A stretch of DNA of 64,000 nt from a virus, in IMG/VR virus record IMGVR_UViG_3300047157_000174, positions 1-64,000 of that record, one strand, 5' to 3'. A program made the position numbers and the translations under genes. How positions within the stretch are numbered: the stretch's first letter is position 1; every line of letters begins with the position of its first letter. The notes under the pieces were generated by a model, which had not been told where the DNA came from, ran no database searches, and saw only the letters and a program-made list of their open reading frames with translations. This document shows, piece after piece, positions 1 to 64,000 of the stretch.

Positions 1-2
1 AG

Positions 3-491
3 GTAGAAGAAAAGAACCTATCCTATCAAAACTTTAGTGTAGAAGATATTGGTAAAGCCAAAGTAAAGGTGCTTGGTAATAAAATTGGAATACAATCTGC
101 TATCAACGATAAAAGAGAACACCAAGTTCTTACTGCTAAACAATTAACTGAAAAGAAGTATGATTTAGTTATCTGTTGTGTAGACAATTTAGCGGCTAGA
201 AGACTCCTTTACAAAACAGGACACGGTGAAGACAGTGCTGTTAAGTGGTTAGACCTTAGAGCGCAAGGTAGGAACGGAGTATTGATTTCTTACAAAGTTA
301 ATCCAATACTAATACCGGATTTACTTGTCGGTGCAGAAGGTTCATTCAGTTGTCAAGGTGGAGATTGGGATGGTTCGGCTAAAGATATTAGTACTATGCA
401 CATTGCCATAGCAGGTATTGCAACCCAATGGATTCAACGTTGGTTTAATGATAATAATGACGTAGCAGATAAAATGGTAGTGAATGTATGA
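3..491 (+). CDS. ThiF/E1-like adenylyltransferase, C-terminal part (cut by window edge)
   Basis: The reading frame is open from the window edge (first full codon at 3), so only the C-terminal part is present; a GTG at 69 is probably internal. Visible features match the ThiF/MoeB/E1 fold. A segment of the type QNF..DIGKAKV matches the E1 stretch that follows the nucleotide-binding loop. It is followed by DLVICCVDN, the usual 'D-x-V-x-x-x-x-DN' strand and loop, and a late SCQGGDW that may hold the conserved cysteine. E1/ThiF enzymes adenylate the C-terminus of a ubiquitin-like or sulfur-carrier protein. The glycine-rich ATP loop would lie upstream, outside the window. The stop overlaps the next start by 4 bases (ATGA), and a JAMM isopeptidase lies two genes on, which suggests a ubiquitin-like modification or sulfur-transfer module. 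The E1-like call is good; the substrate is unknown. Confidence 0.75.
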   Translation, partial: VEEKNLSYQNFSVEDIGKAKVKVLGNKIGIQSAINDKREHQVLTAKQLTEKKYDLVICCVDNLAARRLLYKTGHGEDSAVKWLDLRAQGRNGVLISYKVNPILIPDLLVGAEGSFSCQGGDWDGSAKDISTMHIAIAGIATQWIQRWFNDNNDVADKMVVNV

Positions 492-730
492 GTGAAGAAG
501 ATACAGAAATAGATGATTTAATAGAAGAAGATGTAGGTAATATAATGAATGTTATTGCAACAGATGGTTTTTACTTACAAGCAGAAATAGTAAAGGTATG
601 TTGTCCTGTTTGTCTAGAAGAGTTCATGGGAACTAAAAGACACGCAGGTGGTTTCATAGCCGGACATAGAGCATTCCATGAGTTTGAGAACTCTCAAGAC
701 TTTATGGTAGAACAAATGGGGGGAATATAA
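488..730 (+). CDS. small zinc-binding protein (C2H2-like), between E1-like and JAMM genes
   Basis: An 80-residue acidic protein of no recognised family. Residues about 37 to 66 hold CPVC, then a glycine-rich loop, then two histidines in GHRAFH. This is a plausible single C2H2-type zinc site. It starts with an ATGA overlap on the E1-like gene and ends 2 bases before the JAMM gene, so the three are very likely co-translated. A role as adaptor or substrate-binding partner for its neighbours is only an inference from position. It has no glycine-glycine C-terminus and does not look like a ubiquitin-like modifier. Confidence 0.6.
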   Translation: MSEEDTEIDDLIEEDVGNIMNVIATDGFYLQAEIVKVCCPVCLEEFMGTKRHAGGFIAGHRAFHEFENSQDFMVEQMGGI

Positions 731-732
731 AA

Positions 733-1305
733 ATGAAAGAAGAAAATAAAGAAGAAATGAATAATGAAGAAAATAAAGAAGCAATGAAGGACTTTGATTG
801 GAAAGAACACATTAGGAGTGTTTACAAAGATATGTCTAATAGTGAAGGTGGTGTTAATTTTGTTAGACCATGTGCAGATACAGAAATGTTTCTATCCGCT
901 ATTTGGCAAATGTCTGATGAAGTATTAGAGGGCATGGAAGTACAAGTAGTAATAGATGACAAAGATGATTTGTATATTAGTAGCGGTACACCCGCTTTCG
1001 TATCGTTTCAAGGACACGAAGATGAATTAGTAAATGGCGCACCAATGAGAATACCGATTAAGAGTTGGATTCATACACACCCTTTCGGTGAAGCATACCT
1101 AAGTAGTACTGATTGGAAAACTGTCAATACATGGAACACTATGATGAAGAGTGCAATAGTATTAGGTGATAATCAATACCTAGCAGTTAATATGAATAAT
1201 GAACAATACGAAGAAGGAACTTATTCTGCAAAGAAAGTTTTCTATGGTTTGTTGCAACAGACAGTTTTTGATGATATAGAACCTACAACGGATGGTGAAG
1301 AATAA
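733..1305 (+). CDS. JAMM/MPN (Mov34/JAB1) metallo-isopeptidase-like protein
   Basis: A 190-residue protein with a clear JAMM signature: His114-Thr-His116-Pro, six residues, then Ser124-Ser-Thr-Asp127, which fits HxHP-x6-SxxD. The two histidines and the aspartate would hold the catalytic zinc, and an upstream glutamate in the segment around 64 to 75 could be the general base. JAMM proteins cut isopeptide or peptide bonds after ubiquitin-like C-termini, or process sulfur-carrier proteins. The first 25 residues are rich in Glu, Lys and Asn and look unstructured. A G-rich stretch before the ATG is a workable ribosome binding site. With the E1-like gene just upstream this forms a candidate conjugation/deconjugation pair. 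The family call is strong; the biological target is unknown. Confidence 0.8.
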   Translation: MKEENKEEMNNEENKEAMKDFDWKEHIRSVYKDMSNSEGGVNFVRPCADTEMFLSAIWQMSDEVLEGMEVQVVIDDKDDLYISSGTPAFVSFQGHEDELVNGAPMRIPIKSWIHTHPFGEAYLSSTDWKTVNTWNTMMKSAIVLGDNQYLAVNMNNEQYEEGTYSAKKVFYGLLQQTVFDDIEPTTDGEE

Positions 1306-1614
1306 ATGAATGGTAAAGAATTAGTTGAGAACACAAACAATATTGCTAAGGCTGTAAAGACATTAGTTAAAGATAATAATGAACTAACAGATTTAGTTTG
1401 CTACATGAGAAAATTATTAGATGAATGTCTTCACGAAAATAAGGAAGGAGATTTAGTTATGTTAACTAATGATGATAAGAAATTATCTAGAGCATTTGAA
1501 ATTATGATGTTAGTTCAACATGAAAAAGATTTAGCGAAGGAAAGGAAAGAACAACTTAAAAGGCATTTCGGTAATCCGAAAGACGGGCAACAAGGGTTAG
1601 GTGCATTTAAATGA
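1306..1614 (+). CDS. small helical protein of unknown function
   Basis: A 102-residue protein I do not recognise. It starts directly after the JAMM stop and ends in an ATGA overlap with the lipoprotein gene. The sequence is rich in Leu, Lys and Glu with heptad-like spacing, so it is probably all-helical and may form a coiled coil. It has no cysteine clusters, no membrane segment and no catalytic motif. The C-terminus (GLGAFK) does not resemble a ubiquitin-like tail. Its place in the operon hints at a link to the E1-like/JAMM module, but nothing in the sequence proves this. Confidence 0.55.
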   Translation: MNGKELVENTNNIAKAVKTLVKDNNELTDLVCYMRKLLDECLHENKEGDLVMLTNDDKKLSRAFEIMMLVQHEKDLAKERKEQLKRHFGNPKDGQQGLGAFK

Positions 1615-2075
1615 ATGAAGAAAATAGTAGACAAACAACATTGAAAGAATTTGGATTAGTATTCTTGGTAGCAGTAATGTTATCAGGATGTGCGGGTGAA
1701 ATTATTCCCGACCCACCAACAGATGACGATAGAGTTATTCCTAACTCTTCTACATTAGAAGGTTCTTTTACAGTATTAGTTGGAGATAATAATTCAACTA
1801 CTCCTGTAATAGTATTGGGTAATTCAACAACATGGTTAGAGGTAATCAATTGTAATTATACTGCAACCCATCTAAGTTTTACAGTTGATAATAATACTGT
1901 ATCTTTTCACAATTATACCTTTGAAGTCGGAGGTTATGTTTCACAAGGAAACACACTTTGGTCTAACGGCTACGCTCCATCAATAGGTTCAGTAGAATTA
2001 CATTTCTCTGATTTTACATATGATATAACAATTAATTATACTGTTACATATAGAGAGTGGAGAGGAACAGAGTGA
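1611..2075 (+). CDS. secreted lipoprotein-like protein with many N-glycosylation sequons
   Basis: A 154-residue protein. After a short polar N-terminus there is a hydrophobic stretch (FGLVFLVAVM) ending in LSGC at residues 24 to 27, a good lipobox. The mature part would start at the cysteine. The exported part carries eight N-x-S/T sequons within about 110 residues (one NSS, one NNS, two NST, three NYT and one NNT) and looks rich in beta strands. This fits an envelope-anchored, probably glycosylated surface protein of an archaeal cell. It could alter the host surface, for example in superinfection exclusion, but that is inference. It overlaps its neighbours at both ends (ATGA before, GTGA after). 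Confidence 0.65.
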   Translation: MNEENSRQTTLKEFGLVFLVAVMLSGCAGEIIPDPPTDDDRVIPNSSTLEGSFTVLVGDNNSTTPVIVLGNSTTWLEVINCNYTATHLSFTVDNNTVSFHNYTFEVGGYVSQGNTLWSNGYAPSIGSVELHFSDFTYDITINYTVTYREWRGTE

Positions 2076-2155
2076 GTGGCTGTCTTTATTGTGAAGATAC
2101 TGTTTATCGGCATGGTTTTTGCTACGAATGTTATTGTAGGGAAAAGGGCTTCTGA
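2072..2155 (+). CDS. 27-residue cysteine-rich microprotein (mini zinc knuckle)
   Basis: A tiny frame starting with GTG inside the stop of the lipoprotein gene (GTGA) and ending in TGATG, which is the start of the next gene. It encodes 27 residues with CLYC at 4 to 7 and CYEC plus one more Cys at 17 to 22, enough ligands for one zinc. Coupling at both ends and the paired cysteines argue that it is translated. No known family can be assigned at this length. Confidence 0.5.
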   Translation: MSGCLYCEDTVYRHGFCYECYCREKGF

Positions 2156-2559
2156 TGGTTAAACACAAGGCGGTTACTATTCAGTTCCCTGCCCCACTAC
2201 CTGCTGAAATTCTATGTCCTATTTGTGAAGGAAACAAATGTAAAGTTTGCGATATGACAGGTAAGATGAAATTAGTAGTTGATGCTAAAGTACCAATACA
2301 AAGAAATCTAATAGTGAAATATGTTTCTAATCATTTAGAATCTATTGCGTTAGAATTATCTAGAAACTATGGTCTAGTTCCCGAAGTAAATACAGAAGAA
2401 GTATTTGAGTGTGATGAAAAAAGACAGTATGAGATTGTAAAGATAAGTAGTTTAGGTGGGGTGATTTGGGTAGCAAATAGATTAGATGATTTAGAATCGC
2501 CTAGATATTTTACCACACTTAAGGAACTTACTAGATTTAAGGAAGGTTGGTTTACATGA
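2155..2559 (+). CDS. zinc-ribbon protein of unknown function
   Basis: A 134-residue protein. Near the N-terminus it has CPIC followed by CKVC and then DMTG, a compact DnaJ-like 'CxxC-x-CxxC-xxTG' zinc element. The rest is a mixed alpha/beta region with no recognised motif. It is translationally coupled on both sides (TGATG before, ATGA after), immediately upstream of a PC4-like ssDNA binder and DNA ligase. It may be a nucleic-acid or protein adaptor; the sequence does not say which. Confidence 0.55.
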   Translation: MVKHKAVTIQFPAPLPAEILCPICEGNKCKVCDMTGKMKLVVDAKVPIQRNLIVKYVSNHLESIALELSRNYGLVPEVNTEEVFECDEKRQYEIVKISSLGGVIWVANRLDDLESPRYFTTLKELTRFKEGWFT

Positions 2560-2786
2560 GTGATGATATGGATATTATAGCGAGAGTTCCTCGCAACGCT
2601 ACTACCGAACTACTAATTAAAACAGGTGAGTTTTGGAAAGTAGAAGTAGTAGATGTAAGATGGTATTCCGATGGAAAGCCAACAAGAAAAGGAGTCAGAA
2701 TAAATATGGAAGAATTACCTACGTTAATTAAAGCGTTGGAAAAAATAAATAATAAAAATGAGGCGAATAAGGATGACACTAATTAG
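2556..2786 (+). CDS. PC4/YdbC-like ssDNA-binding protein
   Basis: A 76-residue protein starting at the ATG that overlaps the previous stop (ATGA); a TTG at 2547 is less likely. The pattern fits the PC4/p15 coactivator fold: strands around FWKVEVVDVRWY, a turn with KPTRKGVRI, then a helix beginning MEELPTLIKALEKI. PC4-like proteins bind single-stranded DNA as dimers and act in transcription or replication. The location next to DNA ligase and upstream of the replication genes fits. The family call rests on pattern recognition of a short protein, so it is moderate. Confidence 0.6.
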   Translation: MSDDMDIIARVPRNATTELLIKTGEFWKVEVVDVRWYSDGKPTRKGVRINMEELPTLIKALEKINNKNEANKDDTN

Positions 2787-4302
2787 ATTTGCAAGAATGT
2801 GTGAAGCAATAGAACTACAAGACAGTACAAAAAACAAAATTAGAATAATAGACGAATCTCTTAGTTCATTTTCTAATCCAAAAATAGTTATAGATATACT
2901 TAGTCTTAATTTAGAGGTTAATTCTATTGGTAACAAACGTGCTATAACTTGGATAGCAAATGCATTAGAATTATTTGATGCAGAAGTTAAAGCAGAAGAA
3001 GAAATATGGGGAGATATTGGTGAAGGTATGTATCAATTCCTACCCAACGGTAAAGAAAGTAATTACACCATTAAACAATTGTATTCTCTATTAACATTAG
3101 ACTGTTCCAGTATTAATAGCGATTCTTATACTACCTTTGCTGAGTCAATTAATAATATGTCTAATTTAGAATTAAAATGGTTTATTCGTTATTGGTTGAG
3201 GACACCTAGAAACAATATTTCTAATTCTACTGTTGTTAAAGCACTTAAAAGAAGATTTCCCAACCAAAAGGTAGAATATCTATCTTCCATACAACCTGTT
3301 TCCACTGTTTTTCAATATTTAGAGCAAGGAAAAGAACCTCCTACTACTATTCAAACAGGAATGTTTCTAAAACCTTCATTAGCAAAATCTTATTCTAATA
3401 ATTTACCTAAAAGATATATTTTAGATGTTAAATATGATGGTAATAGATACCAAATACATAAAAATAAATCTGATGTATTAATTTTTAATAGGAAAGGTAA
3501 GATAGTAAGTAATCAGTTTCCCGATGTAGTAGAACAAGTTAAAAAGTTTAACGCCAGTACTTGCATTTTAGATACTGAGATATATCCTGTCATCGAAAAC
3601 GGCAGTATAGACCCTGCACCACACAAGAAAATGGCCGCTAGGGTTCATGCTAAAGATAAACAAGAAGCCATGCTTAAATGCCCTGTTAAAATGGTTATAT
3701 TTGATATAATACAATACATGGGATTCCTGTTAATTGATGAACCATATGAAAAACGTCTTATTCATCTGAAAGATTTTCCTATCGAAAATAGAGTGTGGTC
3801 GTTTTCTAGAGAAACTACCATTGCAGCAGCCTATAACACTTCTATTAACAGTGGTTTTGAAGGTATTATGATAAAAGATTTAGATGCAAAATACAGAAGT
3901 GGTAGAAGTAGTAATATTTTGAAACACAAACCTCCTAGAATCGAATTAGATTTAGTTATAACTTCTGCTAAATATGGTGAAGGTAAAAGAGCAGGTTTGT
4001 TTGGTTCTTTTGGTATTTCAGCCAAAACTAAAAATGGTTATCAAAGTGTAGGCAATGTTGGTAGTGGTTTATCTGATGGGGATTTATTATACTTAACAAC
4101 AGAACTTAAAAAAACTATTGATAAGTATGCTTCCGATGTATTCTACGTTCTACCTAGAATTGTATTAGAAGTAAGGTGTGATTTAATATCACAAGATTCC
4201 GATGGTAATTATGGTCTGAGATTTCCTAGAGTTGTAAGAATTAGGAACGACAAACACGCTTACAATTGCAGTACAATGGAAGATATAAAAAATATGATAT
4301 AG
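2773..4302 (+). CDS. lig: ATP-dependent DNA ligase (early, replication block)
   Basis: Joins DNA nicks through an enzyme-AMP intermediate. From the ATG at 2773 it has 509 residues. The adenylation lysine is Lys220 in KYDGNR (motif I). A later LDTEIY matches motif III, GFEGIMIKD motif IV, and the following LKHKPP region motif V, with an OB-fold C-terminus after that. The N-terminal 200 residues are the helical DNA-binding domain usual for archaeal ligases (normal length 550 to 600). I prefer 2773 (MTLIRFARMCE, preceded by AAGG) over the ATG at 2758. The gene overlaps the PC4-like gene by 14 bases. A second, very different ligase is present in the late block at 57638-60247. Confidence 0.92.
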   Translation: MTLIRFARMCEAIELQDSTKNKIRIIDESLSSFSNPKIVIDILSLNLEVNSIGNKRAITWIANALELFDAEVKAEEEIWGDIGEGMYQFLPNGKESNYTIKQLYSLLTLDCSSINSDSYTTFAESINNMSNLELKWFIRYWLRTPRNNISNSTVVKALKRRFPNQKVEYLSSIQPVSTVFQYLEQGKEPPTTIQTGMFLKPSLAKSYSNNLPKRYILDVKYDGNRYQIHKNKSDVLIFNRKGKIVSNQFPDVVEQVKKFNASTCILDTEIYPVIENGSIDPAPHKKMAARVHAKDKQEAMLKCPVKMVIFDIIQYMGFLLIDEPYEKRLIHLKDFPIENRVWSFSRETTIAAAYNTSINSGFEGIMIKDLDAKYRSGRSSNILKHKPPRIELDLVITSAKYGEGKRAGLFGSFGISAKTKNGYQSVGNVGSGLSDGDLLYLTTELKKTIDKYASDVFYVLPRIVLEVRCDLISQDSDGNYGLRFPRVVRIRNDKHAYNCSTMEDIKNMI

Positions 4303-4307
4303 AAAAT

Positions 4308-4337
4308 GCGATAGGTAAAATATTAATTACCTATTGC
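4308..4337 (+). promoter_or_regulatory. 11-bp hairpin just upstream of an AAGGAG ribosome binding site
   Basis: GCGATAGGTAA at 4308-4318 pairs with TTACCTATTGC at 4327-4337 around an 8-base AT loop, with one G-T pair. No T-run follows, so it is not a simple terminator. The sequence ACAAGGAGT and the start of the next gene follow at once. It sits in one of the few gaps of the early block and may be an RNA processing or translational control element. Confidence 0.5.
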
Positions 4338-4350
4338 ACAAGGAGTTAAT

Positions 4351-4752
4351 ATGCTAGACCGCAATATTGTTCTCGGTGTTTGTTCTGTAATAGCAAAGCC
4401 GACTGTATCAATTATCAAAGCGGAAAGGTATAGTTTAGGTTATAGAGTAAAATTATCAATAGTCTTTAGGAGTAACGGTGGAAGATTACAGGCACTACAC
4501 CGTTGCTTCTTACAAAATAATATTCAAAGTAAATATAAAACATCCGAGTCTAAAAACAGACAAAGACCAATATTAACTATATCTAAGTCAGATGATATAA
4601 ATAGATTTTTACAGACATATGATATGTCATCGGTATCATTTGACAATAATTGGGATGTCTTTAAAGAAGTTAAAGATATAATAGATACTAACCGACACAA
4701 GACAATGGATGGTCTTGATGAAATACTAGAATTGAAGGGGTATCTAATATGA
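4351..4752 (+). CDS. possible LAGLIDADG-type endonuclease-like domain protein
   Basis: A 133-residue protein with a strong AAGGAG site upstream. The arrangement of a GYRVKLSIVF strand, a helix with LQALHRCFLQNN, a KNRQRPILTIS strand and an INRFLQTY helix resembles one half of a LAGLIDADG homing endonuclease. The acidic catalytic repeat itself is not clear. It could be a degenerate free-standing homing enzyme or a DNA-binding protein recruited from that fold. No intron or intein boundary is seen around it. It ends in an ATGA overlap with the next gene. Treat the family as tentative. Confidence 0.4.
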   Translation: MLDRNIVLGVCSVIAKPTVSIIKAERYSLGYRVKLSIVFRSNGGRLQALHRCFLQNNIQSKYKTSESKNRQRPILTISKSDDINRFLQTYDMSSVSFDNNWDVFKEVKDIIDTNRHKTMDGLDEILELKGYLI

Positions 4753-5093
4753 AAAAGAAAGAAGAGTTGTGTCCTAGATGTGATTTAAGACCTACTAAAA
4801 ACGGTAAACATATTTGCGAAATGTGCAACCTTTCAATTCTAGAAAACAAACCCGTTGATTCAGTTAACGATACCGAAATATTAGGTTATCACATACACCA
4901 AATACTTTGGGAAGGATGTCAAGATTGTGGAAATAATAATTTTCATTGTGATGCGGGTGTTGTAGAAGAAAACAATTTAAAGTGGTACATAATACAAGTA
5001 CAATGTCAAAAATGTAATGTTAATTACGAACAAATAATGGAAGTGAGAATGAATGAGTCTAATAAAAATAAGCAAAGAACACACAAAGAGTAA
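4749..5093 (+). CDS. double zinc-ribbon protein of unknown function
   Basis: A 114-residue protein with two pairs of cysteine motifs: CPRC with CEMC near the N-terminus (a rubredoxin-like knuckle) and CQDC with CQKC further on. This suggests two zinc sites. The C-terminal tail is lysine- and asparagine-rich and overlaps the next gene by 41 bases in another frame. There is no enzyme motif. It is one of an unusual number of small zinc-ribbon proteins in this block. Confidence 0.6.
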   Translation: MKKKEELCPRCDLRPTKNGKHICEMCNLSILENKPVDSVNDTEILGYHIHQILWEGCQDCGNNNFHCDAGVVEENNLKWYIIQVQCQKCNVNYEQIMEVRMNESNKNKQRTHKE

Positions 5094-5904
5094 ACCAATA
5101 ATAGTACTAGGCAATACAAAAATGGATAAAATGAAAAGGGCTATGTCCTTTGTATCCGATAGTCCCATAGTTATGTATGCTAACGAATATAACATATCCG
5201 ATAACTTTAGTATCCCTAAAGATGTAGGTATTATTATTGACGAGATGCACTACAAACCTAATACTGATTTAATAAGAAGAACTGTATTAGAATATGCAGG
5301 TCAAGTTGTATTAATTACTGATAGTAAAAAGGCAGTACCTACTACTTTGTATAATTTATGTGATATGAAAAGACCAACAGAAAAGTTAGATGTTCTAAAC
5401 ATATCTCCTAGAGCCGATGAACCTATTAATTATGATTTAGATATGTTTACATTGGTTAGAGAATATCTAACTAATAGAGATAGAGATGAAGTTGCTACCA
5501 AATTAAAAATGAACAGTCCCGCAGATAATCAAATATTATCTTGGATTATCCCAAACATAAATCCAAACAAAATAGCATTCATTGATAATAATGTGAAAAG
5601 ACGTTGGGATAGTTCTTACTTTTATGAGTTGTTAGCATATTCTCATAACGGTAAACTTAGTGCTAAGATGGTGATGCCTACTAGAAGAAAGTATTCTAAG
5701 TTAGGTAGTATTGCTAGTAGGTTAGGATTAAGAAGACACGAAACTTATCTTCTCAATGATTTATTGAAAGATGATAAGTTCAAAAAATATGCAATGACTA
5801 AGTTAGATAATTCAGAATGTAGGTTATTGAAACTTGGAGAAAAAAGAAAAATAGAAACAAAGAAGGTAGTATTACCTTCACCCACTTTAGATAAGTGGTT
5901 ATAA
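5053..5904 (+). CDS. degenerate clamp-loader-like protein with PIP-like tail (possible RFC large-subunit analogue)
   Basis: A 283-residue protein. The N-terminal half follows AAA+ clamp-loader order but lacks a working Walker A: GNTKMDKMK stands where GxxGxGKT is expected near residue 20. A Walker B-like IIIDEMH (around 60 to 66) and a sensor-like VVLITDS follow. The C-terminus ends in PTLDKWL, close to the PCNA-interacting (PIP) peptides at the ends of archaeal RFC-L and FEN1 but without the leading Gln. RFC small subunit lies less than 500 bases downstream and PCNA 4 kb on. I infer a non-catalytic partner of RFC-S, comparable in role to phage T4 gp62. The function is unproven. Confidence 0.45.
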   Translation: MSLIKISKEHTKSKPIIVLGNTKMDKMKRAMSFVSDSPIVMYANEYNISDNFSIPKDVGIIIDEMHYKPNTDLIRRTVLEYAGQVVLITDSKKAVPTTLYNLCDMKRPTEKLDVLNISPRADEPINYDLDMFTLVREYLTNRDRDEVATKLKMNSPADNQILSWIIPNINPNKIAFIDNNVKRRWDSSYFYELLAYSHNGKLSAKMVMPTRRKYSKLGSIASRLGLRRHETYLLNDLLKDDKFKKYAMTKLDNSECRLLKLGEKRKIETKKVVLPSPTLDKWL

Positions 5905-5922
5905 AAATAAAGAGGAATAAAA

Positions 5923-6096
5923 ATGAGAAAACAATTGAATGATAGAAAATATAAACGAAGAATGGATAAAATGTTAGATTTATTAGAGAAACAAAATGAA
6001 CTGTTTCTAAAACTAACAAATGAACTACCTGTCTTACAAGCAGAAGTTAATCGACTTAAATCTAAATTATTATTATTAAAAGGAGAGGAAGAGTAA
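5923..6096 (+). CDS. 57-residue coiled-coil protein
   Basis: A small frame with AGAGGA before the ATG, encoding 57 residues. The first 15 are basic (MRKQLNDRKYKRR); the rest is a Leu/Glu/Lys helix with heptad spacing ending in GEEE. A dimeric coiled coil is likely. Its stop overlaps the next ATG (TAATG). No function can be given; it lies between the clamp-loader-like gene and RFC small subunit. Confidence 0.6.
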   Translation: MRKQLNDRKYKRRMDKMLDLLEKQNELFLKLTNELPVLQAEVNRLKSKLLLLKGEEE

Positions 6097-6395
6097 TGAA
6101 AACTAAAGACGACTTTGAAATTTTACAATGTGTTATTTGCCTAAAAAACATAGAACATAAAATGTTATTCGGTAAAGTTTTCCGCACACAAGGCCATAAC
6201 GCTGAACCAATTGCATTAGGAAGATGTTGTGATTTTTGTGATTGTATGGTAGTTGAACCTTCTAGGATAGGAGGCTTGTTTGACAAACCTATTGACGTTA
6301 TTACTTATGGTCTAAGAACCTACAAAGAAAGAATGGCTAAAGATAAAGCCAATGGCATTACAACTAAAAGTTTGAAACAGAGGGCGATACAATGA
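6096..6395 (+). CDS. small zinc-binding viral protein of unknown function
   Basis: A 99-residue protein with CVIC near residue 12 and a dense RCCDFCDC near residue 46, followed by VVEPSRI. The combination CxxC, GHNAEPI and RCCxxC followed by V-V-x-P-x-R-I recurs in small phage proteins of unknown role. A zinc site is likely. It is coupled on both sides (TAATG before, ATGA after) and precedes RFC small subunit. Confidence 0.6.
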   Translation: MKTKDDFEILQCVICLKNIEHKMLFGKVFRTQGHNAEPIALGRCCDFCDCMVVEPSRIGGLFDKPIDVITYGLRTYKERMAKDKANGITTKSLKQRAIQ

Positions 6396-7312
6396 GTGAA
6401 TTATGGACTGAAAAATATAGGCCAACAAGACTTAATGAAATAATAGGACAGACTAATTTTGTATTAGATGCAGAACATTGGGTTGCCAATAAAGAAATGC
6501 CTAATGTTTTATTGTACGGTGTAGCGGGTGTAGGTAAAACTGCTGCTGCTATTTCCTTAGCAAACGGAATACTAGAAGATAATAGAAAGAATAACTTCTT
6601 TGAGATTAATGCTTCTGATGATAGGAAGTTAGAGACAGTAAGAAATAGAATCAAAGAGATTGCTTCTACTAAAAGAATTGGTGATGTACCCTTTAAGATT
6701 ATTTTACTAGATGAGATGGATGGTATGACTAAAGATGCACAAAATGCATTGAAGAGAATTATGGAAAGGTATGCTGATAATTGTAGGTTCATCATTACTT
6801 GTAATGATAGACATAAAATTATTAATCCTTTGATGTCAAGATGTGCTAACTATAATTTTAAGCGTCTTAACAATAAAGACATGAAATACATATTGTGCGA
6901 AATCTTGTCAAAAGAGAACATAAATACACATTCAGAAGAGGAATTAGATAAGTTTATTATATATTTACAAGGGGACTTAAGACGAGGGTTGAATGAATTA
7001 CAGGCTTCATCGGCAAGTAAACGAACTCTCCAATATCAAATAGACATGAATATGAAACCATACTCTGAAATTATAACAATGATAAATGAAAATAACTATG
7101 AAAATGCTTTAGAGAAGGTGCATAAATTGATTTACGATTCAACAGACATGAAGACTATATGTATTAATTTACATACAACAGTTCTAGAAACTGAAAGTGA
7201 TTCTAGTTACAAGTTCAAAATGCTTCGTATAATTGGCGAAACAGAATGGCGCAGTAATAACATGAATCCTAAAGTCTTGGCATCTTGGATGGTAGGACAG
7301 ATGATAAAATGA
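6392..7312 (+). CDS. rfcS: replication factor C small subunit (clamp loader ATPase)
   Basis: A 306-residue AAA+ ATPase that would load the PCNA clamp encoded at 10019. It begins WTEKYRPTRLNEIIGQ, the usual RFC opening. Walker A is GVAGVGKT at 43 to 50, Walker B is ILLDEMDGM near 103, sensor 1 is IITCND and the arginine-finger box is SRC. The helical lid and collar follow. It is slightly shorter than cellular RFC-S (about 320 residues). It overlaps the previous gene (ATGA). Its likely partner is the degenerate clamp-loader-like protein just upstream. Confidence 0.95.
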   Translation: MSELWTEKYRPTRLNEIIGQTNFVLDAEHWVANKEMPNVLLYGVAGVGKTAAAISLANGILEDNRKNNFFEINASDDRKLETVRNRIKEIASTKRIGDVPFKIILLDEMDGMTKDAQNALKRIMERYADNCRFIITCNDRHKIINPLMSRCANYNFKRLNNKDMKYILCEILSKENINTHSEEELDKFIIYLQGDLRRGLNELQASSASKRTLQYQIDMNMKPYSEIITMINENNYENALEKVHKLIYDSTDMKTICINLHTTVLETESDSSYKFKMLRIIGETEWRSNNMNPKVLASWMVGQMIK

Positions 7313-7392
7313 TAGAGTTACTTTTGGGGTTGATTGGATTGAGAATATTAATTAAAATGTTAGATAGTAACGGGGGGAGAAGAAGATGGTAA
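7309..7392 (+). CDS. 27-residue hydrophobic microprotein
   Basis: A tiny frame starting in the RFC-S stop (ATGA) and overlapping the next start by 7 bases. It encodes a single hydrophobic helix (MIELLLGLIGLRILIKML) with a basic tail (GGRRRW). It could be a small membrane peptide or only a coupling leader. The GGGGGGAG within it is the ribosome binding site of the next gene, so the reading frame may be incidental. Confidence 0.3.
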   Translation: MIELLLGLIGLRILIKMLDSNGGRRRW

Positions 7393-7628
7393 AAAGATTC
7401 TTTGACTTTAATAAAGATGGAGTTGTTGACAAAGATGACTTTGAACATCTCATACTTAGATATGAGATAATCGTGTTAGGTGGTATAGCACTAATTATAC
7501 TACCAATATTAAACACGTTAAATTACATTAGTGTAGATTCCAATTTCTTTTGGGTGCTTTGCGGATTAGTAATGGCAGCCGAAGGATTGGTTGAAATAAA
7601 ATACGAAAGGAAAAAAAGGAGAAAATAA
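7386..7628 (+). CDS. membrane protein with N-terminal EF-hand-like loop
   Basis: An 80-residue protein. Residues 7 to 19 (DFNKDGVVDKDDF) fit a calcium-binding EF-hand loop: Asp, Asn and Asp at positions 1, 3 and 5, Gly at 6 and Asp at 12. Two hydrophobic segments follow, one in IIVLGGIALIILPIL and the other in FFWVLCGLVMAAEGL. The end is basic (KYERKKRRK). It has a very strong G-rich ribosome binding site. A calcium-responsive two-helix membrane protein inside a replication operon is unexpected; its role is unknown. Confidence 0.6.
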   Translation: MVKRFFDFNKDGVVDKDDFEHLILRYEIIVLGGIALIILPILNTLNYISVDSNFFWVLCGLVMAAEGLVEIKYERKKRRK

Positions 7629-7629
7629 T

Positions 7630-8856
7630 ATGAATGAAGAAATGAAAAATGAAATAATGAAAGCAGCAGAACTGCTCGGTTTATCCGAGTCAGATGCTAT
7701 GAGTAAGTTCGAGGACATATGTACTAAGAACAATCTCGATGCATCTAAAGAACCTCTATTGGCTAGAGGACTTTGGCGACAATATTTTAGTAGTGCTAGA
7801 AACATACTAAACCGCGAAAAGACACAAACCAATACGAACAATTCTTTCTATAAGAAAGCATTTGGGTTCTTTGTATCGCTAAATGATGCAGTAGATATAA
7901 TGGCACTGGATAGAGATAGAGTAGTAAAAGAGTACAATAGAGATAGTGATTTAACTTACTCTCTTGGAAAAGTTGCAATCTTTGCACAAATAGAAGACGG
8001 AAAGTTTGAAGGAAGAATGATGAGAGACAATGAAGAAAGAGTCAAAGTTATGGAAGCCTTACCTGAAAACAATGTAGCATTAGATAACGGTCTATTCTTA
8101 GTACCACTAAATACTAATGACGCAGCATGGAACAAAAAGAACTACGGTAAACCTACACCTGTTTCAGAGTGGAGAAGAACCGGAGTTTTCGTTGGTGAAG
8201 TAGACGGTAGGATGGGAGCATTCGCTTTTAGTTACAAAGGTGATTCATCTCTTACCTTTACACCTAATACTTTTGAATGGGTACACTTTGATGCGTTCTT
8301 TATGAACGAAGATTATAGTACTATCTTTGGTGGTAAATCTAGAACAATGGAGTCTTTAATTCTTAACGATGATTTAGCAGAAGAAGACGATAGAAAGAGA
8401 GTACCATTCGGTTCTGTCCAAGACATAATTATGGAATACTGTACTGAAAATTACAGTCCATTAGTTGACTTAGAACAGGCTCATAGCAATGCTGCATCTA
8501 GACCATACAAACAACGCTATGTTGTTACTGATGGTACTGTTACTAGTATTAATATGACACCGACAGGTAATGGCAATAGAATCATTAACATTGACGATTT
8601 AACCACCGAGTTTAATTTTGATAATGATGGTTTTACAGCAACTACTTGTTGGATTCCATCTTCTTTAGTAATTGATTTTGGTATCGGTTCAGAAGTTATT
8701 ATAGTTGGTAGAACAAGTCAGGGAACAGATGACGAAGGCGCATTAAGACCTGTAACAATTAATGTTAGTGGTATCTATGTTATTAGTGCTAGAGGCGGAA
8801 GTCCTGAATTAATCGAACACGTTGAATCAGAAGAAGACGATTGGTTCTTTGACTGA
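7630..8856 (+). CDS. probable ssDNA-binding protein (OB-fold, acidic aromatic tail)
   Basis: A 408-residue protein placed among clamp loader, RecA-like ATPase and PCNA. The region near 290 to 390 looks like an OB fold: RYVVTDGTVTSI, a long beta stretch, then GSEVIIVGRTSQG. The C-terminus (ESEEDDWFFD) is acidic with aromatic residues, as in many viral and bacterial SSBs where it recruits replication partners. The N-terminal 60 residues are helical. Together this suggests an RPA/SSB-type protein. GGAG precedes the ATG by a suitable distance. No catalytic motif is seen. Confidence is moderate because the fold is inferred from pattern only. Confidence 0.5.
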   Translation: MNEEMKNEIMKAAELLGLSESDAMSKFEDICTKNNLDASKEPLLARGLWRQYFSSARNILNREKTQTNTNNSFYKKAFGFFVSLNDAVDIMALDRDRVVKEYNRDSDLTYSLGKVAIFAQIEDGKFEGRMMRDNEERVKVMEALPENNVALDNGLFLVPLNTNDAAWNKKNYGKPTPVSEWRRTGVFVGEVDGRMGAFAFSYKGDSSLTFTPNTFEWVHFDAFFMNEDYSTIFGGKSRTMESLILNDDLAEEDDRKRVPFGSVQDIIMEYCTENYSPLVDLEQAHSNAASRPYKQRYVVTDGTVTSINMTPTGNGNRIINIDDLTTEFNFDNDGFTATTCWIPSSLVIDFGIGSEVIIVGRTSQGTDDEGALRPVTINVSGIYVISARGGSPELIEHVESEEDDWFFD

Positions 8857-8894
8857 TTATGTAAAAGTGTAGTCATGCACATATTGTTGGCTAT

Positions 8895-8911
8895 AAGGGT
8901 GCAATACCCTT
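8895..8911 (+). promoter_or_regulatory. 6-bp hairpin upstream of an AAGGAG ribosome binding site
   Basis: AAGGGT at 8895-8900 and ACCCTT at 8906-8911 can pair around GCAAT. As at 4308-4337, the hairpin lies in a short gap and is followed within about 10 bases by AAAAGGAG and a start codon. It is not followed by a T-run of terminator type. Confidence 0.35.
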
Positions 8912-8933
8912 TAAATTAAAAGGAGAATATAAA

Positions 8934-9146
8934 ATGAAAGAATATGAAATAATAAATGAAACAGTAATTAAAGGAAGTAGTTATTGGTTTAATGTAAGTA
9001 AGGTTGACTTTACTACTAGAAAACTAAATGACATTACAGGACAATATTGGGTTAAGTTCCATTTCTCTTCCGGTAAAGAAATAAGAATAATAGTAGAAGA
9101 AGAAGATTTAGATGAACTAGTAAATATCTTTGATTATCTATTATAA
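8934..9146 (+). CDS. small protein of unknown function
   Basis: A 70-residue protein with a strong AAAAGGAG site. It looks like a small beta-rich domain (strands around SYWFNVSKVDF, YWVKFHFSSG and EIRIIVEEED) followed by an acidic helix. It has no cysteines and no membrane segment. I recognise no family. It stands alone between the probable ssDNA-binding protein and the RecA-like ATPase. Confidence 0.5.
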   Translation: MKEYEIINETVIKGSSYWFNVSKVDFTTRKLNDITGQYWVKFHFSSGKEIRIIVEEEDLDELVNIFDYLL

Positions 9147-9151
9147 TATAA

Positions 9152-10003
9152 ATGGTGATAAGAATGACAATGAGTTATGAAGAAAGAAAGAAAATAATAA
9201 TGCAACAAATACAAGACAGAATGAAGAGAGAAAAAGAGTTCCTTCTATTAGGAATTACAGGTAATCCTAAAGTTGGTAAATCCGGTTTAGCAATGGATTG
9301 TAGAACAGAAGAAGAAATTAAGAAAGGTATGACAGTAGAAATACTAGACCTAGATGACGGTTCTACTGCTACTTGGGATTCTGCATGGGATAGAGATGAG
9401 AACATAAGAGTGTTCGTACCTAATGTTTGGAATGAAGATGGTTCAATGAATTGGGATGAAACATTCCACAACTGTTCTACTTGGATTAAAATGTTAGAAG
9501 AACAAATTAAAGAAGGAAACGTAAAGGCTGTAATTTTAGATGGTGTAGATAAAATCTACGAAGGTTCTAGTGATGTACTTCGTAAATCGTTAGTAAAAAA
9601 TGCAGCAAGAAGCGGCTCTGTAATACAGGATTCAGATACAGTAAGAGTAAGTCCGTTGGATTGGAAAGTTAGAAATAAGATTTATGATAGAATCATTAAT
9701 CCTTTTGTAGCATTAAGAACTAATAGGTTTCTTATTACACACATGAAGCCCGTCTACGAAGGCATCGGTGCGCCCGTAGCAGTAGGTGAAGTACCCGATT
9801 GGTACAAAACAACCCCTCACAAACTACTACAAATAGTAAATATAAAAGAGCAAAAGTTAGGAAAGAAAACTACCTACATGGCAACCTTAGTTGCAAGTAA
9901 AACTAATTCCAAATTAGTAGGTAAGAAATGGCCTGTCTTCGTGTTAGAAGAAACAGGAAATCAATGGAATGGAATATCTGAATTAAAAACAGGTGAATTA
10001 TAA
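9152..10003 (+). CDS. RecA-fold ATPase (Sak4/RadA-like recombination protein)
   Basis: A 283-residue ATPase. Walker A is GNPKVGKS at 37 to 45 and Walker B is VKAVILDGVD near residue 125. The order of a short N-terminal helix, the P-loop core, then FLITHMKP fits the AAA_24/Sak4 group of RecA-superfamily viral recombination ATPases. The protein lacks the N-terminal helix-hairpin-helix domain of cellular RadA. It would help strand annealing or exchange during replication. Further ATGs at 9164 and 9170 are possible starts; GGTGAT lies before 9164. PCNA follows 15 bases later. Confidence 0.65.
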   Translation: MVIRMTMSYEERKKIIMQQIQDRMKREKEFLLLGITGNPKVGKSGLAMDCRTEEEIKKGMTVEILDLDDGSTATWDSAWDRDENIRVFVPNVWNEDGSMNWDETFHNCSTWIKMLEEQIKEGNVKAVILDGVDKIYEGSSDVLRKSLVKNAARSGSVIQDSDTVRVSPLDWKVRNKIYDRIINPFVALRTNRFLITHMKPVYEGIGAPVAVGEVPDWYKTTPHKLLQIVNIKEQKLGKKTTYMATLVASKTNSKLVGKKWPVFVLEETGNQWNGISELKTGEL

Positions 10004-10018
10004 TGGAGATAAATAGAA

Positions 10019-10789
10019 ATGAAAATAATAATAGAAGCAAAGGAATTGAGTGAATTAATAGAAAGCGTAGCATTAAAAGGAAGATATTTTGATGGTGGGG
10101 AATCTAAAAATGGTATGTTATCAGCACACGCATATTTAGTAGTCAGTGAAAATAGATTACAAATATGGAATGCTGATAACACCACCATTTGTGGATTGAA
10201 CCATGACTTAGCAGAAGCAACTCATGTCTCTGTTGAGAATGGTTCAGCAGTAGTTGACATTAAAAAGACTGTAAAATACTTGAAAGGTTTTACAGGTGTC
10301 GTAACTGTGGAGGCAAATGACTTCTTATTTGTTAGTAGTGAATCATCAAATGCTACCCTACCTTTAGTGGTTGAACATAGTCATCAACCTATGATTGATA
10401 TGTTAGTAGAGTTCGAGAAAACAGTAAGGGATGTTAATGTAACGTTCCCTACATTTAGAAGGACTACCTTTGAAACTAAACTTCATGTTTCTTCTCACGC
10501 ATTATCAGAAGCAACAAAGGGATGTGATGTAATCAATACTGCTAGATACAAGTTCGACTACAATGATAACACATTTACAATGTCGTCTATCAAAACTGAT
10601 TTAGATAAGTATGAAACTACAATACAACCAATGACTAGAGATGGTGAATCTTCAACAGTAGAGTTTACAGGTTTCTTTCATGGATTCTTTAAGACAGTAG
10701 TTAATATTTATCTCAAGGATGATTCGCCTATTCTGTTCGTGTCACCAACTAGAATACTATTGAAAGCGCCCTACATGGATAGGAGTTAA
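10019..10789 (+). CDS. pcn: PCNA-like sliding clamp
   Basis: A 256-residue protein, close to the 245 to 260 usual for archaeal PCNA. The end shows the C-terminal clamp pattern: a helix, then NIYLKDDSPILFV, then the last strand ILLKAPYM, which corresponds to the DxPL and APRI blocks of PCNA. The middle holds the interdomain region. It would form a trimeric ring that tethers the viral polymerase. PIP-like C-terminal peptides are visible on the polymerase part encoded at 13197-14123 and on the clamp-loader-like protein. GGAGAT precedes the ATG. Confidence 0.85.
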   Translation: MKIIIEAKELSELIESVALKGRYFDGGESKNGMLSAHAYLVVSENRLQIWNADNTTICGLNHDLAEATHVSVENGSAVVDIKKTVKYLKGFTGVVTVEANDFLFVSSESSNATLPLVVEHSHQPMIDMLVEFEKTVRDVNVTFPTFRRTTFETKLHVSSHALSEATKGCDVINTARYKFDYNDNTFTMSSIKTDLDKYETTIQPMTRDGESSTVEFTGFFHGFFKTVVNIYLKDDSPILFVSPTRILLKAPYMDRS

Positions 10790-10793
10790 GAGT

Positions 10794-12494
10794 ATGATAA
10801 TCAATGAAATTAAAAATGGTATAGGATTAGTTTGGAGAGATGAAAATAATAACAGACTACAAGAAACTGTTTCTTTGAAAGACTACAAACATTACTTTTT
10901 CATTAAGTCTACCTCGACTAGACACACTAATTTGTTAGTTAAAGACAACAATACAAGAGGTAAGTTTCAAGTGGACTTGACTTACGAATTAGGAGATTGG
11001 GTATCTCTCGAAGGCGAATCTTTGGTGAAGGTTTCTTGGGGTACTAAATCTCCTAGTCTTAGATATCAGATTAGAGAGAAATTAGAAGAGTTAGGTGTCG
11101 ATACTTATGAAGCAGACATACCACATCATTATCGCTATGCTGTGGATGAGTTAAGTTCTATTCCCGAATATAAAATGCGTAAGTGTTTTTGGGATATGGA
11201 GTGGATGCAAGGCGGAGAACATGATGGTAAGATTACCTGTATAGTAATATACGATAGTTACGATGATGAGTATAGTGTATTCGCTTGGTTTCCTAACTTA
11301 GAACAGAAACTTAGTATGGAGTTCCTTTACAAATTAAGAAGGAATTATAACTTAAAAATATTCAAGTCAGAAGAATCTATGCTTGACAACTTCTTAACAT
11401 ATTTTATTCAGAAGAGACCGGATATGTTAATCTCATGGTTCGGATGGAAATTCGACTTACCTAAACTAATAGAGAGAAATAGTGCTTACAATATTGATTC
11501 AAGAATGTTATCTCCTTTTAATGAAGTAAGAGGGGTTTCTTGGAAGGATAACAAAGTTAAGATATATCCTAAACAAGTAAACGGGTCTTCTCCTATAACA
11601 CAACCAATTAAGGGAGTGATTACAGTAGCATTAGATTTAGTTTTTGAAAGACAGTGGAATGATTCACAAAGAGGAACATTACCTTCTATGGCTTTAGATT
11701 ATATTTCTGAATCTGTTTTAGGCGATAAGAAATTAGTTAGTGAAAAGTTTCCTGATAAAAATGAGTTCTTTGCTAGAGGTTGGTTAGAAGATACTGAAAC
11801 ATATCTAGAGTATGCAATAAAGGATGTTGAGTTAATAAAAAGAATAGATGATGAAAACCATTGTATTGATTCAGTTTTAGCATTACAGAAATTACTTATT
11901 GCTCCTTTTGATGCTTGCTTCTATGCAAGTAATATGGGTGGAATATATTTTATGCGTAACGCTAATTGGAAAGCACCAACAGGAAAGAAAGGTGAGAAGG
12001 TTAACTACGATGGAGCAATGATATACAATCCATTAACAGAAGGCACGAATGGAAGATATGATAACGTAGCCGCGTTTGATTTCGCTTCTCTATATCCTTC
12101 AATGATTATTTCACGGAATATATCATGGGAGTCTAAATCTAAAAGTCCTACTGAGTTTGCAGTTAATCTAGCAATACCTAGAGATTTTAGTGAAGTTAAA
12201 GAAGAGAGGATGTTGTATTACAATACAGATAAGTTAGGATTATTACCTAAGTCTCTTATTGAACTTAAAGCATTAAGAAACCAATATAAAAAGAATATGA
12301 AAGAATCAACAACTAAAGATGATAAGATTAAGTGGAATAATAATCAAATGGCTGTCAAGAGATTGATGGCTTCATTTTATGGTATTACAGCCTATCAAGG
12401 ATTTGGTTGGGCTGATATAGACCTAGCCGCTAGTATTACTGCTAGTGCTAGAGAGGCTATTAGATTAGCCGCATTTAAAGCGAGGGAATTATAA
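10794..12494 (+). CDS. polB: family B DNA polymerase, N-terminal subunit (exonuclease, motifs A and B)
   Basis: The 566-residue first piece of a split polymerase. Exo I is Asp134-Met-Glu136. Exo II is around FDLP with Asp221, but the usual Asn of NxxxFD is replaced (SWFGWKFD). Exo III is YAIKD with Tyr340 and Asp344. Motif A is DFASLYPS with Asp429. Motif B is QMAVKRLMASFYG, where the usual Asn-Ser reads Ala-Ser. The protein ends 22 residues after GFGWAD, just before the position of motif C, which lies in the gene at 13197. No intein ends are visible. The stop overlaps the next gene (TAATG). Two small genes separate the halves. Archaeal polymerases split in a similar place are known from Methanothermobacter. 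Confidence 0.95.
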   Translation: MIINEIKNGIGLVWRDENNNRLQETVSLKDYKHYFFIKSTSTRHTNLLVKDNNTRGKFQVDLTYELGDWVSLEGESLVKVSWGTKSPSLRYQIREKLEELGVDTYEADIPHHYRYAVDELSSIPEYKMRKCFWDMEWMQGGEHDGKITCIVIYDSYDDEYSVFAWFPNLEQKLSMEFLYKLRRNYNLKIFKSEESMLDNFLTYFIQKRPDMLISWFGWKFDLPKLIERNSAYNIDSRMLSPFNEVRGVSWKDNKVKIYPKQVNGSSPITQPIKGVITVALDLVFERQWNDSQRGTLPSMALDYISESVLGDKKLVSEKFPDKNEFFARGWLEDTETYLEYAIKDVELIKRIDDENHCIDSVLALQKLLIAPFDACFYASNMGGIYFMRNANWKAPTGKKGEKVNYDGAMIYNPLTEGTNGRYDNVAAFDFASLYPSMIISRNISWESKSKSPTEFAVNLAIPRDFSEVKEERMLYYNTDKLGLLPKSLIELKALRNQYKKNMKESTTKDDKIKWNNNQMAVKRLMASFYGITAYQGFGWADIDLAASITASAREAIRLAAFKAREL

Positions 12495-12838
12495 TGAGTA
12501 AAAGATGGAAGAAAAGAGTTAATCAAAACAATAAAGAAACAATGAAATTATCAGAATTAATAGCATTAATGATGAGTAAATATTCTATGACCGAAGAAGA
12601 ACACAACGCAATATTAAGTTGGGAAGAGTTCAATACTAAAATAGAAAGACAACCATTAACAGAAGAACAAGCAAAACAGACATTTTCAATAGAAGCAATT
12701 GCAGGTGTAACTGCTACCTTTCATTTGTGGCTTTTAGGAAGAGTAAAAGATAGGTGGGAATCAGAAGATTGGGATTTAGATAAAGCCCCTCATGCTATAT
12801 CTGTTAATGCTAAAGTGGATTGGGGAGATGATATATGA
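12494..12838 (+). CDS. unknown protein inserted between the polymerase halves (1)
   Basis: A 114-residue protein coupled to the polymerase N-half (TAATG) and to the next small gene (ATGA). The N-terminus is basic (MSKRWKKR). The rest is helical with acidic stretches and a Trp-rich region (FHLWLLGRVKDRWESEDWDLD). I recognise no intein, endonuclease or zinc motif. The tight coupling suggests dosage matched to the polymerase; it could be a linker subunit, but that is inference. Confidence 0.6.
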   Translation: MSKRWKKRVNQNNKETMKLSELIALMMSKYSMTEEEHNAILSWEEFNTKIERQPLTEEQAKQTFSIEAIAGVTATFHLWLLGRVKDRWESEDWDLDKAPHAISVNAKVDWGDDI

Positions 12839-13200
12839 CAGAATTAGTTAATTTAACCAATCACGATGTAACATTAGTAAAAACAATTGACGGTGTTCAG
12901 AAAAAGGTTGTAATAAAACCTAGCGGAATGTGGTATAGAATGAACAACCAAACACAAGATAGAGTTGATGTAATCGTTCAAGATGGGTTAACAATAGACA
13001 TATATGAAAAAGGCGATTGGTATGCTAACACTAAATGGAAAGGCAGACATTTTGGTTTACCTTCTCCAAGAAAAAATGTATATTATATTGTTAGTAGGAT
13101 TATGGCTTATCATAATTTAGATAGAAAAGATTTATTGATACCCGAATCGTCTTCTAATAAAGAAACTAAATATCTGTATAGGATGGTGTTAGATAAATGA
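12835..13200 (+). CDS. unknown protein inserted between the polymerase halves (2), 'NLTxHxV' family
   Basis: A 121-residue protein starting LVNLTNHDVTLV and ending in a region with YYIVSRIM and RKDLLIPE. This layout matches small uncharacterised phage and archaeal proteins that begin with an NLTPHxI-type strand and hold a YIVS...RxDLxxP block. The fold looks beta-rich and the function of the family is unknown. It overlaps both the previous gene and the polymerase C-half by 4 bases (ATGA), so all four frames form one coupled unit. Confidence 0.6.
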   Translation: MTELVNLTNHDVTLVKTIDGVQKKVVIKPSGMWYRMNNQTQDRVDVIVQDGLTIDIYEKGDWYANTKWKGRHFGLPSPRKNVYYIVSRIMAYHNLDRKDLLIPESSSNKETKYLYRMVLDK

Positions 13201-14123
13201 AAGTAGTTTACGGACACACAGATTCAATTTATGTACAGTGTGATGATATAGAAAAAGCAAAGAACGTTTGTAGTGAAATTAACGACCATGTTAGGAAATC
13301 ATTTCCTAATCTATTAGGTTTAGATGAACACCCTGTTACTTTAGAGTTTGAAAAGTATTACAAATCTCTTGGAGTTGGTGCAACAAAGAATAGAAATGCA
13401 GGTTTAATAACTTGGAAGGATGGAGAATATCTTGAAGAAGACGAGTTTGTTCTTACAGGTTTTTCTGCTAAAAGAGTTGCACAAACTAAATTAGCAAAGG
13501 AAACTCAACTAAAGGTTCTGAGAATGTGGGTTGATGGTGATAGTGAAGAAACTATTACTAATTACTTACATGAGTTATTTAACAGAGTTTTATCGGGAGA
13601 CATAGAATTATCTATGCTTACCAATAGAACAAGATACCGTGAAGAGAGGTTTAAGGTAAAATGTATGGGAGATTGTAAAAAAATGAAATGGGGGAAGGTT
13701 TTCTCACTATCAGAAATAACTGAGAATATTAAAGAACATCGTAGTAATTTTTCTAGCAATAAGTGGAAGTGTTGTAACAAACCCAATCTTAGAACATTAC
13801 AAGATAAGAAACCTACAATTGGTTCGGGTATAGAAGGAGTGTTGTATTACAACTCTTTTAGCAATACTCCAATAGATGATTCTTACCTTTATCTTAAAAT
13901 TAAAAATTGTACGAATACTTACATTCATCCCTTAACTCAAGAAGATACTATTCCTTCTTGGGTTTCAGTTAAGAATGAATCAGAATTAAACAACTTTACT
14001 CCTGACTATTTACATTATGCTTATCAAGTAGTCAGTAAAGCAGAGCCTATCTACAATGCAATGGGGTGGAATATAGATAATATTACTAGAAGTAGGAATC
14101 AAAATTTGGGGGAGTGGTTTTGA
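13197..14123 (+). CDS. family B DNA polymerase, C-terminal subunit (motif C, thumb)
   Basis: The 308-residue second piece of the polymerase. It opens almost directly with motif C as YGHTDSIYV (residues 5 to 13). The first Asp of the usual DTDS is His, but Asp9, the metal-binding one, is kept. The thumb region follows, with KYYKSLGVG and GFSAKRVAQ. A cysteine-bearing insert lies near 155 to 200. The C-terminus NQNLGEWF is a PIP-like PCNA-binding peptide (canonical start Gln replaced by Asn). It must pair with the 10794-12494 product to make an active polymerase. It starts by ATGA overlap with the preceding small gene. Confidence 0.93.
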   Translation: MKVVYGHTDSIYVQCDDIEKAKNVCSEINDHVRKSFPNLLGLDEHPVTLEFEKYYKSLGVGATKNRNAGLITWKDGEYLEEDEFVLTGFSAKRVAQTKLAKETQLKVLRMWVDGDSEETITNYLHELFNRVLSGDIELSMLTNRTRYREERFKVKCMGDCKKMKWGKVFSLSEITENIKEHRSNFSSNKWKCCNKPNLRTLQDKKPTIGSGIEGVLYYNSFSNTPIDDSYLYLKIKNCTNTYIHPLTQEDTIPSWVSVKNESELNNFTPDYLHYAYQVVSKAEPIYNAMGWNIDNITRSRNQNLGEWF

Positions 14124-14527
14124 AACTATCTTGGTCTATGCAAAGAAGATTAGAAAGATGGAAAATTAAATATGCAAAAATTATAAATTGGAGTATGTTT
14201 ATCAAAAAAGAAATAGTTAGTGATTATAATAAAATTAAGAAACTATTGGAAAGAAAAAATAAAAAGAAGGTTAAAAAAATGAAAATAGATAAAAATAAAA
14301 AAGAAACTATGTTCTTTGACTCAAAAGAATATATAGGATTAACAGTAAATAAAGGTGAAATTAAACTTATAGAAAAACCACCACAAGAAATTATTTCATT
14401 CAAAAATGATGAAATTAAAACAAAACCAACATGGTTTGAACATGATAGGAATTGTGATTGTGAAGAATGTTTAGATAGTTTAATAACTGATTTAAAGTTT
14501 AAGTTTGATACGGAGAATGATTTTTAA
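14120..14527 (+). CDS. basic protein of unknown function with CxCxxC element
   Basis: A protein of 135 residues if it starts at TTG 14120, which overlaps the polymerase stop (TTGA) and has GGGGGAG six bases upstream. A GTG at 14114 would sit directly on that site and is less likely. The first 60 residues are strongly basic (Lys/Arg with Trp); the end is acidic and has CDCEEC. It may bind nucleic acid. The next gene starts in TAATG overlap. Confidence 0.5.
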   Translation: MKLSWSMQRRLERWKIKYAKIINWSMFIKKEIVSDYNKIKKLLERKNKKKVKKMKIDKNKKETMFFDSKEYIGLTVNKGEIKLIEKPPQEIISFKNDEIKTKPTWFEHDRNCDCEECLDSLITDLKFKFDTENDF

Positions 14528-15423
14528 TGAAGATACAAAATAAAGAAGGATTTGGTAGGAGTTTTACTTATCAATTTGATGCAAAGTGGAAAGAAGAAGA
14601 TATTAGTAAACCGATATTAAAGATAACGAAATCTTCGGTTGGACAGTTCGATTGGTGTCCAAAGAAATATCAGTTTAGTTATATTGAAAGAAAACCTCAA
14701 GATACAACAGAAGCAATGCACAACGGCACATTAGTACACAACGCACTTGAAGACTTTTACAATGTTTTTGATATTAAAAAGGCTGAAACTATGGATAATA
14801 AAGAAGTTACTGAATATATGTTTAGTCTATTTCCTATTGATAATATGTCTGAAATGTATGAAACCTTGTCTATTAATGAAGCGCAACGTTTTATGATTGC
14901 TAAAGAAGATAAAACATTAGAAGAGTTCTTACCTGTAATTAATGAAGTTACATTAGATGCTCAAATTACAATACATAGAGCAGACTATCCAAAGTTCCCT
15001 CTAAAGAGAGATTATGTTATTCATCTTCAAGGGATAATTGATAGAATGTTTGTTGATAAAAATGGTTATATCCCTATGGAATTAAAGACAGGTCAATGGA
15101 AAGAGTATAAAAAAACTATGATGAGAAAGGAAATGGCTTATTATAAATTATTATTTGATAATTGTCCTATTGAACAGTTAGAAGCAATCGGTCTTAACCG
15201 CGATAAATCAATAACACACTGGGGTTGGAGATACCCTGCTTCAAATCATATATATGTAGAAGAACAAAAAAAGTCTAGTCACAAAGCAGTTATGCGTAGT
15301 ATAGTAAAATTATTGAAGGCTTATGAGGATAATTCATTTCCAACAAAATACAATGCTAGAACGTGTTCCTATTGCAGTTACTTGGATATTTGTGATGGTG
15401 GAGCAGATGAGGGGTGGCTTTAA
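14527..15423 (+). CDS. Cas4/RecB-like PD-(D/E)xK nuclease with Fe-S cysteines
   Basis: A 298-residue exonuclease of the RecB/AddB/Cas4 type. An early FDWCPKKYQFSYI matches the helix with the first Fe-S cysteine. HNGTLVHNALEDF is the usual histidine helix. GIIDRMF gives the catalytic Asp, and MELKTGQW gives the E-x-K. AYYKLL follows, and the end has CSYCSYLDIC, the other three cysteines of the cluster. Such enzymes resect DNA ends. With the RecA-fold ATPase and ssDNA binder it would serve recombination-dependent replication. It starts in TAATG overlap. No cas1 or CRISPR repeats are present. Confidence 0.85.
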   Translation: MKIQNKEGFGRSFTYQFDAKWKEEDISKPILKITKSSVGQFDWCPKKYQFSYIERKPQDTTEAMHNGTLVHNALEDFYNVFDIKKAETMDNKEVTEYMFSLFPIDNMSEMYETLSINEAQRFMIAKEDKTLEEFLPVINEVTLDAQITIHRADYPKFPLKRDYVIHLQGIIDRMFVDKNGYIPMELKTGQWKEYKKTMMRKEMAYYKLLFDNCPIEQLEAIGLNRDKSITHWGWRYPASNHIYVEEQKKSSHKAVMRSIVKLLKAYEDNSFPTKYNARTCSYCSYLDICDGGADEGWL

Positions 15424-15653
15424 TGGTTGAAATTATTATTTGGTCTGCTACATGGTGTATGCCATGTAAAGGTCTTAAGGCTTGGACGGATGTACATTTT
15501 CCCTTTGTAGTTTACAAAGATATAGAAAAAGACGTAGCCCCATTCGAGATTAAATCTGTACCTACTTTACAAGTAGGACAGGAATTTGTAGCGAATGTTT
15601 CAACAATAAAACAATATTTATCTAAAAGGGGGAATCAAATTAATGGAAGTTAA
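15423..15653 (+). CDS. thioredoxin/glutaredoxin-like protein
   Basis: A 76-residue redox protein. The active site is WCMPCK near residue 11, and SVPTLQV supplies the cis-proline loop. It is shorter than cellular thioredoxin (about 105 residues) and closer to glutaredoxin or mini-thioredoxins. The ATG at 15423 overlaps the nuclease stop (TAATG) and has GAGGGG upstream, so I prefer it to the GTG at 15414. It might reduce a host or viral enzyme such as ribonucleotide reductase, but none is visible in the window. Confidence 0.8.
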   Translation: MVEIIIWSATWCMPCKGLKAWTDVHFPFVVYKDIEKDVAPFEIKSVPTLQVGQEFVANVSTIKQYLSKRGNQINGS

Positions 15654-15915
15654 ATGGATTTATCATAATGGTATTAGAGTTCTAGCACTAGTAGTCAATG
15701 ATAACGACCCATATGAATTTTGTGAAAATTGTGGTAAGAAACATTATTCTCATCCTAAATTAGCAATCAAGGAATACAAAGATTGGTGCGGGGATTGTAA
15801 TGATGAATATTTTAAAAAACATATGTCTGATGCAGAATTAGGAATGTGGACTATATACCAAATGGAAAGAAATAGAGCAGTAGTAGTAGTAAAAGAGTTT
15901 GATGAAAATGAGTGA
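15643..15915 (+). CDS. small zinc-ribbon protein
   Basis: A 90-residue protein with CENCGKKHYSH and, about 20 residues on, CGDC, forming one zinc ribbon between beta strands. No family is recognised. It overlaps the thioredoxin-like gene by 11 bases and the MazG-like gene by 8 bases. AAAGGGGG lies upstream of its ATG. Confidence 0.55.
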   Translation: MEVKWIYHNGIRVLALVVNDNDPYEFCENCGKKHYSHPKLAIKEYKDWCGDCNDEYFKKHMSDAELGMWTIYQMERNRAVVVVKEFDENE

Positions 15916-16093
15916 AATAGAAGATATAGTAATTAAAAAAATAGAAGCAAGAGCAGAAATTGGAGAACGTAAGTATAATACCACAATGGAAAGAGTTGAT
16001 TTGACAAAAAAAGCATGGTTAATTCATGCTCAGGAAGAGGCTTTAGACCTAGCAATTTATTTACAGAAATTGATATTGTTGGAGGAAGAGTAA
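15908..16093 (+). CDS. MazG-like nucleotide pyrophosphohydrolase-type small protein
   Basis: A 61-residue helical protein. GERKYNTTMERVD followed by a helix with AQEEALDLAIYLQKL resembles the short MazG/dCTPase-like phage proteins, in which a GxxKYG segment is followed by EExxD. Those enzymes hydrolyse nucleoside triphosphates, often unusual ones. The protein is near the minimum for this fold, so it would act as a multimer or be a remnant. The ATG at 15908 gives an 8-base overlap with the previous gene. Confidence 0.55.
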   Translation: MSEIEDIVIKKIEARAEIGERKYNTTMERVDLTKKAWLIHAQEEALDLAIYLQKLILLEEE

Positions 16094-16170
16094 TGAAAAA
16101 TAGTTGGTCTTTAAAAATAATATATTTTATAGGTAAAGTATCTACTATATTTAAGAGGTGGAAAAAATGA
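16093..16170 (+). CDS. 25-residue basic/hydrophobic microprotein
   Basis: A short frame starting in TAATG overlap with the MazG-like gene and ending in ATGA overlap with the next micro-gene. It encodes 25 residues: a hydrophobic helix (LKIIYFIGKVSTIF) with a basic end (KRWKK). It contains AAGAGGTGG, the ribosome binding site for the next frame. It may be a membrane-active peptide or a coupling leader. Confidence 0.35.
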   Translation: MKNSWSLKIIYFIGKVSTIFKRWKK

Positions 16171-16226
16171 AATGGAAAGAATACTTTAGAAGAAAAAAAG
16201 AATATAGAGAGAGGAATAAAAAATGA
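16167..16226 (+). CDS. 19-residue highly basic microprotein
   Basis: A frame of 19 codons linked by ATGA to both neighbours. It has a very good ribosome binding site (AAGAGGTGG) and itself contains AGAGAGAGG, the site for the next gene. About half of its residues are Lys or Arg. Whether the peptide has a function or only carries the coupling signal cannot be told from sequence. Confidence 0.3.
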   Translation: MKWKEYFRRKKEYRERNKK

Positions 16227-16567
16227 AAATGAATAAAAATGAAGTAGTATATATGTTGGGTTATTTAACTCACCGCCAAATGATAGATGCAGTAATAAAT
16301 GAAAGTGTAAGTGCAAGTAGTATGATTGATATTTGTGAACACATGAATAAACACTATTGGGGTGGATATGAAGGTTGTATTAGTTATTGTAAGTTCTTTC
16401 AAGAAGATAAAGAGTTAGCAAAACTATTTGAAGAATGGTATTTTGTCGGGGAACATTTAACAAATTTTGACCCTGATGGAACATTTTACAATGGAACGGT
16501 GGATATTCAAGATACGCATGAGAACTTTAGGAAAGAATACGAAAGAATGAAGGCGGTGTTAAAATGA
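16223..16567 (+). CDS. protein of unknown function
   Basis: A 114-residue, mostly helical protein. A central YWGGYEGCISYCKFF stretch holds aromatics and two cysteines. No known motif is recognised. It has a strong AGAGAGAGG site, starts with ATGA overlap and ends with ATGA overlap onto the next gene. Confidence 0.5.
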   Translation: MKMNKNEVVYMLGYLTHRQMIDAVINESVSASSMIDICEHMNKHYWGGYEGCISYCKFFQEDKELAKLFEEWYFVGEHLTNFDPDGTFYNGTVDIQDTHENFRKEYERMKAVLK

Positions 16568-16962
16568 AAGATAAAGTTGAAAAAATATTAAATTCTAGAG
16601 AATGGACGTTTGCAGATTTAACTAATACTACTAAGTTAGTAAAAAGTTTTTCAGATGAAATATACCACGACTTAAGTTCTAAAGAAATGTTGGAATTAGT
16701 ATGGAACATTCCTGTTCCCGACCCAATTAATTTTGAAGATTTTATGAATGATTCATTTGGTAAACTGTTTCAAACACTTGTCATCGAACAGATTCAAATA
16801 GAAATGACAAGTATATTAAAAGAAAAACTACTAAGTGCTAATGTAAACTTTAGTAATAATAAAAATAAGGAGGAAGAAAACAATGATGTTTCCGAGGGAA
16901 GTTTGGGCGGGAAGCCACTTAAAGAACGCACCGCAGATGAAAAGAAAGATAGTGAAGAATAA
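16564..16962 (+). CDS. protein of unknown function upstream of primase
   Basis: A 132-residue protein with an acidic, low-complexity end (NNKNKEEENN, then KDSEE). The last 80 bases overlap the primase gene in another frame, and the AAGGAGG ribosome binding site of the primase lies inside it. The N-terminal 90 residues look helical. The family is not recognised. Confidence 0.5.
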   Translation: MKDKVEKILNSREWTFADLTNTTKLVKSFSDEIYHDLSSKEMLELVWNIPVPDPINFEDFMNDSFGKLFQTLVIEQIQIEMTSILKEKLLSANVNFSNNKNKEEENNDVSEGSLGGKPLKERTADEKKDSEE

Positions 16963-17884
16963 GAAAGAATTTATTGATTGGGTTAATATTTACAATGGAA
17001 GAATGAATTGTTATACAACAGTTTATGATTTTGAAGTTGTCAATGATAATACCAAAATAGATTCTTCGGTTGTTCTTGACAGGATGTTTCTTGATTTTGA
17101 TGCACACGGAGAGCCTTTAGAAAATGCACATAGAGATTTTATGAGTGTTGGAAAGAAACTATTGTCATTAAATATAATGTTCAATGCTTATTTTAGTGGA
17201 AAAGGTTTTCATATAATTGCACATGGGGAGCGAGTTAATGATATCAGATGCATTCAACAATATTATACCGAATTGGCTAAAGACCATCCTACTCTTGATA
17301 GAACGGGTATTCAGACTAATAGGTTAAGAAGAGTACCTAACACTTTGAATTTAAGCAGTGGTAAAGAAGGTAATCACTACTATTGTTCACCTTTAGATTT
17401 TGCTTCATTGGATGGAGTTTCTATGTATGATATATTAGTTATGGCTAAACAAAGAAATCCTATGATAACTACGGGTACTGAGAGAATCGTATTCCCTACT
17501 GTTAAACCAATTCATCTAGCAGATATTGAAATAGAGATACCAAAACCTATTGGTACATTACCAATCATACCCTGTTTACATAATGCGATTATGGTCGAGA
17601 ACCCTAGTCATTATGCTAGAGTTTACTTAGTTCAATGGTATAGAGATTTACTTACATTAGGTGAAAGAAAAGTTTCTTTAGAACAACAAAAGGAAGTAAC
17701 CGAATTGATTATGACAGAGTTGGCAACAATAGCAGGTCATCCCGAAGTATGGTTAGATTGGGATTACAATAAGACTAAGAAATATGTTAGTGGAATTGTA
17801 TCCAAGGGTTATCATGCAGCAGGTTGTGAAACTTTAATTACACAAGGATATTGTGTAGGAAAATGTTGGAGGTATCACGAATGA
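16883..17884 (+). CDS. archaeal-type primase, PriS-like catalytic domain fused to PriL-like Fe-S domain
   Basis: A 333-residue primase that would make the replication primers. The catalytic part has Asp71-Phe-Asp73 (metal ligands), SGKGFH at 105 to 110, and the conserved RLRRVPNTLN segment of the PriS fold. After residue 210 a second domain has IIPC, a helical stretch (ARVYLVQWYRDL), then AGC, GYC and GKC, four cysteines placed as in the 4Fe-4S domain of PriL. So both subunits appear merged in one short chain; cellular PriS alone is about 340 residues. The ATG at 16883 is backed by AAGGAGG nine bases upstream. It ends in an overlap with the ERCC4 nuclease gene. Confidence 0.85.
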   Translation: MMFPREVWAGSHLKNAPQMKRKIVKNKKEFIDWVNIYNGRMNCYTTVYDFEVVNDNTKIDSSVVLDRMFLDFDAHGEPLENAHRDFMSVGKKLLSLNIMFNAYFSGKGFHIIAHGERVNDIRCIQQYYTELAKDHPTLDRTGIQTNRLRRVPNTLNLSSGKEGNHYYCSPLDFASLDGVSMYDILVMAKQRNPMITTGTERIVFPTVKPIHLADIEIEIPKPIGTLPIIPCLHNAIMVENPSHYARVYLVQWYRDLLTLGERKVSLEQQKEVTELIMTELATIAGHPEVWLDWDYNKTKKYVSGIVSKGYHAAGCETLITQGYCVGKCWRYHE

Positions 17885-18579
17885 AACTAATAATAGATAG
17901 TAGAGAAAACTCGGAACTAACAGAGAGAGTAATAGAAAAAGCCCAAAGTCTAAACGTACCATTTGAAAAACAATGGTTAGAAATTGGCGACTATGTTTTC
18001 AATGACGTTTGTTTCGAGGCCAAATCTTCTTTTGATTTCATACAATCCATTGTAAATAAAAGATTGTGGAATCAATTAGATAATATGGATAGAGCCTATG
18101 TAAATAATTTAGTTATTGTTTACGGTTCATTTGAAGATGGATTCAGAAAACATTTGGAACACATAAAAACTAGCATGAATAAAACAGCACAAAGAGTTAT
18201 TCTTAGAAAGAAGTTCTTTGGTTCAATGAGTAAAATAATATTAGATACTGATTGTAGTGTTATTTGGGTTAGAGATGCTTTAACAGCAGCAGAATTAATT
18301 GCAGTTGTTTGTAAAATGCAACCACATGATAGAGAAGTATATGTTCCTAGAATTGTGAAACAGAAAAAAATTAGCACTACTGATTTAAGAGTAGATGTAT
18401 TATCTACAATTAAAGGAGTAAGTGATAAGAAGGCTAAACTTTTGATAAAGAAGTTTGGTTCTATAATGGAAATAGGTGAGGCAACACCTTCTGAACTTTC
18501 TGAAATAGATGGTATCGGCAATGTACTAGCAAAACGCATTGTTGATACATTAAACTCAGAAGAAAAATTGCAAATATAA
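17881..18579 (+). CDS. ERCC4/XPF-family nuclease with helix-hairpin-helix domain
   Basis: A 232-residue structure-specific endonuclease. Asp6 in IIDSRE, Gly36-Asp37 and the block Glu46-Ala-Lys48-xxx-Asp52 correspond to the GD...ERKxxxD active site, with the middle Arg replaced by Ala. A C-terminal helix-hairpin-helix pair (VLSTIKGVSDKKAKLL and LSEIDGIGNVLAKRI) would bind branched DNA. The helicase domain of Hef/XPF is absent, as in crenarchaeal short XPF. The role would be resolving forks or recombination intermediates. The ATG at 17881 has GGAGG eight bases upstream and overlaps the primase stop; an upstream in-frame ATG at 17851 lacks a site. Confidence 0.88.
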   Translation: MKLIIDSRENSELTERVIEKAQSLNVPFEKQWLEIGDYVFNDVCFEAKSSFDFIQSIVNKRLWNQLDNMDRAYVNNLVIVYGSFEDGFRKHLEHIKTSMNKTAQRVILRKKFFGSMSKIILDTDCSVIWVRDALTAAELIAVVCKMQPHDREVYVPRIVKQKKISTTDLRVDVLSTIKGVSDKKAKLLIKKFGSIMEIGEATPSELSEIDGIGNVLAKRIVDTLNSEEKLQI

Positions 18580-18591
18580 GGAGAAAGAAAA

Positions 18592-20166
18592 ATGAATAAT
18601 ATTGATAATAATTTTAATGAAGATGAATTACTAGAAGAAGCAATGAGAAATCAGTTTAATGAAACGATAAATACAACATTAAGACTACCAAAAATAGTTG
18701 AAGAATATGCAGATAGTGCAATAGAGGTATCTAGAAATAATAGAGTACCCGCAATATTATCAGCCTATTCCTTACTAGGGCAGATTTGTAAAGAAATGGT
18801 TTACGTTCCAAAAGGAAGAGGAACAGAAGATGTTAGAGTTCACATTATTTGGCTACAAACAAGTGGTTCGGGTAAAAGTGAAATGTATAATTTTACAGGT
18901 AGAATAGCGCAGTATGTTTTTGATATCATTAATGGTAGACATAGAGATAATGTTGAAGCAGAAACCGCAGGTGAAAGACATAATAGATTTTCTATTCATG
19001 CCGTTAAGTCAACAACAGATGCAGCACTTATCGGTAAAATGAAAATGGAAGATGTCACTATTACTGATGATGACGGCAACACTACATACGAACAAATACC
19101 TAAACAACTATTTGGTGGTTTGGAAGGTGATGGTCTTTGTGTGTATGATGAGTTTGAGTATTCGGGTGTTTTCAAACCTACACAACATAAACAAGAAGTT
19201 GTAATGTATTTGAATACACTAATGAATACTCTAGCAGGTCAAAATTATAGAATAACAAAACAATTAGCAGAAGGTGGAGAAATGTATTGTGATAGCAGAC
19301 GTTCTATTTACGCTACATCCTATATTCCTAAAACACTAACTAGTGTTATAGCAGAAACAGGATTGCTGCAACGTTGTCTTATCTATATTAGAGAAGTTCC
19401 TATAAGTGAACAGAACGCTGTAAGAGAAACTTTGAGTAATGATTATGGTAGGATTATAGATACACAAACACCAATCAATAAGTTTGGTGATGCATTTGTG
19501 GAAATCTATGAATGTCTTAAAGAGAAGTACGATTCTGTTCCATTGGTAGTTAATGATAATATGTCAGAAGAACAGATTAGAGAAGCAGAAGTAATCAGAA
19601 GAAAGAAAGTAATCACGTTTTCTAAAGGTGTAAACGATACAATAACAAACGAGACAATTAAGTTTCAGAACTTTGTACATGATAGCCGACCTGCTGTAAT
19701 TGAGATAGCAAATAATTTTATTACTAGAATGCAAGTAAGTATGGTTAGACTAGCAGTTCTTTCTTGTATTGCAGAAGCACCTAAATTACCAAAGAAAGAT
19801 AGATTCAAACTAACTAGTAAACACGTTTTACAAGCATCTCATGTAACCCAACAATGTTATAAATCTCTTGTATTGTGGTTAGATTCAGCCCTAAGAGCCG
19901 AAAGACTATCTTCTGCCAAGAAACAAAAGTTAGATGTATTTACAAAAGAGTATAAAAAATTAGTAGAAAATGGAAAATCAGTAAGCATAGAAGGACAGAC
20001 AGGAGAGTGGATAAATAAATCTGTACTATTAGAAACAGTAAGATTAGTAACCAATGCATCACCTGCAACAGTATATAGGAACTACAAATCTAATAAGGAG
20101 TATTTTGACGAAATAAGACACAACAAAACTAGATTTGTAAATATAAAAAGGAGAGGAATAAAATGA
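18592..20166 (+). CDS. probable replicative DNA helicase (P-loop ATPase, DUF3987/MCM-like)
   Basis: A 524-residue ATPase right after the primase and nuclease genes. Walker A is TSGSGKSE with Lys95. Walker B is GLCVYDEFEYSG near residue 185. A sensor-like YATSYIP and an arginine-bearing LLQRCLIY follow. A C-terminal region with SPATVYRNYK looks like a winged helix. This order fits the DUF3987/primase-associated helicases of phages and also distant MCM-like proteins; I cannot choose between them. No other helicase is visible in the replication block, so it is the best candidate for the fork helicase. AAGGAGAAAG precedes the ATG. Confidence 0.65.
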   Translation: MNNIDNNFNEDELLEEAMRNQFNETINTTLRLPKIVEEYADSAIEVSRNNRVPAILSAYSLLGQICKEMVYVPKGRGTEDVRVHIIWLQTSGSGKSEMYNFTGRIAQYVFDIINGRHRDNVEAETAGERHNRFSIHAVKSTTDAALIGKMKMEDVTITDDDGNTTYEQIPKQLFGGLEGDGLCVYDEFEYSGVFKPTQHKQEVVMYLNTLMNTLAGQNYRITKQLAEGGEMYCDSRRSIYATSYIPKTLTSVIAETGLLQRCLIYIREVPISEQNAVRETLSNDYGRIIDTQTPINKFGDAFVEIYECLKEKYDSVPLVVNDNMSEEQIREAEVIRRKKVITFSKGVNDTITNETIKFQNFVHDSRPAVIEIANNFITRMQVSMVRLAVLSCIAEAPKLPKKDRFKLTSKHVLQASHVTQQCYKSLVLWLDSALRAERLSSAKKQKLDVFTKEYKKLVENGKSVSIEGQTGEWINKSVLLETVRLVTNASPATVYRNYKSNKEYFDEIRHNKTRFVNIKRRGIK

Positions 20167-20408
20167 GTAATAAAACATATGAACATACATTTCAAATGTA
20201 TAATGTAAAAGATGGCCCGAAAGTAATGATTGAAGCACTAAACACGTTAGGACAACAAGGTTGGGCTTTAAGCACAGTAATGAATATAGGAACTGATAGA
20301 TTAATCGCTTTCTTAGTAAGAGACACAACTAAAGAAGCACCTAATCCACAAAAAGCAGACCAAGATAAAATTACTGCTTTGTGGTCTGCAACAGGTGATG
20401 AAGAGTGA
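20163..20408 (+). CDS. DUF4177-like small protein
   Basis: An 81-residue protein. A helix with MIEALNTLGQQGWAL followed by the strands STVMNIG and RLIAFLVRD matches the DUF4177 pattern (x-x-LN-x-x-x-x-x-GW-x-x-V...). Such proteins are common in bacteria and viruses, with no known role. It overlaps the helicase stop (ATGA) and is followed by a GTGA-linked micro-gene. Confidence 0.6.
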   Translation: MSNKTYEHTFQMYNVKDGPKVMIEALNTLGQQGWALSTVMNIGTDRLIAFLVRDTTKEAPNPQKADQDKITALWSATGDEE

Positions 20409-20488
20409 TACCATATAGAAAAAAAATGTGGTTCGAAAGAATTTTTGATATATTAAAATCAACCGGAGAGGATGATTCAGATGGCGAC
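20405..20488 (+). CDS. 27-residue microprotein
   Basis: A frame beginning with GTG within the DUF4177-like stop (GTGA). The N-terminus is basic and aromatic (RKKMWFERIF) and the end is acidic (GEDDSDGD). It overlaps the next gene by 8 bases and contains GGAGAGG, the ribosome binding site of the exonuclease. A functional product is possible but unproven. Confidence 0.3.
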
Positions 20489-21083
20489 TAATGTTTTAGC
20501 AATTGATTTAGAAACAAAAAATATGTCTCACGAAATTGGTGGTTGGGAAAACACCCATATGTTTCAAGTATCAACAGTTTGTACTTGGGATGGGGATGTA
20601 GGTACTATCTATATTGACAAATCAGTAGATGATTTGAAAAAATCTAATGTAATTATCAAACCATTATCAGAATTAAAATTCGATTTAGAAAAACATTTTG
20701 ATAACGGTGGAAAATTACTAGGACACAATATACGAAACTTCGATTTACCTGTTTTGAAAAACGCAATGGATATTTATTGTATCAGAAAATACCTAGATAA
20801 TCCTGAATCATATATTGATACTAGCGCAATACTTTCTAAAGAATACGGTGAAAGATATTCTCTTTCTAATTTAGTTCAACATACACTTGGTTCTGATAAA
20901 TTAATGGATAGCGCAGATGCACCAAAGATTTGGAAAACAGGAGGTTACTCTCAAGTTGCTGAATATTGTTTGAAAGATTGTGAATTAGTTTATGATTTGT
21001 GGAAACACGGTGTTGAGAACCAAATAGTTAAAGGCTTCTCCCTTGAAGAAGCAATTGAGAAAGATTTGGAGGTGATGTGGTAA
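20481..21083 (+). CDS. free-standing DEDDy 3'-5' exonuclease (PolB-type exonuclease fold)
   Basis: A 200-residue exonuclease. Asp9-Leu-Glu11 forms Exo I, HNIRNFDLPVL forms Exo II, and YCLKD with the final Asp forms Exo III. All three motifs are intact and the tyrosine makes it the DEDDy type. The start at ATG 20481 has GGAGAGG ten bases upstream; the ATG at 20472 is too close to it. It could proofread for the split polymerase, whose own Exo II motif lacks the usual Asn, or trim DNA ends. Its stop overlaps the next small gene (TAATG). Confidence 0.85.
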   Translation: MATNVLAIDLETKNMSHEIGGWENTHMFQVSTVCTWDGDVGTIYIDKSVDDLKKSNVIIKPLSELKFDLEKHFDNGGKLLGHNIRNFDLPVLKNAMDIYCIRKYLDNPESYIDTSAILSKEYGERYSLSNLVQHTLGSDKLMDSADAPKIWKTGGYSQVAEYCLKDCELVYDLWKHGVENQIVKGFSLEEAIEKDLEVMW

Positions 21084-21244
21084 TGGCTTTAAGTGCAACA
21101 TCTATTGCTATTTGGATTGTTTTTATAATTATGATTTCATTATTATTTTTTGCAGCCTTTGGCAATAGTAAATATTCAGAAGATACTATTGAAGAGTATA
21201 TGACGAACCTAATAAATGAGGAACAAAAACGTGGCTCTAGTTGA
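21083..21244 (+). CDS. 53-residue single-pass membrane protein
   Basis: Residues 7 to 27 are a clear transmembrane helix (IAIWIVFIIMISLLFFAAF). The tail is polar and acidic. It starts in TAATG overlap with the exonuclease gene, with GGAGGTG upstream. It is one of the last genes of the plus-strand block. Membrane location is well supported; function is unknown. Confidence 0.6.
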   Translation: MALSATSIAIWIVFIIMISLLFFAAFGNSKYSEDTIEEYMTNLINEEQKRGSS

Positions 21245-21368
21245 GGTATGTAACTTCTGTAAAGAAGAGACTATACCAAGACGGATTCGTGGGGTCTATG
21301 TTGGTAGTCTTGATGAAATCAAGATTTGGCAATGTAGAAAATGTAAGGCTTTGTGGTCGAATAATTAA
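21231..21368 (+). CDS. 45-residue zinc-ribbon microprotein (GTG start)
   Basis: A small frame overlapping the end of the membrane protein gene by 14 bases. CNFC near residue 7 and CRKC near residue 35 are separated by a beta-hairpin-like stretch, a typical mini zinc ribbon, ending KALWSNN. It is the last gene before the T-rich terminators. The well-spaced cysteines argue for a real protein. Confidence 0.55.
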   Translation: MALVEVCNFCKEETIPRRIRGVYVGSLDEIKIWQCRKCKALWSNN

Positions 21369-21375
21369 TTTTATT

Positions 21376-21472
21376 CGGCCATGAGGCTGCTTTTTTTTTG
21401 TAATTTTTTTTAGACATTTTTATTTAAATTAGTATTTTTATTTTTTTTAAGAATAGTATTTTTTTTTGTAAA
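21376..21472 (+). terminator. terminator region of the plus-strand early block
   Basis: A weak hairpin CGGCC (21376-21380) / GGCTG (21385-21389) with loop ATGA is followed by nine T bases (21391-21399). Four or more further T-tracts follow up to about 21472. Archaeal transcription ends at oligo-T tracts, so several in a row form a strong stop. It lies directly after the last early gene. Confidence 0.7.
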
Positions 21473-21487
21473 GAGCAATTCTGAGAG

Positions 21488-21495
21488 TATATAAA
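21488..21495 (+). promoter_or_regulatory. TATA-box-like element
   Basis: TATATAAA lies just after the terminator tracts, in a 222-base region without a gene. An archaeal start site would be expected about 25 bases downstream, near 21520. This would drive the short plus-strand cluster at 21591-21943 or a small RNA. I see no other feature in 21496-21590. Confidence 0.45.
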
Positions 21496-21590
21496 CTGTG
21501 CAGAATTTGTATTTTAACATAAAAAATACCGCAATGTAAATTAACTACTTGGTGTTAGAACTACACTAGAGTGAAGCGGGTTTGTCAACA

Positions 21591-21758
21591 GTGGAAATTA
21601 ATCAATCAATTATAGAAGGTTTAACCCACTTAGATTTAGACTTCGCTATGTTTTTTGTAAATACTTTTTTTGTAATCGTATCGCTACAAATGACTCACTT
21701 ATTTTATGTATTATGGGAGGAAAAAAGATATGAAAGAAAGAACACATCACAATGGTAA
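21591..21758 (+). CDS. 55-residue membrane protein (GTG start, tentative)
   Basis: A frame from GTG 21591 encoding a hydrophobic segment (FAMFFVNTFFVIVSLQM) and a basic-acidic tail. The ribosome binding site is weak. It overlaps the next small gene by 29 bases and contains the GGGAGG site of that gene. It could be a small membrane protein under the TATA-like element at 21488. Confidence 0.35.
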   Translation: MEINQSIIEGLTHLDLDFAMFFVNTFFVIVSLQMTHLFYVLWEEKRYERKNTSQW

Positions 21759-21813
21759 ATGTAAGTGGATGACCGATTTTATGGAGTCATTGAAAGATAT
21801 AGAAGTTGAGTAA
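21730..21813 (+). CDS. 27-residue protein of unknown function
   Basis: A short frame with a good GGGAGG site. It encodes a His/Lys/Cys-containing N-terminus (HHNGKCKW) and an acidic helix. The gene that follows starts one base after its stop. No family can be assigned. Confidence 0.35.
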   Translation: MKERTHHNGKCKWMTDFMESLKDIEVE

Positions 21814-21814
21814 A

Positions 21815-21943
21815 ATGAATGAAGATTATTGGGAAGCACAAATAGAAGGTTTTGAAAATCAATTCAAGAAACCAATTTGGAGAGACTACTTAGAAACTCA
21901 ACGTAAGTTATTAGATGAAGTATTTTCTTTAGGTTTAGATTAA
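21815..21943 (+). CDS. 42-residue acidic protein at the convergent junction
   Basis: A short frame with Trp and acidic residues (MNEDYWEAQ) and an amphipathic C-terminal helix. Its stop overlaps the stop of the minus-strand late block by 4 bases, so the two blocks meet end to end here. Translation is plausible by coupling but has no further support. Confidence 0.35.
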   Translation: MNEDYWEAQIEGFENQFKKPIWRDYLETQRKLLDEVFSLGLD

Positions 21944-22245
21944 CAATCTACGCCTTCGGTAAAACCATCTTTGGTTTTTAAATCTTCATAGCATTGTTTA
22001 ATTATGTTGTATTGAGTTTTAGTAGCAGATTTGTTCATCAAAAAATTACCATTGAAACCGCCAACAGGAGATGCGTTGTCAGCATATGCTTCTGAGTTTG
22101 CGTATATTTTTCCATTATATTCAATTGAAAATTTATTATCTCCTTCAACATCTATTTCTTTATTACATCTAGTATCAATTATTACACATATTGCATCTCT
22201 GCATAATATTCCAAAGTTTGTATTGTAGTCAATTTCTAACGCCAT
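21940..22245 (-). CDS. last gene of the late block, unknown (cysteine-containing)
   Basis: A 101-residue protein with four cysteines and a beta-rich look (INxNFGILCRDAICVIIDTRC, later YGGFNGNF-like turns). It lies downstream of the fibre-assembly chaperone gene with a 39-base gap. AGGGGAAATT-like G-rich sequence precedes the ATG. A virion surface or host-recognition role is possible from position only. Its end overlaps the convergent plus-strand gene. Confidence 0.5.
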   Translation of the reverse strand: MALEIDYNTNFGILCRDAICVIIDTRCNKEIDVEGDNKFSIEYNGKIYANSEAYADNASPVGGFNGNFLMNKSATKTQYNIIKQCYEDLKTKDGFTEGVDC

Positions 22246-22284
22246 ATTAATTTCCCCGTGTTGTTTTCTTTTTATAATTATTCC

Positions 22285-22542
22285 TTAAAACCAATTTTCC
22301 GTTTGAGGCCAATTATCAACAGCATCATTTGCTGTCTCATAATTTTCTGGTGCATCTCTTAACCATTGTCTAAAAGTAGTAATAGCATTTTGTTCTTCTT
22401 CTGTTAAAGAATTATATTTATCTGTTAACATATGAAAATCTGTTGCTAAAAGTGCAAGGTTTCTTGATTCTCTAAACTGTTCCCATGAAACATCATAGGG
22501 TACACCATCTTCTGTTCTGTATAATTGTGTTAATCTAATCAT
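22285..22542 (-). CDS. tail fibre assembly chaperone-like protein
   Basis: An 85-residue protein. The sequence (VSWEQFRESRNLALLATD, then TEEEQNAITTFRQWLRDAPE, then DNWP) follows the pattern of phage tail assembly chaperones of the 'W..FR..RN..L..TDW...YR..LRD.P...WP' type. These help fold or attach fibre proteins. The start at 22542 overlaps the stop of the fibre-tip gene (ATGA) and has GGAG nine bases upstream, better than the ATG at 22557. The position right after the fibre genes supports the call. Confidence 0.7.
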   Translation of the reverse strand: MIRLTQLYRTEDGVPYDVSWEQFRESRNLALLATDFHMLTDKYNSLTEEEQNAITTFRQWLRDAPENYETANDAVDNWPQTENWF

Positions 22543-23228
22543 GTTAATGTACTCCATACTGCTGTTTTGTTTCCCGAACCCGAACCTGAAAAACTTACAG
22601 ATGTTGCCGGAGAAGTTGAACCATTAACCCACATAGCAAACCCATTACTAACACCTACGTTTCCACCCGAACCTGTAATGTTAGGTATTCCTGTTCCAGT
22701 CCACCCTAAAACTTGAAAATTAGTACTACCGGAGTTTTGATTATTAGCCCAATTAGATGTTAGAATAGCATAATATTTTGAACTATCTAGTGTTAATGAT
22801 TGTCCACTCGCTACTGTCCAATCTTCTGAATTGTAGCCTGTTGAACCCGATGATGTAACAAACTTTGATGCCGCCCAAGTAGCCGTAGCAATTAGTGTTC
22901 CATTAGGACTACTATCTGTCAACACACTATCTGCTAATTCATACAGTGCGGCAGTAAGTCCTGTTCCCGCACTACCGGATGCTAATGTATTAATATATAT
23001 CCATGCCTTATCTAAAGTTTTATTTTCTAAGAAACTTACTAAATTACCATAAGCCCAATAAGCATTCATGCTTGGGGCAGTTGTAATATTGCTAGCAGCA
23101 CCATTCATCATTGGAACTCTATTTGAAGTTGGAAACTTAAAACCTGCACCATCTGTATTTGCACCACCGCCTGTTCCATCATCTACTGTTCCATCACTCT
23201 TTCTTCTTCTGAATGCTTGTCTACCCAT
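22539..23228 (-). CDS. fibre-associated structural protein (possible receptor-binding tip)
   Basis: A 229-residue protein rich in Gly, Ser, Thr and Asn with beta-strand alternation and few charged residues after the first 15 positions. The N-terminus (MGRQAFRRRKSDGT) is a short basic arm. A middle region (LDKAWIYINTLASG, then YYAILTSNW) resembles beta-sandwich tip domains of marine phage fibres. It lies between the giant fibre and the chaperone-like gene, so a tip or adhesin is the simplest reading. No enzyme motif is seen. Confidence 0.55.
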   Translation of the reverse strand: MGRQAFRRRKSDGTVDDGTGGGANTDGAGFKFPTSNRVPMMNGAASNITTAPSMNAYWAYGNLVSFLENKTLDKAWIYINTLASGSAGTGLTAALYELADSVLTDSSPNGTLIATATWAASKFVTSSGSTGYNSEDWTVASGQSLTLDSSKYYAILTSNWANNQNSGSTNFQVLGWTGTGIPNITGSGGNVGVSNGFAMWVNGSTSPATSVSFSGSGSGNKTAVWSTLT

Positions 23229-23239
23229 ATTTAATCACC

Positions 23240-26200
23240 TCATGGATGGCATACTGCGTGTATGCTACCTGCTAATGTTCTTGTTGCTCCTTGTGTATTC
23301 TTAAATCTTATGCGGATATTATTACTATTAATATCAACTTCTATTTCTCCTATTGGCGCAGCACCATCATAAATAATACCGTATTCTGTAAAGTTAGCGG
23401 CTGAACCATCATAATGACACATCACATCCATTGTCTGCACTTCATTAGACGAAGAATCTGTAATATGAACTGATGCTTTGATTGCCTTAAAGTTAGCATG
23501 GGGAACTGCTAGTAATGTAATATAGTTATTATTAGCAGTACTTGTTGCACCCACTACATTACCTAATGTTTTAATTCCGCTAGGATTATGAGTTAAACCA
23601 CCGTAACCGCCTGTACCATCTACTGATACTACATCAGTTTGTGTACCATTAATAGCGACATTCAAGAACATAGTACCATCGTGTGAACCATTACCAACGG
23701 TTGTGGATTCTTGTCTTATGCTTCCGTATGCTCTAGGATTTCCACCAACATCTTCACCATTTAATTCTATTTTACCTAATACATCATTAGCAAGAGGGGA
23801 AGCAGTATTTCTATACAAAGTTAAAACAGGGCCATTAGTGGCATCTGATTCATTATCCACAAGTAACAATGTTTTAGTGGTGTCTGAATCGTCATTAATT
23901 ATTGTAACTACACCGTTTGCAGGTAATGGTTGAGTACCTGTACCAACTTCTAATGCTGTGGGAATATCTACTGCACCTGTTGAAGCACCTGTTATCCAAG
24001 TAACACCACCATCACCAGAACTTATTGATAACTGACTATCACCTGTTGCACTTGCTACATCAGCCGCACCAATTACTACGTTAAAATCTCCGCTAGTGAT
24101 ATTATTTCCAGCAGTTTGTCCTAATGCTATGTTCTTCGCGCCTGATGTAATACTTTGTAATGAACTTGTGCCTATTGCTGTGTTATAATTAACGTCATTA
24201 CCTGTTGCGGCACTCATAGAGTGTGTGCCTATTGCTACGTTGTAGTCTCCGTCATTATTTATTTGACTCATTGTATTAAAGCCTGTTACTATGTTATAAC
24301 TACCCGACCTTAAACCTCCACCTGAGTTTTGTCCTATAACAGTATTATATGTACCATCCGTTGCTCTAAAGTAAGAGTAAGAACCTATTGCCGTGTTATG
24401 ATTTCCTTCGATTAATGCTGTCGCAGAATTATAACCTATTGCTGTGTTGTTATCTCCCGATGTTAAAGCATCAAGCGTGTAATTCCCAATTGCTACTGTG
24501 TATTCTGCACCTGCTACTGAACCACCTAAAGCATCATAACCTATTGCTATGTTATCTGATTCTGATGTAGCACCATCATAAGACTGACCTCCAATACCAA
24601 TATTTCTATTTCCTGTGGTAATGTTCATCCCTGAATTTTTACCAAACATTAAGTTTGAAGAACCACTCTCCAACTCCCTTAATGAAAAAGCACCCATTCC
24701 GATGTTGTAGTCTCCTGACGTTATATCATATCCAACGAAACTTCCTATGCCGATGTTGTATGTTGCACCACTAAGATTACTACTTGATAAAGCCATAGAG
24801 CCTATCGCAATGTTGTGTGCTTCTGTTGTAACCCCATAACCCGCCCCTTCACCAATGAATACTGAACCTGCACCGGATGTTAGATTAGTTCCGGCAACCG
24901 CACCAATAACAACAGCATTTGTAGCGGTCATGTTTCTTCCCGCATCTGCACCAATAGCAACTCCTTGCGCTACTGCTGTTGTGCTGTCCATTGCACGATA
25001 ACCAATAGCGACAGACTTGTAGCCCGTAGTGAAAGATTTCATTGCATTAAATCCAAGTGCGACATTTGATGAACCACTTGCTACTACGGATAAAGCATCT
25101 TTTCCAATTCCAACATTTGAATGTGCATTACTTAAAGTTCCATGTGGGGGGGCTGCACCATCAGGAGAAATTAGAATACTGTCTGTAAAGTTAGTAATAT
25201 TAGAAATTACATCTGTTAAACCATTGAGAGCAGTAGCACCACTACTACCACTACTACCTGTTGAAGCAGCAGTTAATCTCCCTTGTGCGTCAACAGTAAT
25301 ATTAGCGTTAGTGTAAGAACCCGCAGTAACAGCAGTATTTGCTAATTGGTCTGAACCTATACCATCATCAGCAACCTTGAAAGTTAAATCAAACTCATCT
25401 CCATCAGCACCACTATCTGTATCTGTAAAATTAATATCTAAACCATTGCCTTCAACAAATCTTAATTGCCTACCATGTGCAATAAGCACTTCTGTATCGT
25501 CAGCATCTTGAACTGTAAATACTGTTTGCGCCCCATTGTAATTACTCGAATGAATTGTTCCCGCATTAGCACCCGTCCAATCAATTACTCCACCGCCACT
25601 AGGTATAGTAGGAGTTCCACTAATTTGAGAGTATGCTATTGTAGCCCAAGCCGCAGTTCCACTTACACCTGAATACGTTAAAAATTGGTCAGCAGAACCA
25701 AGTGTCGGAATATGCTTATTACCTGCTGTTGTTGGGTGAGTATAAACAGTATCAGCAGTTCCCGACAATACACCACTACTAATTGTTAAATTAGAACCAA
25801 CTTTAATACCTCCTAAAACAGTTGAAGAGGCTGTTGGGAGAGAGTAAACAGTATCAGTATTAACACTAGAAATATCCAAAGTTTGATTAGTTCCTCCGGT
25901 TACAGTTGCCGTTATAGTTGAACCACTAAGAGATAATCCCGATAAAAATTTATTAGTATCAGTATTAATTGATGCTATATCTAAAGTTTGATTAGTTCCG
26001 CCCGTTACTGCGGCAGTTATGGTAGTTCCACTAAGGGATAATCCCGATAAGAACTTGTTAGTATCAGTTGATGTAATAACTCCTGTTGTTGAATTATAAG
26101 ATGAATTACCACTAGCAGATATTTTACCTCTTACATCTGCTGTTGATAGTTGAGTGTTTTGAGTAGGGATTGTAAAATCACCCGCACTAACAGGTAATGT

Positions 26201-29200
26201 TATTGTAACATCAGTAGTAGTAGGATTATCAGCAGTAAGTAATACTTCATATGTATTGCCATCACCTGCTCTAAATGCTAATGTATTATCTTCTACAATT
26301 TGTATCGTTTCATTACTATATGTTGTATCTCCTGTTACCACTAAATTACCTGCAATAGTTATTGTATCGTTTGAATCACCAAAGTTTACAGCACCCAAAT
26401 TAGAATCAAGAGCATTCTTTAAATTAGCAACAGAAACATCATCAATAGGAGTTGTAGCATCTATAATATCTGTTAATACTGTATTAAGAGATAGGAACTT
26501 ATTTGCGCCAATTGCAGTTAGCCTCAATCCACTACCTGAAAAATTAGAATTACCAGAATTAGCAGTATCAGCATTAATTCTTATAGTTTCTATACCCGCA
26601 TTAGAAACATCTGTATTACCTGCAAATGTTAGATAATTACTTCCACCACTTACTATTGTTAAATCCGAAGCCGTAATATTTCCCGAAGCCGCCGCACCCA
26701 AAGAAGTTCTAGCAGTAGATGTTGTTTCTAAAACAAAGTTTGTTCCATCACCAACAATAATTCCTCCATCTGTTACAGCCAAACCTGCTATATCTGCTAA
26801 ACGTGCATGGTATGCTTGAACGTCAGTTCCAATTTCTAAATCTAAAGCAGTTCTCATTTCAGCCGCAGTTAATCCTTCTAGTGTAGTTGAATTAGCATTA
26901 GAAGCCCCTGTAAATCTAGGGAAGTCTAATCCTTGAGGAATATTTCCTGAACTTGCCGCCGCAAGAGAACCTGTTAAGCCACTACCATATTCAGAAGGAA
27001 CAGGAATAGAAACATAAGTAGAGCCGTCATTTGTAAATTTCCATCTTCCCGCACTTGTATCATATACAAGTGATTTGTGAGCAATATCACCACTATTGGT
27101 TTTACCCGCTTCAACTTCTATACCATAGTAATCACTTAAAGTTCCACTAATAACATTTACATTAGCATCCTTCTTTCCGATTAATATTACATTATCGTTA
27201 ACTTCTAAATTAGAAGCAGAACCTCCAAAGGTAACATCACCCGCTACTGATAAAGCACCTCTCAAACTTATAGTGTCTCCCGCATCAGCACCAATGAATA
27301 ACGTTTCATCATTATTAACACCGCTTGCTGATTCTAAATTACTTAATGCTGTTCTTAAATTGTCATTAGAAACACTAACATCTGTATTAGTAATTTTATC
27401 ATCGTTTGCCGCTACTCTATTTTGTAATTTACCAAATGCCTCTAATATAGTATCGCCAGTAGCAAGCGCACCACCCGAAGTAGCATTTAATCCTGTTAAT
27501 ACTTTACCGATTACTCCGGCATTACTTAAGTTAGTATCAGTTACCGTTTCTGTTGCAGTTGTTAGTGCTGTTATATGCCCGTTACCATCTAATGTAAGAT
27601 TTTGAATATAGGTTCTTCCACTGTTACTAGTAGTGCTTGCGGCAGTAATTGTTGGGTGTGCAGTTAAATATGTGCTAGTATCAACAGTGTAACTACCTGC
27701 GCCTGTTCTTTTCAATAATCCATTATTAGTAAAATCTCCATCCATCAACGCCCCTGCCGCCGCTACATTAGTTGCATCAGTAATATCAGCACCGTTTTCT
27801 ACATTGTTTAAACCTAACATTGTCGTTACTTCTGACTTAGTTAAAGCAATTGGAATGCCCGTTGCAGAAACACGATTACTACCTAAAATAGTTCCCGCGC
27901 CAATATCCTCCATTTTTGCTAAAGTCAACGCACCACTAGCAATCATACCTGCCGCTACTTGAACTTCTGATACAGCCCCATCTGCACTTGAACTTCCTAA
28001 TAATCTATTTGCAGTAGCAACGTTTTGTATCTTAGCATAAGTTACTGCATCATCTGCAAGAGAAAAATTATTTGCGTTTTCTGCTATATTATCTAATTTG
28101 TCGTGATGTGCAGTTGACATTAGCCCTGCTACTAAATTTGTTGCTTCCGAATAAGTAGTATCTTGTGTTGGTATTGTAAATGTAGCATTAGGAATTGTTA
28201 CTATTCTATTTTCAGTTGGGTCTGTAATTCTTAATGTAGTAGTCTTAGCATCAGCAGGTGTTGCAGTATCATAAGTAAATACTAAAGCATCTTGAACATC
28301 TATTTCTGTTTTATTTAAAGTAGTAGTTGTTCCATTAACAGTTAAATCTCCTGTTATTGTCAAGGCATTATTAACTGTAACTAAACCTGCACCTGCTGTT
28401 CCTAAAGAATAAGACGCTACATCATTTAACAATGCAGTTATTTCAGAAGCAGTTTGGTCGCCTGTTGCACCATTTTCTATTGTTGATGTTCCCTCACCAA
28501 TTCCTATTATTGTCCGAAGATTTGCGGCTGTTAACTCTTCAATATTACCTGCACTAGTTGATATTCTTCCTAATACTCTACTTGTAGCAGAAACATTTTG
28601 CATTTTAGCATAAGATACTGCGTCATTAACTATATTATGTGTTGATATTTGACCTACTGAATAATCACCTGCATTTGTTCCTCTAAACATTATCCCTGCA
28701 CCAGTAAAATCCCCATCAACTAATACATCTGCGTGTGAAGTTTGAGAAGTTAGATATGTGTTTGTATCTAAACTAGTGCTTAATGTTCCATTTGTATTTG
28801 TTAGTTTTAATAACCCATTAGTGTTATTGCTAGGATTTGTAGTAGCAACTATTTTTTCACCAATTGTAGTTACACTATTTAGTATGTCAAAATGAGTAGA
28901 TGTCAATAACCCTGCCGCACTTGTTGTTGCGGCTGAATATGTAGTATCTGTATTGGGATTATCAACTAAAGTGAAAGTGGTAGTGCCATTAGCGGCAGTA
29001 GCCAAGTTTACGAACTTAGTTGTTACTCCTGATAATGGTGTTGATGGAACAGAAGGCCATGTTACAGCACTTGATAAATCATTAGTTTCAGAAGTTAGAT
29101 AATTAGCGTTATATGCTTGAACATCTGTTCCAATAACTAATCCTAATGATGTAGCCGATATATTACTATTCAATACTGATGAGGGAACTGTCCCTGTTAA

Positions 29201-32200
29201 ATCACCCCAAGTAACGCCTGTTAGATACGAAGCCGAAGCATGATTTCCCCAACCATAAGCAGTATCCCAATTAGAACTAGAATCAGTTATTCTGGTATAT
29301 GTATTAGCACCTGTTTTCTTTAACAAACCTGCTGTATCATTTAAACCTGCTATGGCTACTAAATCAGCATCTAATGTTACTTCATTCGCCGTTTTAATTA
29401 AACCCGTTCCAACAGTTATTTGTCCTAATCCCGAAAATTGAGTGAATATTAAATCATCAGTATCTAATGTTGTCGCTTCTGTTGTTAAAACATATCCTTG
29501 ATTTGCATTAACTGTTCCTTCTTCAACCCAAGTAAACATTCCTTTGTTTATTTTAGCAACAGTATTTGCATCTGTTGCCCTAGTCCAAGCACCGGCTTTA
29601 CAAAGATAAATACCATTATCTTCTGCATCTGTTTGATTCTTTACTAATACTCTATCATCAGCAATTACACTTATTGCATCAATAGTTTGAGTGCCACTTA
29701 AAGTAATGTTTCCAGTAGTAGCAACTCTTACTGAATCTTTAATGTCTAATCCTTGTTGAACTATTGCTGCTCTAGCATCAGCAATAACAGTAATTTCAGC
29801 CTCAGTTTTGTAAGTACCCAAATCACTTATTTGTGATTCTGTAATACTTAATGCTCCTTGATGAGTAGTAACATCTGATTGCGATACCGTATAAGAAGTT
29901 AGATAACTAGGGTTTGAAGAAGGAATCCATGAAGGTACAACACCCGAAATATCAACAGTTACATCTGATATTGTATTATTGTTACTTGTTAATGACAATG
30001 TTCCACTAGCAAAACTAGCGGCATTTATAAAATCATTACTATCAACAGAAGAACCTGCACCAATAGAGGTTCTAAATGCAGTTGCTTGAATAGTAGTTAA
30101 ATCATCTGCTCTTGCTAAAAGATTCGCTACTGATACATTGTCAACTGCGGTAGTCCCTGCTAGAGCGTCTGTTATTCCATAACCTGCAAGGGTTGTCGGT
30201 TTACCCGTTAAATTAGAAAACGCTCCACCGAATGATGATGTTCCCGCACCGATATTACTGAGTATTGTGCCTTTATCGGTATTACCAATACTAGTTGCGG
30301 CAACTAACGCAGCAGTTACATTTGCTGCATTAGCAGTTAGTTTAGCAGTATTAGCAGAAACAGCAGAAGCATCAGTATAACTTATTTTACTATTATTAGT
30401 TGCTATATTAGTTGCCATTGTATTTAGATTAAGTGCAGAATTAACAGTAAGGTGTCCTACTTTCGTAGCGTCTGCTGTTGGATATGTATTCTTAGCAGTA
30501 TTAAGATTTAGAGCAGTAACCAAGTTTTGAGTGCTACCACCATTAGGTATAGTAATATCACCTGTAAACGTGGGGTCGTCAAACATAGTAGTTTTACTTT
30601 CATTAGTTACATTGGTTAATCCTACCATTGCTTTAGTAATGCCACCTACTGTGCCTGTAAAAGTAGGACTAGCGAGATTAGCCTTTAAATCTAAAGCAGT
30701 TTGTTGTGCGGTTGAAACTGGTTTAGCAGTATCAGCAGTATTATCAACATTAGATAACACCCCTCCTAACGTTCCTGTAAATGTAGGAGAAGACATTGTA
30801 GGACTTGTAAACATAGTTGCTTTGCTTTCATTGGTTACATTTCCTAAATCTACATCACTAGCACTAGCGGCAGTTAATATTTCAGATTGTAAAGTGGAGG
30901 CAGATTTATTATCTACATTGTCTAATTGCATTGTTGTTTTTAAAGCAGAAGGACTTTCATTAGCAACATTATCTAAATTTAAAGTTGCAGTAGTTATTTT
31001 AGAATTATCAAATATAACATCAGCATTACTAGCATTTTGTATAATTACCGCAGTGCCACCATCGTTAATTTCTAATTTACCTGCCGCATTTATTCCTAAT
31101 GTTAAGTTATTAGAAAGTGCTTTACCCGCAATAGTTCTAGATGTAGGGACTTTTGCTGCCAAATCAGTAGCCAAATCAGTAATCTTAGATTGCGCTAAAG
31201 TCGGTATTCTAGCAGTATCAAAAGTTCCACTTGTTATTTTAGCAGTTGAAAGGGAAGGTATTAATGATTCAGTTACAGCAGCCATTAATTCTGTTAAACT
31301 TAATTTTTTAACTGCGCCCGAATCACTATTATCACGGAAAATTAAACTATCGTTTGCTATGTCTATACTAGATAAAGCAGTTAAACCACTAATAATATCA
31401 GTAGTTCCAATGTTAGTATTTGTATCTGTATTTATTGCTGAAATATCTAGAGTCTGATTCGTTCCCCCCGATACAGTAGCAGTTATTGTTCCTCCACTCA
31501 AAGATAAACCGGAAAGAAATTTATTTGTATCTGCTGTCATGTCATCAACACTAACAGTAATTTTACCACTCGAATCATCGTAAGTAGTTCCTAGCCTTGT
31601 ATGTGAACCGTCAAACATAGCACCTACAATATCTTGCACTGCTTCTGTTGATATTTGACTATCAGTAGTAAATCCTTGACCTGTTACGAAAGTATGTATT
31701 TGGTCTGCCGTAGCCAAACCCGTACCTCCATCAGCAATAGCAGCAGTTCCTAAAGTAGCAGCAGCACCTAATCCTAAATTAGTAATAGCGTTAGATTTTT
31801 GTGTTGCTGTTAAGTTCTGACTTGCAGTATCTATTCTTAATCTGTTACCTAAAGCAGTTGAAGTTGTTGTAGCAAAGTTAGCATCATCCCCTAATGCGGC
31901 GGCTAATTCATTTAATGTATCTAAAGCAGTAGGTGCAGAACTAACTAGCCCCGATACTTGACTATCCACATAAGCCTTAACTGATTCCGCAGATGCAACA
32001 TTAGTAGCAGAAGCACCCGACATTGTATCACTATCTATTAATGGTAGTTGGGTATTTGTATCAGTAGAAGCAATCGTAATATTATTTGCATCTGTATGTG
32101 TAAGTGTAATGTTAGAACCCGATACAAACTTAATATCTTGATTACCTGAACCTGCACCACTTTCTGTTAATCTTAACATTATATCGCCCGAATCATGGCC

Positions 32201-33022
32201 TATGAGTGTAGAAGTATCTACAAAAGAGGTAGCATATTCATTTTGTGTATTTGTATCAGTGTTAGCAATATAAGCAGGTATTCCGAAAGTTCCGTCATGT
32301 TTTAAGAAATGCCCCGCCGTTCCCGCCGAAGGAACTAGACCGTTATTTCCTGTGGAAATAGCAGAAGAATATGCTACATCAGCAGTTCTCGCCAAAGTTC
32401 CTGTCGTAGATGGAAGAGTAATAGTAGCAGAACCTTTTGTTAATGTTCCATCAGGATTAATTCTAGTAGTTTCAGCACCACCATTTATTGCAGAAAAGCC
32501 TCTAGAAGTTTGTACATTTCCTGTTAGCCATTGTACATCTCTATTAGTAGCATTATTTGCAGAACCCGCAGTGTATTTAATCAAAGCAATTGGTATATCT
32601 CCATCCTTCAATTCTGCTACTGTTTCAGTAGTAGTGTTAGCCTTGCCTGTTACTGCCCCTTCCCTGAAATACAAGTTGTTTAACGTTTCACCGCTTTCTG
32701 TACCGTCTGCAATTACAATTAAACCGTACCAATTTTTAGATGCGTTTGCTGTACTTGTTGTTGTGATATTTTTATATGGTACGGACACAACAAGACCATT
32801 TCTAATTGCTGTTAAAGCATCACTACCATTGTTTGTTTTTTCAACTTCATAAGCAGTATAACTACTACTAGTACCCTGAGTAAGAACAGCAGTACTGATT
32901 AATCTATTTTGACCCATAGCAGTATTAAGAGTTTTAATTATACCAGTATGTATTGCATCTGTTCCATCTACTAATTGTGTTGTAGCGCCTAATCTACTGA
33001 TAAATCCTGTATTGTCAACCAT
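23240..33022 (-). CDS. giant tail fibre protein (3260 residues) with YadA-like head repeats
   Basis: A very long fibre protein. Residues 1 to about 170 probably attach to the tail. Most of the chain is low in charge and made of Asn/Asp/Thr/Gly-rich beta repeats, including three near-identical 36-residue units with FLSGLSLSG. Residues about 2630 to 2990 hold some 20 copies of a short repeat ending in xAIG or xVIG, the left-handed beta-roll seen in YadA-type trimeric adhesin heads. The end (IHAVCHP) shows no self-cleaving chaperone domain. It probably forms a long trimeric fibre that binds the host surface. It starts in TAATG overlap with the upstream gene. Confidence 0.85.
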   Translation of the reverse strand: MVDNTGFISRLGATTQLVDGTDAIHTGIIKTLNTAMGQNRLISTAVLTQGTSSSYTAYEVEKTNNGSDALTAIRNGLVVSVPYKNITTTSTANASKNWYGLIVIADGTESGETLNNLYFREGAVTGKANTTTETVAELKDGDIPIALIKYTAGSANNATNRDVQWLTGNVQTSRGFSAINGGAETTRINPDGTLTKGSATITLPSTTGTLARTADVAYSSAISTGNNGLVPSAGTAGHFLKHDGTFGIPAYIANTDTNTQNEYATSFVDTSTLIGHDSGDIMLRLTESGAGSGNQDIKFVSGSNITLTHTDANNITIASTDTNTQLPLIDSDTMSGASATNVASAESVKAYVDSQVSGLVSSAPTALDTLNELAAALGDDANFATTTSTALGNRLRIDTASQNLTATQKSNAITNLGLGAAATLGTAAIADGGTGLATADQIHTFVTGQGFTTDSQISTEAVQDIVGAMFDGSHTRLGTTYDDSSGKITVSVDDMTADTNKFLSGLSLSGGTITATVSGGTNQTLDISAINTDTNTNIGTTDIISGLTALSSIDIANDSLIFRDNSDSGAVKKLSLTELMAAVTESLIPSLSTAKITSGTFDTARIPTLAQSKITDLATDLAAKVPTSRTIAGKALSNNLTLGINAAGKLEINDGGTAVIIQNASNADVIFDNSKITTATLNLDNVANESPSALKTTMQLDNVDNKSASTLQSEILTAASASDVDLGNVTNESKATMFTSPTMSSPTFTGTLGGVLSNVDNTADTAKPVSTAQQTALDLKANLASPTFTGTVGGITKAMVGLTNVTNESKTTMFDDPTFTGDITIPNGGSTQNLVTALNLNTAKNTYPTADATKVGHLTVNSALNLNTMATNIATNNSKISYTDASAVSANTAKLTANAANVTAALVAATSIGNTDKGTILSNIGAGTSSFGGAFSNLTGKPTTLAGYGITDALAGTTAVDNVSVANLLARADDLTTIQATAFRTSIGAGSSVDSNDFINAASFASGTLSLTSNNNTISDVTVDISGVVPSWIPSSNPSYLTSYTVSQSDVTTHQGALSITESQISDLGTYKTEAEITVIADARAAIVQQGLDIKDSVRVATTGNITLSGTQTIDAISVIADDRVLVKNQTDAEDNGIYLCKAGAWTRATDANTVAKINKGMFTWVEEGTVNANQGYVLTTEATTLDTDDLIFTQFSGLGQITVGTGLIKTANEVTLDADLVAIAGLNDTAGLLKKTGANTYTRITDSSSNWDTAYGWGNHASASYLTGVTWGDLTGTVPSSVLNSNISATSLGLVIGTDVQAYNANYLTSETNDLSSAVTWPSVPSTPLSGVTTKFVNLATAANGTTTFTLVDNPNTDTTYSAATTSAAGLLTSTHFDILNSVTTIGEKIVATTNPSNNTNGLLKLTNTNGTLSTSLDTNTYLTSQTSHADVLVDGDFTGAGIMFRGTNAGDYSVGQISTHNIVNDAVSYAKMQNVSATSRVLGRISTSAGNIEELTAANLRTIIGIGEGTSTIENGATGDQTASEITALLNDVASYSLGTAGAGLVTVNNALTITGDLTVNGTTTTLNKTEIDVQDALVFTYDTATPADAKTTTLRITDPTENRIVTIPNATFTIPTQDTTYSEATNLVAGLMSTAHHDKLDNIAENANNFSLADDAVTYAKIQNVATANRLLGSSSADGAVSEVQVAAGMIASGALTLAKMEDIGAGTILGSNRVSATGIPIALTKSEVTTMLGLNNVENGADITDATNVAAAGALMDGDFTNNGLLKRTGAGSYTVDTSTYLTAHPTITAASTTSNSGRTYIQNLTLDGNGHITALTTATETVTDTNLSNAGVIGKVLTGLNATSGGALATGDTILEAFGKLQNRVAANDDKITNTDVSVSNDNLRTALSNLESASGVNNDETLFIGADAGDTISLRGALSVAGDVTFGGSASNLEVNDNVILIGKKDANVNVISGTLSDYYGIEVEAGKTNSGDIAHKSLVYDTSAGRWKFTNDGSTYVSIPVPSEYGSGLTGSLAAASSGNIPQGLDFPRFTGASNANSTTLEGLTAAEMRTALDLEIGTDVQAYHARLADIAGLAVTDGGIIVGDGTNFVLETTSTARTSLGAAASGNITASDLTIVSGGSNYLTFAGNTDVSNAGIETIRINADTANSGNSNFSGSGLRLTAIGANKFLSLNTVLTDIIDATTPIDDVSVANLKNALDSNLGAVNFGDSNDTITIAGNLVVTGDTTYSNETIQIVEDNTLAFRAGDGNTYEVLLTADNPTTTDVTITLPVSAGDFTIPTQNTQLSTADVRGKISASGNSSYNSTTGVITSTDTNKFLSGLSLSGTTITAAVTGGTNQTLDIASINTDTNKFLSGLSLSGSTITATVTGGTNQTLDISSVNTDTVYSLPTASSTVLGGIKVGSNLTISSGVLSGTADTVYTHPTTAGNKHIPTLGSADQFLTYSGVSGTAAWATIAYSQISGTPTIPSGGGVIDWTGANAGTIHSSNYNGAQTVFTVQDADDTEVLIAHGRQLRFVEGNGLDINFTDTDSGADGDEFDLTFKVADDGIGSDQLANTAVTAGSYTNANITVDAQGRLTAASTGSSGSSGATALNGLTDVISNITNFTDSILISPDGAAPPHGTLSNAHSNVGIGKDALSVVASGSSNVALGFNAMKSFTTGYKSVAIGYRAMDSTTAVAQGVAIGADAGRNMTATNAVVIGAVAGTNLTSGAGSVFIGEGAGYGVTTEAHNIAIGSMALSSSNLSGATYNIGIGSFVGYDITSGDYNIGMGAFSLRELESGSSNLMFGKNSGMNITTGNRNIGIGGQSYDGATSESDNIAIGYDALGGSVAGAEYTVAIGNYTLDALTSGDNNTAIGYNSATALIEGNHNTAIGSYSYFRATDGTYNTVIGQNSGGGLRSGSYNIVTGFNTMSQINNDGDYNVAIGTHSMSAATGNDVNYNTAIGTSSLQSITSGAKNIALGQTAGNNITSGDFNVVIGAADVASATGDSQLSISSGDGGVTWITGASTGAVDIPTALEVGTGTQPLPANGVVTIINDDSDTTKTLLLVDNESDATNGPVLTLYRNTASPLANDVLGKIELNGEDVGGNPRAYGSIRQESTTVGNGSHDGTMFLNVAINGTQTDVVSVDGTGGYGGLTHNPSGIKTLGNVVGATSTANNNYITLLAVPHANFKAIKASVHITDSSSNEVQTMDVMCHYDGSAANFTEYGIIYDGAAPIGEIEVDINSNNIRIRFKNTQGATRTLAGSIHAVCHP
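24050..25130 (-). repeat. region coding for about 20 YadA-head-like repeats
   Basis: Within the giant fibre gene, repeats of roughly 15 to 25 codons share a core such as NVAIG, NIAIG or NTAIG followed by a short variable loop. The DNA copies differ in many third positions, so the similarity is kept at protein level. The expected structure is a beta-roll, one repeat per turn. Confidence 0.75.
25852..26068 (-). repeat. two tandem 108-base units in the fibre gene (third copy near 31431-31535)
   Basis: Two direct copies encode TNKFLSGLSLSG, a variable TITA segment, then GGTNQTLDI. A third copy lies 5.5 kb upstream in the same gene. The distance suggests internal duplication and shuffling of fibre segments. 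Confidence 0.7.
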
Positions 33023-33384
33023 TATTTCAACTCCACTCTAATTGTAAAAGACACCGTATCAGATGCCGCGACTACGCCTGTGCTAGTGAATGTTACTCTT
33101 GTTAACATTGCGCCCGCATTAGAACCACTTCCTGTACCGTCATGGAATATACCTAATTCACTAACTCCCGAAGTTGGTATTTGAGAACCTAAGAAATCTA
33201 CATTCCAAATTAAAGTAGAACCAACTCTAGTCGGAGTTACATTAGTAGCGTGTGTATAAACAACATGGTCTAAATTAAGTTGTGATGGAGAAGTGCTATC
33301 CGAACCATCACCTATCTTAATAACCGTATATTTAGACATAATATAATTCGCCATTATTTCTTCTTTACCTGTATTCACTATCAT
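33022..33384 (-). CDS. tail fibre/collar-type structural protein
   Basis: A 120-residue beta-rich protein. The layout (STLIWNVDFLG, SELGIFHDG, MLTRVTFTSTGV, DTVSFTIRVELK) matches short phage proteins in which a strand set ends with an EAGLF-like turn and a final TxTxxWxL-type strand, usually part of the fibre base. An alternative start at 33354 (MANYIM) is possible. It ends in overlap with the giant fibre start and begins 2 bases after the hub gene. Confidence 0.55.
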   Translation of the reverse strand: MIVNTGKEEIMANYIMSKYTVIKIGDGSDSTSPSQLNLDHVVYTHATNVTPTRVGSTLIWNVDFLGSQIPTSGVSELGIFHDGTGSGSNAGAMLTRVTFTSTGVVAASDTVSFTIRVELK

Positions 33385-33386
33385 AC

Positions 33387-36300
33387 TTATACATCCTTTT
33401 CACTCTTGTAGGTTTTTAATGTTGTTGACCCTGCCCCGAATCCTAACAACGTATCGAAACCTAATGCACTATCAAAACCTAAATTAGCACTAGACCTAGT
33501 TATTTTATATTCTATTGTGCCGTTTTGTATTGTAAACGAATCAAATACACTCTTTCCTACAACACTTTGTACTGAGTTTTTACCGAATAAAGTAAATGAA
33601 CTGCTTGTTTGTTTACTGGAAAGTTCTCCCAATCTTTCAGCAATTGTTTTATTAAAAGTTCCAACGGTAATAGTTGATACTCCATCCAAGATATTTTCAA
33701 TTTCAAAGACTTGATAATCATTAATTGGTATGTCGTGATTCGGGAAATCTAAAGTTAAAATATCTCCCGCCTCTAATAATTCTAATCCTTCTTTTTGTAT
33801 TTTTAATTTTATTTTTCTTATATCTGCATTGTGTATTTCTAACAATTGTGTTGCTTTTATTTTCGCATCTGATAATGATTTAATTGAAGAATCTACATGA
33901 CGAATAGTTCTAGTCCTTTTAGTAGTAGGTATTTCTGATTCTGCTTTGACACCATCACCAACTACAATTATTTTATTTGCTTTATCCAATAAAGATTTAT
34001 TACTTTCTACTGAAATTAAATTATGTCCCGATTTATAACTAATAGAAAATCTCCTAAGACTGTGAACATCTTCTACGTTCTTCGCTATTATTTCACCATT
34101 AGATATTTTATAATCTAATCCTCTTTTACTAGCCAAATGATTAATTGCAGTGAATGAATCTACGTCTTCAAATTGTGCATCTGAAATAAATATTTTATTA
34201 TTACGTTTAATTAATTCGTCATACGAAGAAGGACTAAAAACAATATTATCAAATGTTATAGTAGTATTGCTAACGACAGTAACCTTACCTACTAAATAAC
34301 CTTCTTGAGTGTAAATAACATCATTTACATCAACTCCAATCGGTTTATTTACACAAGTTATTACATTACCATTAACTGAATCTACTAAATTAGTCGTATA
34401 TTCTTTAAGACTTTGTTCATAATTCATATCTAAACCGGATTCTTTTGCTATCTCTTCAATAGCATTATTTATTTTAGAACTAATATTTACTATTGTACCC
34501 ATAAAACATTTTTTAGGTTTTATGTTTATTTTTTTAGGAACGGTTATAGTATTTATCTTACCAAAAGAAACACAACCATTTCCTGTTATAGTGCCATCGT
34601 ATTCAAATTTAAGTGAAGTGTTAGTTTTAGTAACAGACAAAGATTTCTTTTGTTCATTTATACCATCACTAATAAAACAATCAATCTCTTCTCCATCGGT
34701 AAACATACCCATGTTAGTAAATAGCCTTCTTTCTAAATATGTATTAGTCGTATCTATTTCTAATAGCATTTGCATAGAATACACACCTTCCGAATCAGTA
34801 GATTTAGTCCCCTCAGTACCTCCTGTTTTAAAGTCGGCAAATACCTTATCATGTTGTAAGCCTGAGTCATCCATTACATTAATTTCAAAGAAATCAGGTG
34901 TTTCATCAAATGTGGTTTCTGATATTCTCATTAATCTATATGTACCCACAACACTCAAATCTTTATCAAAAGTAATTGTATGTTGCCATTTGTTACTAAC
35001 TACTTTTTTCGTATGGCTAATTATTTTACCAATATATGATGGAGTACCTCTTGCAGTTATATTTGGCCCAACTATATATTGTCCTGTTAAATCTACCATA
35101 TAGTGTAACCAATGATGTGTAGAACTACTATCCATAGTTCTAGTAATCACATTAGGAGAACTACTATAATCACCCGACACAATATTAAATCGTGGTTTAA
35201 TTAACATCTGAGCAGCAAATATTTTTCCATGCTCATCATCATTAGAAACCTCATTATGTATAGTATCGGCATCATTATCTCCACTTATTTTATTTATATT
35301 TAGAAATTTATTCGCATTAATTAAAGGGTAGTTTTCTGTTTTCATTCCTATAAATGAGGCGGGTAAATGTCTTTGCCCACCTAAATTATATCCTTTTCTG
35401 ACTAAAAGGTTTTTAGAATGTTGATTCTGAGAATTTGTGGATAAATCAATATTTGTGTTATTATAATCATTATCTATGGTAAGTAAAGAACTAGAATCAA
35501 AATCATATAAATTACTTGCATCTTTACTAGTTATATTTTTAATATTTCTAAATACAGCAACACAATTATCATAGATAGTTTTAGACGGAAAATCAGCATA
35601 ATAATGTGGAGTTACAATTCCATTACTATTACCCAATAAAGGTGAGGATAAACCCGACAAAACTGCTGAACGATGATACAGGCTTCCGTTAGCACCGCCC
35701 TCTACCGAGCCAGTAGGCGCACCCATTATGCCGTAATGTACTCCCGATTTAACAAATGCCTTAGTATTAGAAGTACCATCATTAGTAAATGTTTTAGATA
35801 TAATTGGTAAAAATACATTATGAACATCATAACCAAAATTACTACCATTTTTTAGAGCATTGTAAGCAAAATACTGTTCTCCTCTATGTGTTAATGCTAA
35901 ATTAGGTAAAGCAAAATATGCAAGAGTAAAATTAACACCCTCACTACTGTATGTAGCAGCATCACCAACACTATACAAGTAATCATCCGAAGACAATAAT
36001 AATGGCGATTGAGGTCTATTTGTATTGTTCCAAATAACCCCACTTTCTTTATCTGAAAACCTACTTAACTGTGTAATAGGAACTTTAGATATTTCATCCC
36101 TATTTTTTAACGAATCTGAATCTATTGGATTAAAATGCCAGTCAAATGTTGATTCAACCAATCTAATAATACCCCATCTTCTCAAATCTTTAGTATTTGT
36201 TATTGCTGATTCAGTTATAGAAGAGGTATCATAATCTTTGTCTTGAATAGATACTGAACTAGTTTTACCTTGATAATTACTATGTGATATTTGGTCTGTA

Positions 36301-39300
36301 TTAGTTCCGATACCTTCCCACAACATTCCATAATTAACAACTTGATTTGATTTTCCATTATATGAAATATGATTGTAACGTAAATACGAATCAGGAAATA
36401 AATCACCCGCTACAAAAAATTCATACGTTCTAGTCCTGTAATCTTTCTGAACAAATAACTCAACTTTATCATCGAAAGTATTATTCAATACACTAGCATT
36501 AAATCTTGTATCTGTTGAAAGAGCATTCATTTCCCAATAGTTACTAGTTGCACTATTAGATTGACCGTCTGTAACCATAACATTTGAAGTTCTTATTGTG
36601 TTGGTTGTGCCTGTTTCTGTAAAGTTTTGAATCAAATTATTATTAGTTACAATTGATGTGTCCTTATCCATTCCTTCAAATGTAATATTATGTGCTAAAG
36701 TATATCCACTTATTTTACTAGGTTTTTTACCATCCAAATATATACTATCAGAATCATTAAAATTAATTGTTCCAGAATTAAAGGATTGTAAATCAATATA
36801 TCTAAAAATATCATTTGATGTGTAAAAATTATTAAACGTATTATCTAGTTTATGTATATAGCCACCTCTAGGTAAATTAGTATTTAATAAATATATACTA
36901 GCAGATTTAGTGTGATTAGAATTAATTCTAGTATCGGAAGAATTTTCATCTATTAACCCTAAAGAAACTGGAAAAATAGGACTAACGTTTATACTAGTTT
37001 TATTTGTTTCCGATTCAATTATATCTACAACAGACATATAATTAGAACTTTGAATCATTTTTATTGCTTTATTAACATATATTTCATTTTCTTCTGCTAG
37101 TTGAAATAAAAATTTAGAATCAAATTCACTAATTGAATTGATACTATGTAAATCATAACCCATTTTATCTTCTGTTTGGAGTAAAGTATTCTTACTAATG
37201 TCTTCTAATTCTAAAGATTGATTAAAAGAAAATCCTTGTTCTATTCCTATTCCTTTTTCAGAAGCCCCTTCTAAAGTAGTTGGTCTCAATGACATTAATT
37301 TATTAGATGACATGGCTTTGTTGAGAGATAAATAATTACCTGTTGTAAATGGATTATAATAGTAATATGTTGTTCCATTACTTATAGAAATATATGAATT
37401 ATCTAATAATGTTATTGTGCTAGTTCCTGATGAATGGGTTATATTATCAACTTCTCCTATCAAAACTTTGTTTGTGTTAAACAATAAAGTATATTTTGTA
37501 AATAAACTAGTCTTATCACCGCTTACGGTAACAGTCGTGTTTGTAGTATTGCTATTAATACTAGTAGCAATTTCATCTATCGTTCCGGTAACTTGAGTTA
37601 ATGTTAAATTAGGATTTAATGAAGATTTGATAATATCTGAAGAAAAATTAAGATTTTTATTAACAGTAGTAGTCAACAATTTAGCAACATCATCCCTTCC
37701 CGAAACTGTATAAGTCATCATCCCATTTTCATTTTTAGATTCTATATCTTCCACATTACCGTTGAATATTTCTTCATTTAATGTAAAACTACCATTGTAA
37801 TAATACATTCTAGAAATGGGTGTCTTCTGATAATACTGTTTCGTTGATTCTAAAACTGTCAAATATTTATGTGTCTTATCTCCATAATTCACTCTTAAAT
37901 CATGTCCTCGTCTATTAGTTATTGACAATCTAGAATTGTATAGTTTTGTATTCTCCACTTCTATTGTTCTATCCTCTAGGGTTAATCTATCGCTTTGGTC
38001 GTGTCTTACTGTTGTATCTGCTGCGAACTCAACATTTAGTTTATTGTTAGAATAAGGAACTATGTAACAATCAGCACTAGTAAAAGTATGAACAGTAGCA
38101 CCACCAACAAAAACATTACTGTTTACAGTTTTTCTAGCATCTATTGTAAAAGTTTGAGTTGTTAATGTATAATTTCTAGCAGCAACCGACTCTACAACAT
38201 AATGATAACCGTCTATTTCTAAGATAGTATTATCTGATAGTATTGAAGAATAATCATATTCTCCGGTTAAACCATTTATAGTAATAGTATTAGAACTAGA
38301 ACTTACTTTGTGTTCAATTTTTTTAAGTTTCATACTATCCGAGAATAAACCATTTCTAACTACCATTTTAGAATCTTCTGTAACTTTCAAATGTTGAGTA
38401 CCGCTATTATCTAAAGTAGTAACAGTAGCAATTTTACTCATTTTATTTTTAGGATTATTTACTATTGTATCTAATGTTGTAGGTATTTTATCATTCTTTA
38501 AGGAAGCAGTTTCAAATGTTATATATTTCATAGCACCGTTTAAATTTTCACTTTCAGTCCAAACATTACCCGAAAAAGAATGTGCATCGGTAGAACTTCT
38601 TTTCATTAAAGGGAACGCTTTATTCCAATACAATGGGTCGAAACTACTATCATCTTCATCATCTATTAATGTATTATCAACTAATACGGCATCCATCAAT
38701 CCTCGACCCTTATTTTGTATGGTATTGTCATATTTTTTTTCTGTTTTGAAAACTACATTTTGTATTGTATGTCCTATTTTTAAGTCGGCATCTGTTGAGG
38801 CCGATATTGCTATTCTAGCAAAGTCTAACCTAGCATTATACACCCTACTTTCAATTGCTCCACCGTCATCTCCTAAAGATTCTATGTTACCAATATATGT
38901 TCCGCTTGAATTAAACAATGACATTCCTTCTGTCAACTTATCCCAATTTGCTTTTTTAGCCGTAGAAAATTGAATTTGTCTCCCACCTCCACCAATTGCA
39001 TAAACATCATGTTCATTAATTACACTAGTAGAAATTGTAGATAAAGTAGTTTCCCAAATTCTATTAGATGTTACAGTGTATTTTTCATTGTAATCTAATT
39101 GGTCTTTTTCTTCTAATCTATCATTATAAAAATAAAATGTAGGAGTATTTACATTACATATTTTATCATATTTATTTGTTGTAGCAGAAGTATCTCCTCT
39201 AAGACCGTATGATACTGCTACTAAATCTGTATCTGTTTTTGCTGCACCCTTGTATATTTCAAACTTAGTTCCTTTCGGTATTTCACCATTATATTTAGGA

Positions 39301-39842
39301 CTGAACTCTACACCATCACCAAACTCATCAAAGGAAACTATTCTAGTTATTTTAGCAAAATGTGCGTTAACAGAATCAACCCCCATTCCATTTTTAGTAT
39401 CTACAATATCATGGTTTAAAATTATAAAATAATCATAATCTTCTATATCAAAACCTACTCTATTAGGAGGGAAATTTAAACTAGAATGATAAGTTGCCCG
39501 AAGGTTAGTAGCAACATTACTAACAGTTTCATCATCAAAATTAGAATCATATATTTTCACTTTGAAAGAAGGGGTAGTTTCTTTGTTTGTAGTTCCAACT
39601 ATTTTTGTTTGAACTGTTCCATCTTTTCTAGGTGATTTTCTTATTTCAGTAAATATAGTTGAGGCAACTGGATTCGTGGAATCGGATTCTTCTTGTAATC
39701 CGGCAGTATATAATGTAGGATTTACTGAAACATTTTTGAATGCTTTAGCCTTTGCATTAGTTCCATTTCTATCAGTATAAGTAGCAGTAACATCAGATTC
39801 ACTTACACCCGTATTCAAAGGAAATAACATTCGACCTGACAT
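33387..39842 (-). CDS. large tail hub/baseplate protein (2151 residues)
   Basis: A very long structural protein following the lectin-like gene. The last 450 residues resemble a tail hub of the gp27/gpD ('late control') type: a region with INHLASKRGLDYKI, KANKIIVVGDG, a helix with SDAKIKATQLLEI, then EAGDILTLDFP and VFEIENILDG. The first 1700 residues are repetitive beta-rich segments with Asn/Thr/Ser, probably the part reaching out from the baseplate. No lysozyme or peptidase motif was seen. Gene order (tape measure, two tail genes, this, fibres) supports a hub or tip role. Confidence 0.65.
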   Translation of the reverse strand: MSGRMLFPLNTGVSESDVTATYTDRNGTNAKAKAFKNVSVNPTLYTAGLQEESDSTNPVASTIFTEIRKSPRKDGTVQTKIVGTTNKETTPSFKVKIYDSNFDDETVSNVATNLRATYHSSLNFPPNRVGFDIEDYDYFIILNHDIVDTKNGMGVDSVNAHFAKITRIVSFDEFGDGVEFSPKYNGEIPKGTKFEIYKGAAKTDTDLVAVSYGLRGDTSATTNKYDKICNVNTPTFYFYNDRLEEKDQLDYNEKYTVTSNRIWETTLSTISTSVINEHDVYAIGGGGRQIQFSTAKKANWDKLTEGMSLFNSSGTYIGNIESLGDDGGAIESRVYNARLDFARIAISASTDADLKIGHTIQNVVFKTEKKYDNTIQNKGRGLMDAVLVDNTLIDDEDDSSFDPLYWNKAFPLMKRSSTDAHSFSGNVWTESENLNGAMKYITFETASLKNDKIPTTLDTIVNNPKNKMSKIATVTTLDNSGTQHLKVTEDSKMVVRNGLFSDSMKLKKIEHKVSSSSNTITINGLTGEYDYSSILSDNTILEIDGYHYVVESVAARNYTLTTQTFTIDARKTVNSNVFVGGATVHTFTSADCYIVPYSNNKLNVEFAADTTVRHDQSDRLTLEDRTIEVENTKLYNSRLSITNRRGHDLRVNYGDKTHKYLTVLESTKQYYQKTPISRMYYYNGSFTLNEEIFNGNVEDIESKNENGMMTYTVSGRDDVAKLLTTTVNKNLNFSSDIIKSSLNPNLTLTQVTGTIDEIATSINSNTTNTTVTVSGDKTSLFTKYTLLFNTNKVLIGEVDNITHSSGTSTITLLDNSYISISNGTTYYYYNPFTTGNYLSLNKAMSSNKLMSLRPTTLEGASEKGIGIEQGFSFNQSLELEDISKNTLLQTEDKMGYDLHSINSISEFDSKFLFQLAEENEIYVNKAIKMIQSSNYMSVVDIIESETNKTSINVSPIFPVSLGLIDENSSDTRINSNHTKSASIYLLNTNLPRGGYIHKLDNTFNNFYTSNDIFRYIDLQSFNSGTINFNDSDSIYLDGKKPSKISGYTLAHNITFEGMDKDTSIVTNNNLIQNFTETGTTNTIRTSNVMVTDGQSNSATSNYWEMNALSTDTRFNASVLNNTFDDKVELFVQKDYRTRTYEFFVAGDLFPDSYLRYNHISYNGKSNQVVNYGMLWEGIGTNTDQISHSNYQGKTSSVSIQDKDYDTSSITESAITNTKDLRRWGIIRLVESTFDWHFNPIDSDSLKNRDEISKVPITQLSRFSDKESGVIWNNTNRPQSPLLLSSDDYLYSVGDAATYSSEGVNFTLAYFALPNLALTHRGEQYFAYNALKNGSNFGYDVHNVFLPIISKTFTNDGTSNTKAFVKSGVHYGIMGAPTGSVEGGANGSLYHRSAVLSGLSSPLLGNSNGIVTPHYYADFPSKTIYDNCVAVFRNIKNITSKDASNLYDFDSSSLLTIDNDYNNTNIDLSTNSQNQHSKNLLVRKGYNLGGQRHLPASFIGMKTENYPLINANKFLNINKISGDNDADTIHNEVSNDDEHGKIFAAQMLIKPRFNIVSGDYSSSPNVITRTMDSSSTHHWLHYMVDLTGQYIVGPNITARGTPSYIGKIISHTKKVVSNKWQHTITFDKDLSVVGTYRLMRISETTFDETPDFFEINVMDDSGLQHDKVFADFKTGGTEGTKSTDSEGVYSMQMLLEIDTTNTYLERRLFTNMGMFTDGEEIDCFISDGINEQKKSLSVTKTNTSLKFEYDGTITGNGCVSFGKINTITVPKKINIKPKKCFMGTIVNISSKINNAIEEIAKESGLDMNYEQSLKEYTTNLVDSVNGNVITCVNKPIGVDVNDVIYTQEGYLVGKVTVVSNTTITFDNIVFSPSSYDELIKRNNKIFISDAQFEDVDSFTAINHLASKRGLDYKISNGEIIAKNVEDVHSLRRFSISYKSGHNLISVESNKSLLDKANKIIVVGDGVKAESEIPTTKRTRTIRHVDSSIKSLSDAKIKATQLLEIHNADIRKIKLKIQKEGLELLEAGDILTLDFPNHDIPINDYQVFEIENILDGVSTITVGTFNKTIAERLGELSSKQTSSSFTLFGKNSVQSVVGKSVFDSFTIQNGTIEYKITRSSANLGFDSALGFDTLLGFGAGSTTLKTYKSEKDV

Positions 39843-40952
39843 TTACTCACCAAATGTATAATAAAATAAAATGTTACTGTAACTAGGCGTTAAAGTATTG
39901 ATTGTCAAACTTGGTTCTTTTCCTTTGTGCATTGAGATTTCAAAAAGTTCTCCCATAAATTGTTCACTAGTAAGAGTCCCTTTACCTATCCTAGATTCAC
40001 CATTATTAGTAGTTGAATCAAACTCAAAAGTAGGAACTGAAAGAGTTTGAGTTTTAATAGATTGATTGTTAACATACAATTCTATTTGTCCGTTTTTCCT
40101 ATACGAACAAGAAACCTTGTAAACTTCTTCTAAATACAATGCTTCTCTAGGTTGTGAAACATACACATCTCCTGTAATTGTGGAAGATTGAGATAGAGAT
40201 AATGTAGCAGTAGTAGCATTTTTACTAATAACTTTGCCTAAACTAACTCCACCACTACTAAATATTTCACTACCACCATTACTATGTGTTCCTAATTTTC
40301 TCATTATTGCTGTTTTTTCAGCAGATGTACCGCTAGTAAAACTAAGTTGTGTTCCTGTAATACTAGCAACAGAAGTTAATTTAGTTAAACTAGTGTTATG
40401 TTTTTCATAATAACCATTAGAATCATAATAACCGTGTAAAGTATTAACAGCAGTAATAATAGGATTATCGCTAGAAATAGTAGTAGTTAAACCCGAAGTG
40501 TTTGTAAAATCAACACATAATTTATATTCAGCAGGTTGGTTATAATTAGTAGTTGTAGTATTCTGCAAATAAAACTTAAACTTATTATTGTAAAACAGCA
40601 TCATTTTATGAGATAGCCTATTAGTAACGTGGTTTGTATAATCTCCTGTTCCAAAGTATCTAGAACTTTGATATAAGTTAAAATTGGAGGGCGAATTATC
40701 TGTCGGTGTGGGTGGAGTTCTAGTGGAAGTTATTGTATCTTCTCTAATACTTATATCATCTTCTTGAAATCTCCCGTTTCCATTAACGTCATATGGCGTT
40801 ATTATTGCTTCAATGGTAAAACTATCAGTATGATTCCAAAAGTTGCCTTTAGAAGCGGCTGTGCCTACTGTATCGGCATCTAATTTTAAATAGCCATCAC
40901 ACATAACAGGAAATACTAATGCTTTAGAATCTCCAATATATACGTTAGCCAT
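39843..40952 (-). CDS. tail protein with concanavalin/LamG-like lectin domain
   Basis: A 369-residue protein. SFTIEAIITP early on, YKVSCSYRKNGQIELYVNNQ near 285, and FMGELFEISMHKG near the end are the three typical strands of a LamG/concanavalin-like jelly roll. The domain is interrupted by an insert of about 150 residues. Such domains bind sugars, so this may contact glycans on the archaeal surface. It lies between the hub and a small tail gene. Confidence 0.65.
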   Translation of the reverse strand: MANVYIGDSKALVFPVMCDGYLKLDADTVGTAASKGNFWNHTDSFTIEAIITPYDVNGNGRFQEDDISIREDTITSTRTPPTPTDNSPSNFNLYQSSRYFGTGDYTNHVTNRLSHKMMLFYNNKFKFYLQNTTTTNYNQPAEYKLCVDFTNTSGLTTTISSDNPIITAVNTLHGYYDSNGYYEKHNTSLTKLTSVASITGTQLSFTSGTSAEKTAIMRKLGTHSNGGSEIFSSGGVSLGKVISKNATTATLSLSQSSTITGDVYVSQPREALYLEEVYKVSCSYRKNGQIELYVNNQSIKTQTLSVPTFEFDSTTNNGESRIGKGTLTSEQFMGELFEISMHKGKEPSLTINTLTPSYSNILFYYTFGE

Positions 40953-40963
40953 TTTTCTTCACC

Positions 40964-41662
40964 TCAATCAAAGAAATTATCGCCTATCACTTTTGCTTCT
41001 TCAAAATTTAAACTAAACCCAACTTTAGGAAATTCGGAAGCAACTATGTTTGTTGTAAATGAACGCATAAATCCTGTAATTCCTGTATGATTATTACTTT
41101 TACTAGCATCGTCAAAAATTTTGGATTGACTATCCATTGTATTTCCTGTACCAAAAGCAAATGAATTATCATAAGCCCTGTTTTTAAAAGTAAACGGTAT
41201 AATCGGCAAGTCTTCTATTGGAGTATTTTCTGTTACATTAGTTCTATAATCAAATTCATTATTAACTCTACTAGGATAAAAGAATAATATTTTACTAATA
41301 TTTTGGTCGTCTTGTAACGCACTAGAATCCGCATATGAATGTATTAATTGTGCTATTTCAAATGAAGTCATAACCACGTTTTTTACACTTCCTGTCCCTG
41401 TTGTTTTCTTGATAGTTTGTTCAGTTAAAACTCCTTGAATATCTATTGTCTTAGATGCAAGCCCCATGTCAAAAGCAATATTCAAAGATTCGCCCCTAAC
41501 CGCACCCGAAAGAGGAATTGGAATATTAGGTACAGTTTTATTAGTAGCAATATTAATAGTTTCAACGTGTAAGGCTATTCTATTAGTGATAGCATCACTA
41601 CCAACTTCATTTCTTCTAGACAATTCTAACATTACCATATTGTTCGCATCTTTAGCACTCAA
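40964..41662 (-). CDS. tail protein of unknown function (between tape measure and lectin-like gene)
   Basis: A 232-residue protein that starts by ATGA overlap with the tape measure gene. It has mixed strands and helices, with LSGAVRGESLNIAFDMGLASKTIDIQGVL in the middle, a pattern compatible with a distal tail or baseplate-joining domain. No catalytic motif. In tailed viruses this position usually holds the distal tail protein; I infer that role from order only. Confidence 0.45.
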   Translation of the reverse strand: MSAKDANNMVMLELSRRNEVGSDAITNRIALHVETINIATNKTVPNIPIPLSGAVRGESLNIAFDMGLASKTIDIQGVLTEQTIKKTTGTGSVKNVVMTSFEIAQLIHSYADSSALQDDQNISKILFFYPSRVNNEFDYRTNVTENTPIEDLPIIPFTFKNRAYDNSFAFGTGNTMDSQSKIFDDASKSNNHTGITGFMRSFTTNIVASEFPKVGFSLNFEEAKVIGDNFFD

Positions 41663-43221
41663 AAGTTATTCACCCCACTACTTGTTCTACTCATTCTTAG
41701 ATTGATTTCTCTAGCAACCTTATTTGCTATATCTCTTATTTCTGCATCTGATGCACCAACTCTACCATTGACATGAACATTAATTGTATTTCCACCCGAA
41801 CTTGCTACCATTCTTTTACTATCTGCATTGGAATGTACTCTTGAACCTCTAGGTAAAGATACTAATTCAGCACCTCTTTCTCCTACTAATTGCATATCAG
41901 AATTAACAACTCCACCTGCATGGAAACCAAGAACGTCTAAAGCCCTTCCACCCATATTAACAAATTCTTTAGCATTGGATAAAATTGCACCACCTATTGC
42001 TAGGGCAATCCATTGTCCTAGAGTCAATATCCAAGCACCTGATGTAAACCATACAACAGCAACTCCAATTAAACCTGCTACTAACATCACTTGTCCTATG
42101 GCTTTTAAAATACCGTTTAACGCTTCGAACGATTTTATACCATTTTCCTCTATATCTCTAACCGCATCGTATATCCCACCTAAAATTAATGACCCTAAAG
42201 CCGCTATTGCTGTTCCAAGTATTGTAACTGCCAACATTAAACTAACAACAACTGCACTAACCATTAATTGTATCAGTCCTTCTAACACCATAGCAAAATC
42301 TCCCGTAAACATTCCCATTAGTATTTTGCCTAAACCTTCAAAGGCAAATACTATCCAAGTACCAAACCAACTAAACCAATCTTGTATTATTTCTATTTCG
42401 GTAAATATATATTTAAACATAGGTAAAGCAGTACGAAATATTAACATTAGCCCCGTAAAAACAAGCATTCCTATTAAGAGAGCCTTACCAAATGCTAACA
42501 TTATAGGAAGTGTTGCCTTTAACCAAGGCCCGATTGCTTTGAAAAAATTACTAATTTTAATTTTCTTTTCCAATAAAAACTTTCTAAACTTATCTTTAGA
42601 GTCATCATCTGCATCCATACCATATATTTTCATTTGGTCTCTAAAGTTTTTTCTAAACTTGCTTGCTTTTTCAGACTGTATTTTTCGTAAGTTTAGTTCA
42701 TCCATTTGTGGTTGGATAAAACCTTTAACTGCTTTCAAAACTTCTCTTCTGTCATCAATATTTTTCGGTTTCTTACCACCTAAAACATCTTCTTCAATTT
42801 TAGAAAATCCCGCTATCTTTTTACTAAGCGATACATACTGTGCTTTTGTTAAATTAAACTGACCTTTTTTAGCACCTGATTGATATACACTTTTAGCATC
42901 AAATAATTTTTTAACTCCACTTTTATCCATTATTCTTTCCATTTTTTCTAAATCTGCGTATGCGGCCATAGCCTCCGCGTGGTCTTTAGCGGCTTTTTCC
43001 TGTCGTTTGTAATATTGTTGAAAAATAACTGTTATGGCTCGCATTTTGTTTTGTACAGACCAAAAATTAGGAAAAATACCTGAAGACATTCGGCTAATAA
43101 TACCCCATGTTGGAGACTTAGCGAGACTATCCATAGTGTCTTCAAACTTACCGGAAGTTCTTTCGAGTTCTTCCATAGCCTTTTGAATATTGTAAATATT
43201 ATCAGCAGGGGTTTTAGCCAT
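41659..43221 (-). CDS. tape measure protein
   Basis: A 520-residue protein. The N-terminal 200 residues are charged helices. Residues about 215 to 420 hold several hydrophobic helices. The C-terminus has AGGVVNSDMQLVGERGAELVSLPRGS, the tape-measure ending common in siphoviruses. The ruler protein sets tail length and may insert in the membrane during DNA entry. At about 0.15 nm per residue this predicts a tail near 80 nm, a rough rule only. It begins 4 bases after the end of the frameshifted chaperone reading frame. Confidence 0.85.
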   Translation of the reverse strand: MAKTPADNIYNIQKAMEELERTSGKFEDTMDSLAKSPTWGIISRMSSGIFPNFWSVQNKMRAITVIFQQYYKRQEKAAKDHAEAMAAYADLEKMERIMDKSGVKKLFDAKSVYQSGAKKGQFNLTKAQYVSLSKKIAGFSKIEEDVLGGKKPKNIDDRREVLKAVKGFIQPQMDELNLRKIQSEKASKFRKNFRDQMKIYGMDADDDSKDKFRKFLLEKKIKISNFFKAIGPWLKATLPIMLAFGKALLIGMLVFTGLMLIFRTALPMFKYIFTEIEIIQDWFSWFGTWIVFAFEGLGKILMGMFTGDFAMVLEGLIQLMVSAVVVSLMLAVTILGTAIAALGSLILGGIYDAVRDIEENGIKSFEALNGILKAIGQVMLVAGLIGVAVVWFTSGAWILTLGQWIALAIGGAILSNAKEFVNMGGRALDVLGFHAGGVVNSDMQLVGERGAELVSLPRGSRVHSNADSKRMVASSGGNTINVHVNGRVGASDAEIRDIANKVAREINLRMSRTSSGVNNF

Positions 43222-43225
43222 ATTA

Positions 43226-43803
43226 TCACTTCTTGTTCTGTATTTTTTGTATTTCTTCTTGTTCTATATCCTTTACTACTGATTCTATCAGTAACATTCT
43301 TTTCATTAATTCTACGGGAGTTTCTAACGCATCCTTTGGGTTAATACTAAACGCTTTACAATAAGAGTAAAACAATATATCCAAAATTATTTTTGGATTT
43401 TTAACATTGCTTCCCTTTAAGACTCGTTTGTACTGTTTTCGTTTCCCGTATCATCCCCCATCATATCGGTGAAAGGATTAGGGAGAATTTCTTTAAGTTG
43501 TGCGCCAACATAAGGGCTTAATCGTAGTAAATCAACAGACGTTAAAACTGGGTCTGTTTTTTCAACAAAGTTTTCAACCATAAATCTGTACATTTTATTC
43601 AAATCTAAATCAAAAGATTTACTTGTTGAATCAATGTTCATCACGCTTGACAACGCTTGTTCTACCTGTAACCAAGTTGGTTCTTTAATCCAAACTTGGA
43701 GGTATTCATCACTATCAGGGGCTACCCTTATGTGATGGCATTCTGTATTTACTGCGGCAAATAGCCTACTCTTATCTGTTATTGCTTTCTTTTCTTCTAC
43801 CAT
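43226..43803 (-). CDS. tail assembly chaperone, long form made by -1 frameshift (G-T type)
   Basis: Joins the 43417-43803 frame to a second frame through the slippery heptamer at 43441-43447. After Gly120-Asn121 reading shifts back one base and adds 71 residues, giving about 192 in total. The added frame is open from the slippery site to a TGA at 43226-43228. It has a protein-like sequence (NPKIILDILFYSYCKAF, then ALETPVELMKRMLLIE) and has no start codon or ribosome binding site near its beginning. In siphoviruses the two chaperone forms (lambda gpG and gpGT) are made this way and lie just before the tape measure gene, exactly as here. The call is inferred from sequence. Confidence 0.8.
43417..43803 (-). 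CDS. tail assembly chaperone, short form (G type)
   Basis: A 128-residue protein in the place of the lambda gpG-like chaperone. The sequence has EYLQVWIKEPTWLQVEQAL and LDLNKMYRFMVENFV, like other short phage tail chaperones. An AGGTGG site precedes the ATG. The last residues (NENSTNES) are those read when ribosomes do not shift frame. It is expected to bind the tape measure protein while the tail tube polymerises around it. Confidence 0.75.
   Translation of the reverse strand: MVEEKKAITDKSRLFAAVNTECHHIRVAPDSDEYLQVWIKEPTWLQVEQALSSVMNIDSTSKSFDLDLNKMYRFMVENFVEKTDPVLTSVDLLRLSPYVGAQLKEILPNPFTDMMGDDTGNENSTNES
43441..43447 (-). other. -1 ribosomal frameshift site GGGAAAC
   Basis: On the minus strand the heptamer G GGA AAC fits X XXY YYZ and is in the right phase of the chaperone frame. 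In the -1 frame a TGA lies just upstream, separated from the heptamer by one TAC codon, so the shift can only happen here or further on. The open frame after it continues for 71 codons. I did not find an obvious strong downstream stem. Confidence 0.8.
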
Positions 43804-43890
43804 GTTTTTCCACCTAACTATATACTAACAAACAAACGATGTTAGTGGAATGTGATATTGAACTATTATCTAATTTAATAGTCCTCCGTA

Positions 43891-45636
43891 TTAATGCATT
43901 AAAGCCCATTTACCTTTATATTGTGCATTGTTTAATGTTCTTGCTGATGCTGTAAATGAAACCTCTATTGCACCTTTATCTTCGGGGAAAGGAATATCAA
44001 CAGTGTTTATTATAAAATCTGTTAATTTTAATTTAATAAATTCTCCTGATTCCTTAGTAAAGTTCAATTCAATAAAACCTACTGATTCATTATCTTTTCT
44101 TAATTCATCCCAAAGTGTTGTATCTGTAATCAATGCTGTCATTGAAATCTCATATGTTCTTTGTGCAGGTATATGTTCATTCATAACTTGCCTACTTGTA
44201 TTTCCGATGTATCTAGCAGGTGTAATATTATTATTTATAGTGATAGAACCTGATTTAACTCTAGCATATGTTTCACTAAACACTTTCAACGCACCATCAG
44301 AAAACATAAATGGGTAATTATCTGAAGCAGTAGCACTAAAGTTTTGTAAATCACTTGTGTTTAATTTACCATTATGCGGCACATAATCATCTGCTTCAAG
44401 CATAACAATTGCTCCAACCGGAAAACTAGAAGTTAATGCTGTAATTGTTAAGGTGTTAGTTGATTTTGCAGACCATGTAAACTCAACTCCGTTAATAGTA
44501 CCTCTACCTGTACTTCCAAAGCCACTAGCGTCAGCAAGAACTAATGATGTAGCGTTAGCAGTATAAGCAGTAGCGACGGTATTTTGAACTACGGAATTAG
44601 AAGGTGCATCAAAAACTCTCCTACAAACTAAATCTAAACTAGTTTTTAATTCTGATTCTGATTCAAAATTAAGAGTTAAGGTATTAACTTGACAACCCGT
44701 AAATATCCGAGAATATATATTCTCATGTGGGGTTAGATTATCAACGGGAGTGCTTGCAGACACACCTGCTTTTCTATATGATACATCTAACCCGAAAGAA
44801 GGAAGGGAAGCACCGTTGGTTTCGTCAAAAGTATAAGTCAAAAAATCAGCAGAAGCAATTTCATCATAAGCAGGTAAGTTACTAAGAGTGCCTTCGACAG
44901 TATCGGTTGTCGTTGAAAGAGGTGGGTATTCTATTCCCCCTGTTATCACTCTCGAAATACCAACCCCCCCACTATTGTAGATAAATTTATTTTCAGTTGA
45001 GGCATCCCATGCTTCCGAACTATCACTGCCACTATTTGTTAATGCAGATACTTTTCCTAAAGCATAAAATAACCAAGAACCGTTATTCATTGATATATCT
45101 AAAGAACCTCCACTAACGGTTTCTGCACCTTTATATTGTAAACCAATATTTCTAGTATTTCCTCCTACTAAGTTTAGTGAAACTAACTGAGCGTCAACGC
45201 TAGGAGGTGAGAATGAATTAACTAACCCTAACCAATTATCTGACAATAATTTAGGACTTCCTAATGCACTATTAGTATAACTAGTAGGTGCAATAACAGG
45301 AGCGCCAAAACTCAATAATGTAACATGAACGACTTCTGTACCTGTGGTTATCACCGATACATCACTATCTAAAGTAAAACTTTTAGAATCATTAGAATTG
45401 ACACTAGCGTAGAAAACAGCCCCTCCTGTTCCGCTTACAACCTTTACCCTACATCCTTGATATAAATTAGTAATAAGTTTAAATTTTTCTTGGTCGGTTG
45501 TTTCCAAAACTACAATGTTTAAATTAGGAACTTCGGCTGAACCAAAAGTAACTACACAATCATCAAAATACATATCCATTTCAGGCACTAAAGTAGCCAT
45601 TGTCCCTGCGCCTACAAACACTTCATTACTTACCAT
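43891..45636 (-). CDS. probable major tail tube protein
   Basis: A 581-residue beta-rich protein between the tail terminator-like gene and the tail chaperones, the usual position of the tail tube. Repeated strand pairs and small Gly/Ser loops suggest tube domains with one or two added surface domains. The end has WDELRKDNESVGFIELNFTKESGEFIKLKLTDFIINTVDIPFPEDKGAIEVSFTASA-type organisation, as in tail tube proteins where the last strands form the ring. It is longer than common tube proteins (150 to 400 residues). No enzyme motif. Bases 43804-43890 hold no gene, only a possible small hairpin (CTATTA/TAATAG). Confidence 0.6.
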   Translation of the reverse strand: MVSNEVFVGAGTMATLVPEMDMYFDDCVVTFGSAEVPNLNIVVLETTDQEKFKLITNLYQGCRVKVVSGTGGAVFYASVNSNDSKSFTLDSDVSVITTGTEVVHVTLLSFGAPVIAPTSYTNSALGSPKLLSDNWLGLVNSFSPPSVDAQLVSLNLVGGNTRNIGLQYKGAETVSGGSLDISMNNGSWLFYALGKVSALTNSGSDSSEAWDASTENKFIYNSGGVGISRVITGGIEYPPLSTTTDTVEGTLSNLPAYDEIASADFLTYTFDETNGASLPSFGLDVSYRKAGVSASTPVDNLTPHENIYSRIFTGCQVNTLTLNFESESELKTSLDLVCRRVFDAPSNSVVQNTVATAYTANATSLVLADASGFGSTGRGTINGVEFTWSAKSTNTLTITALTSSFPVGAIVMLEADDYVPHNGKLNTSDLQNFSATASDNYPFMFSDGALKVFSETYARVKSGSITINNNITPARYIGNTSRQVMNEHIPAQRTYEISMTALITDTTLWDELRKDNESVGFIELNFTKESGEFIKLKLTDFIINTVDIPFPEDKGAIEVSFTASARTLNNAQYKGKWALMH

Positions 45637-45648
45637 TTTTTAATCACC

Positions 45649-46176
45649 CTATGTATTCCGTCCAATCCGTTTCATTTCAACTGATAACTTGTACCCTAAT
45701 AGTCTTTTACCTCTATCATTAGCCTCGCTTCTACTTGTTAACTTTAGTAACTCGGCACTTTCCTCTATCGTTCCTGAAGTTCCCCCACCAACATAAACAG
45801 TTGGACGTAGGGAGTTATGTTCTAAAATGTATCGCGCGATTCTATACAAGGCTTGTAGTCTATCTCTAGAATAAGTAGCATTAGGAAAATCTCTTCTGTG
45901 TAAAACTCGTATGTGTAAAGTAAAGGTAAAAGTTTCATTTCTAACTGCATAATCTATTGTAGGATATTCTGTATTCGCACTCTCTTCAAACACCACAATT
46001 ACCTCTTGAGAATCAATATCAACTCTTCTCCCTTCCTTTGGTTCTATTGAACGTACATCAATAAACTTTGGAGTTACTGCATGACTTGCAATAATACTAC
46101 CATTATTTGTTAGAGTTGTAGCAGTAGAAGCCCAATTATCATTAAGTAATCTAACAATAAAAGTTACTTCATCCAT
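45649..46176 (-). CDS. tail terminator/completion-like protein
   Basis: A 175-residue protein. A strand with EVIVVFEE, one with FTFTLHIRVLHR, a helix with RLQALYRIARYILEHN, and a final KLSVEMKRIGR strand match the alpha/beta layout of small tail terminator proteins. The gene order (connector, small gene, this, tube) supports it. It overlaps the upstream gene by 13 bases. Family assignment is by pattern and position only. Confidence 0.5.
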   Translation of the reverse strand: MDEVTFIVRLLNDNWASTATTLTNNGSIIASHAVTPKFIDVRSIEPKEGRRVDIDSQEVIVVFEESANTEYPTIDYAVRNETFTFTLHIRVLHRRDFPNATYSRDRLQALYRIARYILEHNSLRPTVYVGGGTSGTIEESAELLKLTSRSEANDRGKRLLGYKLSVEMKRIGRNT

Positions 46177-46370
46177 GCACTCATCTCCTTTTCAATATCC
46201 TTAACTAATTCTGCACTAAGAACATCTATTGCATTATTCAAAATATCATCTTCTGAAAAACTAATATCGAACCCCAACTCTGATTCTAATTCCTTTAGAA
46301 TTAGATTACGTTCCTCTTGTATTCTAATTAATTCAGTAAGTCTTTGATGAAAGTTTCTCATATTAATCAC
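46164..46370 (-). CDS. small helical head-tail junction protein (unknown)
   Basis: A 68-residue protein made of helices (FHQRLTELIRIQEERNLILKELESEL, then DVLSAELVKDIEKEM). It starts in ATGA overlap with the connector gene and overlaps the next gene by 13 bases. It might be a stopper or neck component; the position is the only reason to say so. Confidence 0.5.
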   Translation of the reverse strand: MINMRNFHQRLTELIRIQEERNLILKELESELGFDISFSEDDILNNAIDVLSAELVKDIEKEMSAWMK

Positions 46371-47443
46371 GAAATAAAATGTATTAGATTTTTCTTACCA
46401 TCAATAATTTTATTTGCCTCTTCAAGTAAAATATCATGTTTAGTTTTCAAATCTATGTTAGAACCTGTCTCTGCAATCATAATAGAATTATCATCATGTC
46501 GAATAACTTCTGCTGCTACTAATTTAGTAGCGGCTTCGTGTATAGGAGCAGGTACTCTTCCATCTCCGGCTACATAAGTTACTCTAATAGAATGGTTTTG
46601 TACATACGGAAACTCTCTTCTAAAAAATATCTTACCTTCACTATCAATAGTCCAATAATCTCCCATTCTATTTTGGTCTTGATTATCAGTAAAACTTGTA
46701 ACTGAACCAAAGTTAGAAGTCAAAGTACAGGCTGAACCATCCTCACCCATTAATAAAGAAGAAATAATTACAGTTTTACTATCTTCTGAATCAGTAGTTG
46801 CATAAAAGAAATCCGAAATATGCACATTAGTATTACCATTTGCAGTAACAGATTTAGGTGCTACCTCTCCTGTAAACTTAGCAGTTTTATGTGGGAAAAC
46901 TTCATTGATAGCATCCACTAACTGACTAGCAGTAGTTTTAGGGCCGAAGTTATCATAAAAATGCGTACTCTCAACTAAGTTAAAAGTGTAAGAACCTACT
47001 GTTAATGAAATAGTCCAAGCACTATTTGTTACAGATGTTGGTAATGTTATTTTAGCAGTAGCAGAAGCCAAATCTTTGTATTCATTTCCCTGCCAAACTT
47101 CTAATCTTACTATTTTCTGAACTTTAGGTTGCGACAATTGAACAAAACCAACATAATCTTTCCATATAGATACAGGATAAGCCCCTTTATTCCAACCATC
47201 AAAAGAAAAATATTCATCCTTATGTATTATAGGACGATATGATTGTTTGATACCGTCATCTATTTTTTCTTCTACTCTTTTTATTATCTTACCAACTTCT
47301 GCTCTTGTAGGAGTAGTACTATCACTAAAAGCACTAATTTGTAATAGATTAGAAACATCTGTATGAGTAGTATAATACCCAAATCCAATATTATAATTTA
47401 CGTCTATATTTGTGAAATCGCTTGGTGAACTTACTTTACCCAT
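46367..47443 (-). CDS. head-tail connector (adaptor-like) protein with inserted domain
   Basis: A 358-residue protein. The N-terminal helix region (EVGKIIKRVEEKIDDGIKQSYRP) and the C-terminal helices after YVAGDGRVPAPIHEAATKLVAAEVIRHDD resemble the gp6/gp15-type adaptor that sits under the portal. A beta-rich insert of about 150 residues separates them. Adaptors are usually 100 to 200 residues, so this one is enlarged. Gene order fits: it precedes the small junction protein, terminator and tube. Confidence 0.55.
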   Translation of the reverse strand: MGKVSSPSDFTNIDVNYNIGFGYYTTHTDVSNLLQISAFSDSTTPTRAEVGKIIKRVEEKIDDGIKQSYRPIIHKDEYFSFDGWNKGAYPVSIWKDYVGFVQLSQPKVQKIVRLEVWQGNEYKDLASATAKITLPTSVTNSAWTISLTVGSYTFNLVESTHFYDNFGPKTTASQLVDAINEVFPHKTAKFTGEVAPKSVTANGNTNVHISDFFYATTDSEDSKTVIISSLLMGEDGSACTLTSNFGSVTSFTDNQDQNRMGDYWTIDSEGKIFFRREFPYVQNHSIRVTYVAGDGRVPAPIHEAATKLVAAEVIRHDDNSIMIAETGSNIDLKTKHDILLEEANKIIDGKKNLIHFIS

Positions 47444-47447
47444 ACTA

Positions 47448-50400
47448 TCATACCCTTCCTTCTTCTCTCGAATATCTGTTTCTTGCAGGTAATATTATAT
47501 CAGTAATTGCGTCTCTTTCCGGTTGACTTAATCTTTCGGGAACATAATCTATTACCTCAATCATTTTATTGTTCACTTCCCTTTTCCTTCCGGTAGGTTT
47601 TGCAACTTTTTTAGGAGGTCTTCTATCAGAACTCCTAAACTTATTAGTTTGACCTGCGGGTTCAAAATCTATTTTATCCATAGAATCAAAAGTAGATTTA
47701 TTTTCCTTCAAAATGGGTATAAAAGAAACATCCTCCAAAACTTCAGCAAATCCTTTTTGTTCTATTTTTTTATTATATATTTCCTTTAAAAACATTATAC
47801 TATACGCTGCTTTGATACCGTCTATATCATACTGTCCTTCTGTTTTTTTAGGTAAACTTCCACTAAGATTAGATGTAAAATCAGGGTCTAATAAATCAAT
47901 CAATCTAACATTTTTACTATCATCAAAAGTAAACTTTAATAGTGAAAAATCTTGGAAAGCAGCCTTTACATTTTCTCTAACGCTATCACTCATCCAAAAG
48001 AACATCCAATAAAATACATCGTCTTCATATCCGCTTTCTATATCTGCTTTTAATAACATTTTACCAAACTGTTCATAATAATTATTTTCTTTCGCTTTCT
48101 TTCTTCTAGCAAGTTCAGCCTGACTTTCTGCATATTCATCACTTGCTATATTTTTACTAGGTTTGGGTGGCTGTGTCATCTCAAATCTTTTAGCATCTCT
48201 ATCATATCTATCTTGAGCAGTTTCCATATCCATCTGTTGTTCAGGATTTTTAAATTCATCTGTTGAACCATCATCTATATCATCGAGGTCTAATTTTTTA
48301 TTCTTATTATAATTATATTTTATTGTTTCTAATATATTCTTTATATAATCCTCGTTTTGTTTATCTAAAAATTCCTTATTTTTTTCAAAGTATTTTTTAG
48401 CATCTTGACTCAAACCAAACATTATATCTAAAACTTTTTTCCATGTGTTTAAACCAAAAATTTCGTTGTCAAATTCTTTAATTTGTTTTTCATTTAAGGT
48501 CTCAAACCATTTTATAAAAGGCTCATTTCTTACTTTATAATATTCATAATATGCCTCATAATCATCGGGTCTTATTGTATATTCTCCACCGCCACTATAA
48601 ATTTCCTTTCCTCTAAGTTCTTCAGCAGTTCTAGGACTATCTTTGTAACGTGTCGTAACGTATTCGCCTGTTTCGGGGTCTTTCTCTAATTGTAAAACAT
48701 CCTCAAAAGACACAGTTTTTTCTTTGAAGTATTTTTCCGGCATCCCTAAATTTTTAATCTCTTCAATATACATTTCTATTGCTTCTATTAATTTAGGCTC
48801 ATTTAATTTATTAGTGTTAACTAATTCTGTAATGTTAATTCCTTGTTTTTCCTCGATACTTTCTATTTTTCTATCTAAGACAGTCAAATCCCTATTTATT
48901 GCGCTTAATAGTGTTTTAATATTTTGAGACTTTTTACTTCCTGTTCCATAAAAGAACCCCAATACAAAATCATCTAAATCTTCATCGTTAATTTCTTCCT
49001 TTAAAGGAGTTGCTTTACCTTTAGTATATTCAAAGAATTTAGTATTTTCAAATGCACCTTCTAAAGAATCCTTTAAGTTTTGAGTACCTACTAATATTTT
49101 ATCAATTTGATTGATTGCTTTCTTTTTTGCATCAATTTCAGATTGGTTTTCTTTATCTTCATAAGTTTCTAAATATTTTTTCAATCCTTCTACTAATTTA
49201 TCATCCAAAATATTTTTTTTCTCTGTATTAATCCCACCCTTAGCATCTGCACCTTGATGTTCGTTAATATCTTTTTTACTAATAAAATACTTATAATTTA
49301 ATTTCATTTTACCGACTTCTAATTTTCTATTAACAGGAGTTAATCTCAGTAAAATATCACTTCTAATATCTGCTAATCCTTTTATTGGCTTAACTTCGTC
49401 TAACAATATTTTTTGTATTCTTAGTTTTACTTTATCTTCATCTGATAAGTTTTCAACCTCCTTTTTAAGTTCTTTAATGACATCTCGCGTGGAAAGTTTT
49501 TGTTTTTTTGTATTTGACATTATAGAATAAAGTGTATAGCCACCATATTCATTACCGCTTTTTCCCATCCAATCTTGCACATGAGTTATTAATCTGTCAT
49601 CTTTTTTTGCCAACATTTGTTGTGCTACCATTCGGTCTTTTACTTTAACAGGTATTGCGGGCAGTATAATGTTGCCTAGTTCATTAGTACCCAAAACTTC
49701 TCTCATAGTCTCAAATAAAATCTCTCTTTTTTCCTTTTCCGGTATTGCATTTATTGCCGCTTCTAATATATTTTCTTCCTTTCTAATATCAAATATTCTT
49801 TCTATCAATATAAGAGAACCCTTCGGTGTAGATTTACTTTCCACCAATTTACCTACTCTTTCTTCTTGTTTAATAATAGTAATAGTTTCTAATACTGATT
49901 TCAATAACTGTTTAGAAAAATCCATTTTTTCTTCTTCATCCTCTTCAGGATTTTTATACGCTAACAGACCTTCTGAATCTAATTCGACATCATCATCAGT
50001 ATTGCCTTCTTCGTCACCATACTCCCCTTCTACTGTTTCAGAATACTCAGAATCTCCACCTTCTTTTTCTCTGTATATTTCCTTTATTTTGTTTACTATT
50101 TCTTTAATATCATCAACGTCTAATTCTTTTTCTTTAATGTAAGTATTACTATTATCTTGCATTAAACCAATAACATCTTTAATCATATTTTCAGAAAAAT
50201 CTATTTCTTTTAACGCATTAGTAGTATTACTTAGAGATTCCTTTTTACGTTTAATTTCTTCTTCTCTTTCATTTTGATATTTTTTATATTTAGCATCAGA
50301 TTCTCCTTTCTTTTGTTCTCTTTCTGTTCTAACAAAAACTCTTCCTTCAATTATATTATCCAACCAATCATATATTTCACCATTGTTGTTACCAAAATTG

Positions 50401-51428
50401 TTAAACTCTTCAAAAGCCTCTTCAAAATTCTCATCCTCATCTTTACCCGAAGAAGTAAATACAAAACTATCTGTACCTAATGTTCCCATATTTGCTTCTA
50501 TCATCAACTCTTTCATATATTCATATGTATCTACTGTGATAGAAAATTCAGTATCATTTGTAGTTATTTTAATATGTTTCATTAGTTTTTTAGGATTAAA
50601 AATTGGATTAGATTTATCAGCAGCATTGATTATTTTGTTATCCATCCTCGCCCCGATATTCTTTATTCTTTTTGTTTCTTTTCTTAAATCTTTTTTTGTC
50701 ATAGGATTATCAGTTTCCTGAGAATCATCATACTGTTGATTGAGTTTTTCCAATTCTCTTTCTAGATAATCCTTTTTTTCTTCACTCGTTTTATATTCCT
50801 GTCGTTTACCCGTCTTAGTATAATCTTCATCAACTGCTTGGTTAATTTTTTCAGAGTTTAAATCTGCTAGTTTTAAATCCTTCAAACGCTCAGTTATGTT
50901 TACAGTAAGTACAGTTTTACCATTTGGTTTAATTAAAAAATCATTATCCTCCAATGTTTTTAATACCGCAATTATTTCAGATTTCCCTATTATTTTATTA
51001 ACTTCTTTAATACAGTCTTCTAATTCGTTTAGCATTTCATCTGCATTATTAGGATATTCTCCTTCAATATCATCTTCATCTATATTCAAATATTGAGAAT
51101 ATCTTTTCTCACTATCTTTCGCTTTGTTTGTATTGTTTTTGTTTCCTATAAAAGTTTTTGAAATCAAGAAATCTAAAAAGAATCCTTTTACGCCATCAGA
51201 AACTCCTTCAAAACTTTTATCCACAACAATACTATAATTTGCGGGCTTATTTGTTATATTTTTGAGTTCCTTTTCATCAGTTATTGTAACTAATTCACCT
51301 TCCACTCTTTTCTTATAAACAGGTTTTAATGTAGAAGTTAAAGGTTTTATTTTTTTAACTTCTTTTAAAGTTAAATTAAAAGAAACAGGTACGTCATTAA
51401 TTCCAATGTCAGTACTAATTTCTACCAT
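47448..51428 (-). CDS. very large charged protein of unknown function (1326 residues), head module
   Basis: I do not recognise this protein. It is rich in Lys, Glu, Asp, Asn and Ile, with many predicted long helices and acidic clusters, for example around GEYGDEEGNTDDDVELD. A region near 1190 has FYWMFFWMSD, an unusual aromatic patch. No P-loop, protease or nuclease motif is evident. It lies between the head accessory genes and the connector, so it may be a virion-internal or ejected protein. Its size is large for that position, where most tailed viruses have no such gene. Confidence 0.6.
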   Translation of the reverse strand: MVEISTDIGINDVPVSFNLTLKEVKKIKPLTSTLKPVYKKRVEGELVTITDEKELKNITNKPANYSIVVDKSFEGVSDGVKGFFLDFLISKTFIGNKNNTNKAKDSEKRYSQYLNIDEDDIEGEYPNNADEMLNELEDCIKEVNKIIGKSEIIAVLKTLEDNDFLIKPNGKTVLTVNITERLKDLKLADLNSEKINQAVDEDYTKTGKRQEYKTSEEKKDYLERELEKLNQQYDDSQETDNPMTKKDLRKETKRIKNIGARMDNKIINAADKSNPIFNPKKLMKHIKITTNDTEFSITVDTYEYMKELMIEANMGTLGTDSFVFTSSGKDEDENFEEAFEEFNNFGNNNGEIYDWLDNIIEGRVFVRTEREQKKGESDAKYKKYQNEREEEIKRKKESLSNTTNALKEIDFSENMIKDVIGLMQDNSNTYIKEKELDVDDIKEIVNKIKEIYREKEGGDSEYSETVEGEYGDEEGNTDDDVELDSEGLLAYKNPEEDEEEKMDFSKQLLKSVLETITIIKQEERVGKLVESKSTPKGSLILIERIFDIRKEENILEAAINAIPEKEKREILFETMREVLGTNELGNIILPAIPVKVKDRMVAQQMLAKKDDRLITHVQDWMGKSGNEYGGYTLYSIMSNTKKQKLSTRDVIKELKKEVENLSDEDKVKLRIQKILLDEVKPIKGLADIRSDILLRLTPVNRKLEVGKMKLNYKYFISKKDINEHQGADAKGGINTEKKNILDDKLVEGLKKYLETYEDKENQSEIDAKKKAINQIDKILVGTQNLKDSLEGAFENTKFFEYTKGKATPLKEEINDEDLDDFVLGFFYGTGSKKSQNIKTLLSAINRDLTVLDRKIESIEEKQGINITELVNTNKLNEPKLIEAIEMYIEEIKNLGMPEKYFKEKTVSFEDVLQLEKDPETGEYVTTRYKDSPRTAEELRGKEIYSGGGEYTIRPDDYEAYYEYYKVRNEPFIKWFETLNEKQIKEFDNEIFGLNTWKKVLDIMFGLSQDAKKYFEKNKEFLDKQNEDYIKNILETIKYNYNKNKKLDLDDIDDGSTDEFKNPEQQMDMETAQDRYDRDAKRFEMTQPPKPSKNIASDEYAESQAELARRKKAKENNYYEQFGKMLLKADIESGYEDDVFYWMFFWMSDSVRENVKAAFQDFSLLKFTFDDSKNVRLIDLLDPDFTSNLSGSLPKKTEGQYDIDGIKAAYSIMFLKEIYNKKIEQKGFAEVLEDVSFIPILKENKSTFDSMDKIDFEPAGQTNKFRSSDRRPPKKVAKPTGRKREVNNKMIEVIDYVPERLSQPERDAITDIILPARNRYSREEGRV

Positions 51429-51441
51429 TCATTAAACCACC

Positions 51442-52155
51442 TTAAGCAAGCCATTTGGCCCATGCAACTGCTTTACCCAATCCTTGTGCTAGACCTAGAC
51501 CACTTTGAGGTGGAGTATATGTTGGTTGACCTGTTTGTGGGTCAATCCAATAAGGATTATTCATGTTGTCATAACCACTAGGAGGAATAGGATAACCGCT
51601 ACCGTTGTTCATAGCCATTTGTTGTTGGTTTAGAGTATTGTTAAAATTAGTACTCATGTTTCCTCCTTGTATTTGACTTGGATTTAACCCTTGAGGATTC
51701 ATACCCATTTGAGGATTCATACCCATGTTGGTAGAAGGAGCAGGTGCAGATGGAGAACTAAACCCTTGTGCTTCGAGATACTGTTGTTTAGCCATTCTTC
51801 TTTGCATTACAACTTCACTATTGATAGCAGTAGCCAATAGATTTTGTATATCTAAATCAATATTTTCTTGCGTTATAGCAGTAAATTCATTTAACGCATC
51901 GGGTGTAATAGAAAGGTTTCCACTAGAACTTTGACTAAATTCTAATTTAACTAACATCTGACTAACACTTCTAGTAACTGTATCTTCAATTAGTTTTTCT
52001 AATGCCGTTAAGAATGATTCTCCATGATATTGAAAGAAATCTTCTACATGGTTTTCTTGTAAAGTTAGAAGATTATTCATTGCCTTGAATTGTGTTTGTT
52101 GTTGCGCTCCTATTTGAGTCGCAAGGTTACTATTACTTGTACCAAATAATCCCAT
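51442..52155 (-). CDS. virion-associated protein with Gln/Asn/Pro-rich C-terminus (unknown)
   Basis: A 237-residue protein. The first 120 residues are helical. Residues about 130 to 210 are a low-complexity region of Met, Asn, Gln, Pro and Gly with repeats of MGMNPQ, and the end is hydrophobic (AQGLGKAVAWAKWLA). It looks like a flexible structural protein, perhaps with a membrane- or protein-anchoring tail. No known family. Confidence 0.5.
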   Translation of the reverse strand: MGLFGTSNSNLATQIGAQQQTQFKAMNNLLTLQENHVEDFFQYHGESFLTALEKLIEDTVTRSVSQMLVKLEFSQSSSGNLSITPDALNEFTAITQENIDLDIQNLLATAINSEVVMQRRMAKQQYLEAQGFSSPSAPAPSTNMGMNPQMGMNPQGLNPSQIQGGNMSTNFNNTLNQQQMAMNNGSGYPIPPSGYDNMNNPYWIDPQTGQPTYTPPQSGLGLAQGLGKAVAWAKWLA

Positions 52156-52158
52156 TAA

Positions 52159-52848
52159 TCACTCCCCCCCTGTTTCAACATTGACAACGTTAACGCCTTC
52201 GGTTAATAGAGTTTTGACTCTTTCATTAATATTGTTAGTTTCAATAATTAATCTAAATAATTCTTCTTCTTTATTTTCAACACCGTTGTTTGGAGGTCGG
52301 ATAGTCCAACCCATAGCAGAAAGAGATTGCATATCTGTTTGTTTTAATGTTGTCATTGGGCCTGATGTTACTAAGTTAACAGGATTTAAACTTTTAGCAG
52401 ATGGAATATATGCACTAAAAGAAAGACCATGTTCCTCTGCTAATATTTGCTGTTCTAACATCTCATATTGTCTATGAATTGCAGCGTGTTTTTCACAATA
52501 TGTTCCTCTCATGGGATAGCCTTTTCTTACTTTATGTAAAGGTAGAGGAGGTCTCCTAACATCACCTGATTCCCAAACTTTTTGTGAACCACAAACCACA
52601 CATCTATCTTTTAAATTATATTTGAATCGGTATGGTATTTTCAAAAATTTCTTTTTTTCGGGCATCAAAACTTTGATTATTTCTTTCAATTGTTTTTTGG
52701 GCTTTAGGTTTTTATACTCATATTGTATAATTGAACCTGCTGCTCTTGCGGCAGAAAATCTATCTAAAAATGGGTTAGTTCCCACATGGGCTGACTGTGC
52801 GCCAATAAGGTTTGTTGGGTTGTAGTTCATTGTCATGTGGTAATTCAC
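52159..52848 (-). CDS. zinc-finger protein of the late block (unknown)
   Basis: A 229-residue protein with CVVCGSQKVW followed about 30 residues later by YCEKHAAIH, a plausible CCCH zinc site near residues 83 to 120. The segment before it is basic (KKKFLKIPYRFKY). It starts 2 bases after the GTPase stop and may act with it. It is the only clear zinc-finger protein in the late block, in contrast to the early block. No family is assigned. Confidence 0.55.
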   Translation of the reverse strand: MNYHMTMNYNPTNLIGAQSAHVGTNPFLDRFSAARAAGSIIQYEYKNLKPKKQLKEIIKVLMPEKKKFLKIPYRFKYNLKDRCVVCGSQKVWESGDVRRPPLPLHKVRKGYPMRGTYCEKHAAIHRQYEMLEQQILAEEHGLSFSAYIPSAKSLNPVNLVTSGPMTTLKQTDMQSLSAMGWTIRPPNNGVENKEEELFRLIIETNNINERVKTLLTEGVNVVNVETGGE

Positions 52849-52850
52849 CC

Positions 52851-53519
52851 TTAGTAGTCCTTTATCATTGTTAGGATTCCTCTATATACCATCTCTGAAT
52901 CAGATTTGGCACTTACTATATATTTGTAGCATGGTATTCCTTTATCATTTAACTTCTGCATACCATTTCTAAAGGATTCAAATATTGGATGTTTTTCTAT
53001 TGTTTCATAATCATATTTGTCTTTCCACAAATCATGTTTGTTAGCCCAAAGACCAACTGCTACGGGATAATCATGTAACTTTTTCTTTTTTCTTTTTCCG
53101 CCAATATTCCAATAAGGACTACAAATAGTATCTACCAAAAAAGTCCAACATAATTGTTGTTCTATATCATAGTGCTTATCCATATGTCTATCATCTAACA
53201 TAAAAATTATATATTTAACTTTTCGAGTTCTCATATCTTCTACCCACTCTTGCCAAAATACTGTTTCACCTCCGACATCAGCAGTTTTAACAGTATGAGC
53301 ATCACCGTCTAATTTTACATATTTTCTTGAGGCTCTATGTAGCCCTACGGTTCTATCTGTAATAGAAGGAACTTCACCTCTAGTTCTTAATTGATGATGT
53401 AATGTAGTTTTACCTGCTTTACTTGCTCCATATACCCCAAATGGTATAGAATGTAATCTTTGGTAAACTTTATTCATACCTTCTACTAATAGAATAGCGA
53501 AGCCCGCCATTACTGACAT
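52851..53519 (-). CDS. Arf/Arl-like small GTPase
   Basis: A 222-residue GTPase. G1 is GASKAGKTT at 31 to 39. A threonine for G2 lies in PSITDRT near 54 to 57. G3 is DVGGE at 81 to 85, G4 is ANKHDL with NKHD at 160 to 163, and G5 is SAK at 203 to 205. AGKTT, DVGG and ANKxDL are Arf-family hallmarks. The Arf catalytic Gln is Glu85 here, which could slow GTP hydrolysis. The N-terminus is hydrophobic (MAGFAILLVEGM), as if membrane-associated. A KRKKKK patch near 142 to 147 is extra. It lies just after two membrane protein genes, with a GGTGAT site before the ATG. Its role is unknown; membrane or egress functions are inference. Confidence 0.85.
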   Translation of the reverse strand: MSVMAGFAILLVEGMNKVYQRLHSIPFGVYGASKAGKTTLHHQLRTRGEVPSITDRTVGLHRASRKYVKLDGDAHTVKTADVGGETVFWQEWVEDMRTRKVKYIIFMLDDRHMDKHYDIEQQLCWTFLVDTICSPYWNIGGKRKKKKLHDYPVAVGLWANKHDLWKDKYDYETIEKHPIFESFRNGMQKLNDKGIPCYKYIVSAKSDSEMVYRGILTMIKDY

Positions 53520-53525
53520 TATATA

Positions 53526-53750
53526 TCACCATAAATGATGCCATAAATTAACTATCCCATTCCATGTAGAAGTAAACAAATTATAACCAAACAAAGATAT
53601 TGCATGGCCGACCAAGAAACTAATTCCACAAGCAATACCACTCCAAAGAAAAAATCTTGCTCTTAAAAACCAAATATCAGCAGAATGCGCTCTTTGTAAA
53701 TCATAGGCTAATGTGGATTCATCGAACCCCATTAGGATTTCTCCTACCAT
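53526..53750 (-). CDS. small membrane protein upstream of the GTPase gene
   Basis: A 74-residue protein. Residues 28 to 54 form one long or two short membrane helices (FFLWSGIACGISFLVGHAISLFGY), and the end is aromatic (WNGIVNLWHHLW). Its last codons contain the ribosome binding site of the GTPase gene (GGTGA), so the two are translated together. A start at 53732 (MGFDES) is also possible. Likely partner of the GTPase; function unknown. Confidence 0.6.
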   Translation of the reverse strand: MVGEILMGFDESTLAYDLQRAHSADIWFLRARFFLWSGIACGISFLVGHAISLFGYNLFTSTWNGIVNLWHHLW

Positions 53751-53758
53751 ATAATCAC

Positions 53759-54184
53759 CTACTCATTGAACCCTGTTAAAAATGTTGGGCTAATTGTATT
53801 CCCTTCAAACTGTTGTGATTGTTGTTGCATTGCAGGTAAATTAGCATCTCCATAGAAAGGTTGACCGAATGATTGATTGAAACTTCTAAGTGATTCTCTA
53901 ACTCTTTTACGATTTTCCTCATCTCTTGCTTTTCTATTCCAATAAGCATCTATTTTTCTTTGTAATAAAAAATCTTCAATAATATCATTTAACATTAAAT
54001 CAAATAATGCCTTCAATAACATAATACCTCCTACTGTACATATTCCAAACAGTACTGCGTGGGATAATCCCGTGTATGGAAAGTCAACTCCATATATAGT
54101 GTAAAAATAAATGTTAGTGCCACTAATAGCACCAACGAAAAGTATAGTCATTACTAATCTTGTATCTGTATCAATACTAGGCAT
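53759..54184 (-). CDS. two-helix membrane protein with charged cytoplasmic tail
   Basis: A 141-residue protein. Two membrane helices lie near 10 to 31 (LVMTILFVGAISGTNIYFY) and 41 to 63 (HAVLFGICTVGGIMLLKALF). An Arg/Glu-rich helical region follows (RKARDEENRKRVRESL), then a Gln-rich end. Placement among capsid genes suggests a membrane protein made late in infection. Together with its small neighbour and the Arf-like GTPase it forms a membrane-GTPase cluster. Confidence 0.6.
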   Translation of the reverse strand: MPSIDTDTRLVMTILFVGAISGTNIYFYTIYGVDFPYTGLSHAVLFGICTVGGIMLLKALFDLMLNDIIEDFLLQRKIDAYWNRKARDEENRKRVRESLRSFNQSFGQPFYGDANLPAMQQQSQQFEGNTISPTFLTGFNE

Positions 54185-54188
54185 TGTT

Positions 54189-54464
54189 TCAACTCCATGT
54201 GCAAGAGTATGAACCGCCCGAACCTGTTAGAATTGCAGTTATTCCTGTACCCATTGACCTATTGTGCATATCAAATTCTATTGTGCTATTAGCAGTTAGA
54301 ATTAATCTAGCAACCTCATCTGCTGAACCAACAGATGTATTGTTATGGTCGTATATTTTTAATGTAGCAGTTCCGGTAGAACAAAAATGGATGCTTGTTA
54401 ATTTGCACCTGCCATCATTTACTACTGCACTTGCAGTTTTTACAGGACTACCTGCGGAAACCAT
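54189..54464 (-). CDS. small beta-rich structural protein (possible capsid decoration)
   Basis: A 91-residue protein rich in Thr, Ser, Gly and Ala with alternating strands (CKLTSIHFCSTGTATLKIYD, then TIEFDMHN). Small proteins of this look near the capsid gene in marine viruses are often decoration or fibre-base proteins. Two cysteines near 20 and 28 could pair. It starts in TAATG overlap with the histone-tail-like gene. Confidence 0.45.
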   Translation of the reverse strand: MVSAGSPVKTASAVVNDGRCKLTSIHFCSTGTATLKIYDHNNTSVGSADEVARLILTANSTIEFDMHNRSMGTGITAILTGSGGSYSCTWS

Positions 54465-54910
54465 TACTTCACTTCCTTTTTAGTAGTAGTCTTTTTTGCA
54501 GGGGTTTTCTTTTTTGCAGGGGTTTTCTTAGCGGCAGGTTTTTTCTCTATTACTTTTTCTTCCTTCGGCAATATAGTTTCAGTTACAGTATCCACAACAT
54601 TTTCTACTGCTGCTTCAACCTTTTTCTTTACAGGAGTTTTTGCTTTCTTAGGATATAATATATCAAGAATATCTCCCTCAACACCTAAGTGCCTACGAAT
54701 TGCTTTTACTCTATTTTCCGGTAAGTTTGCAATATCCTTTTTATCATCTTCTGTAAAGTCTATTTCTATTGATTCATCTCCTAAATACAATGCTGCGATT
54801 CTTGCAGGTACTTCGCAAGGAGCATTTGCATTAATGGAATACAGTGTTTCCCCTGCCCCTCTTATTACTAGTTCGCCATTTCTATGTGTTTTCAATTTTA
54901 CTAAAGCCAT
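54464..54910 (-). CDS. head protein with histone-H1-like Lys/Ala/Pro tail
   Basis: A 148-residue protein from ATG 54910 (a TTG at 54919 is less likely). The first 75 residues form a small beta-rich domain (LVKLKTHRNGELVIRG, then EVPARIAALYLG). From about residue 90 the tail is made of KKTPAKK and AAKK units, as in histone H1 and bacterial HU tails, and would bind DNA. It follows the capsid gene after an RNA hairpin. The protein might neutralise packaged DNA or hold it to the capsid wall. Confidence 0.6.
   Translation of the reverse strand: MALVKLKTHRNGELVIRGAGETLYSINANAPCEVPARIAALYLGDESIEIDFTEDDKKDIANLPENRVKAIRRHLGVEGDILDILYPKKAKTPVKKKVEAAVENVVDTVTETILPKEEKVIEKKPAAKKTPAKKKTPAKKTTTKKEVK
54491..54526 (-). 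repeat. perfect 18-base tandem duplication in the histone-like tail
   Basis: Two identical 18-base units (54491-54508 and 54509-54526) encode repeated KTPAKK. Identity down to the third codon positions indicates recent slippage growth of the basic tail. Confidence 0.8.
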
Positions 54911-54933
54911 AATTATCAACCCTTTTTTATAGG

Positions 54934-54975
54934 GTAGTAATCCCTACCCCGATACTTCGGAGTAGAGACTACTAC
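54934..54975 (-). promoter_or_regulatory. 19-bp RNA hairpin after the capsid gene
   Basis: 54934-54952 pairs with 54957-54975 around a 4-base loop (AGTA on the transcribed minus strand). Sixteen pairs are Watson-Crick and three are imperfect. On the minus strand all three are G-U, on the plus strand they would be A-C mismatches. This fits an element working in the late mRNA, between the capsid stop and the next start. No U-run follows, so an RNA stability or processing role is more likely than termination. Confidence 0.75.
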
Positions 54976-55003
54976 TTTACGTTTTCACTTATTACCAAGT
55001 ACC

Positions 55004-56407
55004 TTAAGCACTCTTTAGGTTTGTAATTTTACCTTGTCCCTTGAAGAAAGAACAGCAAGTTTCTCCCATAGTGCGGTACATTCCTTGATTTCCAAGTTTA
55101 CCAACACCGAATGGGTTTCCACTAGTAATACCATCTTCGAAGTATTGTGTAGGTTTCATTACAGATAGCCATAGGTGGTCGGTATCTAGAACTAATATAT
55201 CACTAATTCTGTTAGATGTGGACTTACCTGTTGACGGCATATCTTTAGCAGGGATGATTGGTATGTCATAGTATGTTGCAACTCTGAAACCAACTTCTTG
55301 ACCCTTGACACCACGAACACCATTATGGGAAGGAACGATTTCTTTCCTATCCATAAATCTCTCTTGTGATTGTAGTAAATCGGAGATTTTCTGAATGGTA
55401 TCGTATCCTGTAATGATAACTTTAGGGTTTCCACCGTTAGTACGGATTCTTCTAATCATATCATTAAGAATACTTAGTGTTAGAACTCTACATTCACCTG
55501 ATGTATAACCTGCACCGAAATCAACTTCTGCATCTAGGAAAGATGGAACACCTGTGTAGGTATATGCTCCACTTCCTCCTGATGTGTTAACAGTAACAGT
55601 TCTAGTTGAACCAAAGATAGTAGTAGCATCAGCAAGTTGTGCTGCTGTACCGTTATTTGTTTGGTTGTGGTAGAATACGTCATCATCGGCCATAGTTGCA
55701 ATTTCAACAGCAGAAGAAACTATCTTCATCAAAGAAGTGTAGTTCTTCTCAATACCAGTAGTACCGTTCTCTGAGTATTTCTCAAGAGGCATAACTAACA
55801 TTTTGCTCTGAACCTCTGCGTGTAATTTACCCATGTCTTCTCTTACAATAGCACGAATATCACCAACACCATCATCTATTGCAGCCATTTCCATTCCTAG
55901 TTCTGAGAACTCGAATAGATGTGCAATAGTCTTAGGGCTAACATATAGTTTAGTATATTCAGGAGCAATTGCTCTGAAACCATCTGCACCACCTAATGTT
56001 GCGTTTTCTCCAACACCACCAATTTGGTCTGCTCTAGGAGTTGCTGCATCTGCTGATGAAATACTAGCGGTAACTGCATTAGTACCTGTACCGAATGCTG
56101 CGTCACTACCACCAATAGGTCGTGATTTCAGAACTCTCCATCCACTAGATGTGTATGGTCTCTTAGCAAGCATTGCTAGAGGGTTTACTTCTTGGTTTAA
56201 TACAGACCAAACTTTCTGTCCATATAGTAGGTTGTACAAATCACCTAGACCTGCTGCACCCGTAAATGCATTAGCACTAGTATCGTGAGGAGTACCGAAA
56301 CCACCTACAACTCCACCTGCTTTAAGCAAGGCATTGCCGCTTCCTGTTCCGCCATATCCGTATGTTGCTGCTTCTAAATCTTTCATTGTTTTAATATATC
56401 CACTCAT
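55004..56407 (-). CDS. major capsid protein (HK97-type)
   Basis: A 467-residue protein right after the protease-scaffold gene. An N-terminal Gly/Ala-rich arm of about 60 residues is followed by LYGQKVWSVLNQEVNPLAML. A long central helix lies in DIRAIVREDMGKLHAEVQ. The P-domain-like end has VLDTDHLWLSVMKPTQYFEDG. This order and length fit a HK97-fold capsid protein. The arm may be cut by the neighbouring protease. Codon use looks somewhat more optimised than in neighbours, consistent with high expression. An RNA hairpin follows the gene. Confidence 0.85.
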   Translation of the reverse strand: MSGYIKTMKDLEAATYGYGGTGSGNALLKAGGVVGGFGTPHDTSANAFTGAAGLGDLYNLLYGQKVWSVLNQEVNPLAMLAKRPYTSSGWRVLKSRPIGGSDAAFGTGTNAVTASISSADAATPRADQIGGVGENATLGGADGFRAIAPEYTKLYVSPKTIAHLFEFSELGMEMAAIDDGVGDIRAIVREDMGKLHAEVQSKMLVMPLEKYSENGTTGIEKNYTSLMKIVSSAVEIATMADDDVFYHNQTNNGTAAQLADATTIFGSTRTVTVNTSGGSGAYTYTGVPSFLDAEVDFGAGYTSGECRVLTLSILNDMIRRIRTNGGNPKVIITGYDTIQKISDLLQSQERFMDRKEIVPSHNGVRGVKGQEVGFRVATYYDIPIIPAKDMPSTGKSTSNRISDILVLDTDHLWLSVMKPTQYFEDGITSGNPFGVGKLGNQGMYRTMGETCCSFFKGQGKITNLKSA

Positions 56408-56419
56408 AATTTCACTTCC

Positions 56420-57604
56420 TTAATTTCCCCTCACAAGAGAATGTACGTCATCCCAAGTCATATTGGCTGCTGCCTCTAAACTTGTAGGTATTCCTTCCGG
56501 TAATGCCATTGACATTTCCGCGCTCTTGCGAATTGTTTCGTCTTTCTCTGATAGAGATTTTCGTAGTAGAGCAAACTCTTCTTTTAGTGCTGCTACATCT
56601 GTTCTAGCATCGTATGATGCGGATTCTGCTGCTGATTTCTTAACTGCAAGTTCTTCTGAAAGTCTTGCTTCAAATTGCTTAGAAAGATTATCGTATGCAA
56701 GTTTTTCCATCTGCTCTGCTTTGAATTGTGCATATGCTTTCTCAACATTTTCTGCACTTAGGTTAAGAGTACTAAAGTCCGAAGCCTCTAAGCCTTCACT
56801 CTTTAGTTCAGTAGGTGCAGCAGTAGGCTTACCGCCACTTACTACTAATTCACCTGCTTCGTAGTCTCTAGTTGAATCTTCATCAAGAGCCTTCTCTTCC
56901 ATTTCAGATTCATCCATAGATTCTTTTTCCATTTCCTCATCATCATCGGCATCCATATATGCCATTTCATTCTTCGTTACTTCGTCATATTTTCCTTCCT
57001 CTCCGAGTCCGTTAACTTGTTTCATCAAGTCATTCAACTCTTCGAGTGCTTTTTCCAACTTCTCACTCATTGTTTTATCCTCCATTTTTAAAATGTCGAA
57101 TTTTGCTTCGGGATTAATCCCCTTTTCACAGATAGTTACTTCGTGTAACTCCAATCTGTCTATCTCATTGTATTCACCGAACTCATCCGATGTTTTTTGT
57201 TTCTTAGAAATCGCTTGACCTCCAATACTAAAAGAACGTAAAGTTCCTTTTCTAATACTTCTTGAAATTTCTTTTGCTTTTTCTATGTCATCTCTTAATT
57301 TAATAACAACATAAAACCCTACATCATCTACTCCTGTCTTGTGTAGAGTACCATTAGTATCTCTATACTTTTCAATGACTTCTCCTACCTGTACATTAGA
57401 ATGATTAGACATAACATTCCTATATTTCTTTTCAGACATATATTTTTCAACTGCTTCATCTAACGCCTTCAATGTAATTAAATCATTTTGCTTATCTACA
57501 ATTTCTATTGAAGCATAGCCTCCAATAACTAAATCATCAGACTTGAGAATAGTAAACTCATGTTCTTTATCTACTTGCATTAAAATAGATGGCTGCATGA
57601 GCAT
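56420..57604 (-). CDS. prohead protease fused to scaffold (XkdF/U35-like)
   Basis: A 394-residue protein. Residues 25 to 175 look like a phage head maturation protease: GGYASIEIVDKQNDLIT, then His68 in SNHSN, then Ser126 in RSFSIGG. The rest is an acidic, coiled-coil, Ala/Glu/Lys-rich scaffold region with clusters such as DADDDEEMEKE. The last residues are MTWDDVHSLVRGN, which resemble a motif found in several other head genes here. It would shape the prohead, then cut scaffold and capsid arms. It lies directly upstream of the capsid gene (12-base gap). Confidence 0.8.
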   Translation of the reverse strand: MLMQPSILMQVDKEHEFTILKSDDLVIGGYASIEIVDKQNDLITLKALDEAVEKYMSEKKYRNVMSNHSNVQVGEVIEKYRDTNGTLHKTGVDDVGFYVVIKLRDDIEKAKEISRSIRKGTLRSFSIGGQAISKKQKTSDEFGEYNEIDRLELHEVTICEKGINPEAKFDILKMEDKTMSEKLEKALEELNDLMKQVNGLGEEGKYDEVTKNEMAYMDADDDEEMEKESMDESEMEEKALDEDSTRDYEAGELVVSGGKPTAAPTELKSEGLEASDFSTLNLSAENVEKAYAQFKAEQMEKLAYDNLSKQFEARLSEELAVKKSAAESASYDARTDVAALKEEFALLRKSLSEKDETIRKSAEMSMALPEGIPTSLEAAANMTWDDVHSLVRGN

Positions 57605-57637
57605 TATTTTTTTGTCTTTTTAGTTTTACTATATTAA

Positions 57638-60247
57638 CTAATCGTTAATTTTAGGTGGAAATTCTAAATTGGAATATTTATCCTCTTGAATATTCCAAAC
57701 ATCTACGTCATCTTCATCCTTCAACATATCTTGTTTTTTACCTGTCCAAACTATCCATGTTTTTTTCTCATTAAGAGGCACTACTCTAACGTGTATTCTA
57801 GTGTCGAACTTATCTCCTTCTAATTTATATTCATGGTAGCCATCCTTTTGGACTCCTAGAATAACATTTCCCTTGTCTATAACTTTACCACCGTTTATTT
57901 TTTCTGCTACAATAGCAGGGTATTTATTCGATTTACCAAATAAATTATACACATCATCAGTATCTTCAATGTCTATTAACCAAGCAAACCGTTTTTTCTT
58001 ATAATCAATTATAAAATTAAGATTGCCGTCTTCTTGTTTAGTTATTGTAAACTCGCCCGTTCTAGATTCTTCTTTATGAATAACCATATCATCTGTATCT
58101 TTTTCTAAAACTTCTTCGTTAGACATGAAAGTATTAGGGTGTTTGTAAATGAACGAATCTTGTTTTTTCATCCAATTCATTAATTTAGATTCGAGTGAAT
58201 CAAAAAGACTTTGGTATAAATCCATATGATTTTTTCTAACAAATAGTAATATTTTATCAAACTCTAGAGCATCTTTACCACTATCTAATATTTCATTACG
58301 AATTGATATTCTTAATTCGGAACGTTTACTTTTTATTAATTGATTTAATTCTTCTTTCCACAAATCAATATTATGCAGAGCATTTTTCTCCATTAAATTA
58401 TCGCCCTCAAATCCATATAAAGTATAGCCTTCTAAATTTTCCTTTAATATTATTTCAGCAACACCGTGCGTATCATCTGTAATATAATATCCTTTCTTAA
58501 GTTTTTTAGGTTTTACTAAATCGGATTCCATACCACTCATAATTCTAAATGGCTTAGGAACTTTACCTGCAAGACCCTGTACTAAAGTGCTAAGAGATTT
58601 CTTACTTTTGCTTGCTAATTTTTCTAAAGTAGCAATATTATCAGATTGTGTTACTTCCGGTATTTCTATTACTTTAGCAGAATACAAACTGAATCCGTTT
58701 TTCTTCTTAGTTACTTCATCAACTTTAACTCTAACAATAGAGCCTATGTCAACATTTATTTTTGTGTTGAGAGCCTTACCAACTTCTAAATATGCTTTAT
58801 CTTCATAATCAACAGTAGAATAGTTTCTAGCAACTTCTGCTGTAACAGGGCCGATTCCCATAGTATAAGAATGTAGATTACTTTTTGTCTTTCTATCGTT
58901 TAATACCACTACATCTAAATCAACAAATTTTTTCCACTTAATCCACTTTGGATTTTTTCTATTTCCTATGTAATATGTAGATTCAATGTCTTTGATAACC
59001 ACACCTTCTGACGCAGGTAGTTTCATAATATCTTGAGAATAGTTTTCAACTTCTTTCTTTGAATCTGCTATTCTAGTATCTTTCTTAGATGGGAATGCTA
59101 GTTTTTCTGAGGAATGTTGAGCGTATTGATATAATAAAATATTAATTCTTTCTCTTAATGGAGTATCTGTAATATCTTTACCTTCGTGTAACATAATATC
59201 AAAAACGTGAGCCTTCAATGTGCCTTCTGTTTTTTTGTGGAATACATGAGTGATAGTATCTGCTCGGTGTAACGGTTCATCTTCCATAAACAACATTAAT
59301 TCTGCATCTAAAATACAATCTCCAAACTGTTTCTTTTCCATATGCTTAACTTGTTCTGAACATTTAGAAGTAATATCCTTTTGATTAAAGGAATATATTT
59401 TAACTTCATCATTGAACTTGTGTATTTGTATTCTCATACCATCGTATTTTTCTTGAACAACAAACTCTCCCGTTAACCCCTTAATGTCATCTAAATCATC
59501 TATCTCGAAAATCCGATACATTGGTTTGTTAGGTTTAATAAAATCTATACCTGCTTTTTTTTCTTGTTCATCATCTGCCTTTGAAATGTCTAATTCTAAT
59601 AATGAATCCCATTGTTCTTCATTATATTTTTCTAGATATATTTTTTCTAATTGTTTAAATCCCTTTTTACATTTAGATTCTATTCTTCTGTTATCAGAAT
59701 CTTCATCACCATAATGTTCCAATATGTAAATAGGTACATCTTTAGGTTCTAAGTCTAACCCCATATATCCCTGCGTTATTTCATCGGGTTTCATACCATG
59801 TGCTTTCCAAGATTTTTCCGGTATAGTATTAGCATGAGACCTTACAGCATAATGAATAAATGCTAATAACATTGATTCATTTTTTAGAAACTCTTTGATT
59901 ACATTATCTCCTAATTGTTTAGAAAAAGGGTCTGATATTTTATCTGATTTAAACCTAAGATTTTTTACTCCTTCATATATTTCCTTTGCCTGTCTTGAAG
60001 TAGGGTCATATGCCTCATCGGAAAAAGCAGTATCTTCTTTTAGATGTCTTTTCAATTCTCTAGTAAAATCTCCCAAAGAATCATATTGGTCTCTTACTTC
60101 TTTAACTGTTTTTTTCCATTTATTTCCATACTCGGAAGGATTCTCTTTTGCAGAAAGATATGAATATCTTACCCTTTCAAAAAAGTCTAGAACTCTTTTA
60201 GTTAAAGAACTCTTTTCCTTTTCAAATAAAAGTCCTGTTTGTGGCAT
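57638..60247 (-). CDS. second, large ATP-dependent DNA ligase in the head module (869 residues)
   Basis: Residues about 250 to 540 form a complete ligase core: motif I EKYDGMR with Lys267, LDAELM (motif III), EGVVIKD (motif IV), KWIKWKKF (motif V) and an OB-fold region with IGSIVRVKVDEV. About 250 residues lie before it and 330 after. The C-terminal part includes a beta-rich domain (FTITKQEDGNLNFIIDY, then HEYKLEGDKFDTRIHVRVV) that is slightly like the LigD phosphoesterase or XkdF-associated domains. It lies between head genes and the protease-scaffold, so it is made late and could be packaged. An additional end-repair role is inference. Confidence 0.85.
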   Translation of the reverse strand: MPQTGLLFEKEKSSLTKRVLDFFERVRYSYLSAKENPSEYGNKWKKTVKEVRDQYDSLGDFTRELKRHLKEDTAFSDEAYDPTSRQAKEIYEGVKNLRFKSDKISDPFSKQLGDNVIKEFLKNESMLLAFIHYAVRSHANTIPEKSWKAHGMKPDEITQGYMGLDLEPKDVPIYILEHYGDEDSDNRRIESKCKKGFKQLEKIYLEKYNEEQWDSLLELDISKADDEQEKKAGIDFIKPNKPMYRIFEIDDLDDIKGLTGEFVVQEKYDGMRIQIHKFNDEVKIYSFNQKDITSKCSEQVKHMEKKQFGDCILDAELMLFMEDEPLHRADTITHVFHKKTEGTLKAHVFDIMLHEGKDITDTPLRERINILLYQYAQHSSEKLAFPSKKDTRIADSKKEVENYSQDIMKLPASEGVVIKDIESTYYIGNRKNPKWIKWKKFVDLDVVVLNDRKTKSNLHSYTMGIGPVTAEVARNYSTVDYEDKAYLEVGKALNTKINVDIGSIVRVKVDEVTKKKNGFSLYSAKVIEIPEVTQSDNIATLEKLASKSKKSLSTLVQGLAGKVPKPFRIMSGMESDLVKPKKLKKGYYITDDTHGVAEIILKENLEGYTLYGFEGDNLMEKNALHNIDLWKEELNQLIKSKRSELRISIRNEILDSGKDALEFDKILLFVRKNHMDLYQSLFDSLESKLMNWMKKQDSFIYKHPNTFMSNEEVLEKDTDDMVIHKEESRTGEFTITKQEDGNLNFIIDYKKKRFAWLIDIEDTDDVYNLFGKSNKYPAIVAEKINGGKVIDKGNVILGVQKDGYHEYKLEGDKFDTRIHVRVVPLNEKKTWIVWTGKKQDMLKDEDDVDVWNIQEDKYSNLEFPPKIND

Positions 60248-60257
60248 ACTACCTCAC

Positions 60258-60473
60258 TCAGTTAGAATCTTTCTTTTCTTTTCCTTCTATATTACTAGTT
60301 TTAGGTAGCGGCACTTCTTTAGGATTTTCTTTAGGTCTTTTCACTTTAACTTCTTCACCTGTTAATGGTTCATCTATTTCCATTGTATTTACATTAGCCT
60401 CTTGTAATACTTCCTTTGCTTTAGCGATTGCTAGTTCTAATAATTTCTCTTCTCTTGTTACTTTTTCCGGCAT
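60258..60473 (-). CDS. small charged protein of the head module (unknown)
   Basis: A 71-residue protein from ATG 60473, which has GGAG nine bases upstream and starts 2 bases after the previous stop. A longer frame from 60518 lacks a site. The first 35 residues are a helix (EKVTREEKLLELAIAKAKEVL). The rest is Pro/Lys/Glu-rich and probably unfolded. It lies immediately before the large ligase gene. No family. Confidence 0.5.
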   Translation of the reverse strand: MPEKVTREEKLLELAIAKAKEVLQEANVNTMEIDEPLTGEEVKVKRPKENPKEVPLPKTSNIEGKEKKDSN

Positions 60474-60475
60474 AC

Positions 60476-60706
60476 TTATCTCTCCATAGTAGTTACTAGT
60501 TCGTGTATGTCTTCCCAAGCCATACTCTTTTTGATAGTATTATCCATTGGAATATTATTACTATCCATTCTAGGAGAAGGGGAATCCACCACAACTAATC
60601 CTGATTTCATAAGTAGGTTATCTTTGTGATAAACTGCTTGTTCTAAATGTTTCACTTTAGATACCAATTCTTTCAATAACATTAACATTTCACTATCTTC
60701 ACTCAT
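60476..60706 (-). CDS. small head-module protein with C-terminal MAWEDIHELV motif
   Basis: A 76-residue protein from ATG 60706, which overlaps the previous micro-gene. The N-terminal half is a coiled-coil helix (MLLKELVSKVKHLEQAVYH). The last 15 residues include MAWEDIHELV, very similar to the end of the protease-scaffold (MTWDDVHSLV) and to the N-termini of genes at 61263, 61549 and 61872. I infer that it enters the prohead through this motif, like a minor scaffold. Confidence 0.55.
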   Translation of the reverse strand: MSEDSEMLMLLKELVSKVKHLEQAVYHKDNLLMKSGLVVVDSPSPRMDSNNIPMDNTIKKSMAWEDIHELVTTMER

Positions 60707-60779
60707 ACAAACCATTCCTAATTAATAACGCTACTAGTTCTTCTCTTAATAAAGTTTTAAGTTCTGCTTTCATATTCAT
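60699..60779 (-). CDS. 26-residue helical microprotein
   Basis: A frame starting in the stop of the preceding micro-gene (ATGA) and ending in overlap with the next start. It encodes a single amphipathic helix (KAELKTLLREELVALLI). Coupling on both sides suggests translation; the function is unknown. Confidence 0.4.
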   Translation of the reverse strand: MNMKAELKTLLREELVALLIRNGLYE

Positions 60780-60928
60780 CTCTTACTCACCATCTCTTCA
60801 ACTGCCTGTTTTAAATCATCTATAATTTTTCTAAGTTTCATTCTAAAAGTCAAAGGAATTTCCATAGTGCTTATAGTTTCTATAATTGTTTTTAATGTTT
60901 GAATTGTTCTTTGGTCGTATTTTGTCAT
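60776..60928 (-). CDS. 50-residue helical protein
   Basis: A short frame with a fine ribosome binding site (GAGGTGAT) and the same GATTTAGAATG leader seen at 61263 and 61549. It encodes basic-acidic helices (IQTLKTIIETI, then KLRKIIDDLKQAVEEM). It does not have the WEDIL motif. The shared leader suggests that it belongs to the same duplicated set of small head genes. Confidence 0.55.
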   Translation of the reverse strand: MTKYDQRTIQTLKTIIETISTMEIPLTFRMKLRKIIDDLKQAVEEMVSKR

Positions 60929-60939
60929 TCTAAATCACC

Positions 60940-61263
60940 TCAATAATAATCCCACGCTAAGTATTTTCTTGTTAACTTACCTCTTTTATCGAACTTATAA
61001 GTAGCAACTGTATATTCTGGAATAGGTTCACCATCATCTATACCAACATCAAGATAATATGCCTCATCTTCATCAAGATAACTTATATCAAGAATGTAGT
61101 CTTTTAATTCATCTACATCATAACTTTTTTCCCTTAATTCTTCTAATTTGGTTTCATTGTAATCATCTTCGCCAAATATATGTTGATTAAAGAAATCATC
61201 TACTGCTTTATCTAATTTCTTCGGATGCAATCTTTTTATTTTTAGTATATCTTCCCAACTCAT
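60940..61263 (-). CDS. head-module protein with N-terminal MSWEDILK motif (1)
   Basis: A 107-residue acidic protein beginning MSWEDILK. The rest is a helical region (KKLDKAVDDFFNQHIFG) followed by beta strands (YLDVGIDDGEPIPEYTVATYKFD). I recognise no family. The start and leader (61241-61271) are identical over about 31 bases to those of the neighbour at 61549. That points to duplication of a signal segment joined to a different body. Likely a protein packaged in, or built into, the head. Confidence 0.6.
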   Translation of the reverse strand: MSWEDILKIKRLHPKKLDKAVDDFFNQHIFGEDDYNETKLEELREKSYDVDELKDYILDISYLDEDEAYYLDVGIDDGEPIPEYTVATYKFDKRGKLTRKYLAWDYY

Positions 61264-61271
61264 TCTAAATC
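61241..61271 (-). repeat. leader-plus-motif sequence duplicated at 61527-61557
   Basis: The 31 bases covering the leader GATTTAGA, the start codon and the codons for MSWEDILK are the same in both places. The coding sequences after them are unrelated. Part of the leader is also found before 60928. This is a duplicated 5' module, not a gene duplication. Confidence 0.8.
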
Positions 61272-61279
61272 ACTCCACA

Positions 61280-61549
61280 TTACCTAATCTGACTTTTATT
61301 GATACCTACACCTCTGACGGTGAATTTCGCTGTCTCTCTAGGTCTATCTTTTGTTCCCATTAGACATCTAACAAAAATAGGCAGGTCAAAACCAAGAACA
61401 GGTTGTGAGGAAGAGGAATAAATAACGTCGGATTTAACACCAAACTTCTCATCTATCATTTTCATGATATCTTCTAAATCCCCCTCTTCTCCTATCAGTT
61501 CCTCTAACTCTGCCATTACATCTTTCTTTAGTATATCTTCCCAACTCAT
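61280..61549 (-). CDS. head-module protein with N-terminal MSWEDILK motif (2)
   Basis: An 89-residue protein with the start MSWEDILK followed by helices (MAELEELIGEEGDLEDIMKMID) and a C-terminal beta part (FDLPIFVRCLMG, then ETAKFTVRGVG). The body is not related by eye to the neighbours. It overlaps the upstream gene by 4 bases (ATGA) and has GGGGGATT before the ATG. Function unknown; a shared targeting signal is proposed. Confidence 0.6.
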   Translation of the reverse strand: MSWEDILKKDVMAELEELIGEEGDLEDIMKMIDEKFGVKSDVIYSSSSQPVLGFDLPIFVRCLMGTKDRPRETAKFTVRGVGINKSQIR

Positions 61550-61872
61550 TCTAAATCCCCCTTACTCTTTGGATAAACCAAGTCTCGTATTTGCCGATAC
61601 AAAGTTTCGTAATCTTTTCTAAGTTCTGCTGCTGATGAAACTATTTCTAGATTCTTTTCATCAAAGCCCTCGAACTTTTTTTGAAGTCTTTTATCAGACT
61701 TAATTAAGTCTAATTTTTTCATCTCATCTAACAGGTCTGAAAGATGTGTCATCTCTTGACCCATGTATTCAGTAGGCTGAGTTTTTTGAAGAAGTTTCTT
61801 AAGTTTCTTCTTTTGTTTAGCATCAATTTTTTCTAAAATTGAAGGTGATTTTAGTATTTCTTTCCAACTCAT
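61546..61872 (-). CDS. head-module protein with N-terminal MSWKEILK motif (3)
   Basis: A 108-residue basic, helical protein. The ATG at 61872 gives the start MSWKEILK, matching the neighbours; a TTG at 61878 would add two residues. The rest is Lys/Leu/Glu-rich (KQKKKLKKLLQKTQ, then HLSDLLDEMKKLDLIKSDKRL), likely a DNA- or protein-binding coiled coil. It overlaps the next gene (ATGA). No family. Confidence 0.6.
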   Translation of the reverse strand: MSWKEILKSPSILEKIDAKQKKKLKKLLQKTQPTEYMGQEMTHLSDLLDEMKKLDLIKSDKRLQKKFEGFDEKNLEIVSSAAELRKDYETLYRQIRDLVYPKSKGDLE

Positions 61873-61922
61873 ACTCAACCACTTTGTTTATCCGTTCCTA
61901 CAACTAGTTTATCAAATTATCT

Positions 61923-63761
61923 TTATTCTTTATTTTTCTTAGAAGTAATGTTGTTGCCAAATGTTTTATCGGCAAGTTGCCTTGCTTCTTCCGATGTTAT
62001 CTTAGATTTAGATTTATATTTCTTTTTTCTTCGTCTATATTTACCTGTATCTAATTTTGGTAATTTTTTCCTAGCCTCTTTCTGTTCCTTATTATTAGGT
62101 TTAATAGTAAATTTATCTCCATTTAACCGTCTTAATTTGGTCTCTTCTACTTCCTCCATATATTCATCAGAAGGAATAAATGAAGACAATTCTTTAGGGT
62201 CATATTCTTTTTTTGGTTTTCTTTCATTAGGCATTGTTTTATATTCTTCAACATTTATTCTTTCACCAAAAGGTCTAGGGGGAAGTTTAAGTTTTGTCTG
62301 TCTGAGTCCATAATCAGAAAGCCAATCTCTTCCAGTTCTTTCTAGTTCCTTTATGTCTTCTTGAGAAATGCTATCAAAGGTAAATTTGTCTTGATGTATC
62401 TTCTTCTTCGGTGAGTTTGTTTGTTTAGGTTTAGTTTCTTTAAATTTAGTTCTTTGAGAATATTCTGCTTTATCTGAACCGAGTTTGAGTTTGTAAGGTA
62501 GTATATTTTTCTCAACAAGTTCGATGTATGTCTTCATTAAATTTTCTATTTCTTTATTTTGTACTTCTCTATCCTCGAAAAACTTTAAAGTTTTATCTGA
62601 ATATTCATCTGAATACTTATCTTCTTCGGACAAACCTTCTTTTTCTTTCAAAAAATCTCCAAGTGTTTTTGTTAATGATTCAAGTTTTTCCTTTATATCC
62701 CTTTCAATGTTTTCCATTTCGGCATCTTGTTCAAAAATTCTTTTTACATCTTTTCCTTCTGAATTATCTGCAATACTATCAGAAATTCTATTTCTTAAAT
62801 TTACATAAACTTCAAATTTATTTTCAACCTTTGTAAGATTTTTTATTTCAGCACTTATTTTTATAAGTTCTTCATTTATGTTCGCTTTAAAATCCTTTTC
62901 TCTTTGTTCAGCGTTTTCATCAACAACAAGGTTTCCCTCTCCCGATGGTGATTGTGTTCTTCTAAACGATTGAGGATTCTCTAGTTTTTTCTTGTATAGA
63001 TTTCTTAATAAATCCATTTTTTCTTCCGGTAAGAATAGACTAGAATCAAGAACAACCCCCCTCGTACTCATATAGTCTAAATCTTTTTGTAAATTACTAA
63101 GACTTCTAGCAGATATTCTATACGAAGGTACTTTACTTATCTTAGCCATAACGTCTAATGCATTATTCAAATACACAATTATTTCGAAATTAGATTCTAA
63201 TGTATCTTTAGCCTCAGATAATACCTTACTACCTTGCAATCTAGTGTCTTCTCTAATATCATCTTCCAAAATCGCAATTCTAGAAATTAATTCTAAAACT
63301 AAAAATTTATTTTCTGAATTGAACAGAATAGATATTTCAGAATCTTTCATAGCATCTAATAAAGATTCGGGATTCGATGTGCTTAATCTTTTAATAATAG
63401 GTTTTAATTCTGTTAATTTAGAATCATATTTAAAATTAATATAATTATTGAATGCTTCTCTATTTGGGTTTTTAGTGGCATACTTATTTTTCTGTTTAAT
63501 ACCTAACTTTTTAAACAAACGATATAATTTTTTTTCATTGTTATCTCTGTCTGCTTCAATTAATTCACTATATCGTTTAGGTAGAATACCACCTCTTAAA
63601 AAATAATTATTTAAGTCTTTATACAAATTTCTAAGAAGTTTTTCTTTCTCTTCATCTAGAGAATCTTTGTTTAATATTTCCTTAAACAACCTTAGTTCTT
63701 TTTTTAATTTAGATTCTTTATCGTCCCTTTTTTTATTTTTTAAAATATCCATGAACGACAT
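61923..63761 (-). CDS. large charged head-module protein with N-terminal MSFMDILK motif
   Basis: A 612-residue protein beginning MSFMDILK, close to the MSWEDILK of its neighbours, with a perfect AAGGAGG site upstream. It is very rich in Lys, Glu, Asp, Leu and Ser, with long predicted coiled-coil helices and a basic end (KYRRRKKKYKSKSK). No enzymatic motif was found. It lies directly after the partial gene at the window edge. It may be an internal head protein, with the basic end contacting DNA. Confidence 0.6.
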   Translation of the reverse strand: MSFMDILKNKKRDDKESKLKKELRLFKEILNKDSLDEEKEKLLRNLYKDLNNYFLRGGILPKRYSELIEADRDNNEKKLYRLFKKLGIKQKNKYATKNPNREAFNNYINFKYDSKLTELKPIIKRLSTSNPESLLDAMKDSEISILFNSENKFLVLELISRIAILEDDIREDTRLQGSKVLSEAKDTLESNFEIIVYLNNALDVMAKISKVPSYRISARSLSNLQKDLDYMSTRGVVLDSSLFLPEEKMDLLRNLYKKKLENPQSFRRTQSPSGEGNLVVDENAEQREKDFKANINEELIKISAEIKNLTKVENKFEVYVNLRNRISDSIADNSEGKDVKRIFEQDAEMENIERDIKEKLESLTKTLGDFLKEKEGLSEEDKYSDEYSDKTLKFFEDREVQNKEIENLMKTYIELVEKNILPYKLKLGSDKAEYSQRTKFKETKPKQTNSPKKKIHQDKFTFDSISQEDIKELERTGRDWLSDYGLRQTKLKLPPRPFGERINVEEYKTMPNERKPKKEYDPKELSSFIPSDEYMEEVEETKLRRLNGDKFTIKPNNKEQKEARKKLPKLDTGKYRRRKKKYKSKSKITSEEARQLADKTFGNNITSKKNKE

Positions 63762-63773
63762 AATCTAACCTCC

Positions 63774-64000
63774 TTAGAATGGTATATTTTCACTACGCAT
63801 ATTCTTTCTTTTAGGAGTTATCATAACGTCAGGAATATTACTAGGTGCATCATCAGTTTTATTTTTTAATGTTGTACTTGGGTCAACACCTACAACAGAA
63901 TAATCCCTACTAATAGTAACATTATTCTTCTGCTCTGCACCTTCTTTAATTCTCGCTTGCTTTAATTCTCTTTCTAATTGTCTTACACTTTTTTCTTCAC
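63774..64000 (-). CDS. C-terminal end of an unidentified gene (cut by window edge)
   Basis: An open minus-strand frame enters from the right edge and ends at TAA 63774-63776. The visible 74 residues are a charged helix (SVRQLERELKQARIKEGAEQ), then a flexible Pro/Thr/Asn-rich tail ending ENIPF. In gene order this place could hold the portal protein, whose ends are often like this, but the part seen is too short to decide. Confidence 0.45.
   Translation of the reverse strand, partial: EEKSVRQLERELKQARIKEGAEQKNNVTISRDYSVVGVDPSTTLKNKTDDAPSNIPDVMITPKRKNMRSENIPF

Follow-up and report, generated by a model that had tools for sequence, protein, structure and literature searches.

A core small GTPase gene in the head module of magrovirus-type viruses and its possible role as a membrane-tethered switch

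Introduction

Control of membranes by small GTPases is usually seen as a eukaryotic trait, and the archaeal protein ArvA is a recent case outside eukaryotes. In Haloferax, ArvA drives vesicle budding together with ArvB and the zinc-finger protein ArvC, a proposed GAP (PMC10927574). ArvA (HVO_3014 of Haloferax volcanii) is a single-domain small GTPase with an N-terminal amphipathic helix; it is annotated as PF01926, its best profile match is PF00025, and its 1,666 homologues were drawn from cellular genomes (PMC10927574). In the Arv gene order, ArvB lies directly downstream of ArvA and ArvC within two genes (PMC10927574). Among viruses, T4 prohead assembly starts from the membrane-bound portal (gp20) with the chaperone gp40 (PMC9958956).

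The Magrovirales are characterised by genomes of 90-110 kb in two opposed modules, a split PolB, RFC-S, TFB, an SF1 helicase, a ligase, an HK97-type MCP, TerL and a portal protein, and their hosts are the Poseidoniales, the marine group II archaea (PMC10768690, PMC12999244).

Here we describe a small GTPase gene in a window of 64,000 nucleotides, which is positions 1 to 64,000 of the IMG/VR virus record IMGVR_UViG_3300047157_000174. Viruses with this GTPase are numerous in sunlit ocean waters, and because neither they nor their hosts have been cultured, their assembly and exit from the cell are obscure. A slow-evolving GTP switch encoded beside two membrane proteins would offer a testable handle on this question. 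No description of a magrovirus GTPase was found in the literature searched, to which Philosof 2017 and Prabhu 2025 did not belong.

Results

The record that holds the window is 96,094 bases long, and its first and last 999 bases are identical (an exact direct terminal repeat at window positions 1-999 and positions 95096-96094 of the full record, G000). The record therefore represents a complete genome of 95,095 bases that was assembled as a circle. It is organised in two opposed modules and encodes an HK97/SU10-type capsid protein, an S78 protease, TerL and a portal-like protein, as well as ATP-dependent DNA ligases, an RFC small subunit, a split family-B polymerase, an SF1 helicase and TFB. 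All Magrovirales hallmarks that were tested are present in this 95-kb genome, and the source virus is of magrovirus type; by the literature on Magrovirales, its host would belong to the Poseidoniales. A separate observation is that two distinct proteins with ATP-dependent DNA ligase domains occur in this one virus. The ligase at 2758-4302 (plus strand) is of the canonical three-domain type and sits in the replication module, and the 869-aa ligase-domain protein at 57638-60247 (minus strand) belongs to the late block, adjoins the protease gene and is kept in relatives.

The GTPase gene (52851..53519, minus strand) was recognised from its ORF, Pfam profiles, AlphaFold2 and Foldseek results and conservation, and encodes a protein of 222 aa that begins MSVMAGFAILLVEGMNKVYQRLHSIPFGVYGASKAGKTT. 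As first read from the letters alone, the ORF contains GASKAGKTT, DVGGE, ANKHDL and SAK in this order, with Glu at residue 85. On the minus strand these are G1/P-loop (residues 31-39, 53403..53429), G3/switch II (residues 81-85, 53265..53279), G4 (NKHD at 53031..53042, within ANKHDL at residues 159-164) and G5 (residues 203-205, 52905..52913), and a switch I motif, RTVG, is found at residues 56-59 (53343..53354). The G1-G5 motifs are invariant or near-invariant in 46-47 relatives. The invariant residues include G36, K37, T38 and T39 of the P-loop, R56, T57 and G59 of switch I, D81, G83 and G84 of G3, N160, K161 and D163 of G4, and S203, A204 and K205 of G5. Such residues are the signature of a nucleotide-binding G domain.

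Single-protein Pfam searches returned SRPRB (E 1e-4), Arf (2e-3), Roc (3e-3) and MMR_HSR1 (7e-3), all below the curated cut-offs. When 46 divergent relatives were searched at E<=0.1, 45 matched MMR_HSR1, 31 SRPRB, 31 Roc, 26 Ras and 15 Arf. The AlphaFold2 model, which is of modest confidence overall (pLDDT 68.6, pTM 0.71) and of low confidence over the switch regions, shows strands and helices in the Ras-type order, preceded by a helix at the N-terminus. The predicted fold gave 1,362 Foldseek matches in the PDB at E<1e-3, headed by KRAS, ARL8/ARL10B, Rab and Arf1 (E about 5e-8 to 2e-7 for KRAS, ARL8/ARL10B and Arf1). A different P-loop class, for example a packaging accessory ATPase, was considered and rejected, as NKxD and SAK are invariant and the fold matches are small GTPases. 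Structure prediction, profiles and motifs thus all point to what the earlier note had proposed, and on these grounds the class is secure and the protein is confirmed as a Ras-superfamily (TRAFAC) small GTPase. It is predicted to bind and hydrolyse GTP and would thereby cycle between nucleotide states.

The placement within the superfamily is looser. Arf proteins typically have a helix ahead of their G domain, GKTT, DxGG[Q], a beta2-beta3 interswitch and a Trp 11 residues past the G3 Asp. With Arf, Arl and Sar1 (PF00025), the viral GTPase shares the N-terminal helix, GKTT, DxGG (DxGG[EQ] among relatives), the interswitch and the Trp, and its predicted fold matches ARL8, ARL10B and Arf1. In contrast to these proteins, it has Ser at residue 2 in place of the myristoylation glycine, mostly carries Glu at residue 85, and is not aromatic at the positions aligned to F51, W66 and Y81 of Arf1, the Phe/Trp/Tyr aromatic triad. 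The Arf profile scores 17.8 bits against a gathering cut-off of 22.3, and SR-beta (PF09439) 22.2 bits against 25. The profile comparison with Arf, SR-beta and Roc that had been suggested yields similar scores for all three, as for MMR_HSR1 and Ras, and none of these families reaches its cut-off. The initial "Arf-type" description is carried by motifs, helix and Trp and is at odds with the missing triad and glycine; the subfamily is not secure, and "Arf-like" holds loosely.

The same description had stressed Glu in place of the catalytic Gln. Across 128 sequences DxGG is invariant, and residue 85 is either Glu (86 sequences) or Gln (42 sequences). This split is explained by two parsimony changes on the tree, and the Glu form is therefore a stable functional alternative. 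Glu at the site of Ras Gln61 need not abolish hydrolysis. Glu85 is thus present as claimed, but as a clade-specific alternative that represents neither decay nor a simple catalytic loss.

The hydrophobic helix at the N-terminus (residues 1-22, 53454..53519, minus strand; helix 2-22 in the AlphaFold2 model, with invariant G6, F7 and E13) is the sole hydrophobic stretch of the protein, with a 19-residue hydropathy of 0.7-1.8 versus at most 0.78 elsewhere. It is a putative membrane-binding element. Since the stretch is short, holds an invariant acidic residue (Glu13) and lies at or under the hydropathy threshold of 1.6 in 27 of 46 relatives, the helix may be packed against a partner or the GTPase itself and not against a membrane.

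Two small membrane-protein genes are located immediately upstream on the same strand, in line with the first reading, and were characterised from their ORFs and hydropathy. MP1 (53759..54184, minus strand; 141 aa) has two hydrophobic segments followed by a charged helical tail, and MP2 (53526..53750, minus strand; 74 aa) has a conserved AYDLQRAHSADIWFLRARF segment followed by one hydrophobic segment. The pre-membrane segment of MP2 is invariant at A15, Y16, D17, Q19, R20, A21, H22, S23, A24 and D25. The ribosome binding site of the GTPase gene was said to lie in the end of its upstream neighbour, and the Shine-Dalgarno sequence GGTGA (53526..53530, minus strand) indeed overlaps the last codon of MP2, for Trp, and its stop.

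Directly downstream of the GTPase gene is a gene for a Zn-binding-type protein of 225 aa (52159..52836, minus strand) with the pattern CxxC-31-CxxH, and all four ligands are kept in 48 of 48 relatives. ATG at 52836, which is preceded by GGTGA, is a likelier start than GTG at 52848. The protein had no match in Pfam, among PDB sequences or by fold, and its predicted model was poor. Its candidacy as an Arf-GAP was rejected on these null matches, with no GAP fold detected; its spacing of ligands also differs from that of known ArfGAPs. The next gene, p51442 (51442..52155, minus strand), encodes a conserved Gln/Pro-rich protein of 237 aa in the same block and is kept in relatives. One clade has insertions of one or two small genes between the GTPase and Zn genes (L295 from 13073, L297 from 5842, L315 from 4986, L353 from 12768, L314 from 4158 and L341 from 12821). 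The products mostly start with an MW..I[LI]K-type sequence and are otherwise mutually dissimilar. This gap appears to be a preferred site for the insertion of accessory genes.

Upstream of the cassette is the HK97/SU10-type major capsid protein (55004..56407, minus strand; Pfam SU10_MCP E=1e-10, PHROG major head protein 4.5e-23). Downstream are p51442, a 1,326-aa protein, a head-tail adaptor-like protein (46367..47443, minus strand; phrog_442 E=6e-4), the tail tube protein (43891..45636, minus strand; Pfam Phage_tube_2 1e-15), a tail assembly chaperone and the tape measure. The cassette is placed between capsid and head-tail connector genes, thus where other tailed viruses keep decoration or neck genes. 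No canonical lysis gene was recognised near it with Pfam and PHROG. In the Druskaviridae HCTV-1 and HVTV-1, a single N-terminally hydrophobic protein of 109-110 aa is encoded a few genes past the capsid gene, at the place of MP1 and MP2 (HCTV-1 gene 116, L158:14203-14532; HVTV-1 gene 124, L278:10199-10531), so one membrane-type protein at this site may be older than the GTPase.

A GTPase relative is encoded by 336 IMG/VR stretches. These were chosen by the GTPase itself, and loci were therefore also chosen by their capsid protein in two scans, each comprising the best 80 loci, so that magrovirus clades with more distant capsids lie outside the sample. In the first scan, all 59 loci that extended 3.5 kb or more past the MCP gene carried the GTPase, the 17 others ending at a contig edge. 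In the second scan, seeded with a halovirus capsid, the order MP1-MP2-GTPase-Zn-p51442 was found in every marine locus whose flank was long enough (MCPs 56-76% identical to that of the window); the haloarchaeal Druskaviridae (22-29%) lack the cassette, and neither HCTV-1 nor vir335 has homologues of it. In the sampled loci MP1 and MP2 are always upstream and the Zn protein is always the next conserved gene downstream. As it is present in every capsid-selected marine locus of sufficient length, the GTPase is a core gene of the sampled magrovirus group, which is newly shown here.

The GTPase is also more conserved than the MCP in 78 of 84 loci (median identity 77.9% versus 72.4%). Its dN/dS was 0.02-0.07 in six comparisons, below that of the MCP in most, and indicates strong purifying selection. 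Distances in the GTPase tree track those in the MCP tree (Mantel r 0.79, 0 of 999 permutations), and the gene is therefore old in this virus group. With a universal cassette in the sampled loci, low dN/dS and agreeing trees, decay and sporadic capture were both rejected, and the locus is neither absent nor degraded in close relatives, the outcome that would have spoken against the first interpretation. Phylogeny, which had been proposed to separate host capture from an old viral lineage, answers the question as far as age within the virus group is concerned.

Beyond this group, the GTPase had no PHROG match and was found neither in INPHARED (50,697 phage records) nor in PLSDB (72,556 plasmid records). 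In BFVD, the proteins matched by fold at E<1e-3 come almost entirely from giant viruses and are mostly Ras/Rab GTPases; no GTPase of a tailed phage is among them. These results agree with the assertion that small GTPases are unusual in tailed viruses. The sole match in a species-representative genome collection was a magrovirus contig with the full cassette (L157) in a Maricaulis MAG, which is binning contamination.

Discussion

Our preferred reading, for which we see an even balance of belief and doubt, is that the protein is a virus-encoded membrane-tethered GTP switch whose gene belongs to the core set of the head/neck module in magroviruses. In such a switch, the N-terminal hydrophobic helix would attach the GTPase to MP1/MP2 or to the cytoplasmic membrane of the host. 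Binding of GTP would then shift switches I and II and cause partners to be recruited or released, candidates being the conserved cytosolic segment of MP2 and perhaps the Zn protein as a regulator. A late membrane-linked step, either anchored head assembly or remodelling for egress, could in this way be timed to happen once. As the GTPase is present in all sampled loci of sufficient length, lies in the capsid module and changes less rapidly than the capsid protein, an essential step of assembly or exit that is linked to the membrane is probably under its control. Its partnership with MP1, MP2 and the Zn protein, and the choice of these two steps, are suggested by gene order and analogy. The earlier proposal that a viral membrane switch may act in assembly, lysis or entry is a sound hypothesis.

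The closest functional parallel appears to be ArvA, when the two are set side by side by description. Both are small GTPases with an N-terminal helix, are encoded in an operon with a Zn-type protein and match PF01926 and PF00025. However, the Arv system is cellular, whereas in the viral set two membrane proteins are encoded upstream and no ArvB-like gene was recognised. The gene set leans towards an Arv-like membrane function, and in an egress version, which we regard as rather unlikely, the cassette would be a viral Arv analogue that acts when infection ends, by budding or rupturing the membrane of the host. Equally doubtful are its details, in which MP1/MP2 act as membrane effectors or are holin-like and the Zn protein is a GAP-like regulator. 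The operon layout shared with Arv (PMC10927574), the common profile families and the lack of a recognised canonical lysis gene near the cassette are consistent with it. At sequence level, though, an approximate ArvA sequence scored 16.0 bits against the viral profile, only like KRAS/HRAS (15.9), and among plasmids, phages and viral contigs it found only bacterial Era/Der-type proteins and nothing archaeal. Lysis and egress genes are moreover usually variable, while this GTPase is more conserved than the capsid and its cassette is inside the head module. Position in this module and conservation lean slightly to assembly.

A head-assembly version would have MP1/MP2 anchor the portal or prohead at the cytoplasmic membrane, as gp40 does for gp20 in T4, with the GTPase as a timing or proof-reading switch that lets completed heads go on to receive the connector. 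It is supported by a cassette that lies between the small post-MCP genes and the head-tail adaptor in every genome, by the hydrophobic protein at the equivalent place in Druskaviridae, by conservation and a tree that track the MCP, and by the T4 precedent (PMC9958956), in which viral factors likewise tie head assembly to the cytoplasmic membrane. The T4 system has no GTPase, however, a Ras-type GTPase belongs to no known head-assembly pathway, and position alone is weak evidence; this version is also an unlikely one. The structural operon and high conservation would also suit a GTPase that, with MP1 and MP2, is packaged or associated with the neck or tail and acts on the host membrane at entry. 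This is improbable, since no encapsidation signal or structural motif was found and a GTP switch needs cytosolic GTP. With SR-beta (PF09439), the viral protein shares a membrane-anchored Arf-class layout of anchor plus G domain, and its best Pfam match as a single protein is SRPRB (E 1e-4), which might suggest that it aids the targeting or insertion of viral membrane proteins via the host SRP pathway. However, the match is below the cut-off, MMR_HSR1 is hit by 45 of 46 relatives and SRPRB by 31, the SR-beta family is eukaryotic, and the viral gene has other neighbours and so far no partner resembling the SR-alpha X domain. We consider this role very improbable.

Returning to the membrane-tethered switch, its wider form is that magroviruses run a GTP-switched, membrane-coupled step of morphogenesis or egress with their own Ras/Arf-class GTPase, dedicated membrane receptors and a regulator. 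We put this forward tentatively, somewhat short of an even call. If true, tailed dsDNA viruses would have their first example of a structural module with its own small-GTPase system, and the Arf/Sar membrane switches would have a counterpart in an archaeal virus; we know of no other tailed virus with such a GTP-switch cassette. Giant-virus Ras/Rab GTPases, the main viral Foldseek matches, are also virus-encoded members of the Ras superfamily, but they occur in viruses of eukaryotes, no sequence-level link to them was found, and to our knowledge none is part of a structural operon. The magrovirus proteins form a new family of small GTPases, in a context from which no such protein had been known, and if they act on membranes, small-GTPase control of membranes would also belong to the core machinery of a prokaryotic virus. 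That neither PHROGs nor the searched set of annotated phage records contains them marks a gap in current virus annotation.

An observation of another kind concerns an N-terminal tag, M-[STND]-W-x-x-[IV]-[LIV]-[KR], found in 13 otherwise dissimilar proteins of this virus (for example MSWEDILK and MNWFDVIK), where residue shuffling gives 0.05 on average. All are encoded on the minus strand, at 60940-61263, 61280-61549 and 61546-61872 in the window, and at 64180-64542, 72356-74743, 75408-75719, 77209-77541, 77538-77993, 78006-78527, 78533-78877, 78879-79304, 79571-79774 and 79774-80622 in G000. T4 internal proteins carry a capsid-targeting sequence (PMC9958956), and by analogy the shared tag may be a targeting signal of this or another sort. 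With a narrower pattern, 75 distinct tagged proteins were found in other marine loci.
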